This document shows positions 1 through 64,000 of a stretch of DNA of 64,000 nt, piece after piece. How positions within the stretch are numbered: the stretch's first letter is position 1; every line of letters starts with the position of its first letter. The position numbers and the translations under genes were made by a program. This DNA is from Hyphomicrobium sp. (GTDB lineage: Bacteria; Pseudomonadota; Alphaproteobacteria; Rhizobiales; Hyphomicrobiaceae): the NCBI RefSeq assembly GCF_019744875.1, contig NZ_JAIETU010000003.1, positions 186,001 to 250,000 on the forward strand. The letters are read 5' to 3'. Below the pieces are notes generated by a model. That model made no database searches, was not told the origin of the DNA, and was given only the letters and a program-made list of their open reading frames with translations.

Positions 1-2
1 CG

Positions 3-458
3 GACGTGGAAAACAGGATCATCGCCGACGAACTCGATAGCTTCGCCCACGTGCTCATCGCGCTGCAGGACGACGAGCCCGTCGGCACGATGCGACTGAA
101 CCGGGCCGCAGAAGGCCCGCTCGGCCCCCTCGTCGAGCTTTACGGCATGCAGAAATCGCAGCACCACCCCGCGGCCACGTCCGTATGCACGAAGTTTATC
201 GTCAGGAAGGCGCACCGCTACAGCCAGGCCTCGTTCAAGATGATGGCCACCTCGATGGACGTCGGCATGCGCAGCAAGGTGAAGGAAAGCTTCATCGACT
301 GCATCCCGAGCTTGCTGCCGTTCTACATGTCGATGGGATTTCGCCAGAGCGCACCGGCATTTCTGCATCGCGAGAACGGCCGGTCTATCCCGCTGATGCT
401 CGACGTCGAGCGTTACGCACCGCGCATCAACCGCCTCACCGGCTTCGTGCTGCGCTAG
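3..458 (+). CDS. FeeM-like GNAT-fold N-acyltransferase, 5' partial
   Basis: The frame is open to the left edge of the window, so the N-terminus is missing; the first GTG inside lies at 6. The visible 150 residues show the strand EPVGTMRLN, then TKFIVRKAHR and a C-terminal PSLLPFYMSMGF. This order (GT-R-R, then an F-VR-R helix, then P-L-PFY--MGFR) is typical of the GNAT-fold N-acyltransferases related to N-acyl amino acid synthase FeeM and autoinducer synthases. Such enzymes transfer an acyl group from acyl-ACP or acyl-CoA to an amine. The acceptor cannot be told from the sequence. The stop codon TAG is fused to the start of a dispersed repeat. Confidence 0.55.
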   Translation, partial: DVENRIIADELDSFAHVLIALQDDEPVGTMRLNRAAEGPLGPLVELYGMQKSQHHPAATSVCTKFIVRKAHRYSQASFKMMATSMDVGMRSKVKESFIDCIPSLLPFYMSMGFRQSAPAFLHRENGRSIPLMLDVERYAPRINRLTGFVLR

Positions 459-650
459 CGCATTGTCCGATCACACGGAATCGGCAAGAGGACCGAGGTG
501 GCTGGATCCTGGCCTCCGCCAGGATGACGTGGACAATGGGCAGTCCGCAGCGACCAATAAATCCGTCACCCTGACGAAGGTCAGGGCCCAGTCACGCCTC
601 AAGCTATGTGACCGAGCAGACAAGCGCGGAGCCGTCAGATTGGAGTTTGC
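455..650. repeat. RIME-like dispersed intergenic element, copy A
   Basis: It begins with CTAGCGCATTGTCCGATCAC over the upstream stop codon and holds two hairpins: ATCCTGGC (506-513) with GCCAGGAT (518-525), and CCCTGAC (569-575) with GTCAGGG (580-586). It ends in a GTCAGATTGGAGTTTGC block. A second copy with the same order lies at 41532-41727, also starting on a TAG stop codon. The layout resembles the Rhizobium intergenic mosaic elements (RIME), but the family name is inferred. Confidence 0.75.
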
Positions 651-664
651 GAAGGCGGCCCCGC

Positions 665-1756
665 TCAGCGCAGCAACCCGCGCATGGCGGCCTGGCTGAC
701 CGCGTTGGCGCGATCGAAAACCGCCCGCTTCCACGCAGCATCATCCGGCGAGAACACTTCGACCAGCCGCTTGCGATAGACCTCGATGCCGGGGTCTTTC
801 GCATGATGGGCCCAGTTCTCGTCGATCATCGCATTGAGAACCTTGAGCATCGGATACGTTCCGAACTCGAGCCCGACGGGCAGGAGATGCTCGCCGCTTT
901 TCGCCGTATAGGTCAGGAGGTCGCCGGACAAATGCGCCGACACCGAGTTGGCGTCCGGATCGACCACGACATCGCGCCCGAAACAATCCGCAAGCACGGC
1001 CGAACGCGCCCCGCTGACACCCGAGCCAAACGGCGCTCCCCATTGGCTGATAAGCTGACCGCTGCCGCGCGGCCCAAGCCCTGTATGATAATCCACGACC
1101 ACGACCTTGGCCTTTCCGGCGAGGCCCGCGAGGATTCGATCCCACGTGCCGCGCGACCAGGAGGGCGCCGACCCGCCGAAAAAGAGCCCGGTCGGATGCG
1201 TGTACTGGCCCTTGGTCACGGCGCCCTGAAGCGCCCGGATTCCCCTCTTCGCAACGAACGACCCGAATGCGAGCGCCCGGCGCACACGCGCCAGCCCGCC
1301 CGGCTGCATCGTCAGCAGAGGATGCAGCGCGTCGTAATCCGCGTTGGGCTGAGTGGCGGGAAACGGCGCGAAGTTGCGATTGAGGTCGATGCTGTCCTCG
1401 TTCACCCGACGCTTGAACGCCGCGCCGTACGGGTTGAGCACGTGCACGAGAAGGATAGCGAGATCGGAGCCGGGCGGCGGACGCAGGCCAGATTGCAATT
1501 GCGCAACCTGCAACCCGGACCCCGCCAGCCCCTCAACGCCGTGCGTCCCCGACACAAGAACGAGCACATTGCGGGCATCGGGACTGCCGAGCAGCGCGAC
1601 GTCTGTTGCCAACTCCTCCCCGGCGGGCCCGCGCGCCGGGTGCACATAGGCCTCGACCGTTCCCCCTGCGTCCGCGACGGCCTTGAGAAAACCGCTGCGC
1701 GCCGTCGCGTAGTCGCGCGGAAACCACCGATCGGGCGTGAAGTCTGGCGGCGTCAT
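665..1756 (-). CDS. DUF2817 M14-like zinc peptidase family protein
   Basis: A 363-residue protein with the DUF2817 signature: SGTHGVEG near residue 70 supplies a zinc-type HxxE pair (H72, E75), DLNRNF near 125 resembles the conserved substrate-binding NR of M14 carboxypeptidases, and VDYHTGLGP near 222 gives a third likely zinc ligand (H224). The fold is therefore that of M14 carboxypeptidase or deacylase enzymes. The substrate is unknown. No signal peptide is evident, so it is probably cytoplasmic. It is transcribed toward repeat copy A and away from its upstream neighbour. Confidence 0.8.
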   Translation of the reverse strand: MTPPDFTPDRWFPRDYATARSGFLKAVADAGGTVEAYVHPARGPAGEELATDVALLGSPDARNVLVLVSGTHGVEGLAGSGLQVAQLQSGLRPPPGSDLAILLVHVLNPYGAAFKRRVNEDSIDLNRNFAPFPATQPNADYDALHPLLTMQPGGLARVRRALAFGSFVAKRGIRALQGAVTKGQYTHPTGLFFGGSAPSWSRGTWDRILAGLAGKAKVVVVDYHTGLGPRGSGQLISQWGAPFGSGVSGARSAVLADCFGRDVVVDPDANSVSAHLSGDLLTYTAKSGEHLLPVGLEFGTYPMLKVLNAMIDENWAHHAKDPGIEVYRKRLVEVFSPDDAAWKRAVFDRANAVSQAAMRGLLR

Positions 1757-1870
1757 GTCTGATCCTGGCCTGACCTGTGGAGATGCCCCACGATATCATG
1801 AAGCGCTCGAGCCGAACCACAAAACGCACAGCGCACTGAAAATCCGTAGAGGCGCGCCTCGCACGCGCGA

Positions 1871-3886
1871 TCAGCCCCGAACGGGCGGCGTGCTCGCGAA
1901 AGACTTCGCAAGCTCCCGCATCATCGCGCGCACGTCCGGATGCTCATTGCGATCCCAGTCGGCGAGCATGTCTTCGAGATCGCGCTCGCGCCGCGCCAGG
2001 AGCCGCTCGAAGCCGGCCCGGCCTTCGGCCGTCAGCTCATATCGGCCTTCGGCCGTGACATCAGAGTGGCCTTCGGCCGTCCCATCGGAGAGGCCGCTTT
2101 CGCCCTTCGACGCAAAGCCCCCGCTGACGAGCCGGCCGAGAAGTCGCGAGATCTGCTCCCTTCCGACGTTGAGACGCGCGGAAAGCTCTCTCTCTGTTCC
2201 ATGTCCGCTGTTCTCGCCGATCCGCGCCAGCAGCCAAAGTTCGTCAGGCTCGACCGCGAGCGAAATCTGCCGGGCCGCGCGCTGATACACGCGCCACCGA
2301 TTTTCGCGCGCCGTGATACGCGCAACGATCCGCTTCAGCTCATCGAGCGACGTCGCATCGCGCGGCATCGGAAACGCCTCGCCCGCCGCTTCCGGCGAGA
2401 TCGTCGTCTTGAGCGGAACCTCCCGGATGGCGAGCGTGATCAGGAAACTCACCGCCGCCAGCGCCGCCGCCGTATGGAATACCGGATGCAGCGCCGCCAC
2501 GAACTCCGTGAAGTAAGCGGTTCGCAACGGCTCCCCGAGCTTCGCGATCGTGGCCGGATCGATCATCCCGCCCGCCTCCGGCAACGTCAGCCGCAAACTG
2601 CTGTCCAGCGAATAGGCAAAGATGGCCCCGAAGAGTGCGGCTCCGACCGATCCGCCGATGGAGCGGAACAGCGTCGTGCCCGAGGTCGCAACACCCAGCC
2701 GCTCGTACGGCACCGCGTTTTGCACGGCCATGACCAGGATCTGCATGACCATCCCGAGACCGGATCCGAGCATCAGCAGGTAGGCGGCTGTCGTTTCGGC
2801 AGAGGTCTCCACATCGATCGTCGACAACAGGACGAGCGCGATCGTCATGATCGCCGTCCCGCAGACCGGGAAAATCTTGTAGCGCCCCCAGCGGCTGATG
2901 ATCTGGCCGCTCACGATCGAGCTCGCGAACACGCCCATCATCATCGGCGTCATGAACAGTCCCGCCCGCGTCGGATCGAGGCCCTTCACCACCTGGAAGT
3001 AAACCGGCAGCAGCGTGATAGACCCGAACAGCGCCATGCCGACGATGAAGCCCACCGAAGTTCCGATCACGAACGCGCGGTTGCGGAACAGCGACAGCGG
3101 CAACAGCGGATCGGCCGCGCGCTGCTCGACGAGCACGAAGCCCGCGAGCGACGCCACCGCAAGCCCCGCGATGGCGACCAGGCTGACCGGCGCCTCCTGC
3201 GCAAGAGTGGCCCCGAGGCTTGTGATCAGCACGATCGACGTGAGAGCCAGCGCCAGCAGCGCCGCGCCCGGATAGTCGATGCTGACGTTGCTGCGGCGCG
3301 CGGGCGACCGGAACGTGCGGCTGATGACCACGAGCGCCAGCAGCCCGAGCGGAAGATTGATAAGAAAGATCCAGCGCCACGAGAACTGATCGACGATGAA
3401 CCCGCCGAGCAGCGGCCCGAGCACCGTTGAAAGTCCGAACACGCCGCCGAAGAAGCCCTGATAGCGTCCCCGGTCTCGGGGCGGAACGATATCGCCGACG
3501 ACCGCAATCGACGTCACGATCAGCCCGCCGCCGCCGAGCCCCTGCAGGAAGCGGAAGGCGATCAGCTCGGGCAGATTCTGCGCGACGCCGCAGAGCAGCG
3601 AACCCACGAGAAACACGCACACGGCCGCCTGCAGCACGATCCGCCGGCCGTAGAGATCGCCGAGCTTACCGTAGAGCGGCACGACCACCGTGCTCGACAG
3701 CAGGTACGCCGTCACGATCCACGACAGATGCGAGAGCCCCCCGATCTCGCTGACGATGGTCGGAAGCGCGGTCGCGACGATGGTCTGGTCGAGCGAGGCC
3801 AGCAGCAGCACGAGCACGAGCGCGGCGAACGTCGCAAGCAACTGACGCTGCGGCGTCGGAGGGGTTTCGGTCGAAAGATCCTGCAT
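1871..3886 (-). CDS. MFS multidrug exporter (DHA2/EmrB type) fused to a MarR-like domain
   Basis: The first 480 or so residues form a 14-helix DHA2 (EmrB/QacA) drug:proton antiporter. LLASLDQTIVATALPTI is the usual first helix with motif D1, and LYGKLGDLYGRR is motif A. After a linker, residues from about 535 on (ENRWRVYQRAARQISLAVEP, then LSARLNVGREQISRLLGRLV) read as a MarR-like winged helix, ending in an acidic tail. An ATG at 3886 is preferred over the upstream TTG at 3913. A three-fold 8-residue repeat (TAEGH/TAEGR) sits inside the winged helix. Most DHA2 pumps are about 500 residues, so the extension is unusual. It could sense the exported drug or bind DNA, which is inference. The drug is unknown. 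Confidence 0.85.
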   Translation of the reverse strand: MQDLSTETPPTPQRQLLATFAALVLVLLLASLDQTIVATALPTIVSEIGGLSHLSWIVTAYLLSSTVVVPLYGKLGDLYGRRIVLQAAVCVFLVGSLLCGVAQNLPELIAFRFLQGLGGGGLIVTSIAVVGDIVPPRDRGRYQGFFGGVFGLSTVLGPLLGGFIVDQFSWRWIFLINLPLGLLALVVISRTFRSPARRSNVSIDYPGAALLALALTSIVLITSLGATLAQEAPVSLVAIAGLAVASLAGFVLVEQRAADPLLPLSLFRNRAFVIGTSVGFIVGMALFGSITLLPVYFQVVKGLDPTRAGLFMTPMMMGVFASSIVSGQIISRWGRYKIFPVCGTAIMTIALVLLSTIDVETSAETTAAYLLMLGSGLGMVMQILVMAVQNAVPYERLGVATSGTTLFRSIGGSVGAALFGAIFAYSLDSSLRLTLPEAGGMIDPATIAKLGEPLRTAYFTEFVAALHPVFHTAAALAAVSFLITLAIREVPLKTTISPEAAGEAFPMPRDATSLDELKRIVARITARENRWRVYQRAARQISLAVEPDELWLLARIGENSGHGTERELSARLNVGREQISRLLGRLVSGGFASKGESGLSDGTAEGHSDVTAEGRYELTAEGRAGFERLLARRERDLEDMLADWDRNEHPDVRAMMRELAKSFASTPPVRG
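2020..2080. repeat. triplicated 24-bp in-frame repeat in the MFS-MarR gene
   Basis: GGCCTTCGGCCGT starts at 2020, 2044 and 2068, a period of 24 nt that keeps the frame. The units encode SDGTAEGH, SDVTAEGR and YELTAEGR at the place where the wing of a MarR fold would be. Confidence 0.8.
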
Positions 3887-4088
3887 GGGGAACGGTAGGG
3901 CCCTTTGCGGCAACGGACATCATATCTTCGCCGGACGCCTACTGAAGGGGTGTGTCCGGCACACGACTTAAACACAGGTAGACATACCGCATGAACCGCT
4001 TCCGATCGTCGCGCAATCGTTTAAGCTCCCGCCCAAAGAACAGTGCCGCCGGCCCAAGCCGGACGGCTACGCACCGGGGGAAACGACC

Positions 4089-4406
4089 ATGGCAGCCGAC
4101 ACCGGCGCGCTGATCGAGAGGGTCAGCCGCGATCCCGAGTTCCGCGATCTTGAACGGCGGCGCTCACGTTTCGCCTGGACCCTGACATTGATCATGGTCG
4201 TCATCTACTTCGGCTTCGTACTCACCGTAGCCTTCGCCCCCGCCATCCTGGCCCGCCCCCTGGTCGAAGGCGGCGTCACGACGCTCGGCATTCCCCTCGG
4301 CATCGGCGTGATCCTGACGGCGTTCGTCCTCACCGGCCTCTATGTGCGCCGCGCCAACACCGACTTCGACGCAACCACCGAACGCATCATTGAGAGGCTC
4401 AAGTGA
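4089..4406 (+). CDS. yjcH: DUF485 inner-membrane protein, partner of ActP
   Basis: A 105-residue protein with two membrane helices (about 28-52 and 69-92) and the DUF485 sequence [20 protein letters not shown], as in E. coli YjcH. It overlaps the downstream symporter by 4 nt (ATGA), the usual yjcH-actP layout, so the two are almost certainly co-translated. In the family it is thought to assist the sodium/acetate symporter; its exact role is not known. Confidence 0.88.
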
Positions 4407-5989
4407 ACGTCGAAGCCATCGCAATGTTCCTGCTGTTCGTGGCGACGACGCTCGTCATCACACGGTGGGCCGCCCAGCGCACCCGCACAGCATCAGATTT
4501 CTACGCGGCAGGCGGCGGCATCACCGGCTTCCAGAACGGCCTCGCCATCGCGGGCGATTTCATGTCCGCCGCATCGTTCCTCGGCATTTCGGGCCTGGTA
4601 TTCGCCTCGGGTTTCGACGGGCTCATCTACTCCGTCGGCTGGCTTGTGGGCTGGCCGATCGTTCTCTTCCTGATCGCCGAGCGCCTGCGCAATCTCGGCC
4701 GCTTCACGTTCGCCGACGTGGCTGCCTTCCGCCTCCAGGCAACGCCCATCCGCACGCTCTCCGCAGTCGGCACGCTGGCCGTCGTCGCGCTCTATCTCAT
4801 CGCCCAGATGGTGGGAGCCGGAAAGCTCATCGAGCTCCTGTTCGGCCTGCCTTACCTCTACGCGGAGATCGTCGTCGGCGTCCTGATGGTCACCTACGTC
4901 GCCACCGGCGGCATGGTGGCGACGACATGGGTGCAGATCATCAAGGCGTGCCTGCTGCTCGGCGGCGCATCGTTCATGGCTCTCGCCGTCCTCATGCACT
5001 TCGGCTTCTCCTTCGAAGCCATGTTCCGCTCGGCAACAGAAGCCCACCCGGATGGCATCTCGATCATGGGCCCGGGCAAGCTCGTGACGGATCCCATTTC
5101 CGCCATCTCGCTCGGCCTTGCGCTGATGTTCGGCACCGCCGGCCTGCCGCATATCCTGATGCGCTTCTTCACCGTCAAGGACGCCAAGGCCGCGCGCAAG
5201 TCCGTGTTCTACGCAACGGGCTTCATCGGCTACTTTTACATCCTGACCTTCATCATCGGCTTCGGCGCCATCACGCTGCTGATGAACGATCCCGCCTACT
5301 TCAAGGCTGCGGACGGCGGCCTCTATGACAAGATCGGCGGCATGATCGGCGGCACGAACATGGCCGCGATCCATCTGTCGAAGGCCGTTGGAGGATCCCT
5401 GTTCCTAGGCTTCATCTCGGCCGTCGCCTTCGCCACCATCCTGGCGGTCGTGGCCGGGCTGACGCTGGCCGGCGCCTCGGCCGTGAGCCATGACCTCTAC
5501 GCCAGCGTGTTCGCGAAAGGCCGCGCATCCGAGCAGACCGAGATCCGCATTTCGAAAGTCAGCGCCCTCGTCATCGGCGTCGTGGCGATCCTGCTCGGCT
5601 ATGTGTTCGAAAACCAGAACGTCGCCTTCATGGTGGGGCTCGCGTTCGCCGTTGCGGCGAGCTGCAATTTCCCCGTGCTCGCGATGAGCATCTTCTGGTC
5701 GGGCACCACCACGCGCGGCGCCGTCGTCGGCGGCTTCCTCGGCCTCGCCTCCGCAATCGGCATGGTCGTGCTGAGCCCGGCCGTGTGGGTGAAGACGTTC
5801 GGCTTCCCGCAGGCGCTGTTCCCCTACGACAGCCCCGCGCTGTTCTCGATGACGCTGGCGTTCCTCGGCATCTACGTGGTCTCAAAGCTCGACCGCAGCG
5901 CTTCGGCCGACGCCGAGCGGGCCGCCTTCGCAGCCCAGTTCGTCAGATCCGAAACCGGCATCGGAGCAGGTGCCGCGAGCGCGCACTAG
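4403..5989 (+). CDS. actP: cation/acetate symporter ActP (SSS family)
   Basis: A 528-residue sodium:solute symporter with about 13 membrane segments. It follows E. coli ActP closely: [65 protein letters not shown] and [20 protein letters not shown] are all hallmark blocks. It takes up acetate and other short carboxylates with a cation across the inner membrane. It begins inside the end of yjcH. A different SSS transporter with its own small partner occurs at 43.7 kb. Confidence 0.92.
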
Positions 5990-6001
5990 CGCAAGGGGTG
6001 A

Positions 6002-6706
6002 TCACGCGGACGCGGGCGAAACCCGTTCGAGACGCGCCACGAGCGTCTCCATCAGCGATTGCCCGTCCGCGATCGTGGACGTCATCAGCGGGATCGTAAC
6101 CTCCGGCGCGCTGCGTTGCGCCACCACCACGCGCTCGCACCCATCGATCCCGTACTTGCCGTCAATCACGCCGACATCCGTAATGATCCAGTCGCCCCAC
6201 GCGCCCGACAGCGTCCGCCCATCCACGACCGGCAGAAACAGCCCGTGCTCGTTCGCGACGATGTTGAATGCGGTGCGCGGTACCATGGCCGCCTCGCGCA
6301 GCGTGCGCAGCAGACGCCGCCGCAGGTAGACCCTGACCCCGATCAGCATCACGACGAAAACACCCACCGCGATCAGAAACTGCCAGACGAGATCGCCGGC
6401 CTTCTGATCTCCCGCGAGCGCAGCGACGACGTACACGCCCGCCACCAGAGGCAGCGCACGCGTCAGGATCAGCCGGCTGTCCGACGCCATCCGCCGGTCG
6501 TGCCCATCGAGCCCCTCGCTGCGCCAGGTCCGCGGCAACGCGACCGCCCGCCCGCGCACCGCCATGCCGGCCACGTAGGCGCCCTGGGCCGCCAGCCGCG
6601 CCCGCCGGGCGGCAGGCGCCGTCAGCCGGTGGGCCCCATAGATGAACCCGCCGATCCCCACGGCCATTGCGACAAGAAGAAGGGTGATCCCCAAGGCGGA
6701 TTGCAT
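6002..6706 (-). CDS. hypothetical membrane protein
   Basis: I do not recognise this family. From the ATG at 6706 (a start at 6733 is also possible) it would be 234 residues. There is an N-terminal helix (ALGITLLLVAMAVGIGGFIY), then a basic stretch, a central pair of hydrophobic segments (about 80-120 of the shorter form), and a soluble C-terminal domain of roughly 110 residues. It is convergent with actP, with only 12 bp between the stop codons, so it is not part of that operon. Confidence 0.6.
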   Translation of the reverse strand: MQSALGITLLLVAMAVGIGGFIYGAHRLTAPAARRARLAAQGAYVAGMAVRGRAVALPRTWRSEGLDGHDRRMASDSRLILTRALPLVAGVYVVAALAGDQKAGDLVWQFLIAVGVFVVMLIGVRVYLRRRLLRTLREAAMVPRTAFNIVANEHGLFLPVVDGRTLSGAWGDWIITDVGVIDGKYGIDGCERVVVAQRSAPEVTIPLMTSTIADGQSLMETLVARLERVSPASA

Positions 6707-6875
6707 CGTCGATGTCCCAGCGCCGCCGCCCACGCCAGGGGACCGCGGTTCTCCGCCCCCCTCATAGCGGCCAACTGGCGCGTCCGTCTCGATTTACGCA
6801 GTTTTTTTGCCAAGGCACTGGCCACCCCGGCAACCATCTGCTATGAGCCCGGCTCTCGGCGCCGTTGCGCCCTGT

Positions 6876-6950
6876 TCCGTGGTAGCTCAGTGGTAGAGCA
6901 TCCGACTGTTAATCGGACGGTCGTAGGTTCGAATCCTACCCACGGAGCCA
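6876..6950 (+). tRNA. tRNA-Asn(GTT)
   Basis: A full cloverleaf: acceptor TCCGTGG pairs with CCACGGA, the D arm is GCTCAGTGGTAGAGC, the anticodon stem TCCGA/TCGGA carries GTT at 6908-6910, the T arm is GTAGGTTCGAATCCTAC, and the CCA end is encoded. A T-rich run follows at 6952-6957. Confidence 0.97.
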
Positions 6951-7437
6951 ATTTTTTCAGACACTTGCCGGATTTTTTGGCCGCCCCTCGGGCGGTACGC
7001 GGGCTCGCCACAAGCCCCGATGATCCGGGCCGCCCCACCGGCCGGAATGCCCTGCCCAGAGCCAAGTCCTGCCCCGGCATCCACCTTGCCGCCCTTCGGA
7101 AAAAATGGGAAAAAAGTGCAAGCTTTTGCAACGCGAAGCGCCCAATTCCGGGCGTCCGCGGCGGCGCGTTCACACTAACGATTCGAATGACTTCACTTCG
7201 TTGAAATCCGTGTTTTGATCATCATTGAGTTCAGGGAGCGGCGTGTCTCGGTCAAGCGTGCTCACGATCCCTGGTTCCGGACCCCGATGTTTCGGACCGA
7301 TCGGGTGCTTCGAGCAGCACACAGGACGGTCGGCCTCCCCTACCCCGCGCACGGCTCTTGAGGCTCTCACCCGGCGGGTGCGGGCCTGAGCGTCGGACGG
7401 CTGAACGTGCTCGAACTGCTCACGTCGCAAGTGTGAA
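6951..7437. other. gene-free interval between tRNA-Asn and manC
   Basis: About 490 bp. After the T-run behind the tRNA I see no supported gene; open frames here lack a ribosome binding site and any recognisable sequence. The part nearest 7438 must hold the promoter of the next gene, but no clear -35/-10 pair stands out. Confidence 0.5.
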
Positions 7438-8898
7438 ATGGCTGGCAACAGAATGTCCCCTCGTCGCATCGTCCCGGTTGTTCTGTCTGGCGGCTCAGGC
7501 ACGCGCCTTTGGCCGCTGTCGCGGTCGATGTACCCGAAGCAGTTCATCTCCGGACTGAACGGTTCGCCGTCGAGCCTCCTCGCGGCTACGCTCACGCGCC
7601 TGCATCCGGACAGCGGCTTTGCAGCCCCGATCGTGGTCTGCAACAACGCCCACCGTTTCCTCGTCCGCGAGCAGGCTGCCGGTGTCGGCATTCTCCCGCA
7701 GGCGATCGTCCTCGAGCCCGAAGCGCGCAACACCGCCCCCGCCATCGCGGTCGCCGCGCTGATCGCCGCTGAGCGCGATCCCGCGACCATTCTCGCAGTC
7801 ATGCCCTCCGATCACGTCATCACCGATGCGCCCGGCTTCAGCGAGGCCATCAAGCGCGCCGGTGCGATTGCAGAGCGCGGACGGATCGTGCTCTTCGGCA
7901 TCACGCCGACCGAGCCGCACACCGGATACGGCTACATCCGCAAAGGCGCCGAGCTCGACGAAGGCGACGGCTTCGATGTCGACCGCTTCTTCGAGAAACC
8001 CGATATCGACACCGCCCGCGGCTATCTCGCCGATGGCGGCTATAGCTGGAACAGCGGCATCTTCGTGTTCCGCGCCGACACGTTCCTCGACGAGCTTGCC
8101 CGCCTCGATCCCGGCGTGCTGAACGCGGCCCGCCAGGCTCTGGCCGGTGCCACGCACGATCTGGGATTCCTGCGCCTCGACGCACGCGGCTTCGCCCAGT
8201 CGCCAAGCATTTCGGTCGACTATGCGGTGCTGGAAAAGACGAACAAGGCCGCAGTGCTGCCGCTCGCCATCGGATGGAGCGATCTCGGCTCGTGGCGATC
8301 GCTGTGGGATGCGGCCGAGCACGACGGCAACGGAAACTTCGTCCAGGGCCAGTCCGTGATCGAAGACACGTCGGATTGCTACATCCGCAGCGAACGAGCC
8401 CTCATCGCCACCATCGGCGTCAAGGATCTGGTGATCGTCGAGACCCCGGATACCGTGCTCGTAGCCGACAAGTCGCGCTCTCAGGATGTCAGCATGCTGG
8501 TGGCGCGCCTCAAGGCGGCAAACCGCAAGGAGCACGAGCAGCACGTCCGCAACCATCGGCCGTGGGGCTTCTTCGAAACGCTGAACATCGGCCCGCGCTT
8601 CCAGGTGAAGCTCCTGCACGTCAAGCCGGGCGGCACGCTTTCCATGCAAATGCACCACCACCGCTCAGAGCACTGGGTCGTCGTGCAGGGAACCGCGCGC
8701 GTCACCATCGACGGGCGCGAGAAGCTCGTCGGCGAAAATGAGAGCGTCTACATCGTCGCCACCCAATGGCACCGCCTGGAGAACCCCGGCAAGGTGCCGC
8801 TCGAGCTGATCGAGGTGCAGATCGGCACCTACCTCGGCGAGGACGACATTATTCGCAGCGACGACATCTACCACCGCGCGAAAGAGGAAACGCGCTAG
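7438..8898 (+). CDS. manC: mannose-1-phosphate guanylyltransferase / mannose-6-phosphate isomerase
   Basis: A 486-residue bifunctional type II enzyme (ManC/AlgA/XanB). The nucleotidyltransferase motif GGSGTRLWPLSRS with PKQF is at about 18-36, FFEKPD follows near 183, and a C-terminal cupin domain begins near 370 with HHHRSEHWVVVQGTARV at about 406. It makes GDP-mannose from mannose-1-phosphate, and the cupin half interconverts fructose-6-phosphate and mannose-6-phosphate. GDP-mannose feeds exopolysaccharide and O-antigen. No polysaccharide genes adjoin, so the end product is not evident here. Confidence 0.93.
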   Translation: MAGNRMSPRRIVPVVLSGGSGTRLWPLSRSMYPKQFISGLNGSPSSLLAATLTRLHPDSGFAAPIVVCNNAHRFLVREQAAGVGILPQAIVLEPEARNTAPAIAVAALIAAERDPATILAVMPSDHVITDAPGFSEAIKRAGAIAERGRIVLFGITPTEPHTGYGYIRKGAELDEGDGFDVDRFFEKPDIDTARGYLADGGYSWNSGIFVFRADTFLDELARLDPGVLNAARQALAGATHDLGFLRLDARGFAQSPSISVDYAVLEKTNKAAVLPLAIGWSDLGSWRSLWDAAEHDGNGNFVQGQSVIEDTSDCYIRSERALIATIGVKDLVIVETPDTVLVADKSRSQDVSMLVARLKAANRKEHEQHVRNHRPWGFFETLNIGPRFQVKLLHVKPGGTLSMQMHHHRSEHWVVVQGTARVTIDGREKLVGENESVYIVATQWHRLENPGKVPLELIEVQIGTYLGEDDIIRSDDIYHRAKEETR

Positions 8899-9170
8899 AG
8901 GCGCCCCTTCGTCAGACGTAGGCCCATCGCACGCCATTTTCGGGCGGACGGGGGTTGTCGAAGCGCCCTTCGCATGGCCGTGAGCGGCCCGGGAAATCGG
9001 CCCGGTGGGAAACGGAGCGTTTGCCCTCATCCGGTCCGAATGTTGTCATCTGTGGCCGGAAGCCGCAGGCGCGCCCCGCACGCCAAACCACAGATCAGCC
9101 ATGCTGAACCGCTATTTCAGATCCGCGACGGCCAGGCTAAACCGTTTGAAAATCTGCAGAGAATGACCCA

Positions 9171-9644
9171 GTGAGATCCGCCGACATCGCTCACAGCGCC
9201 AGGACGAGCGCGCTTCGAGCCGGCATGGCGATCGCAGCCTGGCTCGCAACCGCCGCCTGCGCGGCCACCGGCTACGCCGAAGGCAAAATACCCCGTGCCG
9301 GTTCGACCATCGAGCTGGCCCAGGTCATCAAAGTATCGCCCACCGACCCTGCCCCGGCAGCGGCGGCCCCCCCAACCGATCCCGAGTGCCTCACCATCAC
9401 CCAATCGTCCGAAACCACGTACATGATTTCCAACACGGCCTGCGCCGATCAAAGCATCCTGACCTCGATCGAGCTGGCGACAGGCGACGACCAGGCGCGG
9501 TGCTTCACGAAGAAGATCCGCAGCCAGATCTCCATTGCGAGCGAAAGCGCTCCCCCCGTGATCAACTACCAGTGCATCGAAGGTTCGCCGGGGTGCTCGG
9601 CGGACGTTCTGCGCAGCATGTTTCCCGAGTGCCGCGCCGGTTGA
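9171..9644 (+). CDS. hypothetical exported protein
   Basis: A 157-residue product with a hydrophobic N-terminal segment (AGMAIAAWLATAACAATGYA) that looks like a signal peptide, then an Ala/Pro stretch and a C-terminal half with six cysteines. An even number of cysteines in an exported protein suggests disulfides. The start is either GTG 9171 or the internal ATG at 9225. It lies just ahead of the SPOR-like gene in the same direction, so the two may form a unit. No family recognised. Confidence 0.6.
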   Translation: MRSADIAHSARTSALRAGMAIAAWLATAACAATGYAEGKIPRAGSTIELAQVIKVSPTDPAPAAAAPPTDPECLTITQSSETTYMISNTACADQSILTSIELATGDDQARCFTKKIRSQISIASESAPPVINYQCIEGSPGCSADVLRSMFPECRAG

Positions 9645-9683
9645 CGGACGCCATTTCATGACGTGGGACGAGGTCCTGGCCTG

Positions 9684-11057
9684 ATGTCTGACTACGACCG
9701 CGATGGCAATGTCGAGCGCCAGCAGATCCACGAGATCGCGCTCAACGTCGCGCGCCGACTGCTGAGAGTGCTTGAGATCGGCCGCAGCGCGCCACCCGCG
9801 CTCGCCGCCGAAATCGATGCGACCGCCCGTGTCATTTCCGACGTCCAGCACGACGTCGAGCAGGTGATGGCCATGCAGCCGTTCGGCGCGGCGCTCGACA
9901 TGTCCGTTCTGACCCACATCCTCGGCAGCCAGCAGTATGCCGTCGGGCTGCTCGAACAGCTCGAGAAGCGGACGCAGGGCTACGGCGCCGCAACGCCTCT
10001 CCCGTCCGCGCCACAGGCGCTGCTGCCAGCGCCGCAGGCATTACCAACGGCCTCGCAAACGTACCCGGCGCACCCCGCCTTTCCCACGACGGACACCTTC
10101 GCCCAGCCGCAAACCTTCGCTCAGCCGCAGCCCTTCGCCCCCGCGCAGGATTTCGGCCAGCAGAACTTCGGCCAGCCGCAGAGCTATGCAGATGCGCAGA
10201 CCTTTGCCGACGCCCTGCGCTTTTCGGCCCCGCAGCCCTACGCCGCCCCCGATCCTTACGCCGCGTCTCGCGCCGCCCCGCGCCCGCCCGCGCCCGAAGC
10301 GCCGCGATATGCGCCCCAGCAGGCGCCCGGCATGCACCCCAACGGCCAGTACAACGGCGCACCGGCCCAGCCTGGGCCCGCGCCGTACTACTCCGGGCCC
10401 CCGCCATCCCAGCCCCCGCGTGAACCGGTGCCGCGCGGCGCGCAGCAGCCGCGACAGGCGCAGCCCCAACCGGCGCCTCGTCAGCGTCCGCCCGGCGCAG
10501 CGCCAGCGCCCCGCGCCGCCAAGGCCGCATTCAGCATGCCCGATTTCGCCGCCCTCGGCGCGCGCATGTCGGAGCCGAAATTCGCCGCCGCCGCCGCGAC
10601 GCTGGTCGTCGTGACCAGCGCCCTGATCGGCGCCTACACCCTCCTTCCCGGCCCGCAGGCCGACAAGCAGCGCGACGTCGCGCCGGGCCAGAAGCTCGAC
10701 GGGCGCCTCGATACGGACATCGCCGCGCCTTCCGTGCACCGCACGCCCGCGCAGCAGTTCGCGTCCGTCGCCCCCGATCCCAACAGCATGGAGCAGCCGT
10801 ATCTCGTCGTGCTGGCCACGCGCGCGAGCACGGAAGAGCTGCAGAAGGATTTCCAGGGCTTCAATACGGCGTACCCGGAGTTGCTCGGCGGACGCAAAGC
10901 GCGCGTCGACCGCGTACAGGGCCAGGACCAGAAAACCTGGCACCGGCTGTCCCTGATTCCCCCGCAATCGCACGCCGAAGCCAAAGACCTCTGCGCCAAG
11001 CTCAAGGCCGCGGGCCTGACGGGCTGCTGGATCCGGCGCGTGCCGCTCTCGAAGTGA
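9684..11057 (+). CDS. Gln/Pro-rich membrane protein with SPOR-like C-terminus
   Basis: From the ATG at 9684 (with AGG about 10 nt ahead) it encodes 457 residues. The first 110 are helical and soluble. Residues about 115-290 are a low-complexity Ala/Gln/Pro region with phased FAQPQ-type repeats. A single membrane helix (AAATLVVVTSALIGAYTLL) follows, then a C-terminal domain from EQPYLVVLATRAS to the end that resembles a SPOR peptidoglycan-binding fold. This topology would place a linker inside the cell and the last domain in the periplasm. A septal or envelope role is inferred from the SPOR likeness only. Confidence 0.65.
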   Translation: MSDYDRDGNVERQQIHEIALNVARRLLRVLEIGRSAPPALAAEIDATARVISDVQHDVEQVMAMQPFGAALDMSVLTHILGSQQYAVGLLEQLEKRTQGYGAATPLPSAPQALLPAPQALPTASQTYPAHPAFPTTDTFAQPQTFAQPQPFAPAQDFGQQNFGQPQSYADAQTFADALRFSAPQPYAAPDPYAASRAAPRPPAPEAPRYAPQQAPGMHPNGQYNGAPAQPGPAPYYSGPPPSQPPREPVPRGAQQPRQAQPQPAPRQRPPGAAPAPRAAKAAFSMPDFAALGARMSEPKFAAAAATLVVVTSALIGAYTLLPGPQADKQRDVAPGQKLDGRLDTDIAAPSVHRTPAQQFASVAPDPNSMEQPYLVVLATRASTEELQKDFQGFNTAYPELLGGRKARVDRVQGQDQKTWHRLSLIPPQSHAEAKDLCAKLKAAGLTGCWIRRVPLSK

Positions 11058-11173
11058 TCGGCAGAAATCACGCAGTGTGACAGCGTTGCATCCCGGCCGC
11101 TTGCGGGTTCGCACCCTTGCCCCTATGTGGAAGCAGCCCGGCACCCTGGCCGCGCGTGAACCGGCGATAGCGC

Positions 11174-12096
<923 letters not shown>

Positions 12097-12100
<4 letters not shown>

Positions 12101-12858
12101 ACTTCCAAGCCGTGCGCGCCATCTACGGATTCGAGATGGCGCGGTGGGGCCGCACGCTGACGCAAAGCGTCGTCTCGCCGGTCCTGTCCACCTCGCTCTA
12201 CTTCGTCGTCTTCGGCACGGCCATCGGCTCGCGCATCGCCGAGGTCGACGGCATTGCCTATGGCGCCTTCATCGTGCCGGGCCTCATCATGATGATGCTG
12301 CTAACCGAAAGCACGACGAACTCCGCCTTTGGCATCTATTTCCGCCGCTTCACGGGCACGATCTACGAGTTGCTGTCGGCACCCGTTTCCGCGTTCGAGA
12401 TCACCCTCGGCTATGTCGGCGCCGCGGCCACGAAATCGGTCATCCTGGGGCTCATCATTCTCGCAACCGCGAGCCTGTTCGTGCCGATCCACATCGCCCA
12501 TCCGTTCTGGATGCTGGCCTTTCTGGTGCTGACCGCCGTGACGTTCAGCCTGTTCGGCTTCATCATCGGCGTCTGGGCCGACGGGTTCGAGAAGCTGCAG
12601 ATCGTACCGATGCTCTTCCTGATGCCGCTCACGTTCCTCGGCGGCACGTTCTACTCGATCAAGATGCTCCCGCCATTCTGGCAGACGATCGCGCTCTTCA
12701 ACCCGATCGTCTACCTGATCAACGGCTTCCGCTGGAGCTTCTACGAGATCTCGGACGTCAACGTCGCCGTGAGCCTCGGCATGACGCTCTGCTTCCTGTC
12801 GGTCTGTCTCGTCGTGATCTGGTGGATCTTCAAGACCGGCTACCGGCTGAAGCCCTAG
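12097..12858 (+). CDS. ABC-2 type exporter, permease
   Basis: A 253-residue integral membrane protein with about six helices and the ABC-2 signature near the C-terminus ([20 protein letters not shown], then [17 protein letters not shown]). It pairs with the ATPase just upstream, overlapping it by 4 nt. One gene of each is enough for a homodimeric exporter. It resembles the NodJ/YadH group. Confidence 0.92.
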
Positions 12859-12869
12859 GCCACGCGCCG

Positions 12870-13508
12870 TTAGCGCACGCCGATATCGCTCGTCTTGGCC
12901 GTGCCTGCCTGGATGCGCGCGAGCTGCATCGCGCCCTCGACCATGTTGCCCGGGTGGGCGAGATTGGCGAGCGCGCCCGCGATCAGAGCATCGACCCCGA
13001 GGCCCGCCCGGCCGACGACCAGCAGCGCGCGGTCGCGCACGTCGATGGCGTCTTTCACCGCATCGAGATGCGCGCGGCTCTTGACGCCTTCGAACTCGGG
13101 CGTGACGAGCGCGAGCCCATAGCGCTGACCGGCCAGCGCCGCGGCGACATCGAAGGACGCGTCGGCCGGCACGTTCGCAAACACCGCCGCCGTCGCCTCC
13201 CGCGGCGCCGGATCATGATGGACGGTGACAAACGCACGATAGAGATCGATAAACCCGGGGCGGCCCGTGACGGCGATGTCGGACCCAATGCGCTCGCAGC
13301 CGCCATGCCACAGCGCAGCCTCGGGATCGTCCTCGCACGTCATACGCACCGAGTAGGCGCGCGGCAGATCCATCCGCCCCTGCACGTCCGACAGCCAGAA
13401 AGCGAAGGCCGTCCAGCCCCCCACCACCGCCAGCACGAGCAAAAGCCGCCACCTGGCAAGCAGGTCGGAGACGGTGTTCTGCGTGGCTATGGCGAGTCGC
13501 GAGATCAT
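12870..13508 (-). CDS. hypothetical membrane-anchored protein
   Basis: From ATG 13508 it encodes 212 residues: one N-terminal membrane helix (LLLVLAVVGGWTAFAFWL) and a C-terminal domain of about 170 residues that would face the periplasm. It holds two cysteines in the stretch RMTCEDDPEAALWHGGCER, probably a disulfide. I do not recognise the family. It is convergent with the exporter permease (11 bp apart) and is followed upstream by L,D-transpeptidase 1 in the same direction. Confidence 0.55.
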   Translation of the reverse strand: MISRLAIATQNTVSDLLARWRLLLVLAVVGGWTAFAFWLSDVQGRMDLPRAYSVRMTCEDDPEAALWHGGCERIGSDIAVTGRPGFIDLYRAFVTVHHDPAPREATAAVFANVPADASFDVAAALAGQRYGLALVTPEFEGVKSRAHLDAVKDAIDVRDRALLVVGRAGLGVDALIAGALANLAHPGNMVEGAMQLARIQAGTAKTSDIGVR

Positions 13509-13616
13509 GACGGGCGGAGAATTCCACCCGGCGGCGGCCAAAACAAGCCGAGACGCGCACTTTTCGCCGGAGCGGGTGGGGCTAGCGCGCGGGCCACGTG
13601 CCGCAAACGCCCCGCG

Positions 13617-14966
13617 TTAGGGCGCAAGGCCCTGCGACGGCGGCGGCGGTGCATCCGGATCCAGAACTTCCGCCATGGCCGTGTTTCCGTCGCGGCCGTA
13701 GATGTCGGGGCGGAATTCGACGCGCCCGTCGGGCTCGGCCCAGGCGGTGATGTAGGCGAAGTAGACCGGCACCGGCCGCGTGAGCTGGATGTCAAGCGCC
13801 TGGCCCTGATCGAGCACGGACTGAACCTGGCCGGGCTGCCCCCAGCCGGGCTCCAGGCTCGCGAGCCATTCGACGAGCTGGAACACGTCCTGCACGCGCA
13901 CACAACCGGCGCTGAACGCCCGCGCGCGCTGCTGGAACAGGGGCTTCATCGGCGTATCATGCATGTAGACGCCATGCTCGTTCTGCATGTCGATGCGAAC
14001 GAGGCCGAGCGCGTTCTGCGGCCCCGGATCCTGCTTGAGCTTCACGACCGACGCCCTCGCCTGCGACCAGTCGATGGACGACGGATCGAGCTCGGGCCCG
14101 TTGAAGTCGCCGGAAATGACGCGGATGCGCTCCTTCTGGAGGTAGTCGGGCTCCTTCACGAGGCGCGGAAACACGTCGAGCTGCGCGACACTGTCGGGCA
14201 CGCGCCAGTAAGGGAAGAAGTTGACGGCGCGAATCGTCGCCTTGAGCGACGGCGTATCGCGGCCCGGCCGCCCAACGATGACGCGATGGCGCAGCACCGT
14301 GCGATAGCGGTCGACGGCTTCGAGCTGGAATGCCGGCACGTTGACGAGCACATAGCGCTCTTCGGGCGGGCTGCGCACGAGTTCGAGCAAGCGTCCGTGA
14401 TTGAGCTTGAGCTGCGCCACGCGCTGGTCGGCGGTGATGTTGAGGGCCGCCAGCGTGGGCTTGTCCACGCGCCCCGTGGCGCGCAGCCCGTTGCGCTCCT
14501 GATAGCTCACGACCGCGGCCTCGAGACCGGTGTCGAAGGTGTAGTCGCTGTAGCTCGACGATTTCGGCAGCTCGCCCGTCACCATCAGGCGGCGGCGAAG
14601 ATAGGGCACGCGTTCGTCGCTATCGCCGGCACGCAGCATGCGGTCGCCCGGGATCTGCGGCCAGCCGCCGTTGCTCGCGATGCGCTGATAGAGTTCGATC
14701 GCGTTTTCCATGGCGACGAGCATTTCGTCGCTGCGATAAGGCACTTCATTCGCGCGAAGATCGTTCAGAACCTCCTGGCGCGGCGGCGTGCGCTCGAGCG
14801 AAGCGCGCTTGCCGGTATAGTCCGGAGAACCGAAACTCGTGATCCCTTCGTACCAGTTGCCGTCCTGCGCCACCGCAGGTCCGGACAGGCCGACTGCGAC
14901 GGCGATTAACAGGACCGCGAAACTGGCGCGAAGGCCGCTGCGGCCGAACGTGTTCAATGAACCCAC
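13617..14966 (-). CDS. L,D-transpeptidase (YcbB/YkuD family), paralogue 1
   Basis: The YkuD catalytic block YMHDTP followed by AFSAGCVRVQD (near residue 350) supplies the catalytic His and Cys. A peptidoglycan-binding-like segment (VSYQERNGLRATGRVDKPTL) comes before it, as in E. coli LdtD (YcbB). The signal peptide RASFAVLLIAVAVGLSGPAVA ends before QDGNWYEG. The GTG at 14966 gives 449 residues and places this signal peptide at the N-terminus; the open frame continues to 15116, but that extension looks unlike an exported protein. It makes 3-3 cross-links in peptidoglycan. A second relative is at 23.9-25.3 kb. Confidence 0.88.
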   Translation of the reverse strand: MGSLNTFGRSGLRASFAVLLIAVAVGLSGPAVAQDGNWYEGITSFGSPDYTGKRASLERTPPRQEVLNDLRANEVPYRSDEMLVAMENAIELYQRIASNGGWPQIPGDRMLRAGDSDERVPYLRRRLMVTGELPKSSSYSDYTFDTGLEAAVVSYQERNGLRATGRVDKPTLAALNITADQRVAQLKLNHGRLLELVRSPPEERYVLVNVPAFQLEAVDRYRTVLRHRVIVGRPGRDTPSLKATIRAVNFFPYWRVPDSVAQLDVFPRLVKEPDYLQKERIRVISGDFNGPELDPSSIDWSQARASVVKLKQDPGPQNALGLVRIDMQNEHGVYMHDTPMKPLFQQRARAFSAGCVRVQDVFQLVEWLASLEPGWGQPGQVQSVLDQGQALDIQLTRPVPVYFAYITAWAEPDGRVEFRPDIYGRDGNTAMAEVLDPDAPPPPSQGLAP

Positions 14967-15139
14967 CGGAAGTCCGATCCTGTTGCAAAAAGTTCGCTGC
15001 GCTCGCGCAATTTCGACGGCGCATGATGGCCCACCGCACACACATACGGGTTGAGGCCGTTTAACGGGATTCATATGGCCAAACAAAGACCCCAGGCAAC
15101 CGCTCCGATGACGCAACCGATTGAATTGTCACGCTTGCG

Positions 15140-16162
15140 CTACTTTGGTTTGTCGTGTGGCCGCGCCGCGCCTGGAGCCGGGAAATGGTCCCAGCCACCC
15201 CCCTCGAACGCCAGGGGGTGTCCGTCTAACGCGGTGACGGAGAGCCCCGTTCCCCCGCCCAGCGCGCCGATCTCCGTTACGTCCACGCCGCTGGCCCGCG
15301 CGGCCGCCTGAAACGCCTCCGCGCGATCGGGCGCAATCGCCGCCAGCACCTGATAATCGTCGCCGCCCGTGAGCACCGTCCGGAAGGAGCCCGGATCGGC
15401 CGACACAACCGCGCGCGCCGCAGCCGAAAGCGGCACTCGGACCCCTTCGATATGCGCCGCCACGCCCGAGACGCCCGCGAGGCGGCCGCAATCCCTGAGC
15501 AACCCGTCCGAGACATCCATCGCCGCCGACGCGAACTCCAGGAGAAGCGGCGCGAGCGCGAGCGGCGGCCGGGGCCGCAGGTAGCGCGCCAACAAGGGCG
15601 CGACATGGGTCGCATCGAGCCCCAGCGCGCCCGCAAGCCCTGGATCGAACCGCAGCTTGAGGCCCAGCGCGCTGTCCCCGATCGTGCCGGAAACGAACAA
15701 CCGGTCGCCGGCCCGCGCGCCCGCCCGGCGCACCATGCGGCCGGCAAGCACGCTGCCGAAGGCGGCAACCGTCGCCGACGCAGGCCACGGCCTGCAATCC
15801 GTATCACCCCCCGCAAGCGAGAGGCCGAACGCGGCCTGCGCTTCGGCCAGCCCGGCCGCAAACTCGTCGAGCCACGCGCGCGCGGGCTCCTCCGGAAACG
15901 AAAGCGACAGCAGATACGCGATCGGCGTGGCGCCCTTCGCGATCAGATCCGATACGTTGACGGCCAGCGCCTTCCACGCGATGTCGCGCGCCGCATCGTC
16001 GGAAAAGAAATGGACGCCTTCCGCCACCGCGTCTGTTGTCACGACGAGATCGTGGCCCGCGGGCGGAGCCAGCACGGCGCAATCGTCCCTGAGCCCGAAC
16101 GCGCCCGGAAAGCCCGCCGCAAGCGGGGCGAACGTGCGTTGGATGAGATCGTCTTCGCCCAC
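15140..16162 (-). CDS. thiL: thiamine-monophosphate kinase
   Basis: A 340-residue PurM-fold kinase. GLRDDCAVLAPP (about 22-33), VTTDAVAEGVHF and WKALAVNVSDLIAKGATP are the ThiL nucleotide- and substrate-binding blocks, and SLAGGDTD and MDVSDGLLRD follow. It phosphorylates thiamine monophosphate to the diphosphate cofactor. It is the last gene of the glyA-to-thiL string, about 100 bp after nusB. Confidence 0.93.
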   Translation of the reverse strand: MGEDDLIQRTFAPLAAGFPGAFGLRDDCAVLAPPAGHDLVVTTDAVAEGVHFFSDDAARDIAWKALAVNVSDLIAKGATPIAYLLSLSFPEEPARAWLDEFAAGLAEAQAAFGLSLAGGDTDCRPWPASATVAAFGSVLAGRMVRRAGARAGDRLFVSGTIGDSALGLKLRFDPGLAGALGLDATHVAPLLARYLRPRPPLALAPLLLEFASAAMDVSDGLLRDCGRLAGVSGVAAHIEGVRVPLSAAARAVVSADPGSFRTVLTGGDDYQVLAAIAPDRAEAFQAAARASGVDVTEIGALGGGTGLSVTALDGHPLAFEGGGWDHFPAPGAARPHDKPK

Positions 16163-16262
16163 AGCCGGCTTGCCTCTTTTCCGATGGCGAGTGATCCGAC
16201 AGCGAGTGTTCTATGGCAAGCCGCGTCGATTGCAGCGCCCGCCCCACGGGCGAGCCTCCGCC

Positions 16263-16799
16263 TCAGCCGCCTTCGCCACCCGGCGCTTCGAACTCCTTGG
16301 CCCGCACCTTGTGCGCGATGCGGTCGAGAACGCCGTTGACGACCTTCGGCTCGTCCGCTTCGAAGAACGCCTTCGCGATGTTGATGTATTCGTTGATCGT
16401 CACGCGTGCGGGCACGTCGCGGCGCTCCAGCAGCTCGAACACGCCCGCGCGCAGAATAGCGCGCAGAATGGAATCGACGCGCACGAGCCGCCAACCGGTG
16501 CGCAGTTGCTGGTCGACGAGCGGATCGATCTCGCGCTGCCGCCGCACCACGCCCTTGACGATTTCGGCAAAGAACGTCGCGTCCGCGCCGCCGAGATTGA
16601 CCAGCGCTTCTTGCACCTCCGGAGCATCGCCGTCGGTTTCAGCCGGTGGGGCATCGTCGCGCATGAACTGCGCGATCACATCGGTGACGTCGGTGCCGGC
16701 CAGATCCATCTGATAGAGCGCCTGCACGCCCGCCATGCGCGAGACGGTGCGCGGCTTCGGCGTATCTCCACCGGTCTTCTTTTTGCGCGGAAGAATCAT
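16263..16799 (-). CDS. nusB: transcription antitermination factor NusB
   Basis: A 178-residue all-helical RNA-binding protein. The block RMAGVQALYQMDL (about 22-34) and the C-terminal RVDSILRAILRAGVFELL and VTINEYINIAKAFFEADE, then NGVLDRIAHK, are characteristic. It binds boxA RNA with S10 in rRNA antitermination. It overlaps the end of ribH by 4 nt (start 16799, ribH stop at 16796), so it is translationally coupled to it. The Gly/Pro-poor insert with DDAPPAETDGDAPE is longer than in E. coli. Confidence 0.94.
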   Translation of the reverse strand: MILPRKKKTGGDTPKPRTVSRMAGVQALYQMDLAGTDVTDVIAQFMRDDAPPAETDGDAPEVQEALVNLGGADATFFAEIVKGVVRRQREIDPLVDQQLRTGWRLVRVDSILRAILRAGVFELLERRDVPARVTINEYINIAKAFFEADEPKVVNGVLDRIAHKVRAKEFEAPGGEGG

Positions 16800-17302
16800 G
16801 GACGGCCAACGCCGAAATCGCGAGCCGTGCGGATCAGCCTGAGGCAGGCGCGGGCGGCATCGCCGCCCTTGCCCGCCGCACCGCCCCGCGCACGCGCGAG
16901 CGCTTGGGCTTCCGTATCCACGGTGAGGACGGCATTGCCGAGAGGTATGCGGTGTTTGATGGCGGTGTCCATGAGCCAGTGGTTGGTCATATTGCAGACG
17001 ATATCATAATGCGACGTCTCGCCCCGGATTACGCAGCCGGCGACGATCACTCCGGTATAGTCTCCTGCGGGATCGAACCGCCCGGCCGCAAAGGCCTGCA
17101 CGAACGCCTGGGGAATTTCGAGGGCGCCGGGCACCGCCACGCGGTCGAACGCGACCTCCGCACCATCGAGCACCTCCTTCGCCCCGGCGATCAACGCTTC
17201 CGTGATCTCCAGGTAATAAGGCGCCTCGATGATGAGCACGCGTCCCGGCCCACCGGTGTGAAGCTCCATCTCGACAGATTGGCGTTGTCCTGTGCTGACC
17301 AT
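16796..17302 (-). CDS. ribH: 6,7-dimethyl-8-ribityllumazine synthase
   Basis: A 168-residue enzyme from ATG 17302, which sits 8 nt past the ribBA stop codon. PGALEIPQAF (about 60-69) and GCVIRGETSHYD (about 87-98, with the active-site His) are the RibH signatures, followed by GNAVLTVDTEAQALAR. It condenses the ribityl-pyrimidine with 3,4-dihydroxy-2-butanone-4-phosphate, the penultimate step to riboflavin. Longer upstream extensions overlap ribBA and are not needed. Confidence 0.95.
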   Translation of the reverse strand: MVSTGQRQSVEMELHTGGPGRVLIIEAPYYLEITEALIAGAKEVLDGAEVAFDRVAVPGALEIPQAFVQAFAAGRFDPAGDYTGVIVAGCVIRGETSHYDIVCNMTNHWLMDTAIKHRIPLGNAVLTVDTEAQALARARGGAAGKGGDAARACLRLIRTARDFGVGRP

Positions 17303-17309
17303 CGCCCGG

Positions 17310-18451
<1,142 letters not shown>

Positions 18452-18455
<4 letters not shown>

Positions 18456-19048
18456 GCCCGAAACTCCATGATGCGCGCGACATAGCGCGCGAAAAGGTCG
18501 ATCTCGACGTTGACCTCGTCGCCGCGCTTTTTGCGCCCCCACGTGGTCTGGGTCAAGGTCACCGGTATGAGATTGACGCCGAAGCGGTTTCCCGACACCT
18601 CGTTAACGGTGAGGGAGGTGCCGTCGAGGGCAATCGACCCCTTGGGTGCGGCATAAGGCGCAAGATGCACCGGCAGCTCGAGCGTTACGCGGAGGCTGTC
18701 ATCGTCGCCCTTGAGGTCGATGATGCGCGCTACCCCGTCCACATGGCCCGAAACGATGTGTCCGCCCAGTTCGTCGCCGGCCTTGAGGGCGCGTTCGAGG
18801 TTGATGCGCTCGCCCACCTGCCACCCGTCAAGCGTGGTCTTCGAAAGCGTCTCGTTCGAAACGTCGACCGTGAACGCCGAGCCGTTGCGGCCGTCCGCGC
18901 GCACCGTCACCACCGAAAGGCACGTCCCGTTGCACGCGATCGACGCGCCGATGGCGATGCCCTCCGGCGCGTAGCCCGAGCGAATGGCAAACCGCCCGCC
19001 TTCGCGGCCGATCAACTCGCCCACATCCGTGATGATGCCTGTGAACAC
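18452..19048 (-). CDS. ribE: riboflavin synthase, alpha chain
   Basis: A 198-residue protein from GTG 19048, which places the canonical FTGIITDVG at the very N-terminus. It has the two lumazine-binding repeats: the first around IACNGTCLSV, the second around ERINLERALKAGDELGGHIV and GTSLTVNEVSGNRFGVNLIP. It dismutates two lumazines to riboflavin and the pyrimidine. The upstream extension to 19138 overlaps ribD and is rejected. The SD for ribB lies inside its last codons. Confidence 0.95.
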
Positions 19049-19073
19049 CGGCCTCTGCCTTCCAAATCCTAGA

Positions 19074-20186
19074 TCAGCCCATCGGCCGCGCGCGAAAGAC
19101 CGAGACCCGGTCCGCTCCGATCCGCCGTTCCGACGCAAGCGTGAGATCTAGCCCCGGAGCATAACGGGCGGCAAGCTCATCCGGCGCGACCAACGGAGGG
19201 GTTTCGCCCCCCTGCCGGAAAATGACCACTTCGTCGACAAGGCCCTCGGACGCAAATCCGCGCCACATCGCGGGGCCCCCTTCCACGAGAAGGCGCGTAA
19301 TTCCAGCCTCCGCCAAACCCTCCAGCACATGCGCCAGCGAGAGCCCCTCCCCGGTCGCCGGTCCGCTGAAGATATGCGCACCGGCCGCCTCGTAGGCTTG
19401 AATTTCGCCCGCGTCCGCACCGAACCCCGTAAAGAGCCAGACCGGCACGTCACGCGCGGTCTGGAACAGCTTGGCCGGCATCGGCAGGTCGAGAGACCGC
19501 GCCACGACCACCCGCACCGGCGAACGCGCCTCGAGGCCGGGCAGCCGGCACCTGAGATCCGGATCGTCGTCACGCACCGTGCCCGAGCCGACCAGAATGG
19601 CATCCGCCTCGGCGCGCATCAGATGACCGGCCGCACGCGCCTCAGGCCCCGTGACGAACGTCGGCGCCCCGCCGTTGCCGCGCGGGACGTGCCCCTGCGC
19701 CGAAAGCGCCATCTTGAGCTGCACGAACGGCCTGTTGGCGGTCACGCGCAGGATGTGGCCGCGCGTCACCCAGTTGGCCTCGTCCGCCATCAGACCGATG
19801 TCGACAACGATCCCCGCCGCGCGAAGCCGCGCGCTTCCTTCACCCGCCACGCGCGGATCGGGATCGCCCGCGCCGATGACCACACGCCGGATGCCCGCCG
19901 CAATGACGGCGTCCGCGCACGGCGGCGTCTTGCCGTGGTGGGCGCAAGGCTCGAGCGTCACGTAGAGCGTCGCGCCGCGCGCACGTGCTCCCGCGCGCTG
20001 CAGCGCCTGCGTCTCGGCATGCGGCCGCCCGCCGGGCTGCGTCACGCCGCGCGCAATCACCTCGCCGGTGGCCTCGTCGGCAATCACCGCCCCGACTGAC
20101 GGATTGGGCGCGGTGGTGCCGAGCCCACGCCGAGCAAGCATCAAGGCAATGCCCATCATGTGCTGATCGAACGGCGTGAAACTCAT
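19074..20186 (-). CDS. ribD: bifunctional pyrimidine deaminase/reductase RibD
   Basis: From ATG 20186, with AGAGG close ahead, 370 residues. The N-terminal deaminase has the zinc motif HAETQAL and LEPCAHHGKTPPC. The C-terminal reductase has GSGTVRDDDPDLRCR and RLLVEGGPAMWRGF. It performs the second and third steps of riboflavin synthesis. The gene lies between nrdR and ribE, with 25 bp to the ribE start. Confidence 0.95.
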   Translation of the reverse strand: MSFTPFDQHMMGIALMLARRGLGTTAPNPSVGAVIADEATGEVIARGVTQPGGRPHAETQALQRAGARARGATLYVTLEPCAHHGKTPPCADAVIAAGIRRVVIGAGDPDPRVAGEGSARLRAAGIVVDIGLMADEANWVTRGHILRVTANRPFVQLKMALSAQGHVPRGNGGAPTFVTGPEARAAGHLMRAEADAILVGSGTVRDDDPDLRCRLPGLEARSPVRVVVARSLDLPMPAKLFQTARDVPVWLFTGFGADAGEIQAYEAAGAHIFSGPATGEGLSLAHVLEGLAEAGITRLLVEGGPAMWRGFASEGLVDEVVIFRQGGETPPLVAPDELAARYAPGLDLTLASERRIGADRVSVFRARPMG

Positions 20187-20264
20187 GACCTCTGATCCGT
20201 TGACCGCACCCGTAGGCACGAGCAGTAAACTCCCAACGCCACTACCCTGCCGCCTACTGCCCAC

Positions 20265-20756
20265 CTAATGCTTCTTCGTAATCGGGTGCTCGGCCACCGT
20301 GCCGTCGTCGCGCGCGATCTCGCCCAGCACTTCCTGGAAATCCGCCGCCTCCCGGAAATCCCGGTAGACGGATGCAAACCGCACGTACGCAACCGGATCG
20401 AGCGCGCGCAGGCCTTCCATCACGAAGGTGCCGATGGTGGATGATGGGATCTCCGTCTCGCCCGAGCTTTCGAGCTGGCGCACGATTCCCGAGACCATGC
20501 GGTCGATCCGCTCGGTCTCGATCGGCCGCTTGCGCAGCGCCACCGCCACCGACTTCAGAAGCTTGTCGCGGTCGAACGGCACCTTGCGCCCGCTGCGCTT
20601 GAGCACGGTCAGCTCCCGCAGTTGCACGCGCTCGAACGTCGTGAAGCGTCCCCCGCAATCCGGGCAGACGCGGCGACGGCGAATGGCCGCGTTCTCCTCC
20701 GTCGGGCGGCTGTCCTTCACCTGCGTTTCCTCGCAGGAGCAGTACGGGCAGCGCAT
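20265..20756 (-). CDS. nrdR: ribonucleotide reductase repressor NrdR
   Basis: A 163-residue repressor from ATG 20756. The zinc ribbon [18 protein letters not shown] with [13 protein letters not shown] uses four cysteines; an ATP-cone follows, beginning [20 protein letters not shown]. NrdR senses ATP/dATP and binds paired boxes ahead of nrd operons. A candidate box pair lies in front of nrdJ at 45.5 kb in this window. The placement between glyA and ribD is conserved in this group. Confidence 0.95.
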
Positions 20757-20857
20757 GCATGTCTCCATCGAAAAGGCGCCGAAGCTCACGCCCCGGCGCC
20801 CTGTTTTAGTTCATGTTGCAGCCGCGCGAAACGACGGCGGCCGCGCGTACCCGGAAA

Positions 20858-22144
<1,287 letters not shown>

Positions 22145-22400
22145 GGACGTTTCCTCGTTGGGTAGGCTTTGTAATCGCGGGGGGAGCGCAGGGCCGCGCT
22201 GAACATTCGAAATATGAAAACCCGGCATCTCCCCAAGTCTGGCGACCTTGGGTGTGACATTCCGGGCCCGACTTTCGCATGGCCTTATCATGCGTCAACG
22301 GCCCGCAACAGTGAAGTCGCGGTCGCACCCAAAATACTGTGCGATCCGCGAGGCCACCCCCCGCCCGGCTGTTCCGCCGGACGGCATTGACAGACAGGGA

Positions 22401-23636
22401 TTATTCCGCGGCGAGCTTGCCGGTGCGGCCGACTGCGGCCGGACAAGCGGCCCAAAGGCCGCGCAGCGCTTCCGTAAGCGTGTCCATCTGCGCGTCGGTG
22501 TGATGAGGCCCGGGCGTCAGGCGGATGCGCTCCGTGCCGCGAGGCACGGTCGGGTAGTTGATCGGTTGCACATAGATGCCGTGGGCATCGAGCAAGCGGT
22601 CCGTCACTTCCTTGCAGTGGACGGGATCGCCGATCAGAACCGGCACGATGTGGCTCTGGTTCTGGAACACCGGCAGGCCTGCCGACGTGAGGCGCGACTT
22701 GAGCGCGCGCACGCGCTCCTGGTGGCGGGCCCGCTCGAGGCTGCTGTTCTTGAGGTGGCGGATCGACGCCAGCGCACCGGCCGCGATGGCGGGCGCAAGC
22801 GACGTCGTGAAGATGAAGCCCGGCGCAAACGAGCGGATCGCATCGATCAGGTCGCGGGTGCCGGCGATGTAGCCGCCCATGACACCAAAGCCCTTGGCCA
22901 GCGTCCCGTTGACGATGTCGACGCGGTCGAGCACGCCGTCGCGCTCGGCGATGCCGCCGCCGCGCGGGCCGTACATGCCGACGGCATGAACTTCATCGAG
23001 ATAGGTGAGCGCGCCGTACTTATCGGCGAGATCGCAGATCGCGGCGATCGGCGCGATGTGCCCGTCCATCGAGTACACGCTCTCGAAGGCGATGATCTTC
23101 GGCGTATCGATCGGAACCTGCTTCAGCTTGGCTTCGAGATCGGCCGGATCGTTGTGACGGAAAATGCGCTTCTCGCAGTTGCCGTGACGAATGCCTTCGA
23201 TCATCGAGGCGTGGTTCTTCTCATCCGAGAAAATCACGCAGCCCGGCAGCAGCTTTGCGAGCGTCGAGAGCGCCGCCTCGTTGGCCACGTAAGCCGACGT
23301 GAACAGCAGCGCCTGTTCTTTCTGGTGGAGATCGGCGAGTTCGTTTTCGAGTTCGACGTGATAGTGCGTCGTGCCGGAGATGTTGCGCGTGCCGCCCGAT
23401 CCCGCGCCGACCGAGTCGATGGCCTCGTGCATAGCCGCGACCACGCTCGGATGCTGGCCCATGCTGAGATAGTCGTTTGAGCACCACACGACGATGGGCT
23501 TTGCGCCGCCCGGAGTGACATGGTCGGCTGCCGGAAAGGCGCCCCTATGCCGCTTGAGGTCTGCGAACACCCGGTAGCGGCCCTCCTTGCGGATCGCATC
23601 GAGAGATGCCTTCAAGTGCCTCGCGTAATCGACCAT
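22401..23636 (-). CDS. hemA: 5-aminolevulinate synthase
   Basis: A 411-residue alpha-oxoamine synthase. [35 protein letters not shown] and [16 protein letters not shown] (PLP lysine) identify ALA synthase of the C4 pathway, which joins glycine and succinyl-CoA to start tetrapyrrole synthesis. This route is confined to alphaproteobacteria and mitochondria-containing eukaryotes. Ahead of it lies a 303-bp leader with an FNR/FixK-like dyad, suggesting oxygen control. It follows glyA in direction but has its own leader. Confidence 0.96.
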
Positions 23637-23905
23637 CGAAACGTTTCCCTAGGCTTCGTGTTCTTGGCGCGGCCGTTCTTAGCGGCTCGGCTCCGTTAAC
23701 GACAGCATGTTTCGTCGCAATCTAGTTTGCAACCGCTCTAATGTCGCGGCAATCCCTTTGGATACAAGCGAAATTCCGAAAACACAATTGGACGCGTGCG
23801 CCCTTTTGGGGCGAGCCATTGCTGTCGCTCGGATTTTTTTATCGCCTGCTGCAACGCAGCGCGGAACCACTGCGAGGACTGTGCAACGCACAACGGGCAA
23901 GCGCA

Positions 23906-23919
23906 TTGACCAAAGTCAA
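23906..23919. promoter_or_regulatory. candidate FNR/FixK-type dyad upstream of hemA
   Basis: TTGAC (23906-23910), a 4-bp spacer, then GTCAA (23915-23919): a perfect dyad matching the CRP/FNR-family anaerobox TTGAY-N4-RTCAA. It lies in the only non-coding interval ahead of hemA, about 270 bp from its start codon, which is far for a direct activator site unless the leader is long. The rest of the 303-bp interval (23637-23939) shows no other gene. Confidence 0.45.
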
Positions 23920-23939
23920 AGGCGCGCGGCGGTCCGGCC

Positions 23940-25262
23940 TCAGTAGGAGGTCGCGATTTCGGCCACGCCGTCCCGATTGTAGAGGTCGCGGCGGAACTGG
24001 ATCGCGCCGTCCTCCGTCGCCCAGGCCGTGATGTACACGAAGTGCAGCGGCACGGGGGTGGCGAGCCGCACGTCCTTGCGCTCGCCCGTCTTCTTCATGT
24101 CCTCGACCCGATCCTGCTCCCAGCCGTCGTTCTGGGCGACGAGCCAGTATGCGAGGCGCTCGATGTTGTGGACGCGGATGCAGCCCGAGCTGGCCGCCCG
24201 GAAGTTGCTGCCGAACAAGCCCGACGACGGACTATCGTGCATATAGACCGACTCGCCCGAGGCGAAGTTGATCTTCACGAACCCCAGCGGGTTATCCTTC
24301 CCCGGCGGCTGCCGGTACGAATACGACTTCGGCGCCGAAGAGCTCCAGTCGATCGTCTCGGGATCGACCTTCTTGCCGTTGCTGTAGGCTTCGATCCCCG
24401 TCTTCACGAGCACGTTCTCGCCCTTGGCCTGCATCTCCCGTCCCTGGGGAATGAGGTCCTTGGTGATCACGGTCGGAGGCAGGCGCCAGGTCGGATTGAA
24501 GTTGAGCTCCGTGATGGTCGAGCGCAGCAGCGGCGTTGGCCGGTCCACCTTGCCCACCACGCCCGTATGGCGCGTGATCACCTTGTTCAGCGCCACGGCC
24601 TCGACCTGCGCGGCCGGGATGTTCACGACGACATACTTGCGCTGCGGCTTCACCACTCCGGTGAGCTCCGTCAGGCGCTTGAGATTGGTCTTGAGCTGCG
24701 TCAGCCGGTCCTCGGCCGTCACATTGAGAGCCGCAACCGTCGGCTTGTCGAGACGACCGTTCGGCGTCAGCCCGTTGTTCGTCTGATAGACTTTGAGCGC
24801 CTCGACCAGCGTGCCGTCGAGTTTTTCGCTGCCCGCCTGGTCCGCGCTAAGCTCGCCGGACACGATCAGCCGGTCACGCAGCTCGACGATGGCGAAATGA
24901 TCCTCGCCGGGCTTCACGGTCGCGTCCGGCACCGCCTTCCAGCCGCCCGCCTCGACGATGGCCGTATACCGATCGATCGCCGTCTTGGTGGCCGCCACAT
25001 TGCCCTGCGCGAGGGTCGGAAGACCAGCCGGCGGATTGCGCTCCAGCTCCTTCAGCGCCTGCCGTTCCGTCGCCGGGTCGCTGGCGCCACCGCCGCCGAC
25101 CGGACCGAACTGCAGCGCCCAGTTTTCATCCAGCGCATGCGCACCGCCCGCCGACAGCGCAAGCCCGAGTGCGGGAAGCGACGCCGCCAATGCGAGAATG
25201 TAACGATTGCCACTGCGGCCCGACACACGTCTGGACATTGTCGTCATGGACATTGCCGTCAT
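23940..25262 (-). CDS. L,D-transpeptidase (YcbB/YkuD family), paralogue 2
   Basis: From ATG 25262 it encodes 440 residues, with signal peptide YILALAASLPALGLALSAGG. The YkuD block YMHDSPSSGLFGSNF then RAASSGCIRVHN near 350 carries the catalytic residues. VYQTNNGLTPNGRLDKPTV is the peptidoglycan-binding-like part. The architecture matches paralogue 1 at 13.6 kb. It should form 3-3 peptidoglycan cross-links or attach envelope proteins. Several ATGs between 25262 and 25241 make the exact start uncertain. Confidence 0.87.
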   Translation of the reverse strand: MTAMSMTTMSRRVSGRSGNRYILALAASLPALGLALSAGGAHALDENWALQFGPVGGGGASDPATERQALKELERNPPAGLPTLAQGNVAATKTAIDRYTAIVEAGGWKAVPDATVKPGEDHFAIVELRDRLIVSGELSADQAGSEKLDGTLVEALKVYQTNNGLTPNGRLDKPTVAALNVTAEDRLTQLKTNLKRLTELTGVVKPQRKYVVVNIPAAQVEAVALNKVITRHTGVVGKVDRPTPLLRSTITELNFNPTWRLPPTVITKDLIPQGREMQAKGENVLVKTGIEAYSNGKKVDPETIDWSSSAPKSYSYRQPPGKDNPLGFVKINFASGESVYMHDSPSSGLFGSNFRAASSGCIRVHNIERLAYWLVAQNDGWEQDRVEDMKKTGERKDVRLATPVPLHFVYITAWATEDGAIQFRRDLYNRDGVAEIATSY

Positions 25263-25569
25263 GCCCCCATGCCCTGCTCGGCAGGGCCCTCCCATAGCCG
25301 TCGGTCGCGACCGACCGACTCCGCACGCTACGCTGTGAAGTGGCCGCACATTCGCATACTCCGCGACGCAAAAAATAGTCCCACCCCCCACGGACAGTGG
25401 AAGTGGTGCCGCCAAGCCACAAACGCAGGCGGGGGCATCCTCGTCGGGGTCTACCGAAGCTCCCGAGGCCCCGATTCGGACCTACCCGGATACTTAGGGG
25501 ACGTAGCGAAGAGCGTGGACGAGGCGGTCGCCGGCGGGGTTGTCCGCGCGCATCGCCGAGCCCTGACGC

Positions 25570-26739
25570 TCAATTGCAATCGCTCGCGGGAACGCGGCCC
25601 TTGAACAGCGTGTCCATCCACTGTGAGGCCGCATACGCGCTGTCGCGCGCGGCCCACATATGCCCGACACCGCCCATGAGGTGCATTTTCACCCGCACCC
25701 CGGCCTGGCAAAGCCGCTTGGCGTAGGCGCGCGTGATGGGGGGACGCACCAGATCGTCGGACGTCCCCTGGGCGAGAAAAACGGGCATGCCGGCCGGAAG
25801 CGTGCCCGCCGAGTTCTGCTGCATGATCGAGCGCAGCCGAGGATTCTTCGTCGGGTCCGTTTTCAGAAACTTCCGGATCAGAGCGCGCTCGTCGTCGCCC
25901 TCTTTGAACACGTCCTGCAGGTCTTGGATGCAATCGTTGGCCAACCGCACGAACGACGACCTGGCTTCGGGCACCACATATTCGGAGAGCGCAAAGCCAA
26001 GCGTGCGCGACCACGAATAGAGCGCCATTGCCGTGAGACTGCGTCCACTGCTCGTGTTGCGGTCCGCATCGAAGAGCTGGACGAGCTGCGTGGCCGGCGC
26101 AGCCGCCGCGACCCCCAGCAGCTTGAGCTCCGGCGCGTATCTGGCCGCCTCGCGCCCCGTAAACAGCGCCGTGTGCCCGCCCTGCGAATGGCCCCACACG
26201 ATGAAGCGATTGCCCGCCCGCACATTCGAGAGCGTTCGCGCGGCTCTGACGGAATCGATGAGCGTCCGCGCGGCGTTCTGCCCGAACAGATAGGGATGCA
26301 CCCCAGGTCCGCCGAGCCCCATGTAGTCGGTCGCCACGATCACGTATCCGGCGTTGGTGAAGTAATCGAGCCCCTGCACGGCGGTCGACAGGTTCGGCAT
26401 CAGCGTCGGCGCGCACTTCGTGACGACACCTGTCGTGGGATGCGCCCACGCGACGACCGGGCGATCCTCACCGCGCGCGTCGTCCGGAAACATGATCGCA
26501 CCGGATACGGCAATCGGCTCGCCCGCGAGCCCCACCGAGCGATAGAGAACGCGGAAGCCCTTGTAGCCGTGCTTCACGCCGCCTTGCAGCGGCCAGATGC
26601 GAAAGATGGTTCCAGGTTTCGCCTGCGCCAGCTCGACAGGCGAAACGTCGTCGGAGGCGACCGCCGTCACGAAATGGCCTGCCAGAAAACAGCAAGCGAT
26701 CAGAATTCGGCGAAGTCCCGACGACATCCCGCGGCCCAT
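25570..26739 (-). CDS. secreted alpha/beta-hydrolase, secretory-lipase-like
   Basis: A 389-residue protein with a signal peptide (LRRILIACCFLAGHFVTAVA). VWGHSQGGHTALF at about 181-193 is the nucleophile elbow (Ser in GHSQG), DDLVRP and GVGHMWA near the end give likely acid and His residues. The layout, with AHPTTGV and DYMGLGG in between, resembles the LIP secretory lipase family. It probably hydrolyses esters in the periplasm or outside the cell. The substrate is unknown. Confidence 0.8.
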   Translation of the reverse strand: MGRGMSSGLRRILIACCFLAGHFVTAVASDDVSPVELAQAKPGTIFRIWPLQGGVKHGYKGFRVLYRSVGLAGEPIAVSGAIMFPDDARGEDRPVVAWAHPTTGVVTKCAPTLMPNLSTAVQGLDYFTNAGYVIVATDYMGLGGPGVHPYLFGQNAARTLIDSVRAARTLSNVRAGNRFIVWGHSQGGHTALFTGREAARYAPELKLLGVAAAAPATQLVQLFDADRNTSSGRSLTAMALYSWSRTLGFALSEYVVPEARSSFVRLANDCIQDLQDVFKEGDDERALIRKFLKTDPTKNPRLRSIMQQNSAGTLPAGMPVFLAQGTSDDLVRPPITRAYAKRLCQAGVRVKMHLMGGVGHMWAARDSAYAASQWMDTLFKGRVPASDCN

Positions 26740-26811
26740 GGCTGTGTCCCACGAGCCGATCCTTGCACGGCCGTTGGCGAAACTGCAAGGCGGGGGCGGC
26801 CCACCGCCGCC

Positions 26812-29800
26812 TTACGACATCGAGATCTCTTTTTCGCGCAACGCCCGCTCGATGGCGACGTGCAGATCGTTAATGACGGTTGCGCGATGCGCAAGCTTGA
26901 GGATGAAGGCGCGCACTTCGAACTCGAGCGCCGACGCCCCGAACCCGATGAAGAACACACTCGGCTCAGGCGAGTCGAGCACCTGCGGCGTGCCCTTCAC
27001 TGCTTCCAGGATCGCCATCTGCGCCGCCAGCGTATCCGTGCCGTAGGCGATGGAGACCTTCACGGTCACGCGCGTGATGCTGTCCGCCAGCGTCCAGTTG
27101 ATCACCTTTTCCGTGATCAGCGACTTGTTCGGAATGATGATCTCGCGGTGCTCGCCGTCGGTCATGCTGGTGGCGCGGATATGAATGCGCGACACCGTGC
27201 CGGTCAGGTTGCCAATCGTCACGGTGTCGCCAACGCGCACCGGCCGTTCGAACAGGATGATCAGGCCGGAAATGAAGTTGGCGACGATTTCCTGCAGGCC
27301 GAAACCGACACCGACGCCGAGCGCGGCGACGATCCACTGCACCTGATCCCAGTCGAAGCCGACGCTCCGGAACGCGAACACGATACCCGCGATCGCAATC
27401 AGGTAGCGGCTGACCGCGCTCACGGCATAGCGAGTTCCCGCCTCGACGTGCAGGCGGTGCAGCGCCGTGATTTCCAAAAGCCCCGGCAGGTTTCGCGCCG
27501 CGATGAACGTGATGATGAGGATCACCAGCGACACGAGCACATTGGAGACCGTGACCGGAACGGAGCGCGTCGCCCCGTCCACCGTCAGGGTCTGCTGCCA
27601 GAGCGCGACGTCGAGCAGCGCCAGCGACGGCAGCGCTTCCCGCCAGAACATCCACAGGCACGCCGCCAGTGCGAGGAACGCGAACAGGCGCACCAGTTGA
27701 CGCGTCTGTTCGCTGATGGCCGCGATATCGACTTCCGGCTCTTCCTGCAGGCTCATGAGCACGGGCTCGCCCGCGGTCTCGCTGGCCTGCTGCGCGGCCG
27801 CCTGCGCCCTCGCCTTTTCGCGGCGCTCCTTGGCGCGGCGGATTTCAAGCCGACGCCGGGCCACGAGAACCTGGCGCATGGCCATGTTGTAGAGCAGGAA
27901 CGCGCCGACCGTGATGGCCACCGAGAGAACGACACCGTTCTGGATCTGCGCCGCGCCATCGTAATAGCCCGAGAGCGCCAACCCCGCGATGGCCAGCGGC
28001 GTTGCCCAGAGCAGCGTATGCCACAGCGCGCGCGTTACCCACATCGGATGCCCCGGCGTGAGGCGTTCGGCGAAGATGCCCCAGCGCGGCGATCCGATCC
28101 GGGCCATGAACAGCGACACCGCGATGGCCCCGATCAGGAACGCGAACCGGCCGAGCCCGTCACGCAGCGATTGCGCATTGCTCACGCCGATGGCGCCCAG
28201 AACGAACGCGACGGGCGTGACGATGAACTTGAGCCACTGGATGTTCTGCCAGAGCACCTGGCGCGCGCGGTCCGACCAGCCGAAGTGCGACGAGAACAGC
28301 CCGTTTTCAACGCAGACATATTGTGCAAACCGCAGGAACGTGACGATCGAGGCCGCGCTCAGCAATCCCGTACCCACGGCGGTCGCGAATTCGGACGCCT
28401 GCGGAAGCTGTGTCAGCAGCCAGCCCGCGAGACCGAACAGGATCGGCGTCTTGAGCGCCAGCAGCACCGTGATGACCAGCGCCTCCGGCGTGCGCCAGTA
28501 ATTGTCGGTCGAATAGCGGCCCAGTGCCGACGCGATTTCACTCAGTCGGCCCTGCAATCGCCGCGAGAACAGGGCCAGCAGCCCAAACAGCAGCACGGCG
28601 ACAATCGTCGGCACGGGATGATCGGCAGCCCGGTCGACCAGCGTCCGCCCGACATCCTTCCAGGCGTCGGGGTTGGCGATCCAATCGAAGTTCGAGACAA
28701 CCTGCCCCAGCCACGCCGAGCTGATCGGACCCGAGCTCGGCAGCCAGAGCAGACGGCTGTTGAGCAACGCGCCGAGTTGCGTGGTCTGGTTGAGCAGGTC
28801 GCGCTCCGCACCGTTCAGCTCGGCAAGCTGGCTGATGCGCGCGGCGAGCGCGTCGTGGAGCTGCACGTAGACATCGCGCCGGATCGATATGAGTTTTTCG
28901 AGATCGGGCCGCACGCTTGCCGGCGGCTGCACCTCGCCCTGGCGCGCCGAACTCGCGAGCACGCGGTCGGCCATGCCGCTGACGTCCGAGAGCGCCCGCC
29001 GCGCCTCTTCCGCCTGCAGCCGCTTGAGGCGCGCATCCACGATGGCCTGCTCGCGATCCCAGATGCGCCGCTTGAGCCGCGCCTCGGAGGGAAGCTGCGC
29101 CCGCATGGTGCGCAGGAATTCGCTGAACTCACCGCCCGCGCTGCCGATTTCGAGCACCTGCTGGGCGGCCGCCTTGCTGTCGCGCAGGCGCGCGAGGTCG
29201 CCTTGAACGTCTCCGAGCGCAGACTTGCCGTCATCGAGAAGGGCGACGGTGCTCGCCTGGCGCTGCCTCAGAGCCTCGGTATCTTTGACATAGGCTTCGA
29301 GCACGGGGTGACGCGCGGAGAGCTTGCGCGCTTCGCGATCGGCCTCCTCCTGGCGCTTATCCGCCTCGACCTGCTTCAATTCGTTCGCGCGTGACTCGAT
29401 CACGGGAATGCGCCGCCCGAGCTTCTCGAGCTTCGCCGACGCGAGGTCCCGGCGCGCAGTCGCGGCAGCCTGCCGCGACGGCAGGCTGATCAGCTCCTGG
29501 TCGAGCATGTTCAGCTTGGCCGCGCGCGCGCGCCGCTCCGCCGAGAGTGCTTGGCGCCGCGCTTCCGCGACCACCGCGTCACCATCGCCCGCCTGTGCGG
29601 CATCCGGCGAATCAAGGGCGTCTATAGCCTGCTTTTCTGCGGACTGTTCCTCGCGCGCCGAGGTTGAGCGCGAGCTCATGTCGCGCAGCCGCGCCTCGAT
29701 CTGGCCGAGGTCGGTTTTGAGCGTCGCCGCCTCGCTATTGGCCGCGTCCAGCGCCTGTTGCGCTTCCGGCAGCGGGAGCGCCTTGATGCGCTTGGCGAAC

Positions 29801-30477
29801 TCGTCTTCGGAGACATCCGCCTGGAGCGCTTCGAGCTGCTGCTTCGCCTCGGCGACGCGTTGCGGCCCGCGCTGTGCCGATTCCTGGAAACGAGTTGCAG
29901 AGGCGGCACTCGCCGCCGCTGCTTCGAGATGACCGAGCGCTGCACGCAGCAGAGAAAGCGCCTGATCGCGAATGGCGGGCGCGACGTCCGTCCGCGCCTC
30001 GAGTTCCGCAATGCGCGCCTTCGCGCGCTCGATCGCACGTTCGGCCGAAACCGTGGCCTCGTCCTTGGCCTCCGGCGGAGCAGCCGCAGCAGGATCGGCC
30101 GGCGCGGCAGCGCCATTGGCGGGAGGCGCGGCAGCGCCGTTGGGAGCGGGCGCGGCAGCGCCATTCGGTGCGGGCGAAGCACCATCCGCAGCGGCGGGCG
30201 CGGCCGGCGCTGCGGGAACGGGGGCCGGAGCCTGGGCGCCGGCTGCCGGCGGCGCAGCCGGAGCTGTCGCGGGGGCAGGAGCGGGAGCTGCGACGGGTGC
30301 GGGTGCAGGAGCAGCTTGCGCGGCCGGCGCCGGAGCCTGCTTGGCGGGTGCTGCCTGTTTCGATGGTGCGGCCTGTCCAGGTTGCTGAGGCGCCTGAGCG
30401 ACCGTCTCGGCCGGAGAATTCACCAGCGCCAGCAGCACAGCGCAGCATGCAACGATCGAACGGGAGACTCTCATCAT
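26812..30477 (-). CDS. MscK/KefA-type mechanosensitive channel
   Basis: About 1220 residues from ATG 30477. A signal peptide (VACCAVLLALVNSPAETVAQ) is followed by an Ala/Pro-rich segment of about 120 residues, long periplasmic coiled coil (about 150-560), then about ten membrane helices and a C-terminal MscS domain. VGFGLQEIVANFISGL and RVGDTVTIGNLTGTVSRIHI, then IIIPNKSLITEKVINW, are the MscS pore helix and beta domain. It opens on osmotic downshift. The Ala/Pro-rich linker is unusually long and simple in sequence. Confidence 0.9.
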   Translation of the reverse strand: MMRVSRSIVACCAVLLALVNSPAETVAQAPQQPGQAAPSKQAAPAKQAPAPAAQAAPAPAPVAAPAPAPATAPAAPPAAGAQAPAPVPAAPAAPAAADGASPAPNGAAAPAPNGAAAPPANGAAAPADPAAAAPPEAKDEATVSAERAIERAKARIAELEARTDVAPAIRDQALSLLRAALGHLEAAAASAASATRFQESAQRGPQRVAEAKQQLEALQADVSEDEFAKRIKALPLPEAQQALDAANSEAATLKTDLGQIEARLRDMSSRSTSAREEQSAEKQAIDALDSPDAAQAGDGDAVVAEARRQALSAERRARAAKLNMLDQELISLPSRQAAATARRDLASAKLEKLGRRIPVIESRANELKQVEADKRQEEADREARKLSARHPVLEAYVKDTEALRQRQASTVALLDDGKSALGDVQGDLARLRDSKAAAQQVLEIGSAGGEFSEFLRTMRAQLPSEARLKRRIWDREQAIVDARLKRLQAEEARRALSDVSGMADRVLASSARQGEVQPPASVRPDLEKLISIRRDVYVQLHDALAARISQLAELNGAERDLLNQTTQLGALLNSRLLWLPSSGPISSAWLGQVVSNFDWIANPDAWKDVGRTLVDRAADHPVPTIVAVLLFGLLALFSRRLQGRLSEIASALGRYSTDNYWRTPEALVITVLLALKTPILFGLAGWLLTQLPQASEFATAVGTGLLSAASIVTFLRFAQYVCVENGLFSSHFGWSDRARQVLWQNIQWLKFIVTPVAFVLGAIGVSNAQSLRDGLGRFAFLIGAIAVSLFMARIGSPRWGIFAERLTPGHPMWVTRALWHTLLWATPLAIAGLALSGYYDGAAQIQNGVVLSVAITVGAFLLYNMAMRQVLVARRRLEIRRAKERREKARAQAAAQQASETAGEPVLMSLQEEPEVDIAAISEQTRQLVRLFAFLALAACLWMFWREALPSLALLDVALWQQTLTVDGATRSVPVTVSNVLVSLVILIITFIAARNLPGLLEITALHRLHVEAGTRYAVSAVSRYLIAIAGIVFAFRSVGFDWDQVQWIVAALGVGVGFGLQEIVANFISGLIILFERPVRVGDTVTIGNLTGTVSRIHIRATSMTDGEHREIIIPNKSLITEKVINWTLADSITRVTVKVSIAYGTDTLAAQMAILEAVKGTPQVLDSPEPSVFFIGFGASALEFEVRAFILKLAHRATVINDLHVAIERALREKEISMS

Positions 30478-30627
30478 GGGTGCCGGAATAGCCTCATGGG
30501 TGCCGGGATAGGCGCATCGGTTGGGGCGAACGGGTCGGCAGGGCATCGGAATACGCATCGACCCCTGCGGCCGACAGCTACCTTTTGCTTCAATCAGGCT
30601 TTTATGCGGCGCGCGCCGTCAAAGGTG

Positions 30628-30703
<76 letters not shown>

Positions 30704-31027
30704 ACGAAGCGTCGCCCCTTGTAGCCAACTCTCGCCCTGGGAAAAAGGGCCTTCATGCCGCTCGCCGCCCGGCAAAACGTTTGGCTGAGAAAGACAGCCC
30801 ATGCGCCCGAGAGGCCGCCCATGCCAAGCCCTGCGGCAAGCCGCAGCAGGGGGCTCCGCGGCGGGCAGCAGCACGCGCTGTGGCGCGCCGACCGCTCCGG
30901 CGATTTTTTCCCGGCCATTTGATCAGACGCAATACCAGGTGCGGCGAAACGGCCGCCTAGTGGATCCCAGCACGCAGGCACTCGGCATGCCCGCAACAAC
31001 AACTCACGCCTGTCAGGACCACATCCC
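30704..31027. other. gene-free interval ahead of the globin-coupled chemoreceptor
   Basis: About 320 bp between the tRNA-Thr 5' end and the chemoreceptor, so it must hold both promoters (divergent). A stretch near 30917, TTTGATCAGACGCAA, matches only one half of an FNR site and is not called. Confidence 0.45.
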
Positions 31028-32356
31028 ATGCACGACAATGCCCTCACCGATCGGTTGCGCTTCAACCAGTTGTCGCCGGACGTCGTCGCGACCCTGCGCG
31101 CGCACAAGGATTTCGTCATGGCCGAGCTGCCGGCCGTGCTCGCCACGTTCTATGACCACCTCGGCAAGTTCAGCGAGACACGCGCCTTCTTCAAGACGCA
31201 GAATCTGATGGACGCGGCCAGGTCCGCGCAGGTGCGCCATTGGTCGGTCATTCTCGATGGCAACTTCGATGCCGCCTACGAAGCGTCGATCCGCAGGATC
31301 GGCGAGACGCACCACCGCATCGGGCTCGAGCCGCGCTGGTATATCGGGGCCTACAACGCTCTGATCACCGGACTGCTGACCGTGATCTCCCAGAAGCTTC
31401 CGGGCAAGTCCTCGGGCATGATCAAGGGCCGGCCGCCGACCGAGACGGCATTGCCCCTGCAGGTCGCGGTGACGCGGGCCGCGCTCCTGGACATGGACCT
31501 TGCGATTTCCGTGTACCTGGACGCCGGGCGCCGCGATCTCGCCGCGCTGGCGAACTCCGTGTTCGAAATGGCCTCCACGGTGTCCGAAACCACCAACAAG
31601 CTGAATGGCGCGGCAGCGCAGCTCTCCAAAACGGCCGTCTCATCGACTGACCAGACGAACGCCGTCGCGGCGGCAGCAGAGGAAGCCTCCTGCAACGTCC
31701 GCGCCGTGGCCGCAGCAGCCGATGAACTCTCAGCGTCCGTGCAGGAAATCGGCAGACAGGTCGCGACCTCGACGCAAATTGCCCACAGCGCCGTCAAAAC
31801 CGTCGCCGACGTCTCGAACCGCGTCCGCAATCTCTCCCAGGCCGCAGGCCAGATCGGCACCGTGGTCGAGCTGATCAGCAACATCGCAAGCCAGACGAAC
31901 CTGCTCGCCCTCAACGCCACGATCGAAGCGGCCCGCGCGGGAGAGGCCGGAAAGGGCTTCGCGGTGGTCGCACAGGAAGTGAAATCGCTCGCCTCACAGA
32001 CCGGCAAGGCCACCGCCGAAATCGGCGCGCAAATCACCGCCGTCCAGTCCGCAACACACGATGCCGTATCGGCCATCACGGCGATTTCGGATCTGATTTC
32101 ACGCATCAACGACACGTCGACAACGATCGCAGCCGCAATCGAGGAGCAAGGCGCGGCGACGACCGACATCGCCCGCAACGTGCAGGAAGCCGCTCAGGGA
32201 ACCGTGGACGTCGCATCCAACACCACCGGCCTCACAAGCTCTGCGAAACTCACGCGACAGGCCGCCGAGGAAGTCGCCGTATCCGCTTCCGATATCGCCG
32301 CAAAGGCCGTTCAATTGCGCAATCTGGCCGAGGGCTTCCGCCACAAGGCCGCGTGA
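31028..32356 (+). CDS. globin-coupled methyl-accepting chemotaxis protein (aerotaxis sensor)
   Basis: A 442-residue soluble receptor without membrane helices. Residues 1 to about 150 are a protoglobin sensor: [17 protein letters not shown], with H71 the likely proximal haem ligand, and [21 protein letters not shown] helical linker leads to the MCP signalling domain, with the hairpin tip [20 protein letters not shown]. Haem-based O2 sensors of this kind (HemAT family) steer aerotaxis through CheA/CheW. No che genes lie nearby. Confidence 0.92.
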
Positions 32357-32520
32357 CGGCGCAGCAGCGCGCTGACAAACAGCGTCGGCGGCACGATGTG
32401 CCGCCGCCTCCCTTGGCGATCGGTGCGACGATGTTCGGGTGGTAGGGCGTGGCTCTATTGGCCGAGAGGAGGACGGCACTCACAAGCGCACCTCCTCTAC
32501 GGCGCAACGCGTGAACGCGC

Positions 32521-33513
32521 TCAGCCCGCCTTGGTGCCCGGCTTGAGCGACTTTTCCCACGCCAGCGCATGCGTGACGATGAGATCGAGATTGTCGAGCA
32601 TCGGCGACCAGCCCAGCTTGCTGCGGATCTTCGAGGAGTCCGCCACGATGGCCTCGGCATCGCCCGGACGGCGCGGCGCGAGATTGACCGGGAACGGCCC
32701 GCCCGACGCGCGCTTGACGGCGTCGATCACCTCGAACACGGAATAGCCGGACGAATATCCGCAGTTGAACACGTCGGACGCCCCGCCGCCGTCGAGATGG
32801 CGCAGCGCCACCATGTGCGCGGCGACGAGATCCGTAACGTGGATGTAATCGCGGACGCACGTGCCGTCGGCCGTGGGGTAGTCGGTGCCGAACACGTCCA
32901 TCGACGGCCGCTTGCCGAGCGCCGTTTCGCAGGCGACCTTGATCAGATGCGTCGCGCGCGGCGTCGACTGTCCCGTGCGCCCTTGCGGGTCCGCACCGGC
33001 GACGTTGAAGTAACGCAGCGCGACATAGTTGAAATCATGCGCGAACGCCGTATCGGCCAGCATCCACTCCGTCATCAGCTTGGACGTGCCGTACGGCGAA
33101 ACGGGCTTGAGCGGCGCGTCTTCCTTGACCGGGATTTCCTGCGGATTGCCGTAGACGGCCGCCGTCGAGGAGAAAATGAAGCGCTTGACGCCCCCTTTTA
33201 CGGCCGCCTCGATCAGCGTGCGCGAATTGGAGGTGTTGTTGTGATAGTAGCCGAGCGGATCGGCCACCGAATCCGGCACCACGATCGATCCGGCGAAATG
33301 GATGATCGCCCGCACGCCGTGCTCGCCGATCACGCGGCCGACGAGCGCCGCATCGCCGACGTTGCCCTCCACCAGCGTGGCCGCGGGCGGAACCGCCGCT
33401 CGGAAGCCGGTCGAAAGATTGTCGAGCACGACCACGCGCTCACCGGCGTCGAGAAGCGCCAGCACCATATGGCTGCCGATGTACCCGGCGCCGCCTGTCA
33501 CAAGAACTGTCAT
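32521..33513 (-). CDS. galE: UDP-glucose 4-epimerase
   Basis: A 330-residue short-chain epimerase: TGGAGYIGSHM is the NAD site, FSSTAAVYG and YGTSKLMTE give the catalytic Ser/Tyr/Lys. It interconverts UDP-glucose and UDP-galactose for surface polysaccharides. It is convergent with the chemoreceptor gene (about 165 bp between them) and stands alone. Confidence 0.93.
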   Translation of the reverse strand: MTVLVTGGAGYIGSHMVLALLDAGERVVVLDNLSTGFRAAVPPAATLVEGNVGDAALVGRVIGEHGVRAIIHFAGSIVVPDSVADPLGYYHNNTSNSRTLIEAAVKGGVKRFIFSSTAAVYGNPQEIPVKEDAPLKPVSPYGTSKLMTEWMLADTAFAHDFNYVALRYFNVAGADPQGRTGQSTPRATHLIKVACETALGKRPSMDVFGTDYPTADGTCVRDYIHVTDLVAAHMVALRHLDGGGASDVFNCGYSSGYSVFEVIDAVKRASGGPFPVNLAPRRPGDAEAIVADSSKIRSKLGWSPMLDNLDLIVTHALAWEKSLKPGTKAG

Positions 33514-33640
33514 TCCGGCCGCATAGCATGAAACTCGTTCACAAACAGTTCGCGCGGCCGCCCGGAATCCGGTTTTCCAAGGGTATCGGCCTTATACTGA
33601 CGGTGGCCGCAGAGCCCGCGCGCAAAGCGGTGCCGCACAT

Positions 33641-33952
33641 CTAGTCGCGGCGCGCCTGATCGAGCGCCGGCGACAGCGGACCGGACGGATTTCCGGGCGG
33701 CTTGTGCAGGTAGGTCATGGTCAGGAACGCGCCGGCCCAAGAGCCGACCGCCGCGAAAACGATGTAGATCCAGTTGTTGGTGTACGAGATCACCGCGAAC
33801 GACGAGAGCACGTACCAGAGGCTGCTCCAGTTCGCCGCCCAGATGCGCCGCCGCGCAATTACCGCCGACGTAAACAGCACGTAGACGGCATCCGTCGCGG
33901 CCGTGGCGATCACCACGCCGGCCGCCAGCAGAGGATCGATCCCGGGTATCAT
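33641..33952 (-). CDS. small hypothetical membrane protein (DUF5698-like topology)
   Basis: A 103-residue protein with three membrane helices: about 6-32, 38-59 and 62-84. The region SYTNNWIYIVFAAVGSWAGAF is the most conserved-looking. The family is not certain. It lies next to the 50-residue gene at 34048, in the same direction. Confidence 0.6.
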   Translation of the reverse strand: MIPGIDPLLAAGVVIATAATDAVYVLFTSAVIARRRIWAANWSSLWYVLSSFAVISYTNNWIYIVFAAVGSWAGAFLTMTYLHKPPGNPSGPLSPALDQARRD

Positions 33953-34047
33953 GGCCTGCCTCGCTTCACGCTGATGAGGTCTCCAGCGTGCCGCGACACG
34001 GCCGTCCGATCAAGGACGATCCGATTTCGAAATTAAGGCGGCGCGGA

Positions 34048-34200
34048 TCAGACGCCCGCAATGCCGAGGAAAATGGCAAGGATCCCGTTGAAGGCGATCC
34101 CGACGCGATATCCACTCCCGTCGGAGAACAGATACCGCACGATGTCGGTCTCAATCGTATCCGTCGAGGCAAGCGCGTCCAGGAACGCGAGAAGCAACAT
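34048..34200 (-). CDS. possible 50-residue membrane peptide
   Basis: ATG at 34198-34200, stop TGA at 34048-34050. The SD GGTGGAG lies about 8 nt ahead of the ATG. The peptide begins MLLLAFLDALASTDTIETD and ends with a hydrophobic stretch (VGIAFNGILAIFLGIAGV). The good SD, the membrane-like C-terminus and the position between two membrane-protein genes on the same strand favour a real gene. No family known. Confidence 0.5.
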   Translation of the reverse strand: MLLLAFLDALASTDTIETDIVRYLFSDGSGYRVGIAFNGILAIFLGIAGV

Positions 34201-34369
34201 GCGATCACTCCACCGATGCGCTCGCCGCGACGCGAGCGCTTACTCAAGGCGCCAGTCTGATCCCGCATCCTGAAATGAGCCTGACAAACCCAAGAGTTCG
34301 CAGACTTCGTGCGAGCGACGGAAAAGACAGTTGAGCGCTAGGGCTTACTCACCCGCTCAGGCACGCCTC

Positions 34370-35014
34370 TCAAGCCAAGGGCGCGACCTTGACAGCGCTT
34401 TTAGGCGCTGTGATGCCCATCGACACGTAGACGGTCATGAGATCGTCGATCCCGCTGTCGGTCATCTCGATCCACGCGGCCGGCACGTAAATCAGCGCGC
34501 CGCCGAACGGAACCGGCGCCGAGGGAATGAGCACGCTGTAGTACTCCTCGGCCCCGAGCCTGATGGGTGTTTTGGAGGGCAGCAGCGCCAGCACGGCCGC
34601 GCCCGGCTTGCCGCCGAAAAAGCACCACGCCGGCGTCATGTTCTTGATCCCGTCGCCATCGCCGGAATCGACGATCGACACGAACCGGCTCGACAGATCG
34701 TAGAGATTGGAAATCACCGGCACGCGCCGGATGACGCTTTCGAACAGTCCCGCAATCCAGGAGCCGATCCGCGACTGCACCATCAGTCCGAGCATGAAGA
34801 TGCCGCCGACGATTCCCCCGAGCCCGATGAAGTAAGGCGCATACTCGGACGCGTCGGCTCCGAGGCCGAGCGACCTCAGCAAGCTGCCGAACCCGCTGTT
34901 CGGCCCGAGATACTGGTTGAGGAACGAGAGCAGCCACGCCGTCACGAACAGCGTGAGCATGAGCGGCAGCGCCGCCAGGAGCCCCGCCAGGAAAATCCGC
35001 GCCAGTCTTCTCAT
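34370..35014 (-). CDS. DUF502 membrane protein
   Basis: From ATG 35014, 214 residues. Two helices (LAGLLAALPLMLTLFVTAWLL and APYFIGLGGIVGGIFMLGL) precede a soluble domain with the DUF502 blocks IPVISNLYDLSS-like (VPVISNLYDLSS), CFFGGKPG and FGGALIYVPAAWIEMTDSG. Members are common in proteobacteria but of unknown function; a role in membrane stress or envelope upkeep is only a guess. Confidence 0.85.
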   Translation of the reverse strand: MRRLARIFLAGLLAALPLMLTLFVTAWLLSFLNQYLGPNSGFGSLLRSLGLGADASEYAPYFIGLGGIVGGIFMLGLMVQSRIGSWIAGLFESVIRRVPVISNLYDLSSRFVSIVDSGDGDGIKNMTPAWCFFGGKPGAAVLALLPSKTPIRLGAEEYYSVLIPSAPVPFGGALIYVPAAWIEMTDSGIDDLMTVYVSMGITAPKSAVKVAPLA

Positions 35015-35181
35015 GCCATGCCCCCAAAAAGTCCTGAGCCCAGTCCCAGCCCGTTGTCCGCCGAGCACCCCGTCGTGCTTTGCCCGGCAGTCGTGCCCGC
35101 AACGTCCGTGCAAGACGAGACGCCGTCAACTGCATTCGTCACGACAGGCGCTCCCCGCGCCACCACCGCCTGCGGCTGGCG

Positions 35182-35529
35182 TCACCCGCCCCACACCTCG
35201 GGCCGCTCAGGTATCGGCGCCATGCCGCGCGCCGCGCGCGCCATCGTGCACGCGTCGTCACCCGGCTGGCAGTCACGGCACACCTGGGGCCGGACAGCAT
35301 AGACCGAGCACGCGGTGCTGCACCCGATTGTCCCGGTGAGAGCCGAGCATCGCTCGCCCTCGAAGCGCATGCCCGACTGCCGCTCGTTGACGAACTGCGG
35401 CGGAATGAGATCGATCTCCTCGTCGCTTTCGAGCGTAAAGCGCGGCCAGTCCGATGAGTAAGCGCAGCACGCGCCGCACGACGTGCACGGCGAGACGTCC
35501 GGCTCCGGCGCTGCGGGCGCAACGCTCAT
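35182..35529 (-). CDS. YkgJ family cysteine-cluster protein
   Basis: A 115-residue protein with clustered cysteines: CTSCGACC near 17-24, then C57-like ERCSALTGTIGCSTAC and RPQVCRDCQPGDDAC. This CxxCxxCC...C pattern is the YkgJ (DUF/UPF0153) zinc- or iron-binding family. Its start overlaps the stop of the next upstream gene by 4 nt (ATGA), so the pair is co-translated. The biochemical role is unknown. Confidence 0.85.
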   Translation of the reverse strand: MSVAPAAPEPDVSPCTSCGACCAYSSDWPRFTLESDEEIDLIPPQFVNERQSGMRFEGERCSALTGTIGCSTACSVYAVRPQVCRDCQPGDDACTMARAARGMAPIPERPEVWGG

Positions 35530-35735
35530 TCGCTGCCCAGCATGGACAACGCCGCCTGCCGGTCGCCGGACTTCAATCGCAGGAACAGCGTGCGGGCCGC
35601 CTTGATGTCCTTCTCCGTTCCCGTCTCGGATGCCTTGCGCAGGGCGACGGTCGTCGGGTGATCCACGCTCAGGATGAAGCCCAGCGCCTTGGCGAGCCGC
35701 CCCATGGCCGCGCGGTCGATGACGGGTTCGGACAT
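35526..35735 (-). CDS. hypothetical protein coupled to the YkgJ-family gene
   Basis: 69 residues from ATG 35735, which follows the strong SD ACGAGGAAACG, identical to the one before glyA. The protein is helical: two segments joined by TGTEKDIKAARTLFLRLKSG. The family is not recognised. It is the first gene of a two-gene unit with the cysteine-cluster protein. Confidence 0.7.
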   Translation of the reverse strand: MSEPVIDRAAMGRLAKALGFILSVDHPTTVALRKASETGTEKDIKAARTLFLRLKSGDRQAALSMLGSE

Positions 35736-36074
35736 ATCGTTTCCTCGTTGAGCCAAGTCTTTAGGTGAGCCGAGCCTTTGTCGACGATCCTTGTCGAGCA
35801 GGAACGCACTGATAGCCGGATTGCGCATCACCCGGCCAGCCTCGCGACGCCGCGGCGGACACGCGAGCCTGCAATTGCATACCCGCCCCCGCATTTGCCA
35901 CGATCGCCACGCTTTCGGCGCGAAAGTCCGGCTGGTTCGCCCAGCATAAGGCCACCGTATGGATTGTAACGGAGAGACTTCAAATGGCCAGTCTTCGCAT
36001 CTGCCTCCCGGTTGCGGCGAACAATGCTAACGTGACCAGACGCCGGCTCGCGGCGTGGCCACGAGAGGCATGTC
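35736..36074. other. divergent promoter interval
   Basis: About 340 bp between two divergent genes. There is no supported gene. An ATG at 35984 follows a GGAGAG, but its frame continues as a shadow of the next gene. Confidence 0.4.
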
Positions 36075-36470
36075 ATGCACCCGGCTCGCATCACCAAGCT
36101 CGCATCCGCCGTGCACGCGGCCCTGGCGGCCGCAGCGGTCTACTACGCGCTGCGCATCAACAACCACGCCGACCTGACCGCCATCTCCGCCAAGGAAGCC
36201 TACGTCATGCTGGGCATCGTGCTGCTGCCGGTCGCATCCGCCTGGACCGGATTGCGCCTCGCTCGCACGAACGCCGCGCACTGGCTCATGGCCACCGGCC
36301 AGACTCTCGCGCTCATCCTGTTTGCGGCGACGTTCGGATTGGTCGTGACCAGCGTCGAGCCGATGGCTCCGCTGCTGTTCATCCTCGTGTCGATGTGGAT
36401 CGCGGCCGGACTTGCGGTGCTGATGCCGCTGGTCTGGCTCACCAGCCGCCGCACGCCCGCAGACGCCTGA
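36075..36470 (+). CDS. hypothetical four-helix membrane protein
   Basis: A 131-residue protein with membrane helices at about 10-26, 42-63, 72-95 and 98-121. No recognised family. The gene ends 22 bp before the displaced copy of the uvrB 3' end, and was most likely the original convergent neighbour of uvrB before the insertion described at 36531-37504. Confidence 0.6.
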   Translation: MHPARITKLASAVHAALAAAAVYYALRINNHADLTAISAKEAYVMLGIVLLPVASAWTGLRLARTNAAHWLMATGQTLALILFAATFGLVVTSVEPMAPLLFILVSMWIAAGLAVLMPLVWLTSRRTPADA

Positions 36471-36491
36471 TCGCACAATCGATCGCGCGAC

Positions 36492-36530
36492 CTACTTCCC
36501 CGGCCGGCCCGTTTTGCGCGGACGTCCCTA
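36492..36530 (-). repeat. displaced copy of the uvrB 3' end (attachment-site-like)
   Basis: This 39-bp stretch matches 37505-37543, the last codons and stop of uvrB, at 35 of 39 positions. Read on the minus strand it begins with TAG and then encodes [11 protein letters not shown] and a stop, the same C-terminal peptide as UvrB; the differences inside the codons are silent. It is the outer boundary of a roughly 1-kb insertion. Confidence 0.8.
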
Positions 36531-36540
36531 AAAGCAAATC

Positions 36541-37410
36541 TCAGCTCTCCAAACAATCGAGTTCAGCGAGCCACCGAATAGCCGCCGCACCCTGGCTCAC
36601 TAATAGAATTGCAAGTCCAATCGGCGGCTGCGCCACATCTTCCGTACCGGCTTCGTGGCGATAAAAATGCGCAGCATCAACCCACGCCTGAAATGAACTC
36701 AATATTTTTGATGCGGAGCCCAATGCAGTTCGATCGTTCGCATAAACGCGTTGGACCATAGGCTGCAAATGTTTACTGACTTCAGATCCCGTGAGTCTTG
36801 GTGCCTGGGGAAAAATAAGCCGAAACAAGCCCTCGGCGGCGGTAAAGGTACTCCGAATAGCGTCTTTGCCATTGGGCGGCACCATCCCGAGCGCGCTTTC
36901 GACCCGCGAATACTCCGCATTCACGTTTGCGTATCTGGCATTCGACAGGGCAGCAATTGTTGAAGCTCTCGACCTCTCAAATTCGGAGTCGATTAAAAAG
37001 TGGACCCCGCCGCGATCGTCCACGGAATATTGGACCTCTTCCTCCCGAAAAATCCGAGCGACCTCTGTGAGCCAACGCGTCCTAAACAATTCTCCACGAC
37101 CGGGAGGAAATGAGTAGTTCTTAAAAAAACGAGCGCAGACAGTAATAAAATCTAGCACATCCCGGAGTTCGGCCCGCTCTAAGAACCTGTCCCAATTGTA
37201 AAAACCAGTAAACGGGACCTCCACGCCGAGTTCGCGCTTCACCTCATCTCCCAACCCGCCAATGACATCGCCGAAACTAGCCACAAGCGCAGACAGCCGT
37301 CGGCGCATCCTGGGGCTATCGGAAATCGGGGCACCCCGCGTCAGATAAACATGAGAAAAGCGTTGACCCAGCGGAGTGTTGGGTAGCGAGGACGAGCTAT
37401 CTGAGTTCAT
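36541..37410 (-). CDS. uncharacterised insertion-borne protein, possibly HEPN/Abi-like
   Basis: A 289-residue protein that I do not recognise with certainty. It is soluble, mostly helical, with a DDRGGVHFLID block at the centre and a C-terminal WVDAAHFYRHEAGTED followed by a hydrophobic helix (LAILLVSQGAAAIRWLAE). That tail resembles the C-terminal helical bundle (HEPN/Abi_C-like) of abortive-infection proteins, an inference only. Base and codon use differ from the neighbours: a 60-bp line inside it (37141-37200) has 28 G+C, against 37 in a line of uvrB (39061-39120). It is the only gene between two copies of the uvrB end, with no recombinase, which points to transfer. Confidence 0.7.
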   Translation of the reverse strand: MNSDSSSSLPNTPLGQRFSHVYLTRGAPISDSPRMRRRLSALVASFGDVIGGLGDEVKRELGVEVPFTGFYNWDRFLERAELRDVLDFITVCARFFKNYSFPPGRGELFRTRWLTEVARIFREEEVQYSVDDRGGVHFLIDSEFERSRASTIAALSNARYANVNAEYSRVESALGMVPPNGKDAIRSTFTAAEGLFRLIFPQAPRLTGSEVSKHLQPMVQRVYANDRTALGSASKILSSFQAWVDAAHFYRHEAGTEDVAQPPIGLAILLVSQGAAAIRWLAELDCLES

Positions 37411-37504
37411 CGATGGGATGGTACCGGATCCGCGTCATTCAGCTCCAAGACAGGCAGTTGTTCCACAGTTTTTTGGCGCATGTTTCGGAGCAAGGAGCAA
37501 AGGG

Positions 37505-40519
<3,015 letters not shown>

Positions 40520-40561
40520 GCTGCGGAATATGGCGTGCGGCGGGGCGGGAGAAAAGGGGAA

Positions 40562-40576
40562 GTTCGCGGCCCGTTC
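40562..40576. promoter_or_regulatory. LexA box ahead of uvrB
   Basis: GTTC (40562-40565), seven bases, then GTTC (40573-40576), exactly the alphaproteobacterial SOS box GTTC-N7-GTTC. It lies 43 bp ahead of the uvrB ATG and in the interval shared with the divergent PsiF-like gene. Confidence 0.75.
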
Positions 40577-40714
40577 TCATCCCGCCTTACCAATCTGTAC
40601 GGCTCCGGCAAAGAGGGCGTGAGATTGGCGTGGTTCAAAGGAGGGACCGCAGCGGCGACACGCCGGGCGACACCGCCGGAGCCGGCGCCGAGTTCAACCT
40701 TGATGAGGTCTACC

Positions 40715-41017
40715 ATGTCTAAGACGATCGCGTTCGTGACTGCCGCCATGATGCTGGCTACGGGCTTTGCCGGTGTCGCATCCGCCGCCGATGCCAAGAA
40801 GGCCGCCGTTGCCCATCCGCGCAGCCAGGCTTCGCTGCAGTGCTCGGCCGACGCCAATGCCAAGAACCTGCACGGCAAGGCGCGCGTGGCCTTCCGCCAC
40901 GACTGCCTGCGCAAGGCCGCGTCGCACAAGACCGCCTACAGCAAGCCGGCGAGCCACAAGCCGATGCAGCCTGCGGCTACCCACCAGAAGGCCGAGAAGA
41001 CCGACAAGAAAGCCTAG
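40715..41017 (+). CDS. PsiF-repeat exported protein
   Basis: From ATG 40715, with GAGG 7 nt ahead, 100 residues. A signal peptide (KTIAFVTAAMMLATGFAGVA) is followed by one PsiF repeat, CSADANAKNLHGKARVAFRH then DCLRKA, and a basic Lys/His/Pro tail. The E. coli namesake is induced by phosphate starvation; no Pho box is seen here. Periplasmic; function unknown. A terminator follows. Confidence 0.8.
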   Translation: MSKTIAFVTAAMMLATGFAGVASAADAKKAAVAHPRSQASLQCSADANAKNLHGKARVAFRHDCLRKAASHKTAYSKPASHKPMQPAATHQKAEKTDKKA

Positions 41018-41065
41018 TCCTTACTCTTGCGCGTTCACTTCCCCTTTCCTTTCCCCTCCCCTCCT

Positions 41066-41093
41066 GGACCCGCCATCGTGCGGGTCCTTTTTT
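41066..41093 (+). terminator. rho-independent terminator after the PsiF-like gene
   Basis: GGACCCG (41066-41072) pairs with CGGGTCC (41081-41087), followed by six T. Confidence 0.85.
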
Positions 41094-41226
41094 CGTTTCG
41101 GCCGGGCGCGATATCGCGCCAGTACCCGTCACGCCCTTGCGCGGAAGAGGTCGACGAACCACCTGAAAGAGGCATCGCCCTGCCTGCACAGCAAGCCCGG
41201 CAGAGCAGCAAACCCGGAGACATGCC

Positions 41227-41535
41227 ATGATGACACTTCGCGCCTTGGCCCTTTCGGTTGCAGGCACGCTTGCGCTCCTGACGGCCGTGCCCGCCGCACA
41301 GGCCGCCATCGTCTGCAAGGACGGTTTTCAGAAATCGAGCAACGGCTGGATCTCGACCCCGTACTGCAACGACGCCGAGCTCGCGCGCGTCGCGCGCAAG
41401 AACGGCGTGCGCGTCTCCGATGCCGAGATGCGGGCGAACCCAGCGCGCAAGTATGAGATTTGCCGGTTTTTGAGCGGCAGCTTGGCCGCGCGCGACTATT
41501 GCCCCGATGGCGACGGGTCGAGCCGCGGCCGCTAG
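41227..41535 (+). CDS. small exported cysteine-containing protein
   Basis: 102 residues: signal peptide ending near AAQA, then AIVCKDGFQKSSNGWISTPYC, YEICRFL and DYCPDGDG. Four cysteines suggest two disulfides in the periplasm. The block ISTPYCNDAELARVAR is typical of a conserved but uncharacterised family in Hyphomicrobiales. Its stop codon TAG forms the start of repeat copy B. Confidence 0.7.
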   Translation: MMTLRALALSVAGTLALLTAVPAAQAAIVCKDGFQKSSNGWISTPYCNDAELARVARKNGVRVSDAEMRANPARKYEICRFLSGSLAARDYCPDGDGSSRGR

Positions 41536-41727
41536 AGCATTTTCCGATCACACGGCTTCGCGCTCGTCCGCTCGATGAGCATAGCGTGAGGCGTGACTGG
41601 ATCCTGGCCTCCGCCAGGATGACGTTGGGAATGAGCGGTCCGTAGCGACAAATATATCCGTCACCCTGACGAAGGTCAGGGTCCAGTCACCTAGATCTTC
41701 TTGCGGTTCCGTTAGATCGGAGATTGC
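41532..41727. repeat. RIME-like dispersed intergenic element, copy B
   Basis: It begins CTAGAGCATTTTCCGATCAC on the stop codon of the upstream gene, holds hairpins ATCCTGGC (41601-41608)/GCCAGGAT (41613-41620) and CCCTGAC (41664-41670)/GTCAGGG (41675-41681), and ends GTTAGATCGGAGATTGC. The distance between the hairpins (63 nt) equals that in copy A; the flanking parts differ by an indel. Confidence 0.75.
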
Positions 41728-41766
41728 CCTAGCAATCGAGCGACCAACTCTAGAGCGAGACGGTGC

Positions 41767-42312
41767 CTAGCGCCGGACGCGCCGCCGCTGCGTGTCGGAG
41801 GGATTTTCCTCGGCCGGGCCCCACGCCTCGGGTTCGGCCGGCGCCGCGCCTTCCACAGGCGGCGGTCCCGGCTGTTGCTGCTGGGCGATCGAATTGCGCG
41901 GCTTCTGGCAATCGGTCAGCCACACGTCGAACACGGGATGCTCGACGGCATTGAGCCCCGGGCTCTGCGCGAACATCCAGCCCGTGAAGATGCGCTTCTC
42001 CGCGCCGTCGAGCTGGATTTCGTCGACCTCGACGAACGACGTCGTCTTCGGCTGCTCGGTGGGGGGCCGCGAATAGCAGACGCGCGGCGTGACCTTCAGC
42101 GCACCGAACTGCACCGTTTCGCCGATGCCCACTTCGAGCGTCTTGATGGTGGCGGTCACTTTGTCGAGGGCCGAAAAGACGGCCACGCGATTGTCGTAGC
42201 GCGCGCCCGTGTCGGCAGACGCCGGGCCAAGCACGGCCAGGATCAAGCCCAGCGCGGCAAGCACCCTGCCCGGGCGCCGATTCGAGCCCATCGTCTGTTT
42301 CACGCCCGTCAT
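41767..42312 (-). CDS. DUF2155 exported protein
   Basis: From ATG 42312 (42291 is possible) 181 residues: signal peptide GRVLAALGLILAVLGPASA and the DUF2155 core with EIQLDGAEKRIFTGWMFAQS then NAVEHPVFDVWLTDC. A Pro/Gln-rich tail ends in basic residues. Widespread in alphaproteobacteria, function unknown, and commonly adjacent to the NDUFA12 gene, as here. A periplasmic location is likely. Confidence 0.85.
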   Translation of the reverse strand: MTGVKQTMGSNRRPGRVLAALGLILAVLGPASADTGARYDNRVAVFSALDKVTATIKTLEVGIGETVQFGALKVTPRVCYSRPPTEQPKTTSFVEVDEIQLDGAEKRIFTGWMFAQSPGLNAVEHPVFDVWLTDCQKPRNSIAQQQQPGPPPVEGAAPAEPEAWGPAEENPSDTQRRRVRR

Positions 42313-42452
42313 GAGGCAGATCATAAAGCCCGCGTCCTTACGGCAACGGCACCGCCCGCCGCGCTTGCCCAATCCCATGCAGCTCAACGATGGCGCAGCC
42401 ATGGCGGGCATTCCCGCCAACCGCATCGACTGCAACCGAGCTTCGACGTCGC

Positions 42453-42860
42453 TTACTCTGGCCGCCAGGGCTTGTAGTCGCCTGTCGCCTTGGGCCTCTG
42501 CCCGCTCGCCAGAATCGAACCGCTCGGCCGATAGGCGTCCGGCGTGCCCGTCATGTTCGGGCGATGCGGCTTCTCCCAGGCGCGCGGCACATAGCGCTCC
42601 TCAGTCGGCGGCGTGTCGAAGGTGTGATGCAGCCATCCGTGCCATTCGGGCGGCACTTTGGACGGCTCGGCGATGCCCGCATAGGTGACCCAGCGGCGCG
42701 GCAGCCCGTGACAGCCCTCGGCGCCGACACCCTTGATCTGCTCGTAGTAGCGGTTGCCGAACGAGTCGCCGCCGACATAGCGGCCCTGGCGCGCGATCGT
42801 CAGCCGCGTTCCCCAGGTGTTGCCGCCCCACCAACTGAAGATTTCGCTGAAAATTCCCAT
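42453..42860 (-). CDS. NDUFA12-family NADH:ubiquinone oxidoreductase accessory subunit
   Basis: A 135-residue homologue of mitochondrial complex I subunit NDUFA12 (B17.2). GRYVGGDSFGNRYYE, then RRWVTYAG and PPEWHGWLHHTFDTPPTEE are the family blocks. It is a supernumerary subunit restricted to alphaproteobacteria and mitochondria, on the peripheral arm of complex I. It is transcribed toward the DUF2155 gene, about 140 bp away. Confidence 0.92.
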   Translation of the reverse strand: MGIFSEIFSWWGGNTWGTRLTIARQGRYVGGDSFGNRYYEQIKGVGAEGCHGLPRRWVTYAGIAEPSKVPPEWHGWLHHTFDTPPTEERYVPRAWEKPHRPNMTGTPDAYRPSGSILASGQRPKATGDYKPWRPE

Positions 42861-42979
42861 GCTCTCTGCCTTTGCCGTGACGTTGCTTCTGACCTACCGC
42901 GCTCCGCCGTCAAATGCCAGATGCCTTTCAGCGCAATCCCGGCCTTGACCGTACAATCGCGCCCACCTAGCTTAACGAC

Positions 42980-43327
42980 ATGGTTGAACGAGAATCCGCC
43001 AATCTCGACAGAGTGTTTCACGCACTCTCCGATCCGACCCGCCGCGCCATCCTGCGCCAGCTCTCGACGGGGCCGCGCACCGTCGGCCAATTGGCCGAAC
43101 CGCTGCCGATGTCGCTGGCCGCCGCCTCGAAGCACATCAAGGTGCTCGAGCAATCCGGCCTCCTGCAAAAGAATGTGCAATGGCGCACGCACCTCTGCGC
43201 GCTGAACGCCGCCCCTCTCGCCGCCGCGCGAACCTGGATCGACGACTACGAGGCGCTCCGGGACGAGCGGTTCGACGCACTCACGGCGGGGGTCGAAGAC
43301 CGCGACACCGGCGAGCGAAACACATGA
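42980..43327 (+). CDS. ArsR-family transcriptional regulator
   Basis: A 115-residue winged helix: HALSDPTRRAILRQLSTGPR, then LAEPLPMSLAAASKHIKVLE (recognition helix). No cysteine metal site of the ArsR/CadC type is present, which fits the metal-independent sub-group often paired with an SRPBCC gene; none is found here. The upstream neighbour is divergent. Confidence 0.85.
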   Translation: MVERESANLDRVFHALSDPTRRAILRQLSTGPRTVGQLAEPLPMSLAAASKHIKVLEQSGLLQKNVQWRTHLCALNAAPLAAARTWIDDYEALRDERFDALTAGVEDRDTGERNT

Positions 43328-43431
43328 CGCGCACCGGCGACGAGCCGAGTTGCCTTACCAAACAGGACGGCGCCGTCAGTGCAGCCGCCAACGACAAAAA
43401 CAAGACCTGAACGTCAGGGGAGGAGCAGGGA

Positions 43432-43668
43432 ATGACACGAGCCGACAAGGCGCCGCGCAGCAAGCGCGCGGCGTGGATCAACGCGTGGTTTGTCGCTGAC
43501 GCGATCGTGGCCCTGGCGCCGCCGATCTATTGGGCGGCCGACGGCAAGACGACGCCGATCCTGGGTCTGCCCGCGGCCGTCTTCTATTTCGTGGCCGTGG
43601 CGGTCTTCATCGCCGCAAGCATCGTCGCGGCCTATGCCGTCGATGCGCGCACCGGGGAGACCGGCTGA
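43432..43668 (+). CDS. small membrane partner of the SSS symporter
   Basis: A 78-residue protein with two membrane helices (INAWFVADAIVALAPPIYW and PAAVFYFVAVAVFIAASIVA) after the strong SD GGAGGAG. It overlaps the symporter start by 1 nt (TGATG). The layout mimics yjcH-actP and yhdT-panF pairs, so it is probably an accessory subunit. Confidence 0.7.
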   Translation: MTRADKAPRSKRAAWINAWFVADAIVALAPPIYWAADGKTTPILGLPAAVFYFVAVAVFIAASIVAAYAVDARTGETG

Positions 43669-45173
43669 TGCTCATCACATTCGGCGCCCTCGCGGCATTT
43701 TTCGCCATCGTGATTATTGTCCTTCAGGCCAGCGGCATCCGCGACCGCAACTTTTCCGAATACGCCGTCGGCGGCCGCGCCTTCGACGCGCGCTACCAGG
43801 CGATGTCGTTCCTCAACACGTGGTATCCGGGGTCGATGTTCACCGCCTTCGGCGCCATGGCCGCGAGTTCCGGCGTCATCTCATTCTACGTGCTGACGTA
43901 CAGCCTGCTCACCGTCGTCCTCATGTACCTGATGGCGCGCCCCGTCTGGGTCTGGGGCAAAACCTTCGATCTGCGAACCCAGCCGGATCTCCTGTCGCTG
44001 CGCTTCGGTTCCCGCCACATCAAAACCATCGCCGCGGTCGTCGGCATCGTATCGGGCATTCCGTGGCTGGTGCTCGGCATGCAGGCGCTCGGAACGCTCT
44101 TCCAGTACATGTCCCTCGGCACGCTCAGCTTCTCGCAGGCGGTCATCACCGGCGTCGCGGTCATCGCGCTGCGCCAGATCTGGACCGTCCGCATGGGCAT
44201 GCGCGGCGTCGTCATTTCCGACATGGTCCAGGGCATTTTCGCCTACATCGTCGGCACGGCCATGCTCGTCGGCCTGATCGTCTGGATGGTCGTGGCGAAA
44301 GACATCACGTTCGCCTCTCTCGAACCGCGCATGTTCGCGATTCCCTCGCACGGCTCCACCGAAGGCCCGCTGTACGTCTTCAGCCTGATCTTTACCGGCG
44401 CCATCGGCGGCTGGTGCTGGCCTTACATCTTCGTCCGCCTTTTCACGGCCGATGGCGTCGAGAGCCTGAAGAAGTCGGCCGCCCTCGCCGTGCCGCTCTC
44501 TCTTGTCTTCTGCACGGCACTCCTCATCTTCGGCATGTTCGCCTCAAAGATCCCGGGCGTGGCCGAGCACCCGAACGACGTCTGGTTCATCGTCAGCCAG
44601 GAAGCGGGCGGGCTTTGGTTGCTGGGCCTCGCGGGCGTCGTCGTGCTCGCCGCCTCGATGGGCCACACCGACGGCAACATCCAGGCGACCGGCGCCCAGA
44701 TCGCCAACGACCTGATCGGCAACTACTGGAAGCTTGAGGAACGTCAGCTCATCCTGCTGGCCAAGATCGGCATGCTGGGACTGACGGTGCTCGCATCCTG
44801 GCTCGCCTGCCTTGAGCTGCCAGCCCTGTTCTCGCTCGGCGTGCTGGCTTACCAGGGCATTATCCAGCTCGCCGTTCCGCAGTTCCTCGGCATCTTCTGG
44901 CGTCGCGGCAACGCCTACGGCGCCATTGCCGGCATGATGGTGGGCTTCGCCATCGCCGTCGCGCTGGAACTGGTTTTCCCGGGCTACCTGCCCTGGGCCT
45001 ACGGTCTGACCTCAGGCGCCGTCGCACTGGCCGTCAACCTGGCGATCTACGTGGCCTTCGCCTACGGCTTCCCTGAGACGGAGGCGGAACGCAAACGCGT
45101 CGATGAGCTGTTCGATCTCGTCGAGAAGCGCCGCGCGAGCACCGCGCCGCTTCATCCTCAACCCGCCGAGTAA
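43668..45173 (+). CDS. sodium:solute symporter (SSS family), substrate unknown
   Basis: From ATG 43668, 501 residues with about 13 membrane helices. YAVGGRAFDARYQAMSFLNT, WVWGKTFDLRTQPDLLSLRF and AASMGHTDGNIQATGAQIAND are SSS-type sequences. It differs from ActP and is nearer the PutP/PanF-like branches, but the substrate cannot be told. Translationally coupled to the 78-residue protein ahead of it. The ArsR-family gene upstream may regulate the pair (inference). Confidence 0.85.
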   Translation: MLITFGALAAFFAIVIIVLQASGIRDRNFSEYAVGGRAFDARYQAMSFLNTWYPGSMFTAFGAMAASSGVISFYVLTYSLLTVVLMYLMARPVWVWGKTFDLRTQPDLLSLRFGSRHIKTIAAVVGIVSGIPWLVLGMQALGTLFQYMSLGTLSFSQAVITGVAVIALRQIWTVRMGMRGVVISDMVQGIFAYIVGTAMLVGLIVWMVVAKDITFASLEPRMFAIPSHGSTEGPLYVFSLIFTGAIGGWCWPYIFVRLFTADGVESLKKSAALAVPLSLVFCTALLIFGMFASKIPGVAEHPNDVWFIVSQEAGGLWLLGLAGVVVLAASMGHTDGNIQATGAQIANDLIGNYWKLEERQLILLAKIGMLGLTVLASWLACLELPALFSLGVLAYQGIIQLAVPQFLGIFWRRGNAYGAIAGMMVGFAIAVALELVFPGYLPWAYGLTSGAVALAVNLAIYVAFAYGFPETEAERKRVDELFDLVEKRRASTAPLHPQPAE

Positions 45174-45803
45174 GCCTGCGCACGAAGCCTTGTCGGCGGC
45201 GGCCACTCGCCCGCCGCCGGCACACTTCTTCTCTCGTACGAGAGCGTGCCGCACTGTGTCGGACCGATCGCAAAACCGCGGAGTTGCCGACACAGCGATT
45301 GAGACGGATTTGCAACACCCTTGCCGATACCCGACAGAATGGGAATCGGCGTAGTCTTCAATCAGCGTTCGGCATTGCCCGGTTTGCGGTGTTCTCCACA
45401 TGCCCAATTTTGCGGCATTCCGCGTCTGGGGCCCATTTTCCGGCCCTCTGCGGTGTCAATCCCCAGCTTACCAACACCCGCTAGATGTTGTTACGGTTGC
45501 CCCTGCGACCCACAAAATATAGCTCGCCCGAGTTTCGCCCTTAATCGAATCGCACTACTTTGATCACGTCGCCGGCCGAGTGAGACAAGTCGAGTCCGGC
45601 GCCATTTGTGTGCTCCACCAATTGCTCTGTCATCGCCCCGCGTCAGCCTCCCTTTGAATGCTGGCCTTGGAACGTCGCGCTGCGGCGGACCACGGGAGAG
45701 GTGTGTCTAAAAATCATCGCGTTCCGCGTACTCAAATAGCTGCGCCATCCCGTACCTCGTTGCGCCGCTCGTCCGAAAAAACGTTACCTTGCACGAGGGA
45801 ATT
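45174..45803. promoter_or_regulatory. long leader between the SSS symporter and nrdJ
   Basis: 630 bp without a supported gene. It holds a GC-rich hairpin near 45193-45222, a 14-bp palindrome CTCTCGTACGAGAG (45231-45244), a 9-bp inverted repeat CTGTGTCGG (45254-45262)/CCGACACAG (45287-45295), and the NrdR-box-like pair at 45481-45522. I see no B12-box or other cobalamin-riboswitch core. Confidence 0.5.
45481..45522. promoter_or_regulatory. candidate NrdR box pair ahead of nrdJ
   Basis: CTAGATGTTGT (45481-45491; reverse complement ACAACATCTAG) and ACAAAATATAG (45512-45522). Both fit ACAANATNTAG and their centres are 31 bp apart, the spacing expected for tandem NrdR boxes on one DNA face. They lie about 285 bp ahead of nrdJ. 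Confidence 0.5.
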
Positions 45804-48800
45804 ATGAAGATCACGCGGCGCTTTACGACTGCTGGCAAATCTCCCTACGAGACCATCCAATTCCGCCGCGCGACATCTGAAATCAAAAATCCCGACGGCT
45901 CGGTCGTCTTCCGCCTCGAAGGCTTCGAAGTACCCGAGGCCTGGAGCCAGGTCGCCGCCGACATTCTCGCGCAGAAGTATTTCCGCAAGGCCGGCGTGCC
46001 GCGCCGCCTGAAGAAGTTCGAAGAGACGCAGGTTCCCTCGTGGCTCTGGCGCTCGGTCGCCGACGACCGCGCGCTGGCAGCGCTCCCCGAAGCCGAGCGC
46101 TTCGGCGGCGAAGGCGACGCCCGCCAGGTCTTCGATCGTCTCGCCGGCACCTGGACCTACTGGGGCTGGAAGGGCGGCTACTTCACCACCGAGGATGACG
46201 CCCGCGCCTTCTACGACGAGCACCGCTTCATGCTCGCCAAGCAAATGGCCGCGCCGAACTCGCCGCAGTGGTTCAACACCGGCCTGCACTGGGCCTATGG
46301 CATCGACGGCCCGAGCCAGGGTCACTTCTACGTCGATCACGAGACGGGCGAGCTGACCGTCTCCGCCTCGTCGTACGAGCATCCCCAGCCGCACGCCTGC
46401 TTCATCCAGTCCGTCAACGACGATCTCGTCAACGAGAACGGCATCATGGACCTCTGGGTGCGTGAAGCGCGTCTCTTCAAGTACGGCTCCGGCACGGGCT
46501 CGAACTTCTCCAGCCTGCGCGGCGCCAACGAGCGCCTCTCGGGTGGCGGCCGTTCGTCCGGCCTCATGAGCTTCCTCAAGATCGGTGACCGCGCCGCGGG
46601 CGCCATCAAGTCCGGCGGCACCACGCGCCGCGCCGCCAAGATGGTTGTCGTCGACGTCGATCATCCGGATATCGAGGAATACATCGGCTGGAAGGTGAAG
46701 GAGGAGCAGAAGGTCGCCGCCCTCGTCACCGGCTCGCGCATCTGCCAGAAGCGGCTCAAGGCCGTGATGAAGGCCTGCGTCAACTGCGAGGGTGACTCGG
46801 ACGCCTGCTTCGATCCCGCGAAGAACCCCGCCCTCAAGCGCGCCATCAAGGAAGCGCGCCGCGACGAGGTGCCGACGAGCTACGTCCACCGCGTCATCCA
46901 GTTCGCGCGCCAGGGCTACAAGGACATCGATTTCTCGACCTACGACACCGACTGGGACAGCGAAGCCTACCTCACCGTCTCGGGCCAGAACTCGAACAAC
47001 TCCGTGCGCGTCACGGACGAGTTCCTGCGCGCTGTCGAGGAAGACAAAGTCTGGGCGCTGACCTCGCGCACGTCCGGCAAGACCGTCAAGACTGTGCAGG
47101 CTCGCGATCTCTGGGAGCAGATCGGCCACGCCGCATGGGCCTCCGCAGACCCGGGCATCCAGTTCCACACCACCATCAACGACTGGCACACCTGCCCGCA
47201 GTCGGGGCCGATCCGCGCCTCGAACCCGTGCTCGGAATACATGTTCCTCGACGACACGGCCTGCAACCTCGCCTCGATGAACCTGCTCACTTTCCGCAAC
47301 GAAGGCGATAAGCGCTTCAACACGGACGACTTCGAGCACGCCTGCCGCCTGTGGACCGTGGTGCTCGAGATTTCTGTGCTGATGGCGCAGTTCCCGTCGA
47401 AGCAGATCGCCGAGCTCAGCTACCGCTACCGCACGCTCGGCCTCGGCTTCGCCAACATCGGCGGCCTGCTGATGGCATCCGGCATTCCCTACGACTCCGA
47501 CAAGGGCCGCGCCATCTGCGGCGCCATCTCGGCGCTCATGACCGGCGTCAGCTACGCCACGTCCGCTGAAATGGCCGGCGAGCTCGGGCCGTTCCCCGGC
47601 TATGAGCCGAACCGCAATGACATGATGCGCGTGATCCGCAACCATCGCCGCGCGGCTTACGGCAACGCGGAAGGCTACGAGGCGCTGTCGATTTCGCCCG
47701 TGCCGCTCGACACCGCAAACTGCCCAGACCAGAACATCGTCACCGCCGCTCAGGCTGCCTGGGACGTCGCTCTCGATCGCGGCCAGAAGTGGGGCTTCCG
47801 CAACGCCCAGTCGACCGTCATTGCGCCGACCGGCACGATCGGCCTCGTCATGGATTGCGACACCACCGGCATCGAGCCCGACTTCGCGCTCGTGAAGTTC
47901 AAGAAGCTCGCCGGCGGCGGCTACTTCAAGATCATCAACCGCGCCGTGCCGGAAGCACTTCGCACCCTCGGCTACCGCGAAAGCGAGATCGCCGAGATCG
48001 AAGCCTACGCTGTCGGCCACGGCACGCTCGCCCAGGCTCCCGGCATCAATCACAGCTCGCTGATCGCACGCGGCTTCACGCCTGAGATCCTGGCCAAGAT
48101 CGAAGCCGGCCTCGGCACCGCGTTCGACATCAAGTTCGTCTTCAACCGCTGGACGCTGGGCGATGAGTTCCTGACCGGCAAGCTCGCCATCGCGTCCTCC
48201 AAGCTCGATGATCCCGCGTTCGATCTGCTCGCCCACCTCGGCTTCTCGAAGAAGGAGATCGAGGCCGCGAATGAGCACGTCTGCGGGGCCATGACGCTGG
48301 AAGGCGCCCCGCACATCAAGGCCGAGCATCTGCCGGTGTTCGATTGCGCCTCGCCCTGCGGCCGCAAAGGCAAGCGCTATCTGTCGGTCGACAGCCACAT
48401 CTACATGATGGCCGCGTCTCAGCCGTTCATCTCGGGCGCGATCTCGAAGACCATCAACATGCCGAACGAGGCGACCGTCGACGACTGCAAGGAAAGCTAC
48501 AAGCTCTCCTGGCGCCTGGCCCTCAAGGCCAACGCCCTCTACCGCGACGGCTCCAAGCTCTCGCAGCCTCTGAACGCCCAGGTGCTCGGCGACGACATCG
48601 ACGAGCAGGACGAAGCCGTCGAGCAGATGACCGCCGACAAGCCGCAGGTCCAGCGCATCATGGCGGCCGCTGAAAAGCTCGCCAAGCGCGTGACCGAGCT
48701 TGAGGCCGAGCTGAAGAAGGCTGACGCCCGCGCCGACGTGCGCGAGCGCTCCAAGATGCCGGGCCGCCGCAAGGGCTACACGCAGAAGGCCTCGGTTGGC

Positions 48801-49577
48801 GGCCACAAGGTGTATCTCCGCACCGGCGAGTACGACGACGGCGCCCTGGGCGAGATCTTCATCGACATGCACAAGGAAGGCGCCGCCTTCCGCTCGTTGA
48901 TGAACAACTTCGCCATCGCCATCTCGCTCGGCCTGCAGTACGGCGTGCCGCTGGAAGAGTACGTCGAGGCCTTCACGTTCACACGCTTCGAGCCGGCCGG
49001 CCTCGTGCAGGGCAACGAGACGATCAAGAACGCGACCTCGATCCTCGACTACATCTTCCGCGAGCTGGCCGTGTCCTACCTCGGCCGCAACGACCTCGCG
49101 CACGTCGATCCGCGCGAGATCGTGGGCGAAACCGGCCTCGGCTCCTCGGATGCCGAGACGGACGAGCAGCTTGACCTCAACCTGCCGGAGAGCGTCACCA
49201 AAGTCGTGTCGAAGGGCTTCATGCGCGGCAATCTCCGCCTCGCATCCGGCGGCCGCGGCCAGCACCACGACGCGGGCCACGCCGTATCGTTGCAGCACGA
49301 CATGACGGAGACTTACCCGATCAGCGAAGGCGCGACCGCGCTCTACACCGACGGCGCAAACGCGCTGAAGGCTGAAACCGAGGTCATGTACCGGCGCACG
49401 ACGGTCTCGGAAACGCAGGTCGTGGCGACCAAGCGGTCATCGAACGACCGCGTCGCCGAAGCCCGCCTGCGCGGCTACGAGGGCGTCTCGTGCTCGGAGT
49501 GCCAGAACTTCACGATGGTGCGAAACGGCACCTGCCTCAAATGCGACACCTGCGGCTCGACGAGCGGCTGCAGCTAA
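45804..49577 (+). CDS. nrdJ: class II (B12-dependent) ribonucleoside-diphosphate reductase
   Basis: From ATG 45804, after GAGGGA, 1257 residues. [66 protein letters not shown] and the C-terminal zinc segment [21 protein letters not shown] identify NrdJ. It reduces ribonucleotides to deoxyribonucleotides with adenosylcobalamin and no need for oxygen. An insertion near 840-990 (coiled, Glu/Lys-rich) is characteristic of the large alphaproteobacterial form. A terminator follows directly. Confidence 0.97.
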
Positions 49578-49587
49578 GAAAGTTCAA

Positions 49588-49615
49588 GGGCGGGACCGCA
49601 AGTCCCGCCCTTTTT
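49588..49615 (+). terminator. rho-independent terminator of nrdJ
   Basis: GGGCGGGAC (49588-49596) pairs with GTCCCGCCC (49602-49610), with TTTTT after it. Confidence 0.9.
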
Positions 49616-49689
49616 CGTTTGAACAAGAAGAAACAGCACGACCGACGGGAAGGAAACGGCGAAACGATCGAGACGAGAGAGCACGCCGA

Positions 49690-49935
49690 ATGACCTCGAC
49701 GCCCTTTGAACTCCTCGAACTCCCCGACGGCCGCTGGTGCGTGGCGCGCATTGCATCTGCTGCAAGCACATTGGTGGCGGGCTCGTTCGCGCTCCTCGAA
49801 ACGCGCGCGGACCCGGCGCCCACTCAGCCCCCAGCCGACCCGGTCGGCATCTTCCCCACGCGTGACGCCGCCGAACTCGCCATCCAACGCGCCGTCCCCG
49901 CCCGCGACGTGTGGTCCGCTTGGCTGCGAGGGTGA
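49690..49935 (+). CDS. small hypothetical protein
   Basis: 81 residues starting at ATG 49690. The sequence PFELLELPDGRWCVARIAS then SFALLETRADP reads as a beta-rich domain. Function is unknown. It is preceded by the nrdJ terminator and followed by REP-like palindromes. Confidence 0.5.
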   Translation: MTSTPFELLELPDGRWCVARIASAASTLVAGSFALLETRADPAPTQPPADPVGIFPTRDAAELAIQRAVPARDVWSAWLRG

Positions 49936-49985
49936 TATCCCGCCGCAACGTGCGGGAAAGCACAATCCGCCGCCCATCCTCCCAC

Positions 49986-50018
49986 TGTCATCCTAGGCCT
50001 TGTGCCTAGGACCTATCC
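49986..50018 (+). repeat. REP-like palindrome, copy 1
   Basis: TGTCATCCTAGGCCTTGTGC followed by CTAGGA: stem TCCTAGGC (49991-49998) and GCCTAGGA (50004-50011). Forms an inverted pair with copy 2, 68 nt away. Confidence 0.8.
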
Positions 50019-50086
50019 CACCGCTTGGGAAAGCGGTAACCGCAGCGCGCGCCGCTTCAAGAAACTCACGTCTCTCCAAGCCGCCC

Positions 50087-50118
50087 AATGGATCCTCGGG
50101 ACAAGCCCGAGGATGACA
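50087..50118 (-). repeat. REP-like palindrome, copy 2 (CTCGGG variant)
   Basis: On the minus strand it reads TGTCATCCTCGGGCTTGTCC followed by CGAGGATCCATT. The outer frame (TGTCATCCT...AGGATCCATT) matches copies 3 and 4, while the inner stem has changed on both sides (AGGC/GCCT to CGGG/CCCG), so pairing is kept. Confidence 0.8.
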
Positions 50119-50210
50119 AGGTGAGCCGGACTTCACCAAAACTGCTAAATCAGCACGGCTCAACGCGACGCCACGCGACGATTGACGCAACCCGCCGCCC
50201 CAACCACCAC

Positions 50211-50242
50211 TGTCATCCTAGGCCTTCTGCCTAGGATCCATT
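50211..50242 (+). repeat. REP-like palindrome, copy 3 (left bracket of GIY-YIG gene)
   Basis: TGTCATCCTAGGCCTTCTGC then CTAGGATCCATT. It is 31 of 32 identical to copy 4 in inverted orientation; the only difference is in the loop. Confidence 0.85.
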
Positions 50243-50281
50243 CCTCAAATCGGGAAAGCAGTGGCAATGTGACCATCCCCC

Positions 50282-50602
50282 TCACCCGTTCATCAATCCC
50301 GGCAACAAATCCTCCCAATGCGGGTTGGTCCTCTCGATGAGGTTCGTCTTCCATTCTCGCGGCCAGCGCTTGAGAGATTTCTCCCTTTGAATCGCAACGG
50401 AGACATCCGCAAACGCCTCAAGATGAACGAGGACCTTCACGGCGTACTTCTTTGTAAAACCTGGAACGAGCCCGTCGCGATGCTCAACTGCCCGTCGCAC
50501 GATGTCATTGGTCACGCCGATGTAGAGCGTGCCGTAGGGTTTGCTCGCAACGATGTAGACGAAGTAGGCGCGCACAACCTCGCTCCGAATTTCGCCGATC
50601 AA
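50282..50602 (-). CDS. GIY-YIG nuclease family protein
   Basis: A 106-residue single-domain protein. YFVYIVASKPYGTLYIGV (13-30) holds the YIV/YIG catalytic strands, TNDIVRRAVEHRDG supplies the conserved Arg and His, and AIQREKSLKRWPREWK carries the catalytic Glu. It belongs to the YhbQ-like stand-alone family, thought to cut structured or mispaired DNA. Its TTG start (50602) touches copy 4 of the palindrome; a GTG at 50575 is an alternative. Bracketed by inverted palindromes, so it may travel with them. Confidence 0.85.
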   Translation of the reverse strand: MIGEIRSEVVRAYFVYIVASKPYGTLYIGVTNDIVRRAVEHRDGLVPGFTKKYAVKVLVHLEAFADVSVAIQREKSLKRWPREWKTNLIERTNPHWEDLLPGLMNG

Positions 50603-50632
50603 TGGATCCTAGGCACAAGGCCTAGGATGACA
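50601..50632 (-). repeat. REP-like palindrome, copy 4 (right bracket of GIY-YIG gene)
   Basis: On the minus strand TGTCATCCTAGGCCTTGTGC then CTAGGATCCATT. Stem TCCTAGGC (50607-50614 on the plus strand) and GCCTAGGA (50620-50627). Confidence 0.85.
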
Positions 50633-51159
50633 AGCCAGGACACATCGCGTTCGATCAGCGAAGGATCGCGCGCGGGGAATGACCTGTGACGGGCGGCCCC
50701 ATCCGCGCAGCGCCACATCCGCAAGAAAATCAGCGCCGTACTTGTCCACATCTGTGGACGGTGGCCGGGAAAGCAAAGACGGGCGGGCCCCAAAAGCGCA
50801 ATATGAACAAAGAGAACGTAAGGCGCGGCGAGGGAGTGGAAACGCTTGCCGCAGCGCCCCAAAGGCGAGGCTTCCCGTAGCGTAGAGCCCGCCTCAAGCC
50901 CTTCTCACCGGAAAGGCTGAGCACGTCTCTCCAGTTGCGTCCCCGCAAGCGTAGCGCGTCCCAAAACGCGCGTGAGCGGACAAGCGTCCACCAGGTAAAG
51001 CGTCCATCAGGTAAGAGTATCGAGGCACGGAACGGCTCCCTTCGCACGAGGGTGACCATGGCCGCCTTCATTCCACGGCTTGCCCGGATTGCATCCGGCA
51101 TCGGGTCGACTGGAAAGCGCTCCGCCCCGCAAGGCGACGGAACGCTGAGGTCCGGCAGC
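50633..51159. other. gene-poor stretch with a 16-bp palindrome
   Basis: About 530 bp. GTCCACA (50744-50750) and TGTGGAC (50753-50759) form a perfect inverted repeat; TTGTCCACA there also resembles a DnaA box. A minus-strand frame of 149 codons (50730-51179) spans most of it but has no clear ribosome binding site or family and overlaps the next gene. From memory, such blocks recur in other Hyphomicrobiales genomes, so it may be repeat-derived; not verified. Confidence 0.4.
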
Positions 51160-51396
51160 ATGAGAAAACTCGCGCGCATCGCGCCCGTGATCCGTCAGCG
51201 TCTCGCCATCGGCCACCCGTTTTCGGACGCGGCGCTGCTCGCGAGCCTCGCGGCCATCGCAAGCTATCCCTCGAACGAGGAACGCTGGCGGGCTGCGGCA
51301 TCCTCGACACTCGGACAGTACATCGCCAACAGCAGCCAGGACGTTCAACGCGCCTTGGTCACTCTGCTCTCGATGCTGCCCGCGCCCGATGCCTAA
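51160..51396 (+). CDS. small hypothetical protein
   Basis: From ATG 51160, 78 residues: a basic start (MRKLARIAPVIRQRLAIG) and two or three helices with SNEERWRAAASSTLGQYI. It is followed by another hypothetical gene in the same direction, and the long form of that gene overlaps its end. No family recognised. Confidence 0.5.
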   Translation: MRKLARIAPVIRQRLAIGHPFSDAALLASLAAIASYPSNEERWRAAASSTLGQYIANSSQDVQRALVTLLSMLPAPDA

Positions 51397-51508
51397 ACCC
51401 CGCCCGAATCGGTTCATGATTGGGGCGGACACGGAATTCGTTCGCCTTCTGAGACCGGGCGCGCAGATCAAGCGCCGCCGCACCCGGCCACTTGAAACGG
51501 AGTTACCC

Positions 51509-52117
51509 ATGTCGCCCGCCGGCCTCGCGGCCCCTGCCGTCGTCTATCTCCTGGCCGATCATCTCGACTCCGCACTGGCCGCGGGCGAGGATCTCCTGAA
51601 ATCGAATCTGAGCTGGAACGCAGGCGACGCGCGCCTCGCCGACGGCCTGAACGAACAGCGCCGCGAAGAGCGCGCGGCCATCGAAGCCGCACGCGGTCTC
51701 GAAATGGTTCTGCTGGCGCGCGTACTGAAATCGCGCGAATGCGCGCAAGATCTCGCCAAGGCCGACAGCTACTTCAAGCTTGTCTCGCGGCTCTACACGA
51801 GCGGCACGGAAATCATCGCCGACGCGGCAAGCGAGCTGGCGGACGAGCAGGCCGAGGCCTTCGACGCGGGCGACGGCATGACGGGATATCTGCGCTCGCG
51901 CGGGTTGATCGACGAGGATGCGGCCGCACCGCTCGACGCGACCGCCCTTCCCATCACCGAGCAGTATCGCGTCGCCGGGCGCATGGCGCTCGGGCCGCTG
52001 CTCGATCTCGTCGCGATGTTCCTCGATACGCTCGAGACGCACTACGAGCTTTATGATCAGCCGCAGCGGCGCGGAGCAGGTTCCCCCGACGCCGCCGCGA
52101 CCAATGCTGTCATCTAA
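51509..52117 (+). CDS. hypothetical helical protein
   Basis: From ATG 51509, with ACGGAG 6 nt ahead, 202 residues; the frame is open from 51389. Mostly alpha-helical, acidic, without membrane segments: LADHLDSALAAGEDLLKSN, ARVLKSRECAQDLAKADSYF and LGPLLDLVAMFLDTLETHYE. No known family. It converges on the RlpA-like gene with 12 bp between the stops. Confidence 0.55.
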   Translation: MSPAGLAAPAVVYLLADHLDSALAAGEDLLKSNLSWNAGDARLADGLNEQRREERAAIEAARGLEMVLLARVLKSRECAQDLAKADSYFKLVSRLYTSGTEIIADAASELADEQAEAFDAGDGMTGYLRSRGLIDEDAAAPLDATALPITEQYRVAGRMALGPLLDLVAMFLDTLETHYELYDQPQRRGAGSPDAAATNAVI

Positions 52118-52129
52118 CCAATCAAACGA

Positions 52130-53284
52130 TCAGCCGTCGTTGCCGTTGTTGTAGCTGGCGTAGCTCGCCTGACGACGGCGCGATTCCTCGGGCGCAATGC
52201 GGTCGATGCCGGCAAAGGGATGCCGCGTGAAGACCGACATGTCGTTCGTGCCGTCCTGCGTCACGATACGACGGCCTTGCGGCGGAGCTTCGGCCACGAC
52301 AACGGGCTGCTCTGCGCGAACCGGCTGCTGGCGGTTCTGCTTGCGCTGCGCAACGCGGTAGGCCCGCGAGTTGCGTTGCGCCGTACGCTCGGCGCGCGAC
52401 TTGCGCGGCTGGGCGTCGACCGGCTTGAGCACGGCCGCCGCCGGGGCCTGGGCAACAGCAAGACTTGCAAGAACGACAGGGCTGGCCGCAACGGCGGCCG
52501 GCGCGACCTTCACCGCATCGTCAGCAGGCTTGGGTGCGACGGCTGCGAGCACGGTCGGCACCATCGGTGCTAAGCCGCTCTGCGTGCCGATGGCGCCGGC
52601 GAGCTGCGTCGGATTGCCTGCGCCGAGAAGCGGGATAGGCGAATCGAGACCGGCCACCATGTAGGCCGTGGCCGCGCCAGATTGAGCCTCGTCGAGACTC
52701 GCGAACGTCCCGATGTAACCCGGCACCTTCGGATACGAGCGATTGCGCTTGTACGTCGCCTCTTCCTGGCTCGGCGCATCGATCACGCGCACTTTGAGCG
52801 TGGCAACGCCCTGCCCCTTGAAGCCGAGCACCTCGGCCGCTTTGATCGACACATCGAGCGTGCGGTTGCCCCAATAGGGGCCCGCGTTGTTGATGCGCAG
52901 CACGACGGACGCGCCGGTCGCCGGCGCCCAGGCGAGAACAGTCGTGCCGTCCGGATAGACAGGGCTTGCGGCGTTGTCGGGCGCATCGTGACGGAACGGC
53001 TCACCGGAGGACGTCAGTCCACACGGGTTGTAGCGGTCGCGCTTACAGGAGTCGTAGTGCGAAGCCTGGATCGTCTCGTCCTTGCCGATCAGCGCGCGCG
53101 TCTCGGCAAGCGTCTTCACGCGATGGCACTTGCCGTAGAAGCAGTAGCTTTTGCCGGGGGTCTTCGCCTCGACGGCGGCGCCCGCGAAGAAGAGGGCTCC
53201 GAGTGCCGGCGTCAGGGCGAAAACGACGTGTCCTGCGATCTTACGGGCACCTCGCGGGGCACGCCCGCTCGAATGTGTTCGCAT
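52130..53284 (-). CDS. RlpA-like double-psi beta-barrel exported protein
   Basis: A 384-residue protein with a signal sequence (IAGHVVFALTPALGALFFAG). The double-psi beta-barrel runs from ASHYDSCKRDRYNPCG through LTSSGEPF, SVVLRINNAGPYWGNRTLDV and SIKAAEVLGFKGQG, as in RlpA septal lytic transglycosylases. The second half is Ala/Pro/Arg-rich and has no SPOR domain. It probably acts on glycan strands or binds denuded peptidoglycan in the envelope; enzymatic activity is not proven by the sequence. Confidence 0.78.
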   Translation of the reverse strand: MRTHSSGRAPRGARKIAGHVVFALTPALGALFFAGAAVEAKTPGKSYCFYGKCHRVKTLAETRALIGKDETIQASHYDSCKRDRYNPCGLTSSGEPFRHDAPDNAASPVYPDGTTVLAWAPATGASVVLRINNAGPYWGNRTLDVSIKAAEVLGFKGQGVATLKVRVIDAPSQEEATYKRNRSYPKVPGYIGTFASLDEAQSGAATAYMVAGLDSPIPLLGAGNPTQLAGAIGTQSGLAPMVPTVLAAVAPKPADDAVKVAPAAVAASPVVLASLAVAQAPAAAVLKPVDAQPRKSRAERTAQRNSRAYRVAQRKQNRQQPVRAEQPVVVAEAPPQGRRIVTQDGTNDMSVFTRHPFAGIDRIAPEESRRRQASYASYNNGNDG

Positions 53285-53443
53285 CGATCAGCTCCATTTC
53301 TGTTTTTCCGATTGTCGTGTGCCGGACGGCATCCCCCCGTCCGTTAACTCTGTCGTGGCGCAAAAGAGCAGCCACAACGTGGGCGGGCGACCGGCAACGT
53401 TGCCGCACGGAGGGGAAGGCCGGACAATCAGTTGAGAGGAGTT

Positions 53444-54208
53444 CTAAAGAAGCTCGCGCTCAGCGAGTGTATTTGCAAGGCCGGATCGGGCGTCTTCGAG
53501 ACGGGCCGGATCGACGCCGCGCAGCACGAGCTCGGTGCGGTATCGCCCGTTCTCAAAGGAAGGATAGCTGCCCATCGCGATATCGGGGTAGGCGGACTGA
53601 TGGGCCGCAAACAGCTCTGCGATCTCGCCTTCCGGTTTCGACAGCACAATCGAAACGCTGTGCATTTTGGGGCCGGTCCTGAGTTGTTCTGTCGCAGCGT
53701 CGAGCATCGATTTCATGATGTCGGGCACGCCGGCCAGCACGAACACATTGCCAATTCGGAAGCCGGGCGCCGCCGAGACGCGGTTGGCGATCAGCTCTGC
53801 CCCAGCCGGAACACGCGCCATCCGAAGACGCGCAGGCGTAAGCGGAATGCCGCGCGCCGCGTAAACCGGCTCCATCATCGCGACCGCGCGCGGATCGACA
53901 TCGACCGCCACCCCGAAGGCCGCGCCGATGCTGTCGGCGGTGATGTCGTCGTGCGTCGGCCCGATGCCGCCAGTCGTGAACACATATGTATAGCGAGACC
54001 TCAGCGCGTTGACGGCGGCTGCGATGTCCTGCTCGCTGTCACCCACGACACGCACCTCCGAAAGCGCAATGCCGATGCCCGTCAGATGCTCCGCGATGGT
54101 GCCGATGTTGCGGTCCTTCGTGCGTCCGGAAAGGATCTCGTCGCCGATCACGAGCAAGCCTGCGGTCACGGTCGCATCGGATGTTTCAGGCGTGTCGGAT
54201 GTCGTCAT
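53444..54208 (-). CDS. CinA-family molybdopterin-binding domain protein
   Basis: A 254-residue protein. The MoaB/MogA-like domain GLLVIGDEILSGRTKDRNI (about 18-36) and VFTTGGIGPTHDDITADSIG (about 77-96) match the N-terminal half of CinA; the C-terminal pyridine-nucleotide amidase half is absent, as in the stand-alone alphaproteobacterial form. The role of this domain is unsettled. It diverges from sfsA. Confidence 0.88.
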   Translation of the reverse strand: MTTSDTPETSDATVTAGLLVIGDEILSGRTKDRNIGTIAEHLTGIGIALSEVRVVGDSEQDIAAAVNALRSRYTYVFTTGGIGPTHDDITADSIGAAFGVAVDVDPRAVAMMEPVYAARGIPLTPARLRMARVPAGAELIANRVSAAPGFRIGNVFVLAGVPDIMKSMLDAATEQLRTGPKMHSVSIVLSKPEGEIAELFAAHQSAYPDIAMGSYPSFENGRYRTELVLRGVDPARLEDARSGLANTLAERELL

Positions 54209-54310
54209 GGGCCCAAGTCCTCGATTGGTCGCGCCACCCTACCACGGCTCTAACGGCCAACGGGATTGCCGGTTGCGATTGTGCCCGCCCCCTCCTATTC
54301 CTCGCCAGCC

Positions 54311-55129
54311 ATGATGTTCCCCTCTCCCCTCGTGCGCGGCCGCCTGGTCAAGCGCTACAAGCGGTTCCTCGCCGACGTCATCCTCGACACCGGCGAAGCC
54401 GTCACCGCCACCTGCGCCAACACCGGCTCGATGATGGGGCTCGCAACCCCGGGCGCGCCTGTGTGGCTGTCAGTCAGTGCAAGCCCCACGCGCAAATACG
54501 CGCACACCTGGGAGTTGGTGGAGCAGGATCTCGGGCAGGGCCCGGTCCTCGTCGGCATCAACACCGGCCACCCGAACCGCATCGTCGCCGACGCCATCGC
54601 CGAGCAGCGCATACCGGAACTGGCCGGTTACGCGAGCCTGCGGCGCGAGGTGAAGTACGGGCTGTCGAGCCGCATCGACATCCTGCTCGAAGACCCCGCC
54701 CGCGGCCTGGCCTACGTCGAGATCAAGAACGTGCATCTCTCGCGCACACCTGGTCTTGCTGAGTTTCCGGATTCGGTGACGGAGCGCGGCGTCAAGCATC
54801 TCGTCGAGTTGAGCGCCATGGTCGCGGCCGGCCATCGCGCCGTCATGATCTATCTCATCCAGCGCGCCGACGCAGAGATGTTCGACTTCGCCGCCGACGT
54901 CGATCCGCGCTACGCCGCCGCCTTCGCAGCCGCGCGCGCAGCCGGTGTCGAAGCCCTTGCTCTCTCCTGCATGGTCACGCCGCAGGAGATCACGTTGGCG
55001 CACGCCGTGCCATTTCGTGAAAGTGTGCAGGCCAGCGCGCCATTGCGCGAGAGCCCCGCCGCAATCGCGCCCGGAGCCCCGAAGCGGGGCGCGACGCAAA
55101 GGCACACGACCAACACGACGAAAAAGTAA
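54311..55129 (+). CDS. sfsA: SfsA-family DNA/RNA nuclease
   Basis: From ATG 54311, 272 residues. RGRLVKRYKRFLADVILDTG at the N-terminus, ATCANTGSMMGLATPGAPV, IVADAIAEQRIPELAGY, RIDILLEDPARGLAYVEIKN and VKHLVELSAMVAAGHRAVMI are the SfsA signatures, the last including the acidic nuclease residues. About 35 residues after the usual end form a basic tail. It is known as a sugar-fermentation-stimulation protein with nuclease activity. Confidence 0.93.
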   Translation: MMFPSPLVRGRLVKRYKRFLADVILDTGEAVTATCANTGSMMGLATPGAPVWLSVSASPTRKYAHTWELVEQDLGQGPVLVGINTGHPNRIVADAIAEQRIPELAGYASLRREVKYGLSSRIDILLEDPARGLAYVEIKNVHLSRTPGLAEFPDSVTERGVKHLVELSAMVAAGHRAVMIYLIQRADAEMFDFAADVDPRYAAAFAAARAAGVEALALSCMVTPQEITLAHAVPFRESVQASAPLRESPAAIAPGAPKRGATQRHTTNTTKK

Positions 55130-55274
55130 TGGAACGAACTGCCCCCGCGCCGGATTCATCCCTCGTACAGCGTTAGCTCCCGGTCGCGTTTCGCGTCCTG
55201 CAATTGGCCCCTGGCTTTGCAGAACGTGAGATCGCGCGATCGAGCAACGAGCGAATGGTGATCAAGAGGTGCGA

Positions 55275-55919
55275 ATGAGCAGACTGACATGGATGGGCGC
55301 CTTGGCCGTCTTCACGGCGATGGGCGTCGGGGCGGCCGGCGCGGCCCCGGGCTTTTCCACCGCCAACGTCAACTTCAGAACCGGACCTGATACCGACTTC
55401 CCGGCTGTCAACGTGATCCCCGAAGGCGACCCCGTCGACATTCGCGGCTGCCTCGACGACGAGTCCTGGTGCGACGTGATCTGGTCCGGCCAGCGCGGCT
55501 GGGTCTACAGCGAGTATCTCGCGTTCGAGCAGCGCGGACGCTACGTCTCGCTGCCGGACGTGGGCCTCGCCGCGTTCTCCATCCCCGTCGTGCGCTTTGC
55601 CGCCGCCGACTACTGGGACCGCTATTACGTCGGGCGCCCCTGGTACAAGGAGCGCGCCCGTTGGATCGGACATCAGGTTCGGCCGCGTCCGGGCTGGCAT
55701 CGCCCGCCGTCCGGCAAGCGCGAAGCTGGCTGGTGGCGCAAGGATTACCGCCAGCCCGCGGGCATGAAGGCGGCGCCTGTGCGCGACTGGAAGCGCCCGG
55801 ATCGCGGACCGGACCGTGGACGGGGCCCTGGCCAGAACGATTTCCGCGGCAATGATCGTGGCCCCGGCCCCGATCGCGGTGACAACCGCGGCGATCGTCG
55901 CGGCGACGGACGGCACTGA
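55275..55919 (+). CDS. exported SH3-domain protein with Arg/Gly/Asp-rich tail
   Basis: From ATG 55275, with AAGAGG ahead, 214 residues. After a signal peptide ending near AGAAPG comes an SH3b domain: TANVNFRTGPDTDFPAVNVI then CDVIWSGQRGWVYSEYL. The rest is basic, and the last 60 residues are rich in Arg, Gly, Asp and Pro (RGPDRGRGPG repeats). Periplasmic, possibly binding peptidoglycan. The tail may be disordered. Confidence 0.8.
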   Translation: MSRLTWMGALAVFTAMGVGAAGAAPGFSTANVNFRTGPDTDFPAVNVIPEGDPVDIRGCLDDESWCDVIWSGQRGWVYSEYLAFEQRGRYVSLPDVGLAAFSIPVVRFAAADYWDRYYVGRPWYKERARWIGHQVRPRPGWHRPPSGKREAGWWRKDYRQPAGMKAAPVRDWKRPDRGPDRGRGPGQNDFRGNDRGPGPDRGDNRGDRRGDGRH

Positions 55920-55956
55920 CGACGGCTAGTCCGTGCGACACCCCCAGAAATGAACG

Positions 55957-55983
55957 AAACGCGGCATCCGGGATGCCGCGTTT
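55957..55983. terminator. bidirectional terminator-like palindrome
   Basis: AAACGCGGCATCC (55957-55969) and GGATGCCGCGTTT (55971-55983) around one central base, with T/A-rich flanks, between the convergent SH3 and EF-G-like genes. Confidence 0.75.
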
Positions 55984-56018
55984 CTTATTTTCGTAAAGCC
56001 GTGTGGCGATCCGCGCGC

Positions 56019-58106
56019 CTACTCGGCCGCCTCGCCGCTCGCCGACAGCACCTGGTCGGCAAGCCGTCCCGTCAGTTCGGCGAGATGATCGAACTTGGCC
56101 GTATAGGTGCCGACACCCGACGTCGCCGACCGCAGCTCCACGATCAGGTCATCGATCTCCGCCGCCGGGATGTGCGCCGTCACCACATCCCAACCGGGCC
56201 ATCCGGGGCGGCTGTCGAAACCCAGGATCTGCCCGCGCCGCTGCGGAATCATGCCGTTGACGCGCGCCGTCGCATCGGAGGGCACGGAAATGTCGACGGC
56301 CATCACGGGCTCGAGCAGCACCGGCTGGCATTTCGGCATCCCCTCGCTCATCGCGAGCCGCCCCGCCTGGCGGAAGGCCATGTCGGAGCTGTCCACCGTA
56401 TGATAGGAGCCGTCGCGCAGCGTCACGGCGATGTCGACCACCGGAAAGCCCAGCGGCCCGTGCTTCATGTAGTCGCTGACGCCGATTTCAACGGACGGAA
56501 TGAACTGCTTCGGCACGACGCCGCCGGTGATGGTCTCTCCGAAGGAAAAACCCGCCCCGCGCGGTTGCGGCTCGATGGACAGCACCACGTCGCCGAACTG
56601 CCCGTGTCCGCCGGACTGCTTCTTGTGGCGGCCGCGGATCTCGGTCGCCTTGCGTATCGTCTCCTTGTAGGGCACCTGCCGCTTGTGCCGCTCCACCGCC
56701 ACGCCGTACTTGCGCTGCAGGCGCTCGAACGACACGCGCAGGTGCATCTCTCCCTGACCCTTGAGCAGCACCTGATGCGTTTCGCCATTGTGCTCCACGA
56801 CCAGAGAGGGATCCTCTTCGATCAGCTTGGCGAGCGCGGACGACAGCTTCACTTCGTCCTTGCGATCGTTGAGGCCGATGCCCGATGCAAGCACCGGTTC
56901 CGGTGTGTCGGGACCGCTGATCTGCACGATGCCCGATTTCTCGGCGGTGATCGTCGTGCCGGTCCGCACAGTGTCGAGCCGGCCCAGCGCCACCGTATCG
57001 CCGGCCGATGCCGCCCCGCGCTTGATCGTCTCCTCGCCTTTCATCGCGAAGACGCCGGCCACGCGCTCTTCGTTCGCCTCGCCACCCGTGACAGTCGTGC
57101 CGTCGCCGATGGTTCCCGTCAAAACCCGCGCGAGCGAGAGCTTGCCGCCATGCCCCGTATGCAGCGACTTGAACACGTAGGCCGCACTCTTGGCGTTCTC
57201 GACCTTGAGGCGGCGCGCCGTGACATCGACAAACGGGGCTTCATGGCGCAACGCCTTCAACAGCCGCAGGATGCCGTTGCCGTTCTGCGCGCTGCCGAGC
57301 AGCACCGGGCAGATGAGCCCGTCTCCGAATTCGCGCGAGAGATCGCCGAACACGAGTTCCTTGTCCGGCGGCAGGTCCGACAGCAGCTTTTCCATCAGGT
57401 CGTCGTCGTAGTCCGCGAGCTGCTCGAGCATGTGGAAGCGCGCTTCCTTTTCACGCTCGAAATCGGTGGTCCTCATCTCCACCATTTCCGAAGGCTCGTT
57501 CTTGCGGAACAGGAACGCGCGCTCGAGCGCGAGGTCGATAAACCCCGTCGCCGCCCCGTTCTCCCAGATCGGGATCTGGCGCAGCACGAGCGGCTTGGTG
57601 GACGCCGGTTGCAGCGCCGGCACGATTTCGCGGATGGGGGTCTGGCAGGCGTCGATCTTGTTCAGGAAGAGAAGGTGGGGGATGCCGCGATCCTCGAGTT
57701 GCTTCAACGTGAGCTGAAGCGACGGCACGCGTTTGGGATCGGGTTCGGAAACGACGATCGCCGCATCGCACGCCGTCAGCGCTTCCGCGCCCTCATACTG
57801 GAATTCAATCGATCCCGGACAGTCGATGAAGGTGAACGTGTCGCCCATGAATTCGACATCGGCGATGTTGAGTTGCACGCTCATGGCGTGGGCGCGTGCT
57901 TCGGGGGAAGCGTCACCCACCGTGGTCTTTTCCGCCGTCGTGCCGGCCCGGACGATCCCTCCGGTGCGCGCCAGTATGGCTTCGAGCAGAGTGGTTTTTC
58001 CGGACAGAAATGGTCCGATCAGTGCGATGCAGCGGGTGCTGCGGCCGGAAGTCCCTGTGCCGGCACCCGCGACTGTGGTGCCCCTTGGGCGAGTGGATTG
58101 CCCCAT
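56019..58106 (-). CDS. EF-G-like translational GTPase without the catalytic histidine
   Basis: A 695-residue EF-G-like protein after the SD AAGGAGG. The P-loop is GPFLSGKTT (31-39), G3 is DCPGS (95-99) where EF-G has DTPGH, and G4 is NKID (149-152). The catalytic His of the G3 motif is thus Ser, so GTP hydrolysis is expected to be slow or different. Domains II to V of EF-G are all recognisable (for example GQFGDVVLSIEPQPRG and MPQRRGQI-like IPQRRGQILGFD near the end). The role is not known; it is not the main elongation factor. Confidence 0.85.
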   Translation of the reverse strand: MGQSTRPRGTTVAGAGTGTSGRSTRCIALIGPFLSGKTTLLEAILARTGGIVRAGTTAEKTTVGDASPEARAHAMSVQLNIADVEFMGDTFTFIDCPGSIEFQYEGAEALTACDAAIVVSEPDPKRVPSLQLTLKQLEDRGIPHLLFLNKIDACQTPIREIVPALQPASTKPLVLRQIPIWENGAATGFIDLALERAFLFRKNEPSEMVEMRTTDFEREKEARFHMLEQLADYDDDLMEKLLSDLPPDKELVFGDLSREFGDGLICPVLLGSAQNGNGILRLLKALRHEAPFVDVTARRLKVENAKSAAYVFKSLHTGHGGKLSLARVLTGTIGDGTTVTGGEANEERVAGVFAMKGEETIKRGAASAGDTVALGRLDTVRTGTTITAEKSGIVQISGPDTPEPVLASGIGLNDRKDEVKLSSALAKLIEEDPSLVVEHNGETHQVLLKGQGEMHLRVSFERLQRKYGVAVERHKRQVPYKETIRKATEIRGRHKKQSGGHGQFGDVVLSIEPQPRGAGFSFGETITGGVVPKQFIPSVEIGVSDYMKHGPLGFPVVDIAVTLRDGSYHTVDSSDMAFRQAGRLAMSEGMPKCQPVLLEPVMAVDISVPSDATARVNGMIPQRRGQILGFDSRPGWPGWDVVTAHIPAAEIDDLIVELRSATSGVGTYTAKFDHLAELTGRLADQVLSASGEAAE

Positions 58107-58571
58107 GGTGTCCTCCTTCCCGCTTCCCGGATCGAGGGTCCGGGTTGAGCGCTACGAGGCGCAAGGAAATGCACGCGTCGCGCATTCCCGCGCCTCACGA
58201 AGGAGCGCGACGTCGATGATCGTCGCGCCGCGCCGTCCAAGACGCAAGGGGCTTCCGCTTAATCGCGCGCTAATCATTGCGGCTCACACTCGATGCGTGA
58301 GTCGCGATGCAATCTATTGCGATGCAGCAAGTATTCGCATCTGCGGAAGACTGTTTCGTGAAAATTGTTTCGAAAAATTACTTGAAGAAATAGCGTCTCG
58401 GCCGCATCATGAAAGTGTCAGCTTTGGGGTGTAAGTGCTTCAGGTGATGGACGCAGACGTGAGTCTGAACAACAAACGTGCCGGGAGGCAGTGCTAGGCG
58501 GTTAAATTTCGAGTGGTTGGCCAGGAACCAATGCCTCGAAAGTTCGCTTAAGCTGCAGGAGGACGCCTCAG
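58107..58571. other. gene-free interval with AT-rich patch and short direct repeat
   Basis: 465 bp between the EF-G-like gene and the 86-residue gene, which diverge from it. GCGATGCA occurs at 58304-58311 and 58319-58326. An AT-rich stretch near 58351-58392 is a likely promoter zone. No gene is supported. Confidence 0.45.
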
Positions 58572-58832
58572 ATGAGTAGAGATTTGCTGACCAAGTCACT
58601 TGTTAAAGCGGCCGACGCCGCCGGTTACGCCATGACGGCTTCCGAAGAGGATCTCGCCGAGCTGAACCGCTGCCAACCGGAATTTGCGCTTCGCAATGGC
58701 CACGCCGCAGCAGCAAGCGCCGCACGCCGCATGTCGCTCCCGTTTGCCCGTTTCGAGCACTGGGTCGCGCACATGCTGTCGCTCTCCGACATTCGCGCGC
58801 ACGCACCTCGCGCGCTGCTTCCGAGCCGCTGA
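58572..58832 (+). CDS. small hypothetical protein
   Basis: 86 residues after the strong SD GCAGGAGGACG. It is helical; the stretch AADAAGYAMTASEEDLAELN and many Ala, Arg and His residues stand out. No membrane segment and no family recognised. A terminator follows, so it is a single-gene unit. Confidence 0.65.
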   Translation: MSRDLLTKSLVKAADAAGYAMTASEEDLAELNRCQPEFALRNGHAAAASAARRMSLPFARFEHWVAHMLSLSDIRAHAPRALLPSR

Positions 58833-58862
58833 GCGGCGGCATCGGATATCTCTGAGAATTCG

Positions 58863-58891
58863 AGGCGGGCTCCAAGTGGCCCGCCTTTTTT
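58863..58891 (+). terminator. rho-independent terminator
   Basis: AGGCGGGC (58863-58870) pairs with GCCCGCCT (58879-58886), then a run of T to 58891. Confidence 0.88.
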
Positions 58892-58979
58892 GTGTCTGAT
58901 GGGACGCTGTCCGCGCCTATAGTCGTGGGCGACGGAAGCATCGCATCAGCCCGTCAGGACGCAGAGAGGGAGGAAGTTC

Positions 58980-59420
58980 ATGCGCCGCATCGTCTTGGCT
59001 TTTGTTGCCGCCGCAATCGGAGCAACCGCGGTTGGAGCCCAGAATGTCGCCGTCATCGACGAGCGCAAGAAGCTGCTCAAGGACATGGGCAAGGCCACCA
59101 AGCCCGTCGGCGCCATGTTCAAAGGCGAAGCGGAATTCGATCTCGCCCAGGTCAAGGCAGCCCTGAAGGCCATCCAGGAAACAGCACCCCGTCTCCCGCC
59201 CCTGTTCCCCGACGACTCCAAGACCGGCAACGAAACCGAAGCGCTTCCCGTCATCTGGGACGAGAAGGCCGACTTCGAAGACCGCTTCAAAAAACTCGCT
59301 GAAGCGGCAAAGGCGGCCGAGGCCAGCATCACCGACGAAGATACCTTCCCCGACACCTGGAAGCAGGTGATGGGCAACTGCAGCGGCTGCCACAAGAAGT
59401 TCCGCAAGCCGAAATCCTGA
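58980..59420 (+). CDS. class II c-type cytochrome (c'/c556 family)
   Basis: A 146-residue exported protein with signal peptide RRIVLAFVAAAIGATAVGA. A four-helix bundle ends with the haem motif CSGCH at 134-138 followed by KKFRKPKS, the C-terminal placement of class II cytochromes c. The SD is GGGAGGAAG. Its stop codon overlaps the start of the b561-type gene (TGATG), so the two form an electron-transfer pair, cytochrome c accepting from or donating to the membrane b-type protein. Confidence 0.9.
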   Translation: MRRIVLAFVAAAIGATAVGAQNVAVIDERKKLLKDMGKATKPVGAMFKGEAEFDLAQVKAALKAIQETAPRLPPLFPDDSKTGNETEALPVIWDEKADFEDRFKKLAEAAKAAEASITDEDTFPDTWKQVMGNCSGCHKKFRKPKS

Positions 59421-60160
59421 TGCCCGGACCAGTGAGCGCGCCCCCCGCGAGCGAACCGGCCCGCGTCGCTGCCTGGGATCTGCCGACGCGTCTCTTTCAC
59501 TGGACGCTGCTGATCCTCATTGTCGTGGCCTGGGCGAGCTTCGAGTTCGCCGAGGCGCTCGGTGACGAAACGCTCGTGGTTCATCGCGCCAACGGCCTTG
59601 CGATCCTGACCCTCCTGGTCTGGCGCGTTCTGTGGGGCATCGTCGGCTCGTCCACGGCGCGCTTCGCGAGCTTCGTCAGCGGCCCGGCCCGCGTGCTTTC
59701 CTATGCGCGCGGGCTCGTCAGTGGCGGCGCCACCCCGTTCCTCGGCCACAATCCGCTCGGCGCTCTCATGGTGATCGCGCTGCTGGCGACGCTCCTCGCG
59801 ATGGGCACGCTCGGCCTGTTCGCGACCGACGACAACGATCTCGTCGGCGGGCCGCTCTACCGCCTCGTTGGCGAAGCCGGCAACGCCCGCGCGGCGCGGC
59901 TCCACGACCAGATCTTCCACGTCGTGCTGTTGCCGCTGGCCGCGCTTCATATCGCAGCCAACGCGCTCTACACGATCGTGAAGAAGGAGCCGCTCATTCA
60001 GGCGATGATCCGCGGCACAAAACCCGCCGGAACCTACGCCGATGCCTCGCGCGCCGAGATCCCGCGAGGCGCAGGTCTTCGCGCCCTAGCCTGCCTCGCC
60101 GCCGCGGCCGCCATCGTGCTCGGCGGCATTCTTGCCGTAGGCGGCAGCCTCAAACTTTAA
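59420..60160 (+). CDS. cytochrome b561-type membrane protein
   Basis: 246 residues. WDLPTRLFHWTLLILIVVAW opens the first helix and holds a haem-ligand His; further His residues lie in LVVHRANGLAI and ARLHDQIFHVVLLPLAALHI, so about four helices carry the haems as in the Ni/Fe-hydrogenase-type cytochrome b family. A fifth helix ends the protein. It overlaps the cytochrome c gene by 1 nt. Confidence 0.9.
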   Translation: MPGPVSAPPASEPARVAAWDLPTRLFHWTLLILIVVAWASFEFAEALGDETLVVHRANGLAILTLLVWRVLWGIVGSSTARFASFVSGPARVLSYARGLVSGGATPFLGHNPLGALMVIALLATLLAMGTLGLFATDDNDLVGGPLYRLVGEAGNARAARLHDQIFHVVLLPLAALHIAANALYTIVKKEPLIQAMIRGTKPAGTYADASRAEIPRGAGLRALACLAAAAAIVLGGILAVGGSLKL

Positions 60161-60187
60161 GACGGCGGCAGCCTCACGTTTGGAAAC

Positions 60188-60218
60188 CCTCTCCCCAGCA
60201 TCTTCGACTGGGGAGAGG
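60188..60218. terminator. bidirectional terminator-like hairpin
   Basis: CCTCTCCCCAG (60188-60198) pairs perfectly with CTGGGGAGAGG (60208-60218) between convergent genes. Just before it GGCGGCAGCCTCA is duplicated (60140-60152 and 60164-60176). Confidence 0.7.
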
Positions 60219-60227
60219 CCCTTACTC

Positions 60228-61559
<1,332 letters not shown>

Positions 61560-61764
61560 CTAGGGAGGGTGGCAAGCGGCGTGCCCGCGCAAGCGGGCGG
61601 CCCTGCCAACCGTGTCGAAGCGGCACCACACGTTTCGGTAACATTTTAGGAACTATGGAATAGCGCGCCGTCGCCACATTTGGAGCAAACCCCGGCCACA
61701 GCGCACGGGTGATATTGGCCTCGGATCACGTTGGCGAATCTCGCTGGAAAGGAGATCAGATCGC

Positions 61765-62067
61765 ATGAAGCATCTCAGACTTTCCCCTGTATTCCGGAAG
61801 CACTTGCCGGACCTGGTCGCTGGAATCGCTGTTTTTACGCTGATGGTTGGCCTGACCGGCTGGCACGTCGGCATCGCGCTCGCATCCGACGGCTCGGTGG
61901 CCGCCCAGATGGACCGCAACGCCTCCGCTGTCCTCCTCGCCGGCGCTGTGGCCGCCATGGCCGTCTTCAACACCGCCTTTTTCCGTCATTTGTGCCGGGT
62001 GCACGGCGCCCGGGCCAAGGCAATTTCTCGCCCCTCCGACCAATCCGGCCGGGGCCCGTCCGCGTAA
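61765..62067 (+). CDS. hypothetical membrane protein
   Basis: 100 residues with two membrane helices (DLVAGIAVFTLMVGLTGWHV and NASAVLLAGAVAAMAVFNTA). The start follows GAAAGGAGATCAG. No family recognised. Confidence 0.6.
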   Translation: MKHLRLSPVFRKHLPDLVAGIAVFTLMVGLTGWHVGIALASDGSVAAQMDRNASAVLLAGAVAAMAVFNTAFFRHLCRVHGARAKAISRPSDQSGRGPSA

Positions 62068-62228
62068 GAGATTCGCGTAGAAGGTTGAGCGTGAAAGGTT
62101 AAGTGGGCCCTGTAACTTCTCCGTGCGCGGGCTCGCCCTTGAAACCAGACCGCGCTATAAGCGTTACCCGTGACCTTGAGAGACTCCGCCGGATTAAGTC
62201 ACCACCTGATCACCAAAGGGCTCGCACC

Positions 62229-62747
62229 ATGACCCGCCGTCCCTCTGCTGTCGCCTTATCCGCAGCCGCCCGGAGCTTCGCGGGTCTTGCGGTGCTCGCC
62301 GCATGCGCCGTCGGGCTGGCGGCCTCGAATACGGAAGACGTGGTCGCGGGACGATTTACGGCAGCTCTCGAACAGGCCCCCCGCAAGGTCGAAGTCGCAG
62401 CCAACGAAACGGTCGGCGCGGCTCCGGTATCCGGCAGCGAAGCCTACTGGCTGGCCCCGAAAGGCCGGGTCGACGCCAACGGCGCGGCCCTTGAATCCGC
62501 CGCCTGGGCGCCCGCCGTCACAGGTCTCTCGATCGGCGATCGCATCACCATCTCCAGCGGCAAGGCCGAGCGCGTGCTGGAGATCGTCGCCATCGCCAAC
62601 GTCGCCACCACGGCAGATCATCAGAAGCTGGATGGCCACGTCGCCGTCACCTGCCGGGATCTCAGCACCCCGGATCGCGCCTTCACGACGTTCCTGGTCC
62701 CGGCCGGCTCGTCGCTCGGCAGCCTGAAGACCGCCCGCGCGCTTTAA
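62229..62747 (+). CDS. hypothetical exported protein
   Basis: From ATG 62229, 172 residues, with a signal peptide or anchor SFAGLAVLAACAVGLAA. The rest is soluble and beta-rich: GLSIGDRITISSGKAERVLE then VAVTCRDLSTPD. A single cysteine. No recognised family; the fold around ISSGKAERVLEIV recalls small beta-barrels. Confidence 0.6.
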   Translation: MTRRPSAVALSAAARSFAGLAVLAACAVGLAASNTEDVVAGRFTAALEQAPRKVEVAANETVGAAPVSGSEAYWLAPKGRVDANGAALESAAWAPAVTGLSIGDRITISSGKAERVLEIVAIANVATTADHQKLDGHVAVTCRDLSTPDRAFTTFLVPAGSSLGSLKTARAL

Positions 62748-62998
62748 TCGGCAATCCTGTCGCCTCGCGCCCGCGGCCGGTCGATCCGGCCCCGCGCGCC
62801 GGGCCCTGCGCCCGCCCCTTGTTGCGTCCTGAACCCAGCCCTCGGCCAAGCTGACACCGAACACGGAACGCCCCGTTGCGCCCCGGTCCGCGCTGCCTAT
62901 TATGGCGCCGGCGACGACGGGGCGGAGCGTGCCCCCGCGCATCGGCAAAAAAGGCCAGCAGTGCGGCACGCACCGGTCAACATGAGGGAGTTCGCGGT

Positions 62999-63178
62999 AT
63001 GAGGCTCAATCCCCCGACAATCGTGATCTTTCTGATCTCGTTCGTGCTCGCGACCTTGGCTCTCATCACCAAGCTCGGCTTCATTCCCGTGCCGCGCTAC
63101 CTGCCGCATCAGGAATTCTGGCTCGCCATCACCGCCTATTTCACGCTGATGGTCGGCAACCTCGTTCGCGGCCTCTAA
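62999..63178 (+). CDS. small two-helix membrane protein
   Basis: 59 residues from ATG 62999, with the SD GAGGGAG 7 nt ahead. Two helices: TIVIFLISFVLATLALITKL and LAITAYFTLMVGNLV. Conserved-looking small membrane protein of unknown role; longer upstream starts have no SD. Confidence 0.65.
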   Translation: MRLNPPTIVIFLISFVLATLALITKLGFIPVPRYLPHQEFWLAITAYFTLMVGNLVRGL

Positions 63179-63196
63179 GCAAAAGCGCCCCGCCGG

Positions 63197-63913
63197 CTAC
63201 CAGGCGATCGGCTTGCGGTCGCGGAAGAAGCCGCCCGTGGGCCCGTCGTCCGGCAGCGTGGCAAGCCACACAGCCGTATCCGCGCCCTCTTCCGGCGAGC
63301 GGTCCGCATTCGCCCCGCCCATGTCGGTCCGCACCCAGCCCGGGCACATCGCGTTGACCTTGATGGCCCCGTTACCGAGCTCCGCCGCCGTGATCCGCGT
63401 CAGCGCATTGAGCGCCGTCTTCGACATACGATAGGCGGGATAGCCGCTGCCCATGTCGGCAAGCTGCCCCGCGCCCGACGACACGTTGACGATCCGCCCA
63501 TAGCCCTGCTCGCGCATCTCCGGCACCGCGGCCTTGATGAGCCGCACCGGCCCCAGCAGATTGGTTTCCATCGTGCGCCGTAGCGTCTCCGACTCCAGAT
63601 CGAAGAGGCTGGCTTTGAAGCCGCCCGGCGCGTCGATGAGAATTGCTGCGTTGTTCACGAGCACATCGAGACGGCCATAGAGACGCCGGACCTCCGCCAC
63701 CGCCTCGGCCGCGCTGTCCTCCCGGTCGACGTCGAGCGCGACCACGGGAACGTCGAGACCTTCCGACTGAAGCTTCGCCGCGGCGGCCGTGCCCTCATTG
63801 AGATCGCGCGCGCCGATCACGGCCACGATGCCGAGCCGCGCGAGCTGGCGGACGATCTCGAATCCGATGCCCCGGTTCGCGCCTGTCACAAGCGCGGTTC
63901 GTGTAACGCTCAT
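63197..63913 (-). CDS. short-chain dehydrogenase/reductase
   Basis: A 238-residue SDR: VTGANRGIGFEI (9-20) is the nucleotide motif, NNAAILIDAPGG the NNAG equivalent, and NVSSGAGQL with YPAYRMSKTAL give the catalytic Ser, Tyr and Lys. The C-terminus GWVRTDMGGANADRSPEEGA is like the plant carbonyl reductase branch, which is NADPH-dependent. Substrate unknown. Confidence 0.9.
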   Translation of the reverse strand: MSVTRTALVTGANRGIGFEIVRQLARLGIVAVIGARDLNEGTAAAAKLQSEGLDVPVVALDVDREDSAAEAVAEVRRLYGRLDVLVNNAAILIDAPGGFKASLFDLESETLRRTMETNLLGPVRLIKAAVPEMREQGYGRIVNVSSGAGQLADMGSGYPAYRMSKTALNALTRITAAELGNGAIKVNAMCPGWVRTDMGGANADRSPEEGADTAVWLATLPDDGPTGGFFRDRKPIAW

Positions 63914-64000
63914 ATCGTGTCTCCGGAGGTCTCTCGGTCCGTGGTTTTACGGCACTATACTGGTGTTCGGCGCGCGCCATAACCACAAGTAGACATAACT

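Follow-up and report, generated by a model that had tools for sequence, protein, structure and literature searches.

Known CGTC-tagged repeats and the palindromes of the window

CGTC-REPs have been defined by the tag CGTC, which is TGTC in many members (also CCTC), and by a stem of 8–9 bp beginning with A-T; the loop is 4–5 nt, the tail is mostly CCA, dimers and heterodimers occur, and the dRS3 repeats of Neisseria are included in the class (Di Nocera, De Gregorio and Rocco 2013, PMC3733652, in the sections of that paper that were accessible). According to the same sections, a dedicated transposase is apparently absent for CGTC-REPs, only a few fortuitous links to transposase genes being recorded, and the features of the RAYT/REP system are a small gene between inverted REPs, an unpaired tetranucleotide tag and an uneven distribution (PMC3733652). 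The dRS3 repeats are present in almost 700 copies in Neisseria, where together with RS elements they make up the NIMEs, and a filamentous phage of Neisseria integrates at them (PMC3898611, from extracts of the paper). A link between GIY-YIG genes and REPs was not found in the open-licence literature, preprints excluded and mostly at the level of titles and the beginnings of abstracts, and an earlier description is possible. In the portions available, one report gives RayT and a GIY-YIG endonuclease as separate, unlinked accessory genes (PMC9465073); another describes two Caulobacter GIY-YIG genes, CCNA_00744 and CCNA_01405, that are under regulation in phage infection, XRE regulators of both host and phage repressing them, with REPs unmentioned (PMC10688885); and neither RepRanger 2025 (PMC12306157) nor the 2018 HUH survey (PMC6006769), each represented by part of its text, mentions GIY.

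The window, by which we mean the whole stretch of 64,000 nucleotides that was analysed, contains four 32-bp palindromes. Two of these (copies 3 and 4) bracket a GIY-YIG gene, as the sequence-only reading had reported, and we find them to be inverted, 97% complementary over 32 nt and separated by 358 nt; the other two (copies 1 and 2, beginning at 49986 and 50087), which it had described as an inverted pair without a gene, do form a doublet, of 133 bp. The features discussed below are as follows.

503–529, minus strand: second-family CGTC-REP (CGTCATCCTGGC... type)
41598–41624 (minus) and 41659–41685 (plus): second-family CGTC-REP pair, tag-inward, within a larger conserved repeat
49986–50632, no strand: REP doublet plus gene element; site without REP in 6/6 searched genus relatives
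49986–50017, plus strand: REP copy 1 (CGTC-type; CCTAGG stem, TGTC tag facing outward), at the left of the 133-bp gene-less doublet
50027–50034, plus strand: subterminal motif GGGAAAGC in the doublet, 11 nt inside the REP; 8/8 at offset 11
50087–50118, minus strand: REP copy 2 (CGTC-type, CCTCGGG stem), right end of the 133-bp doublet
50211–50632, no strand: complete gene-bearing element, 422 bp from tag to tag, REP copies 3 and 4 enclosing the GIY-YIG gene
50211–50242, plus strand: REP copy 3 (CGTC-type), terminus of the gene-bearing element next to the 3' end of the gene
50252–50259, plus strand: subterminal motif GGGAAAGC in the gene element, 11 nt inside, as in the doublets
50282–50575, minus strand: GIY-YIG nuclease gene (PF01541), 97 aa from GTG 50575 (106 aa from TTG 50602)
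50601–50632, minus strand: REP copy 4 (CGTC-type), terminus of the gene-bearing element next to the 5' end of the gene

All four copies consist of a TGTC tag, a 9-nt arm, a 5-nt loop, a second 9-nt arm and a tail. The tail is CCA in three of them and CTA in copy 1, and the stem pairs over 9 nt in three and over 8 in copy 1, where the outermost pair is lost; as single-stranded DNA, all four are predicted to fold into hairpins (−8.1 to −10.2 kcal/mol, z −3.4 to −5.1). Copies 3 and 4 share one stem type; copy 1 has a CCTAGG stem vs CCTCGGG in copy 2, and the doublet is therefore heterotypic. The arm TGTCATCCTAGG has six matches in the window at up to 2 mismatches, namely the four copies and two weaker ones elsewhere, where 2.1 are expected, and none of 100 shuffles reaches six. 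The genome-wide count that the sequence-only reading had proposed places the palindrome at 28 sites (≤3 mismatches; reversed control pattern, 0), and the generic CGTC-REP pattern has 48 matches in the same genome. A search for structured RNA gave only two weak Rfam matches, outside the element and far under the Rfam cut-offs. In tag, stem, loop, CCA-like tail, dispersal and dimers, heterodimers included, the window repeats agree with the published anatomy; judged by sequence, they are members of the CGTC-tagged REP superfamily, and as repeats they are thus already known.

The unit also resembles a REPtron, in that one small gene stands between inverted REPs, gene-less doublets occur elsewhere, an unpaired tetranucleotide serves as tag and the distribution is uneven. 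It differs in enzyme, RAYT being a HUH tyrosine transposase (PF01797) of a fold unrelated to that of the GIY-YIG nucleases, and in tag, which is GTAG in REPtrons vs CGTC-type (TGTC) in the window. Since the gene belongs to PF01541 and no match to PF01797 was found in its own genome, the unit is not a REPtron member, though it may work like one; the same null result rules out a RAYT as mobiliser of the window REPs within this genome. The analogy with RAYTs and REPs drawn in the sequence-only reading thus holds for the anatomy and not for the presence of a RAYT, and the role in spreading or processing REPs that it suggested is still an inference. The repeats are known, and the arrangement with a GIY-YIG partner is REPtron-like yet lies outside REPtrons by enzyme and tag. 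Whereas the CGTC-REP survey, in its accessible sections, reports no dedicated enzyme and does not mention GIY (PMC3733652), a GIY-YIG gene is here the recurrent partner.

The GIY-YIG gene and its bracketing by REPs

The protein encoded between copies 3 and 4 matches PF01541 with E 1.2e-11 and 45.2 bits (cut-off 22.6), and the gene is a member of the GIY-YIG nuclease superfamily; nuclease activity itself is inferred. A TTG start touching copy 4, as first proposed, is doubtful, since conservation in the family starts near residue 12–15, and an in-frame GTG at 50575, which lies 25 bp from copy 4 and yields a 97-aa protein, fits the N-termini of the family. The expected GIY-YIG residues are present (Y16, Y27-I-G29, R37 and E74 in the 106-aa numbering), and Y16, G29, R37, H41 and E74, which we take to be positions of the catalytic type, are invariant in two alignments of 38 family members. 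The structure model has a mean pLDDT of 90.5, and its nearest folds are UPF0213 (1zg2) and Slx1-Slx4, although the Foldseek scores are modest and no E-value falls under 0.001 (Slx1 6seh, E 2.2e-3); a profile search also returns 1zg2 as the nearest solved relative (E 1.8e-8), so that stand-alone UPF0213 proteins and Slx1 are the closest solved structures by profile or fold. GIY-YIG homing endonucleases share the catalytic domain, and TIGR01453, the NCBIfam family of group I intron endonucleases, matches 9 of the 38 members, though not the window protein. The present family differs from them in that no intron host was seen, the proteins have 97–106 aa with little beyond the catalytic domain, and the genes are intergenic between REPs. 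An origin as a defence or phage gene was rejected, as no PADLOC or PHROGs family matches the window protein.

In each of four close pairs of family members, among which the window gene is not included, dN is lower than dS, with codons changed synonymously and non-synonymously in the proportions 3:0, 8:4, 5:4 and 2:0; a fifth pair is identical. Such conservation, together with the presence of Slx1, a branched-DNA nuclease, among the closest folds (6seh, Foldseek E 2.2e-3), would be in keeping with an enzyme that serves its host by trimming or resolving REP hairpins and cruciforms and that sits among REPs because its expression is under their control. We nevertheless consider a host-serving nuclease quite unlikely, because the distribution is patchy and multi-copy (0 to 11 GIY-YIG matches per genome, weak ones included), because broken copies of the gene lie between intact ends, and because a housekeeping gene would need no REP on both sides in several phyla.

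The bracketing recurs among relatives of the window protein, which was matched in 38 of the 60 genomes searched, its own included. The window-relative set comprises 61 strong matches whose flanks could be used, own-genome members among them (two more lie at contig ends); in 44 of these the best inverted match between the 350-nt flanks beats every in-locus control, where 2.1 would be expected. Tagged units were detected on both sides in 28/61, vs 13/2083 control positions, on one side only in 12/61, and not at all within 250 bp in 21/61. A named-genome set was formed from the best 80 of at least 578 confirmed relatives. After omission of five loci at contig ends and two with fewer than 10 controls, the inverted flank match ranks first in 55/73 of these best-scoring loci (2.3 expected) and not first in 18/73. 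With the same restriction to the best 80 of at least 578, units with tags outward stand on both sides of 50/76 genes, vs 4/1934 controls, and on one side only of 25/76, the former being an excess of about 300-fold over in-locus controls, whose positions overlap and hence are not independent. The two subfamily members in the window's own genome, which are 51–52% alike and have different palindromes, are both REP-bracketed.

The enrichment at GIY-YIG loci that had been put forward as a check is therefore found, and it is specific: GIY-YIG genes of the same genomes that are less closely related to the window subfamily are bracketed in 0/10 cases, vs 3/282 controls, which rules out a bracketing of all stand-alone GIY-YIG genes. 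This count leaves out three fragments adjoining strong copies (L056, L090 and L097); with the fragments kept, the looser flank test ranks 3 of 13 weaker GIY-YIG matches first (L115, which has one control, L118 and L120). Our stricter first REP detector found both sides occupied in 21/60 and one side in 14/60, and two such units at 0/8 distant GIY-YIG genes, the same three fragments again left out; the later tagged-unit detector is looser than the first and was run with controls. The strict tag-stem-tail motif occurs 0.71 times in the 250 nt adjoining each side of the gene and 0–0.02 times per 250 nt at 1–4.75 kb, the last distance bin (4750 bp, 5 sides) being an edge artefact. A chance association or annotation artefact, for which nothing speaks beyond the ordinary abundance of short palindromes, deserves next to no credence in the face of the approximately 300-fold excess (best 80 of at least 578) and of a genome-level co-occurrence with p of about 1e-14, described below. 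One of the loci with an adjoining fragment, L056 (G011:C51, about 126–128 kb), holds tandem GIY-YIG units 92% alike over 802 bp in addition to the gene fragment, a local amplification.

Among the matches listed, loci with both ends carry the labels Anaerolineae, Planctomycetes, Nitrospira, Chloroflexi, Patescibacteria/Moraniibacteriota, deltaproteobacteria and alpha-, beta- and gammaproteobacteria; many come from metagenome bins, and taxon labels may be wrong. In the plasmid collection both ends are present at 11/16 loci, several of them near-duplicates, from Neisseria gonorrhoeae (2), Rhizobium, Neorhizobium, Shinella (3), Sphingobium (3) and Aeromonas, and two proper units are lacking at 5/16 (two Sinorhizobium, R. 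tumorigenes, Photobacterium and Planktothrix). The gonococcal loci (L123 and L124) have the GIY-YIG gene inside a dRS3 repeat array, and their records, called plasmids, are yet 2.2 Mb and chromosome-sized. On the Planktothrix agardhii plasmid (L136, 2740–3600), the homologue lies near TGTCATTCTGAGTGAAACGAAGAATCTC-type repeats, with a type IIL R-M gene on one side and the DISARM gene drmA on the other, and a repeat search found no inverted pair around it.

The two ends of a locus belong together. In the 78 loci with both ends, in which the named set is again the best 80 of at least 578, end-to-end similarity averages 0.736 within a locus vs 0.393 between loci, and an end's own partner beats 95% of random partners in 55% of these loci. 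Protein identity rises with REP similarity (Mantel r 0.38, 0/2000 permutations), a correlation from which shared host ancestry was not removed and to which it contributes.

Occupied and empty sites, doublets and gene content

Presence/absence variation, the lack of which the sequence-only reading would have counted against itself, is found both in the window's genus and on plasmids. The neighbours of the window site are conserved in six relatives of the same genus (G001–G006; G007 was left out), none of which has a REP there, and their GIY-YIG matches, if any, are located elsewhere. On Sphingobium plasmids, the unit lies between fnrL and a response-regulator gene in TYG46, MM15, MM7A and TYG73 (and in three more by coverage), the TYG73 copy of the gene being apparently frameshifted, and is absent from this site in TYG74, TYG72, TYG64 and TYG65. 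Shinella plasmids have the site filled in WSC3-e and HZN7, and no tagged unit in the four others read.

Two of the empty Sphingobium sites, those of TYG64 and TYG74, retain one symmetric, doubly tagged palindrome, consisting of the outer half of each end. This bears on a homing-like process, in which the nuclease would cut solitary REPs, themselves the homing sites, and repair of the break would copy the gene unit into the cut REP: an empty site would keep a single REP-like palindrome where relatives have palindrome, gene and palindrome, the ends of a locus would match closely, as expected from gene conversion, and the TIGR01453 matches to 9/38 members, the window protein not among them, would find a place. 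However, the palindrome of TYG64 and TYG74 can also come from plain deletion between 7-bp direct repeats, no lone REP-like palindrome is present at the empty sites of TYG72 and TYG65, of the Shinella plasmids or of the window's genus, and the gene-less doublets, too, are dispersed as tag-to-tag units. We regard homing into REPs as unlikely, if the first alternative to be kept in mind.

No exact insertion junction was found in the material searched for one. Three 50-kb stretches of S. meliloti pSymB contain 1, 0 and 0 CGTC units by our detector and gave no high-identity empty site, and a 262-bp indel between Rhizobium tumorigenes 932 and L51/94, considered as an insertion, reads as a deletion between direct REP copies. 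A target-site duplication of more than 1 nt was seen in 0/11 own-genome pairs; not all mobile elements make one. Of the features of mobile elements, presence/absence among relatives and internally deleted copies with intact ends are thus met, and target duplication is not. Doubly tagged symmetric palindromes number 17 in G040, against 0–6 in other genomes and 0–2 for a control pattern; some are REP-like, and those of G040 are possible footprints of excision or deletion.

The outer boundary of the repeat lies at the tag. The window's REP family was compared in 31 units: similarity continues into the unit for about 19 nt, and outside the tag it dies away over about 10 nt, where a pyrimidine-rich trend is strongest at the first base. 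The motif GGGAAAGC lies 11–12 nt inside in 13/31 units and on the outer side in 0/31 at five offsets (1/31 anywhere in 40 nt); as it stands at exactly 11 nt inside in the gene element, it is common to gene-less doublets and gene element. The tag-outward doublets of this family are heterotypic, with one CCTAGG-like and one CCTCGG-like stem, in 8/9 cases (window 49986–50118, L045, L245, L246, L249, L253, L257 and L261), the exception being in L046, and the gene element has two CCTAGG ends. A list of 54 own-genome units, limited to those within our search thresholds (≤3 mismatches; generic pattern), contains three outward neighbouring pairs with a gap above 100 bp (up to 2 kb considered); two of them enclose the genome's two GIY-YIG genes, and the third (C2, 715 kb) is composite and without one.

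Among 14 loci fetched for partial or doubtful protein matches, five (L263, L271, L273, L275 and L276) contain gene remnants between matching inverted ends with tags outward. Two of these, L275 and L276, come from different contigs of the same genome and are 96% alike over a 358-bp stretch that extends somewhat past the REP-like ends. Furthermore, L274 is a broken near-full copy with inward end repeats and L270 is full length; the remaining loci show no clear pair or lie at contig ends. REPINs are non-autonomous doublets relative to RAYTs, and the simplest account of the gene-less doublets is likewise that they derive from the gene element or are mobilised by it. As short gene-less units with inverted ends they are also like MITEs and NIMEs, from which the window family differs in lacking target duplication (11 own-genome pairs) and in having full hairpins as ends.

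Genomes with the gene are, as a rule, richer in REPs. In 192 other genomes drawn over the class, with a strong match defined as a best E below 1e-15, the median number of matches to the generic CGTC-REP pattern is 11 in 56 genomes with a strong match, 1 in 22 with a weaker match only and 1 in 114 with none; at least six matches occur in 35/56 genomes with the subfamily vs 11/136 without (odds ratio 18.9, p 1.3e-14). When each family is represented by a single genome, the counts are 20/32 vs 5/72. The nearest 59 relatives (own genome left out) show a weaker association, with medians of 14 in 33 genomes with the gene vs 4 in 26 without (p 0.008), in part because the genus relatives G002, G003 and G005, the last two fragmented assemblies, have 25, 103 and 84 REP matches and no protein match. 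Two class genomes without the gene hold 88 and 66 REP matches, and 11/56 genomes with it have at most two matches to the generic pattern. REPs are thus abundant in some gene-less genomes, so that either they outlive the nuclease gene or another enzyme serves them, and it is chiefly this persistence that speaks against a strict dependence on the nuclease.

These REP-rich genomes without the gene, and the filamentous phage of Neisseria that integrates at dRS3 (PMC3898611, from extracts), leave room for a passenger, the REP pairs being moved by a RAYT, an insertion sequence or a phage integrase and merely happening to carry the gene. We judge this improbable, given that the same GIY-YIG subfamily is enclosed repeatedly while more distant GIY-YIG genes are not (0/10), that the own genome has no RAYT match, and that the links of CGTC-REPs with transposase genes were few and fortuitous in the accessible sections of the 2013 survey (PMC3733652). 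Homing into REPs, host processing of REPs and the passenger remain open, in this order.

A possible minimal mobile element

Our preferred reading, which we hold to be probable without being secure, is that the 422-bp unit is a self-supporting minimal mobile element composed of REP ends and a nuclease, of which the doublets are gene-less derivatives, cleavage and movement being inferred. What we observe is a bracketing that spans the family and is specific to the subfamily, with ends that match each other and a limit of similarity at the tag; the presence of the unit is lineage-specific, derivatives with internal deletions exist, dN is lower than dS in four close pairs of family members, and gene and REPs co-occur at genome level; no cleavage, excision or new insertion was observed in the genome comparisons. 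The element would have as its ends two inverted CGTC-REP hairpins, with tags outward and CCA tails inward, and as its sole gene a GIY-YIG endonuclease that would recognise its own class of ends, while the REP doublets of about 130 bp would be non-autonomous relatives with the interior deleted, standing to the element as REPINs stand to RAYTs. In a putative cycle, the REP may extrude or fold as a hairpin, for which we have only the fold predictions; the nuclease would then bind hairpin and tag and hydrolyse DNA at or near the tag, and repair or ligation by the host would move or copy the tag-to-tag unit to a new site without target duplication, both of these steps being inferred. GIY-YIG enzymes hydrolyse DNA, and no strand-joining activity of theirs is known; any move must therefore be completed by something else.

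More broadly, we put forward, at about even chances, that CGTC-REPs, dRS3 included, are the ends or remnants of an unrecognised class of small mobile elements, in which a nuclease of about 100 aa with a GIY-YIG domain acts on REP hairpins with lineage-specific palindromes, a counterpart of RAYT/REP that evolved independently. The recurrence of the pairing suggests that this nuclease drives a large class of bacterial repeats that had lacked a known driver. For repeats that occur in several phyla, the association names an enzyme candidate that can be tested, it suggests that two unrelated enzyme chemistries reached the same arrangement of tagged hairpin repeat and small partner gene, and it offers a compact pair of nuclease and hairpin for biochemistry. 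It also bears on genome rearrangement in Neisseria, with its almost 700 copies of dRS3 (PMC3898611, from extracts).

The second REP family of the window's genome (L243, L247, L248 and L262) forms tag-inward doublets with spacers of 32–49 nt and partly conserved outer flanks, in contrast to the outward ends of the GIY-YIG gene that belongs to it in the same genome. Downstream of the gene element, where relatives do not align, two near-identical 16-bp tandem copies of AAGCGTCCAYCAGGTA occupy window positions 50982–51013.
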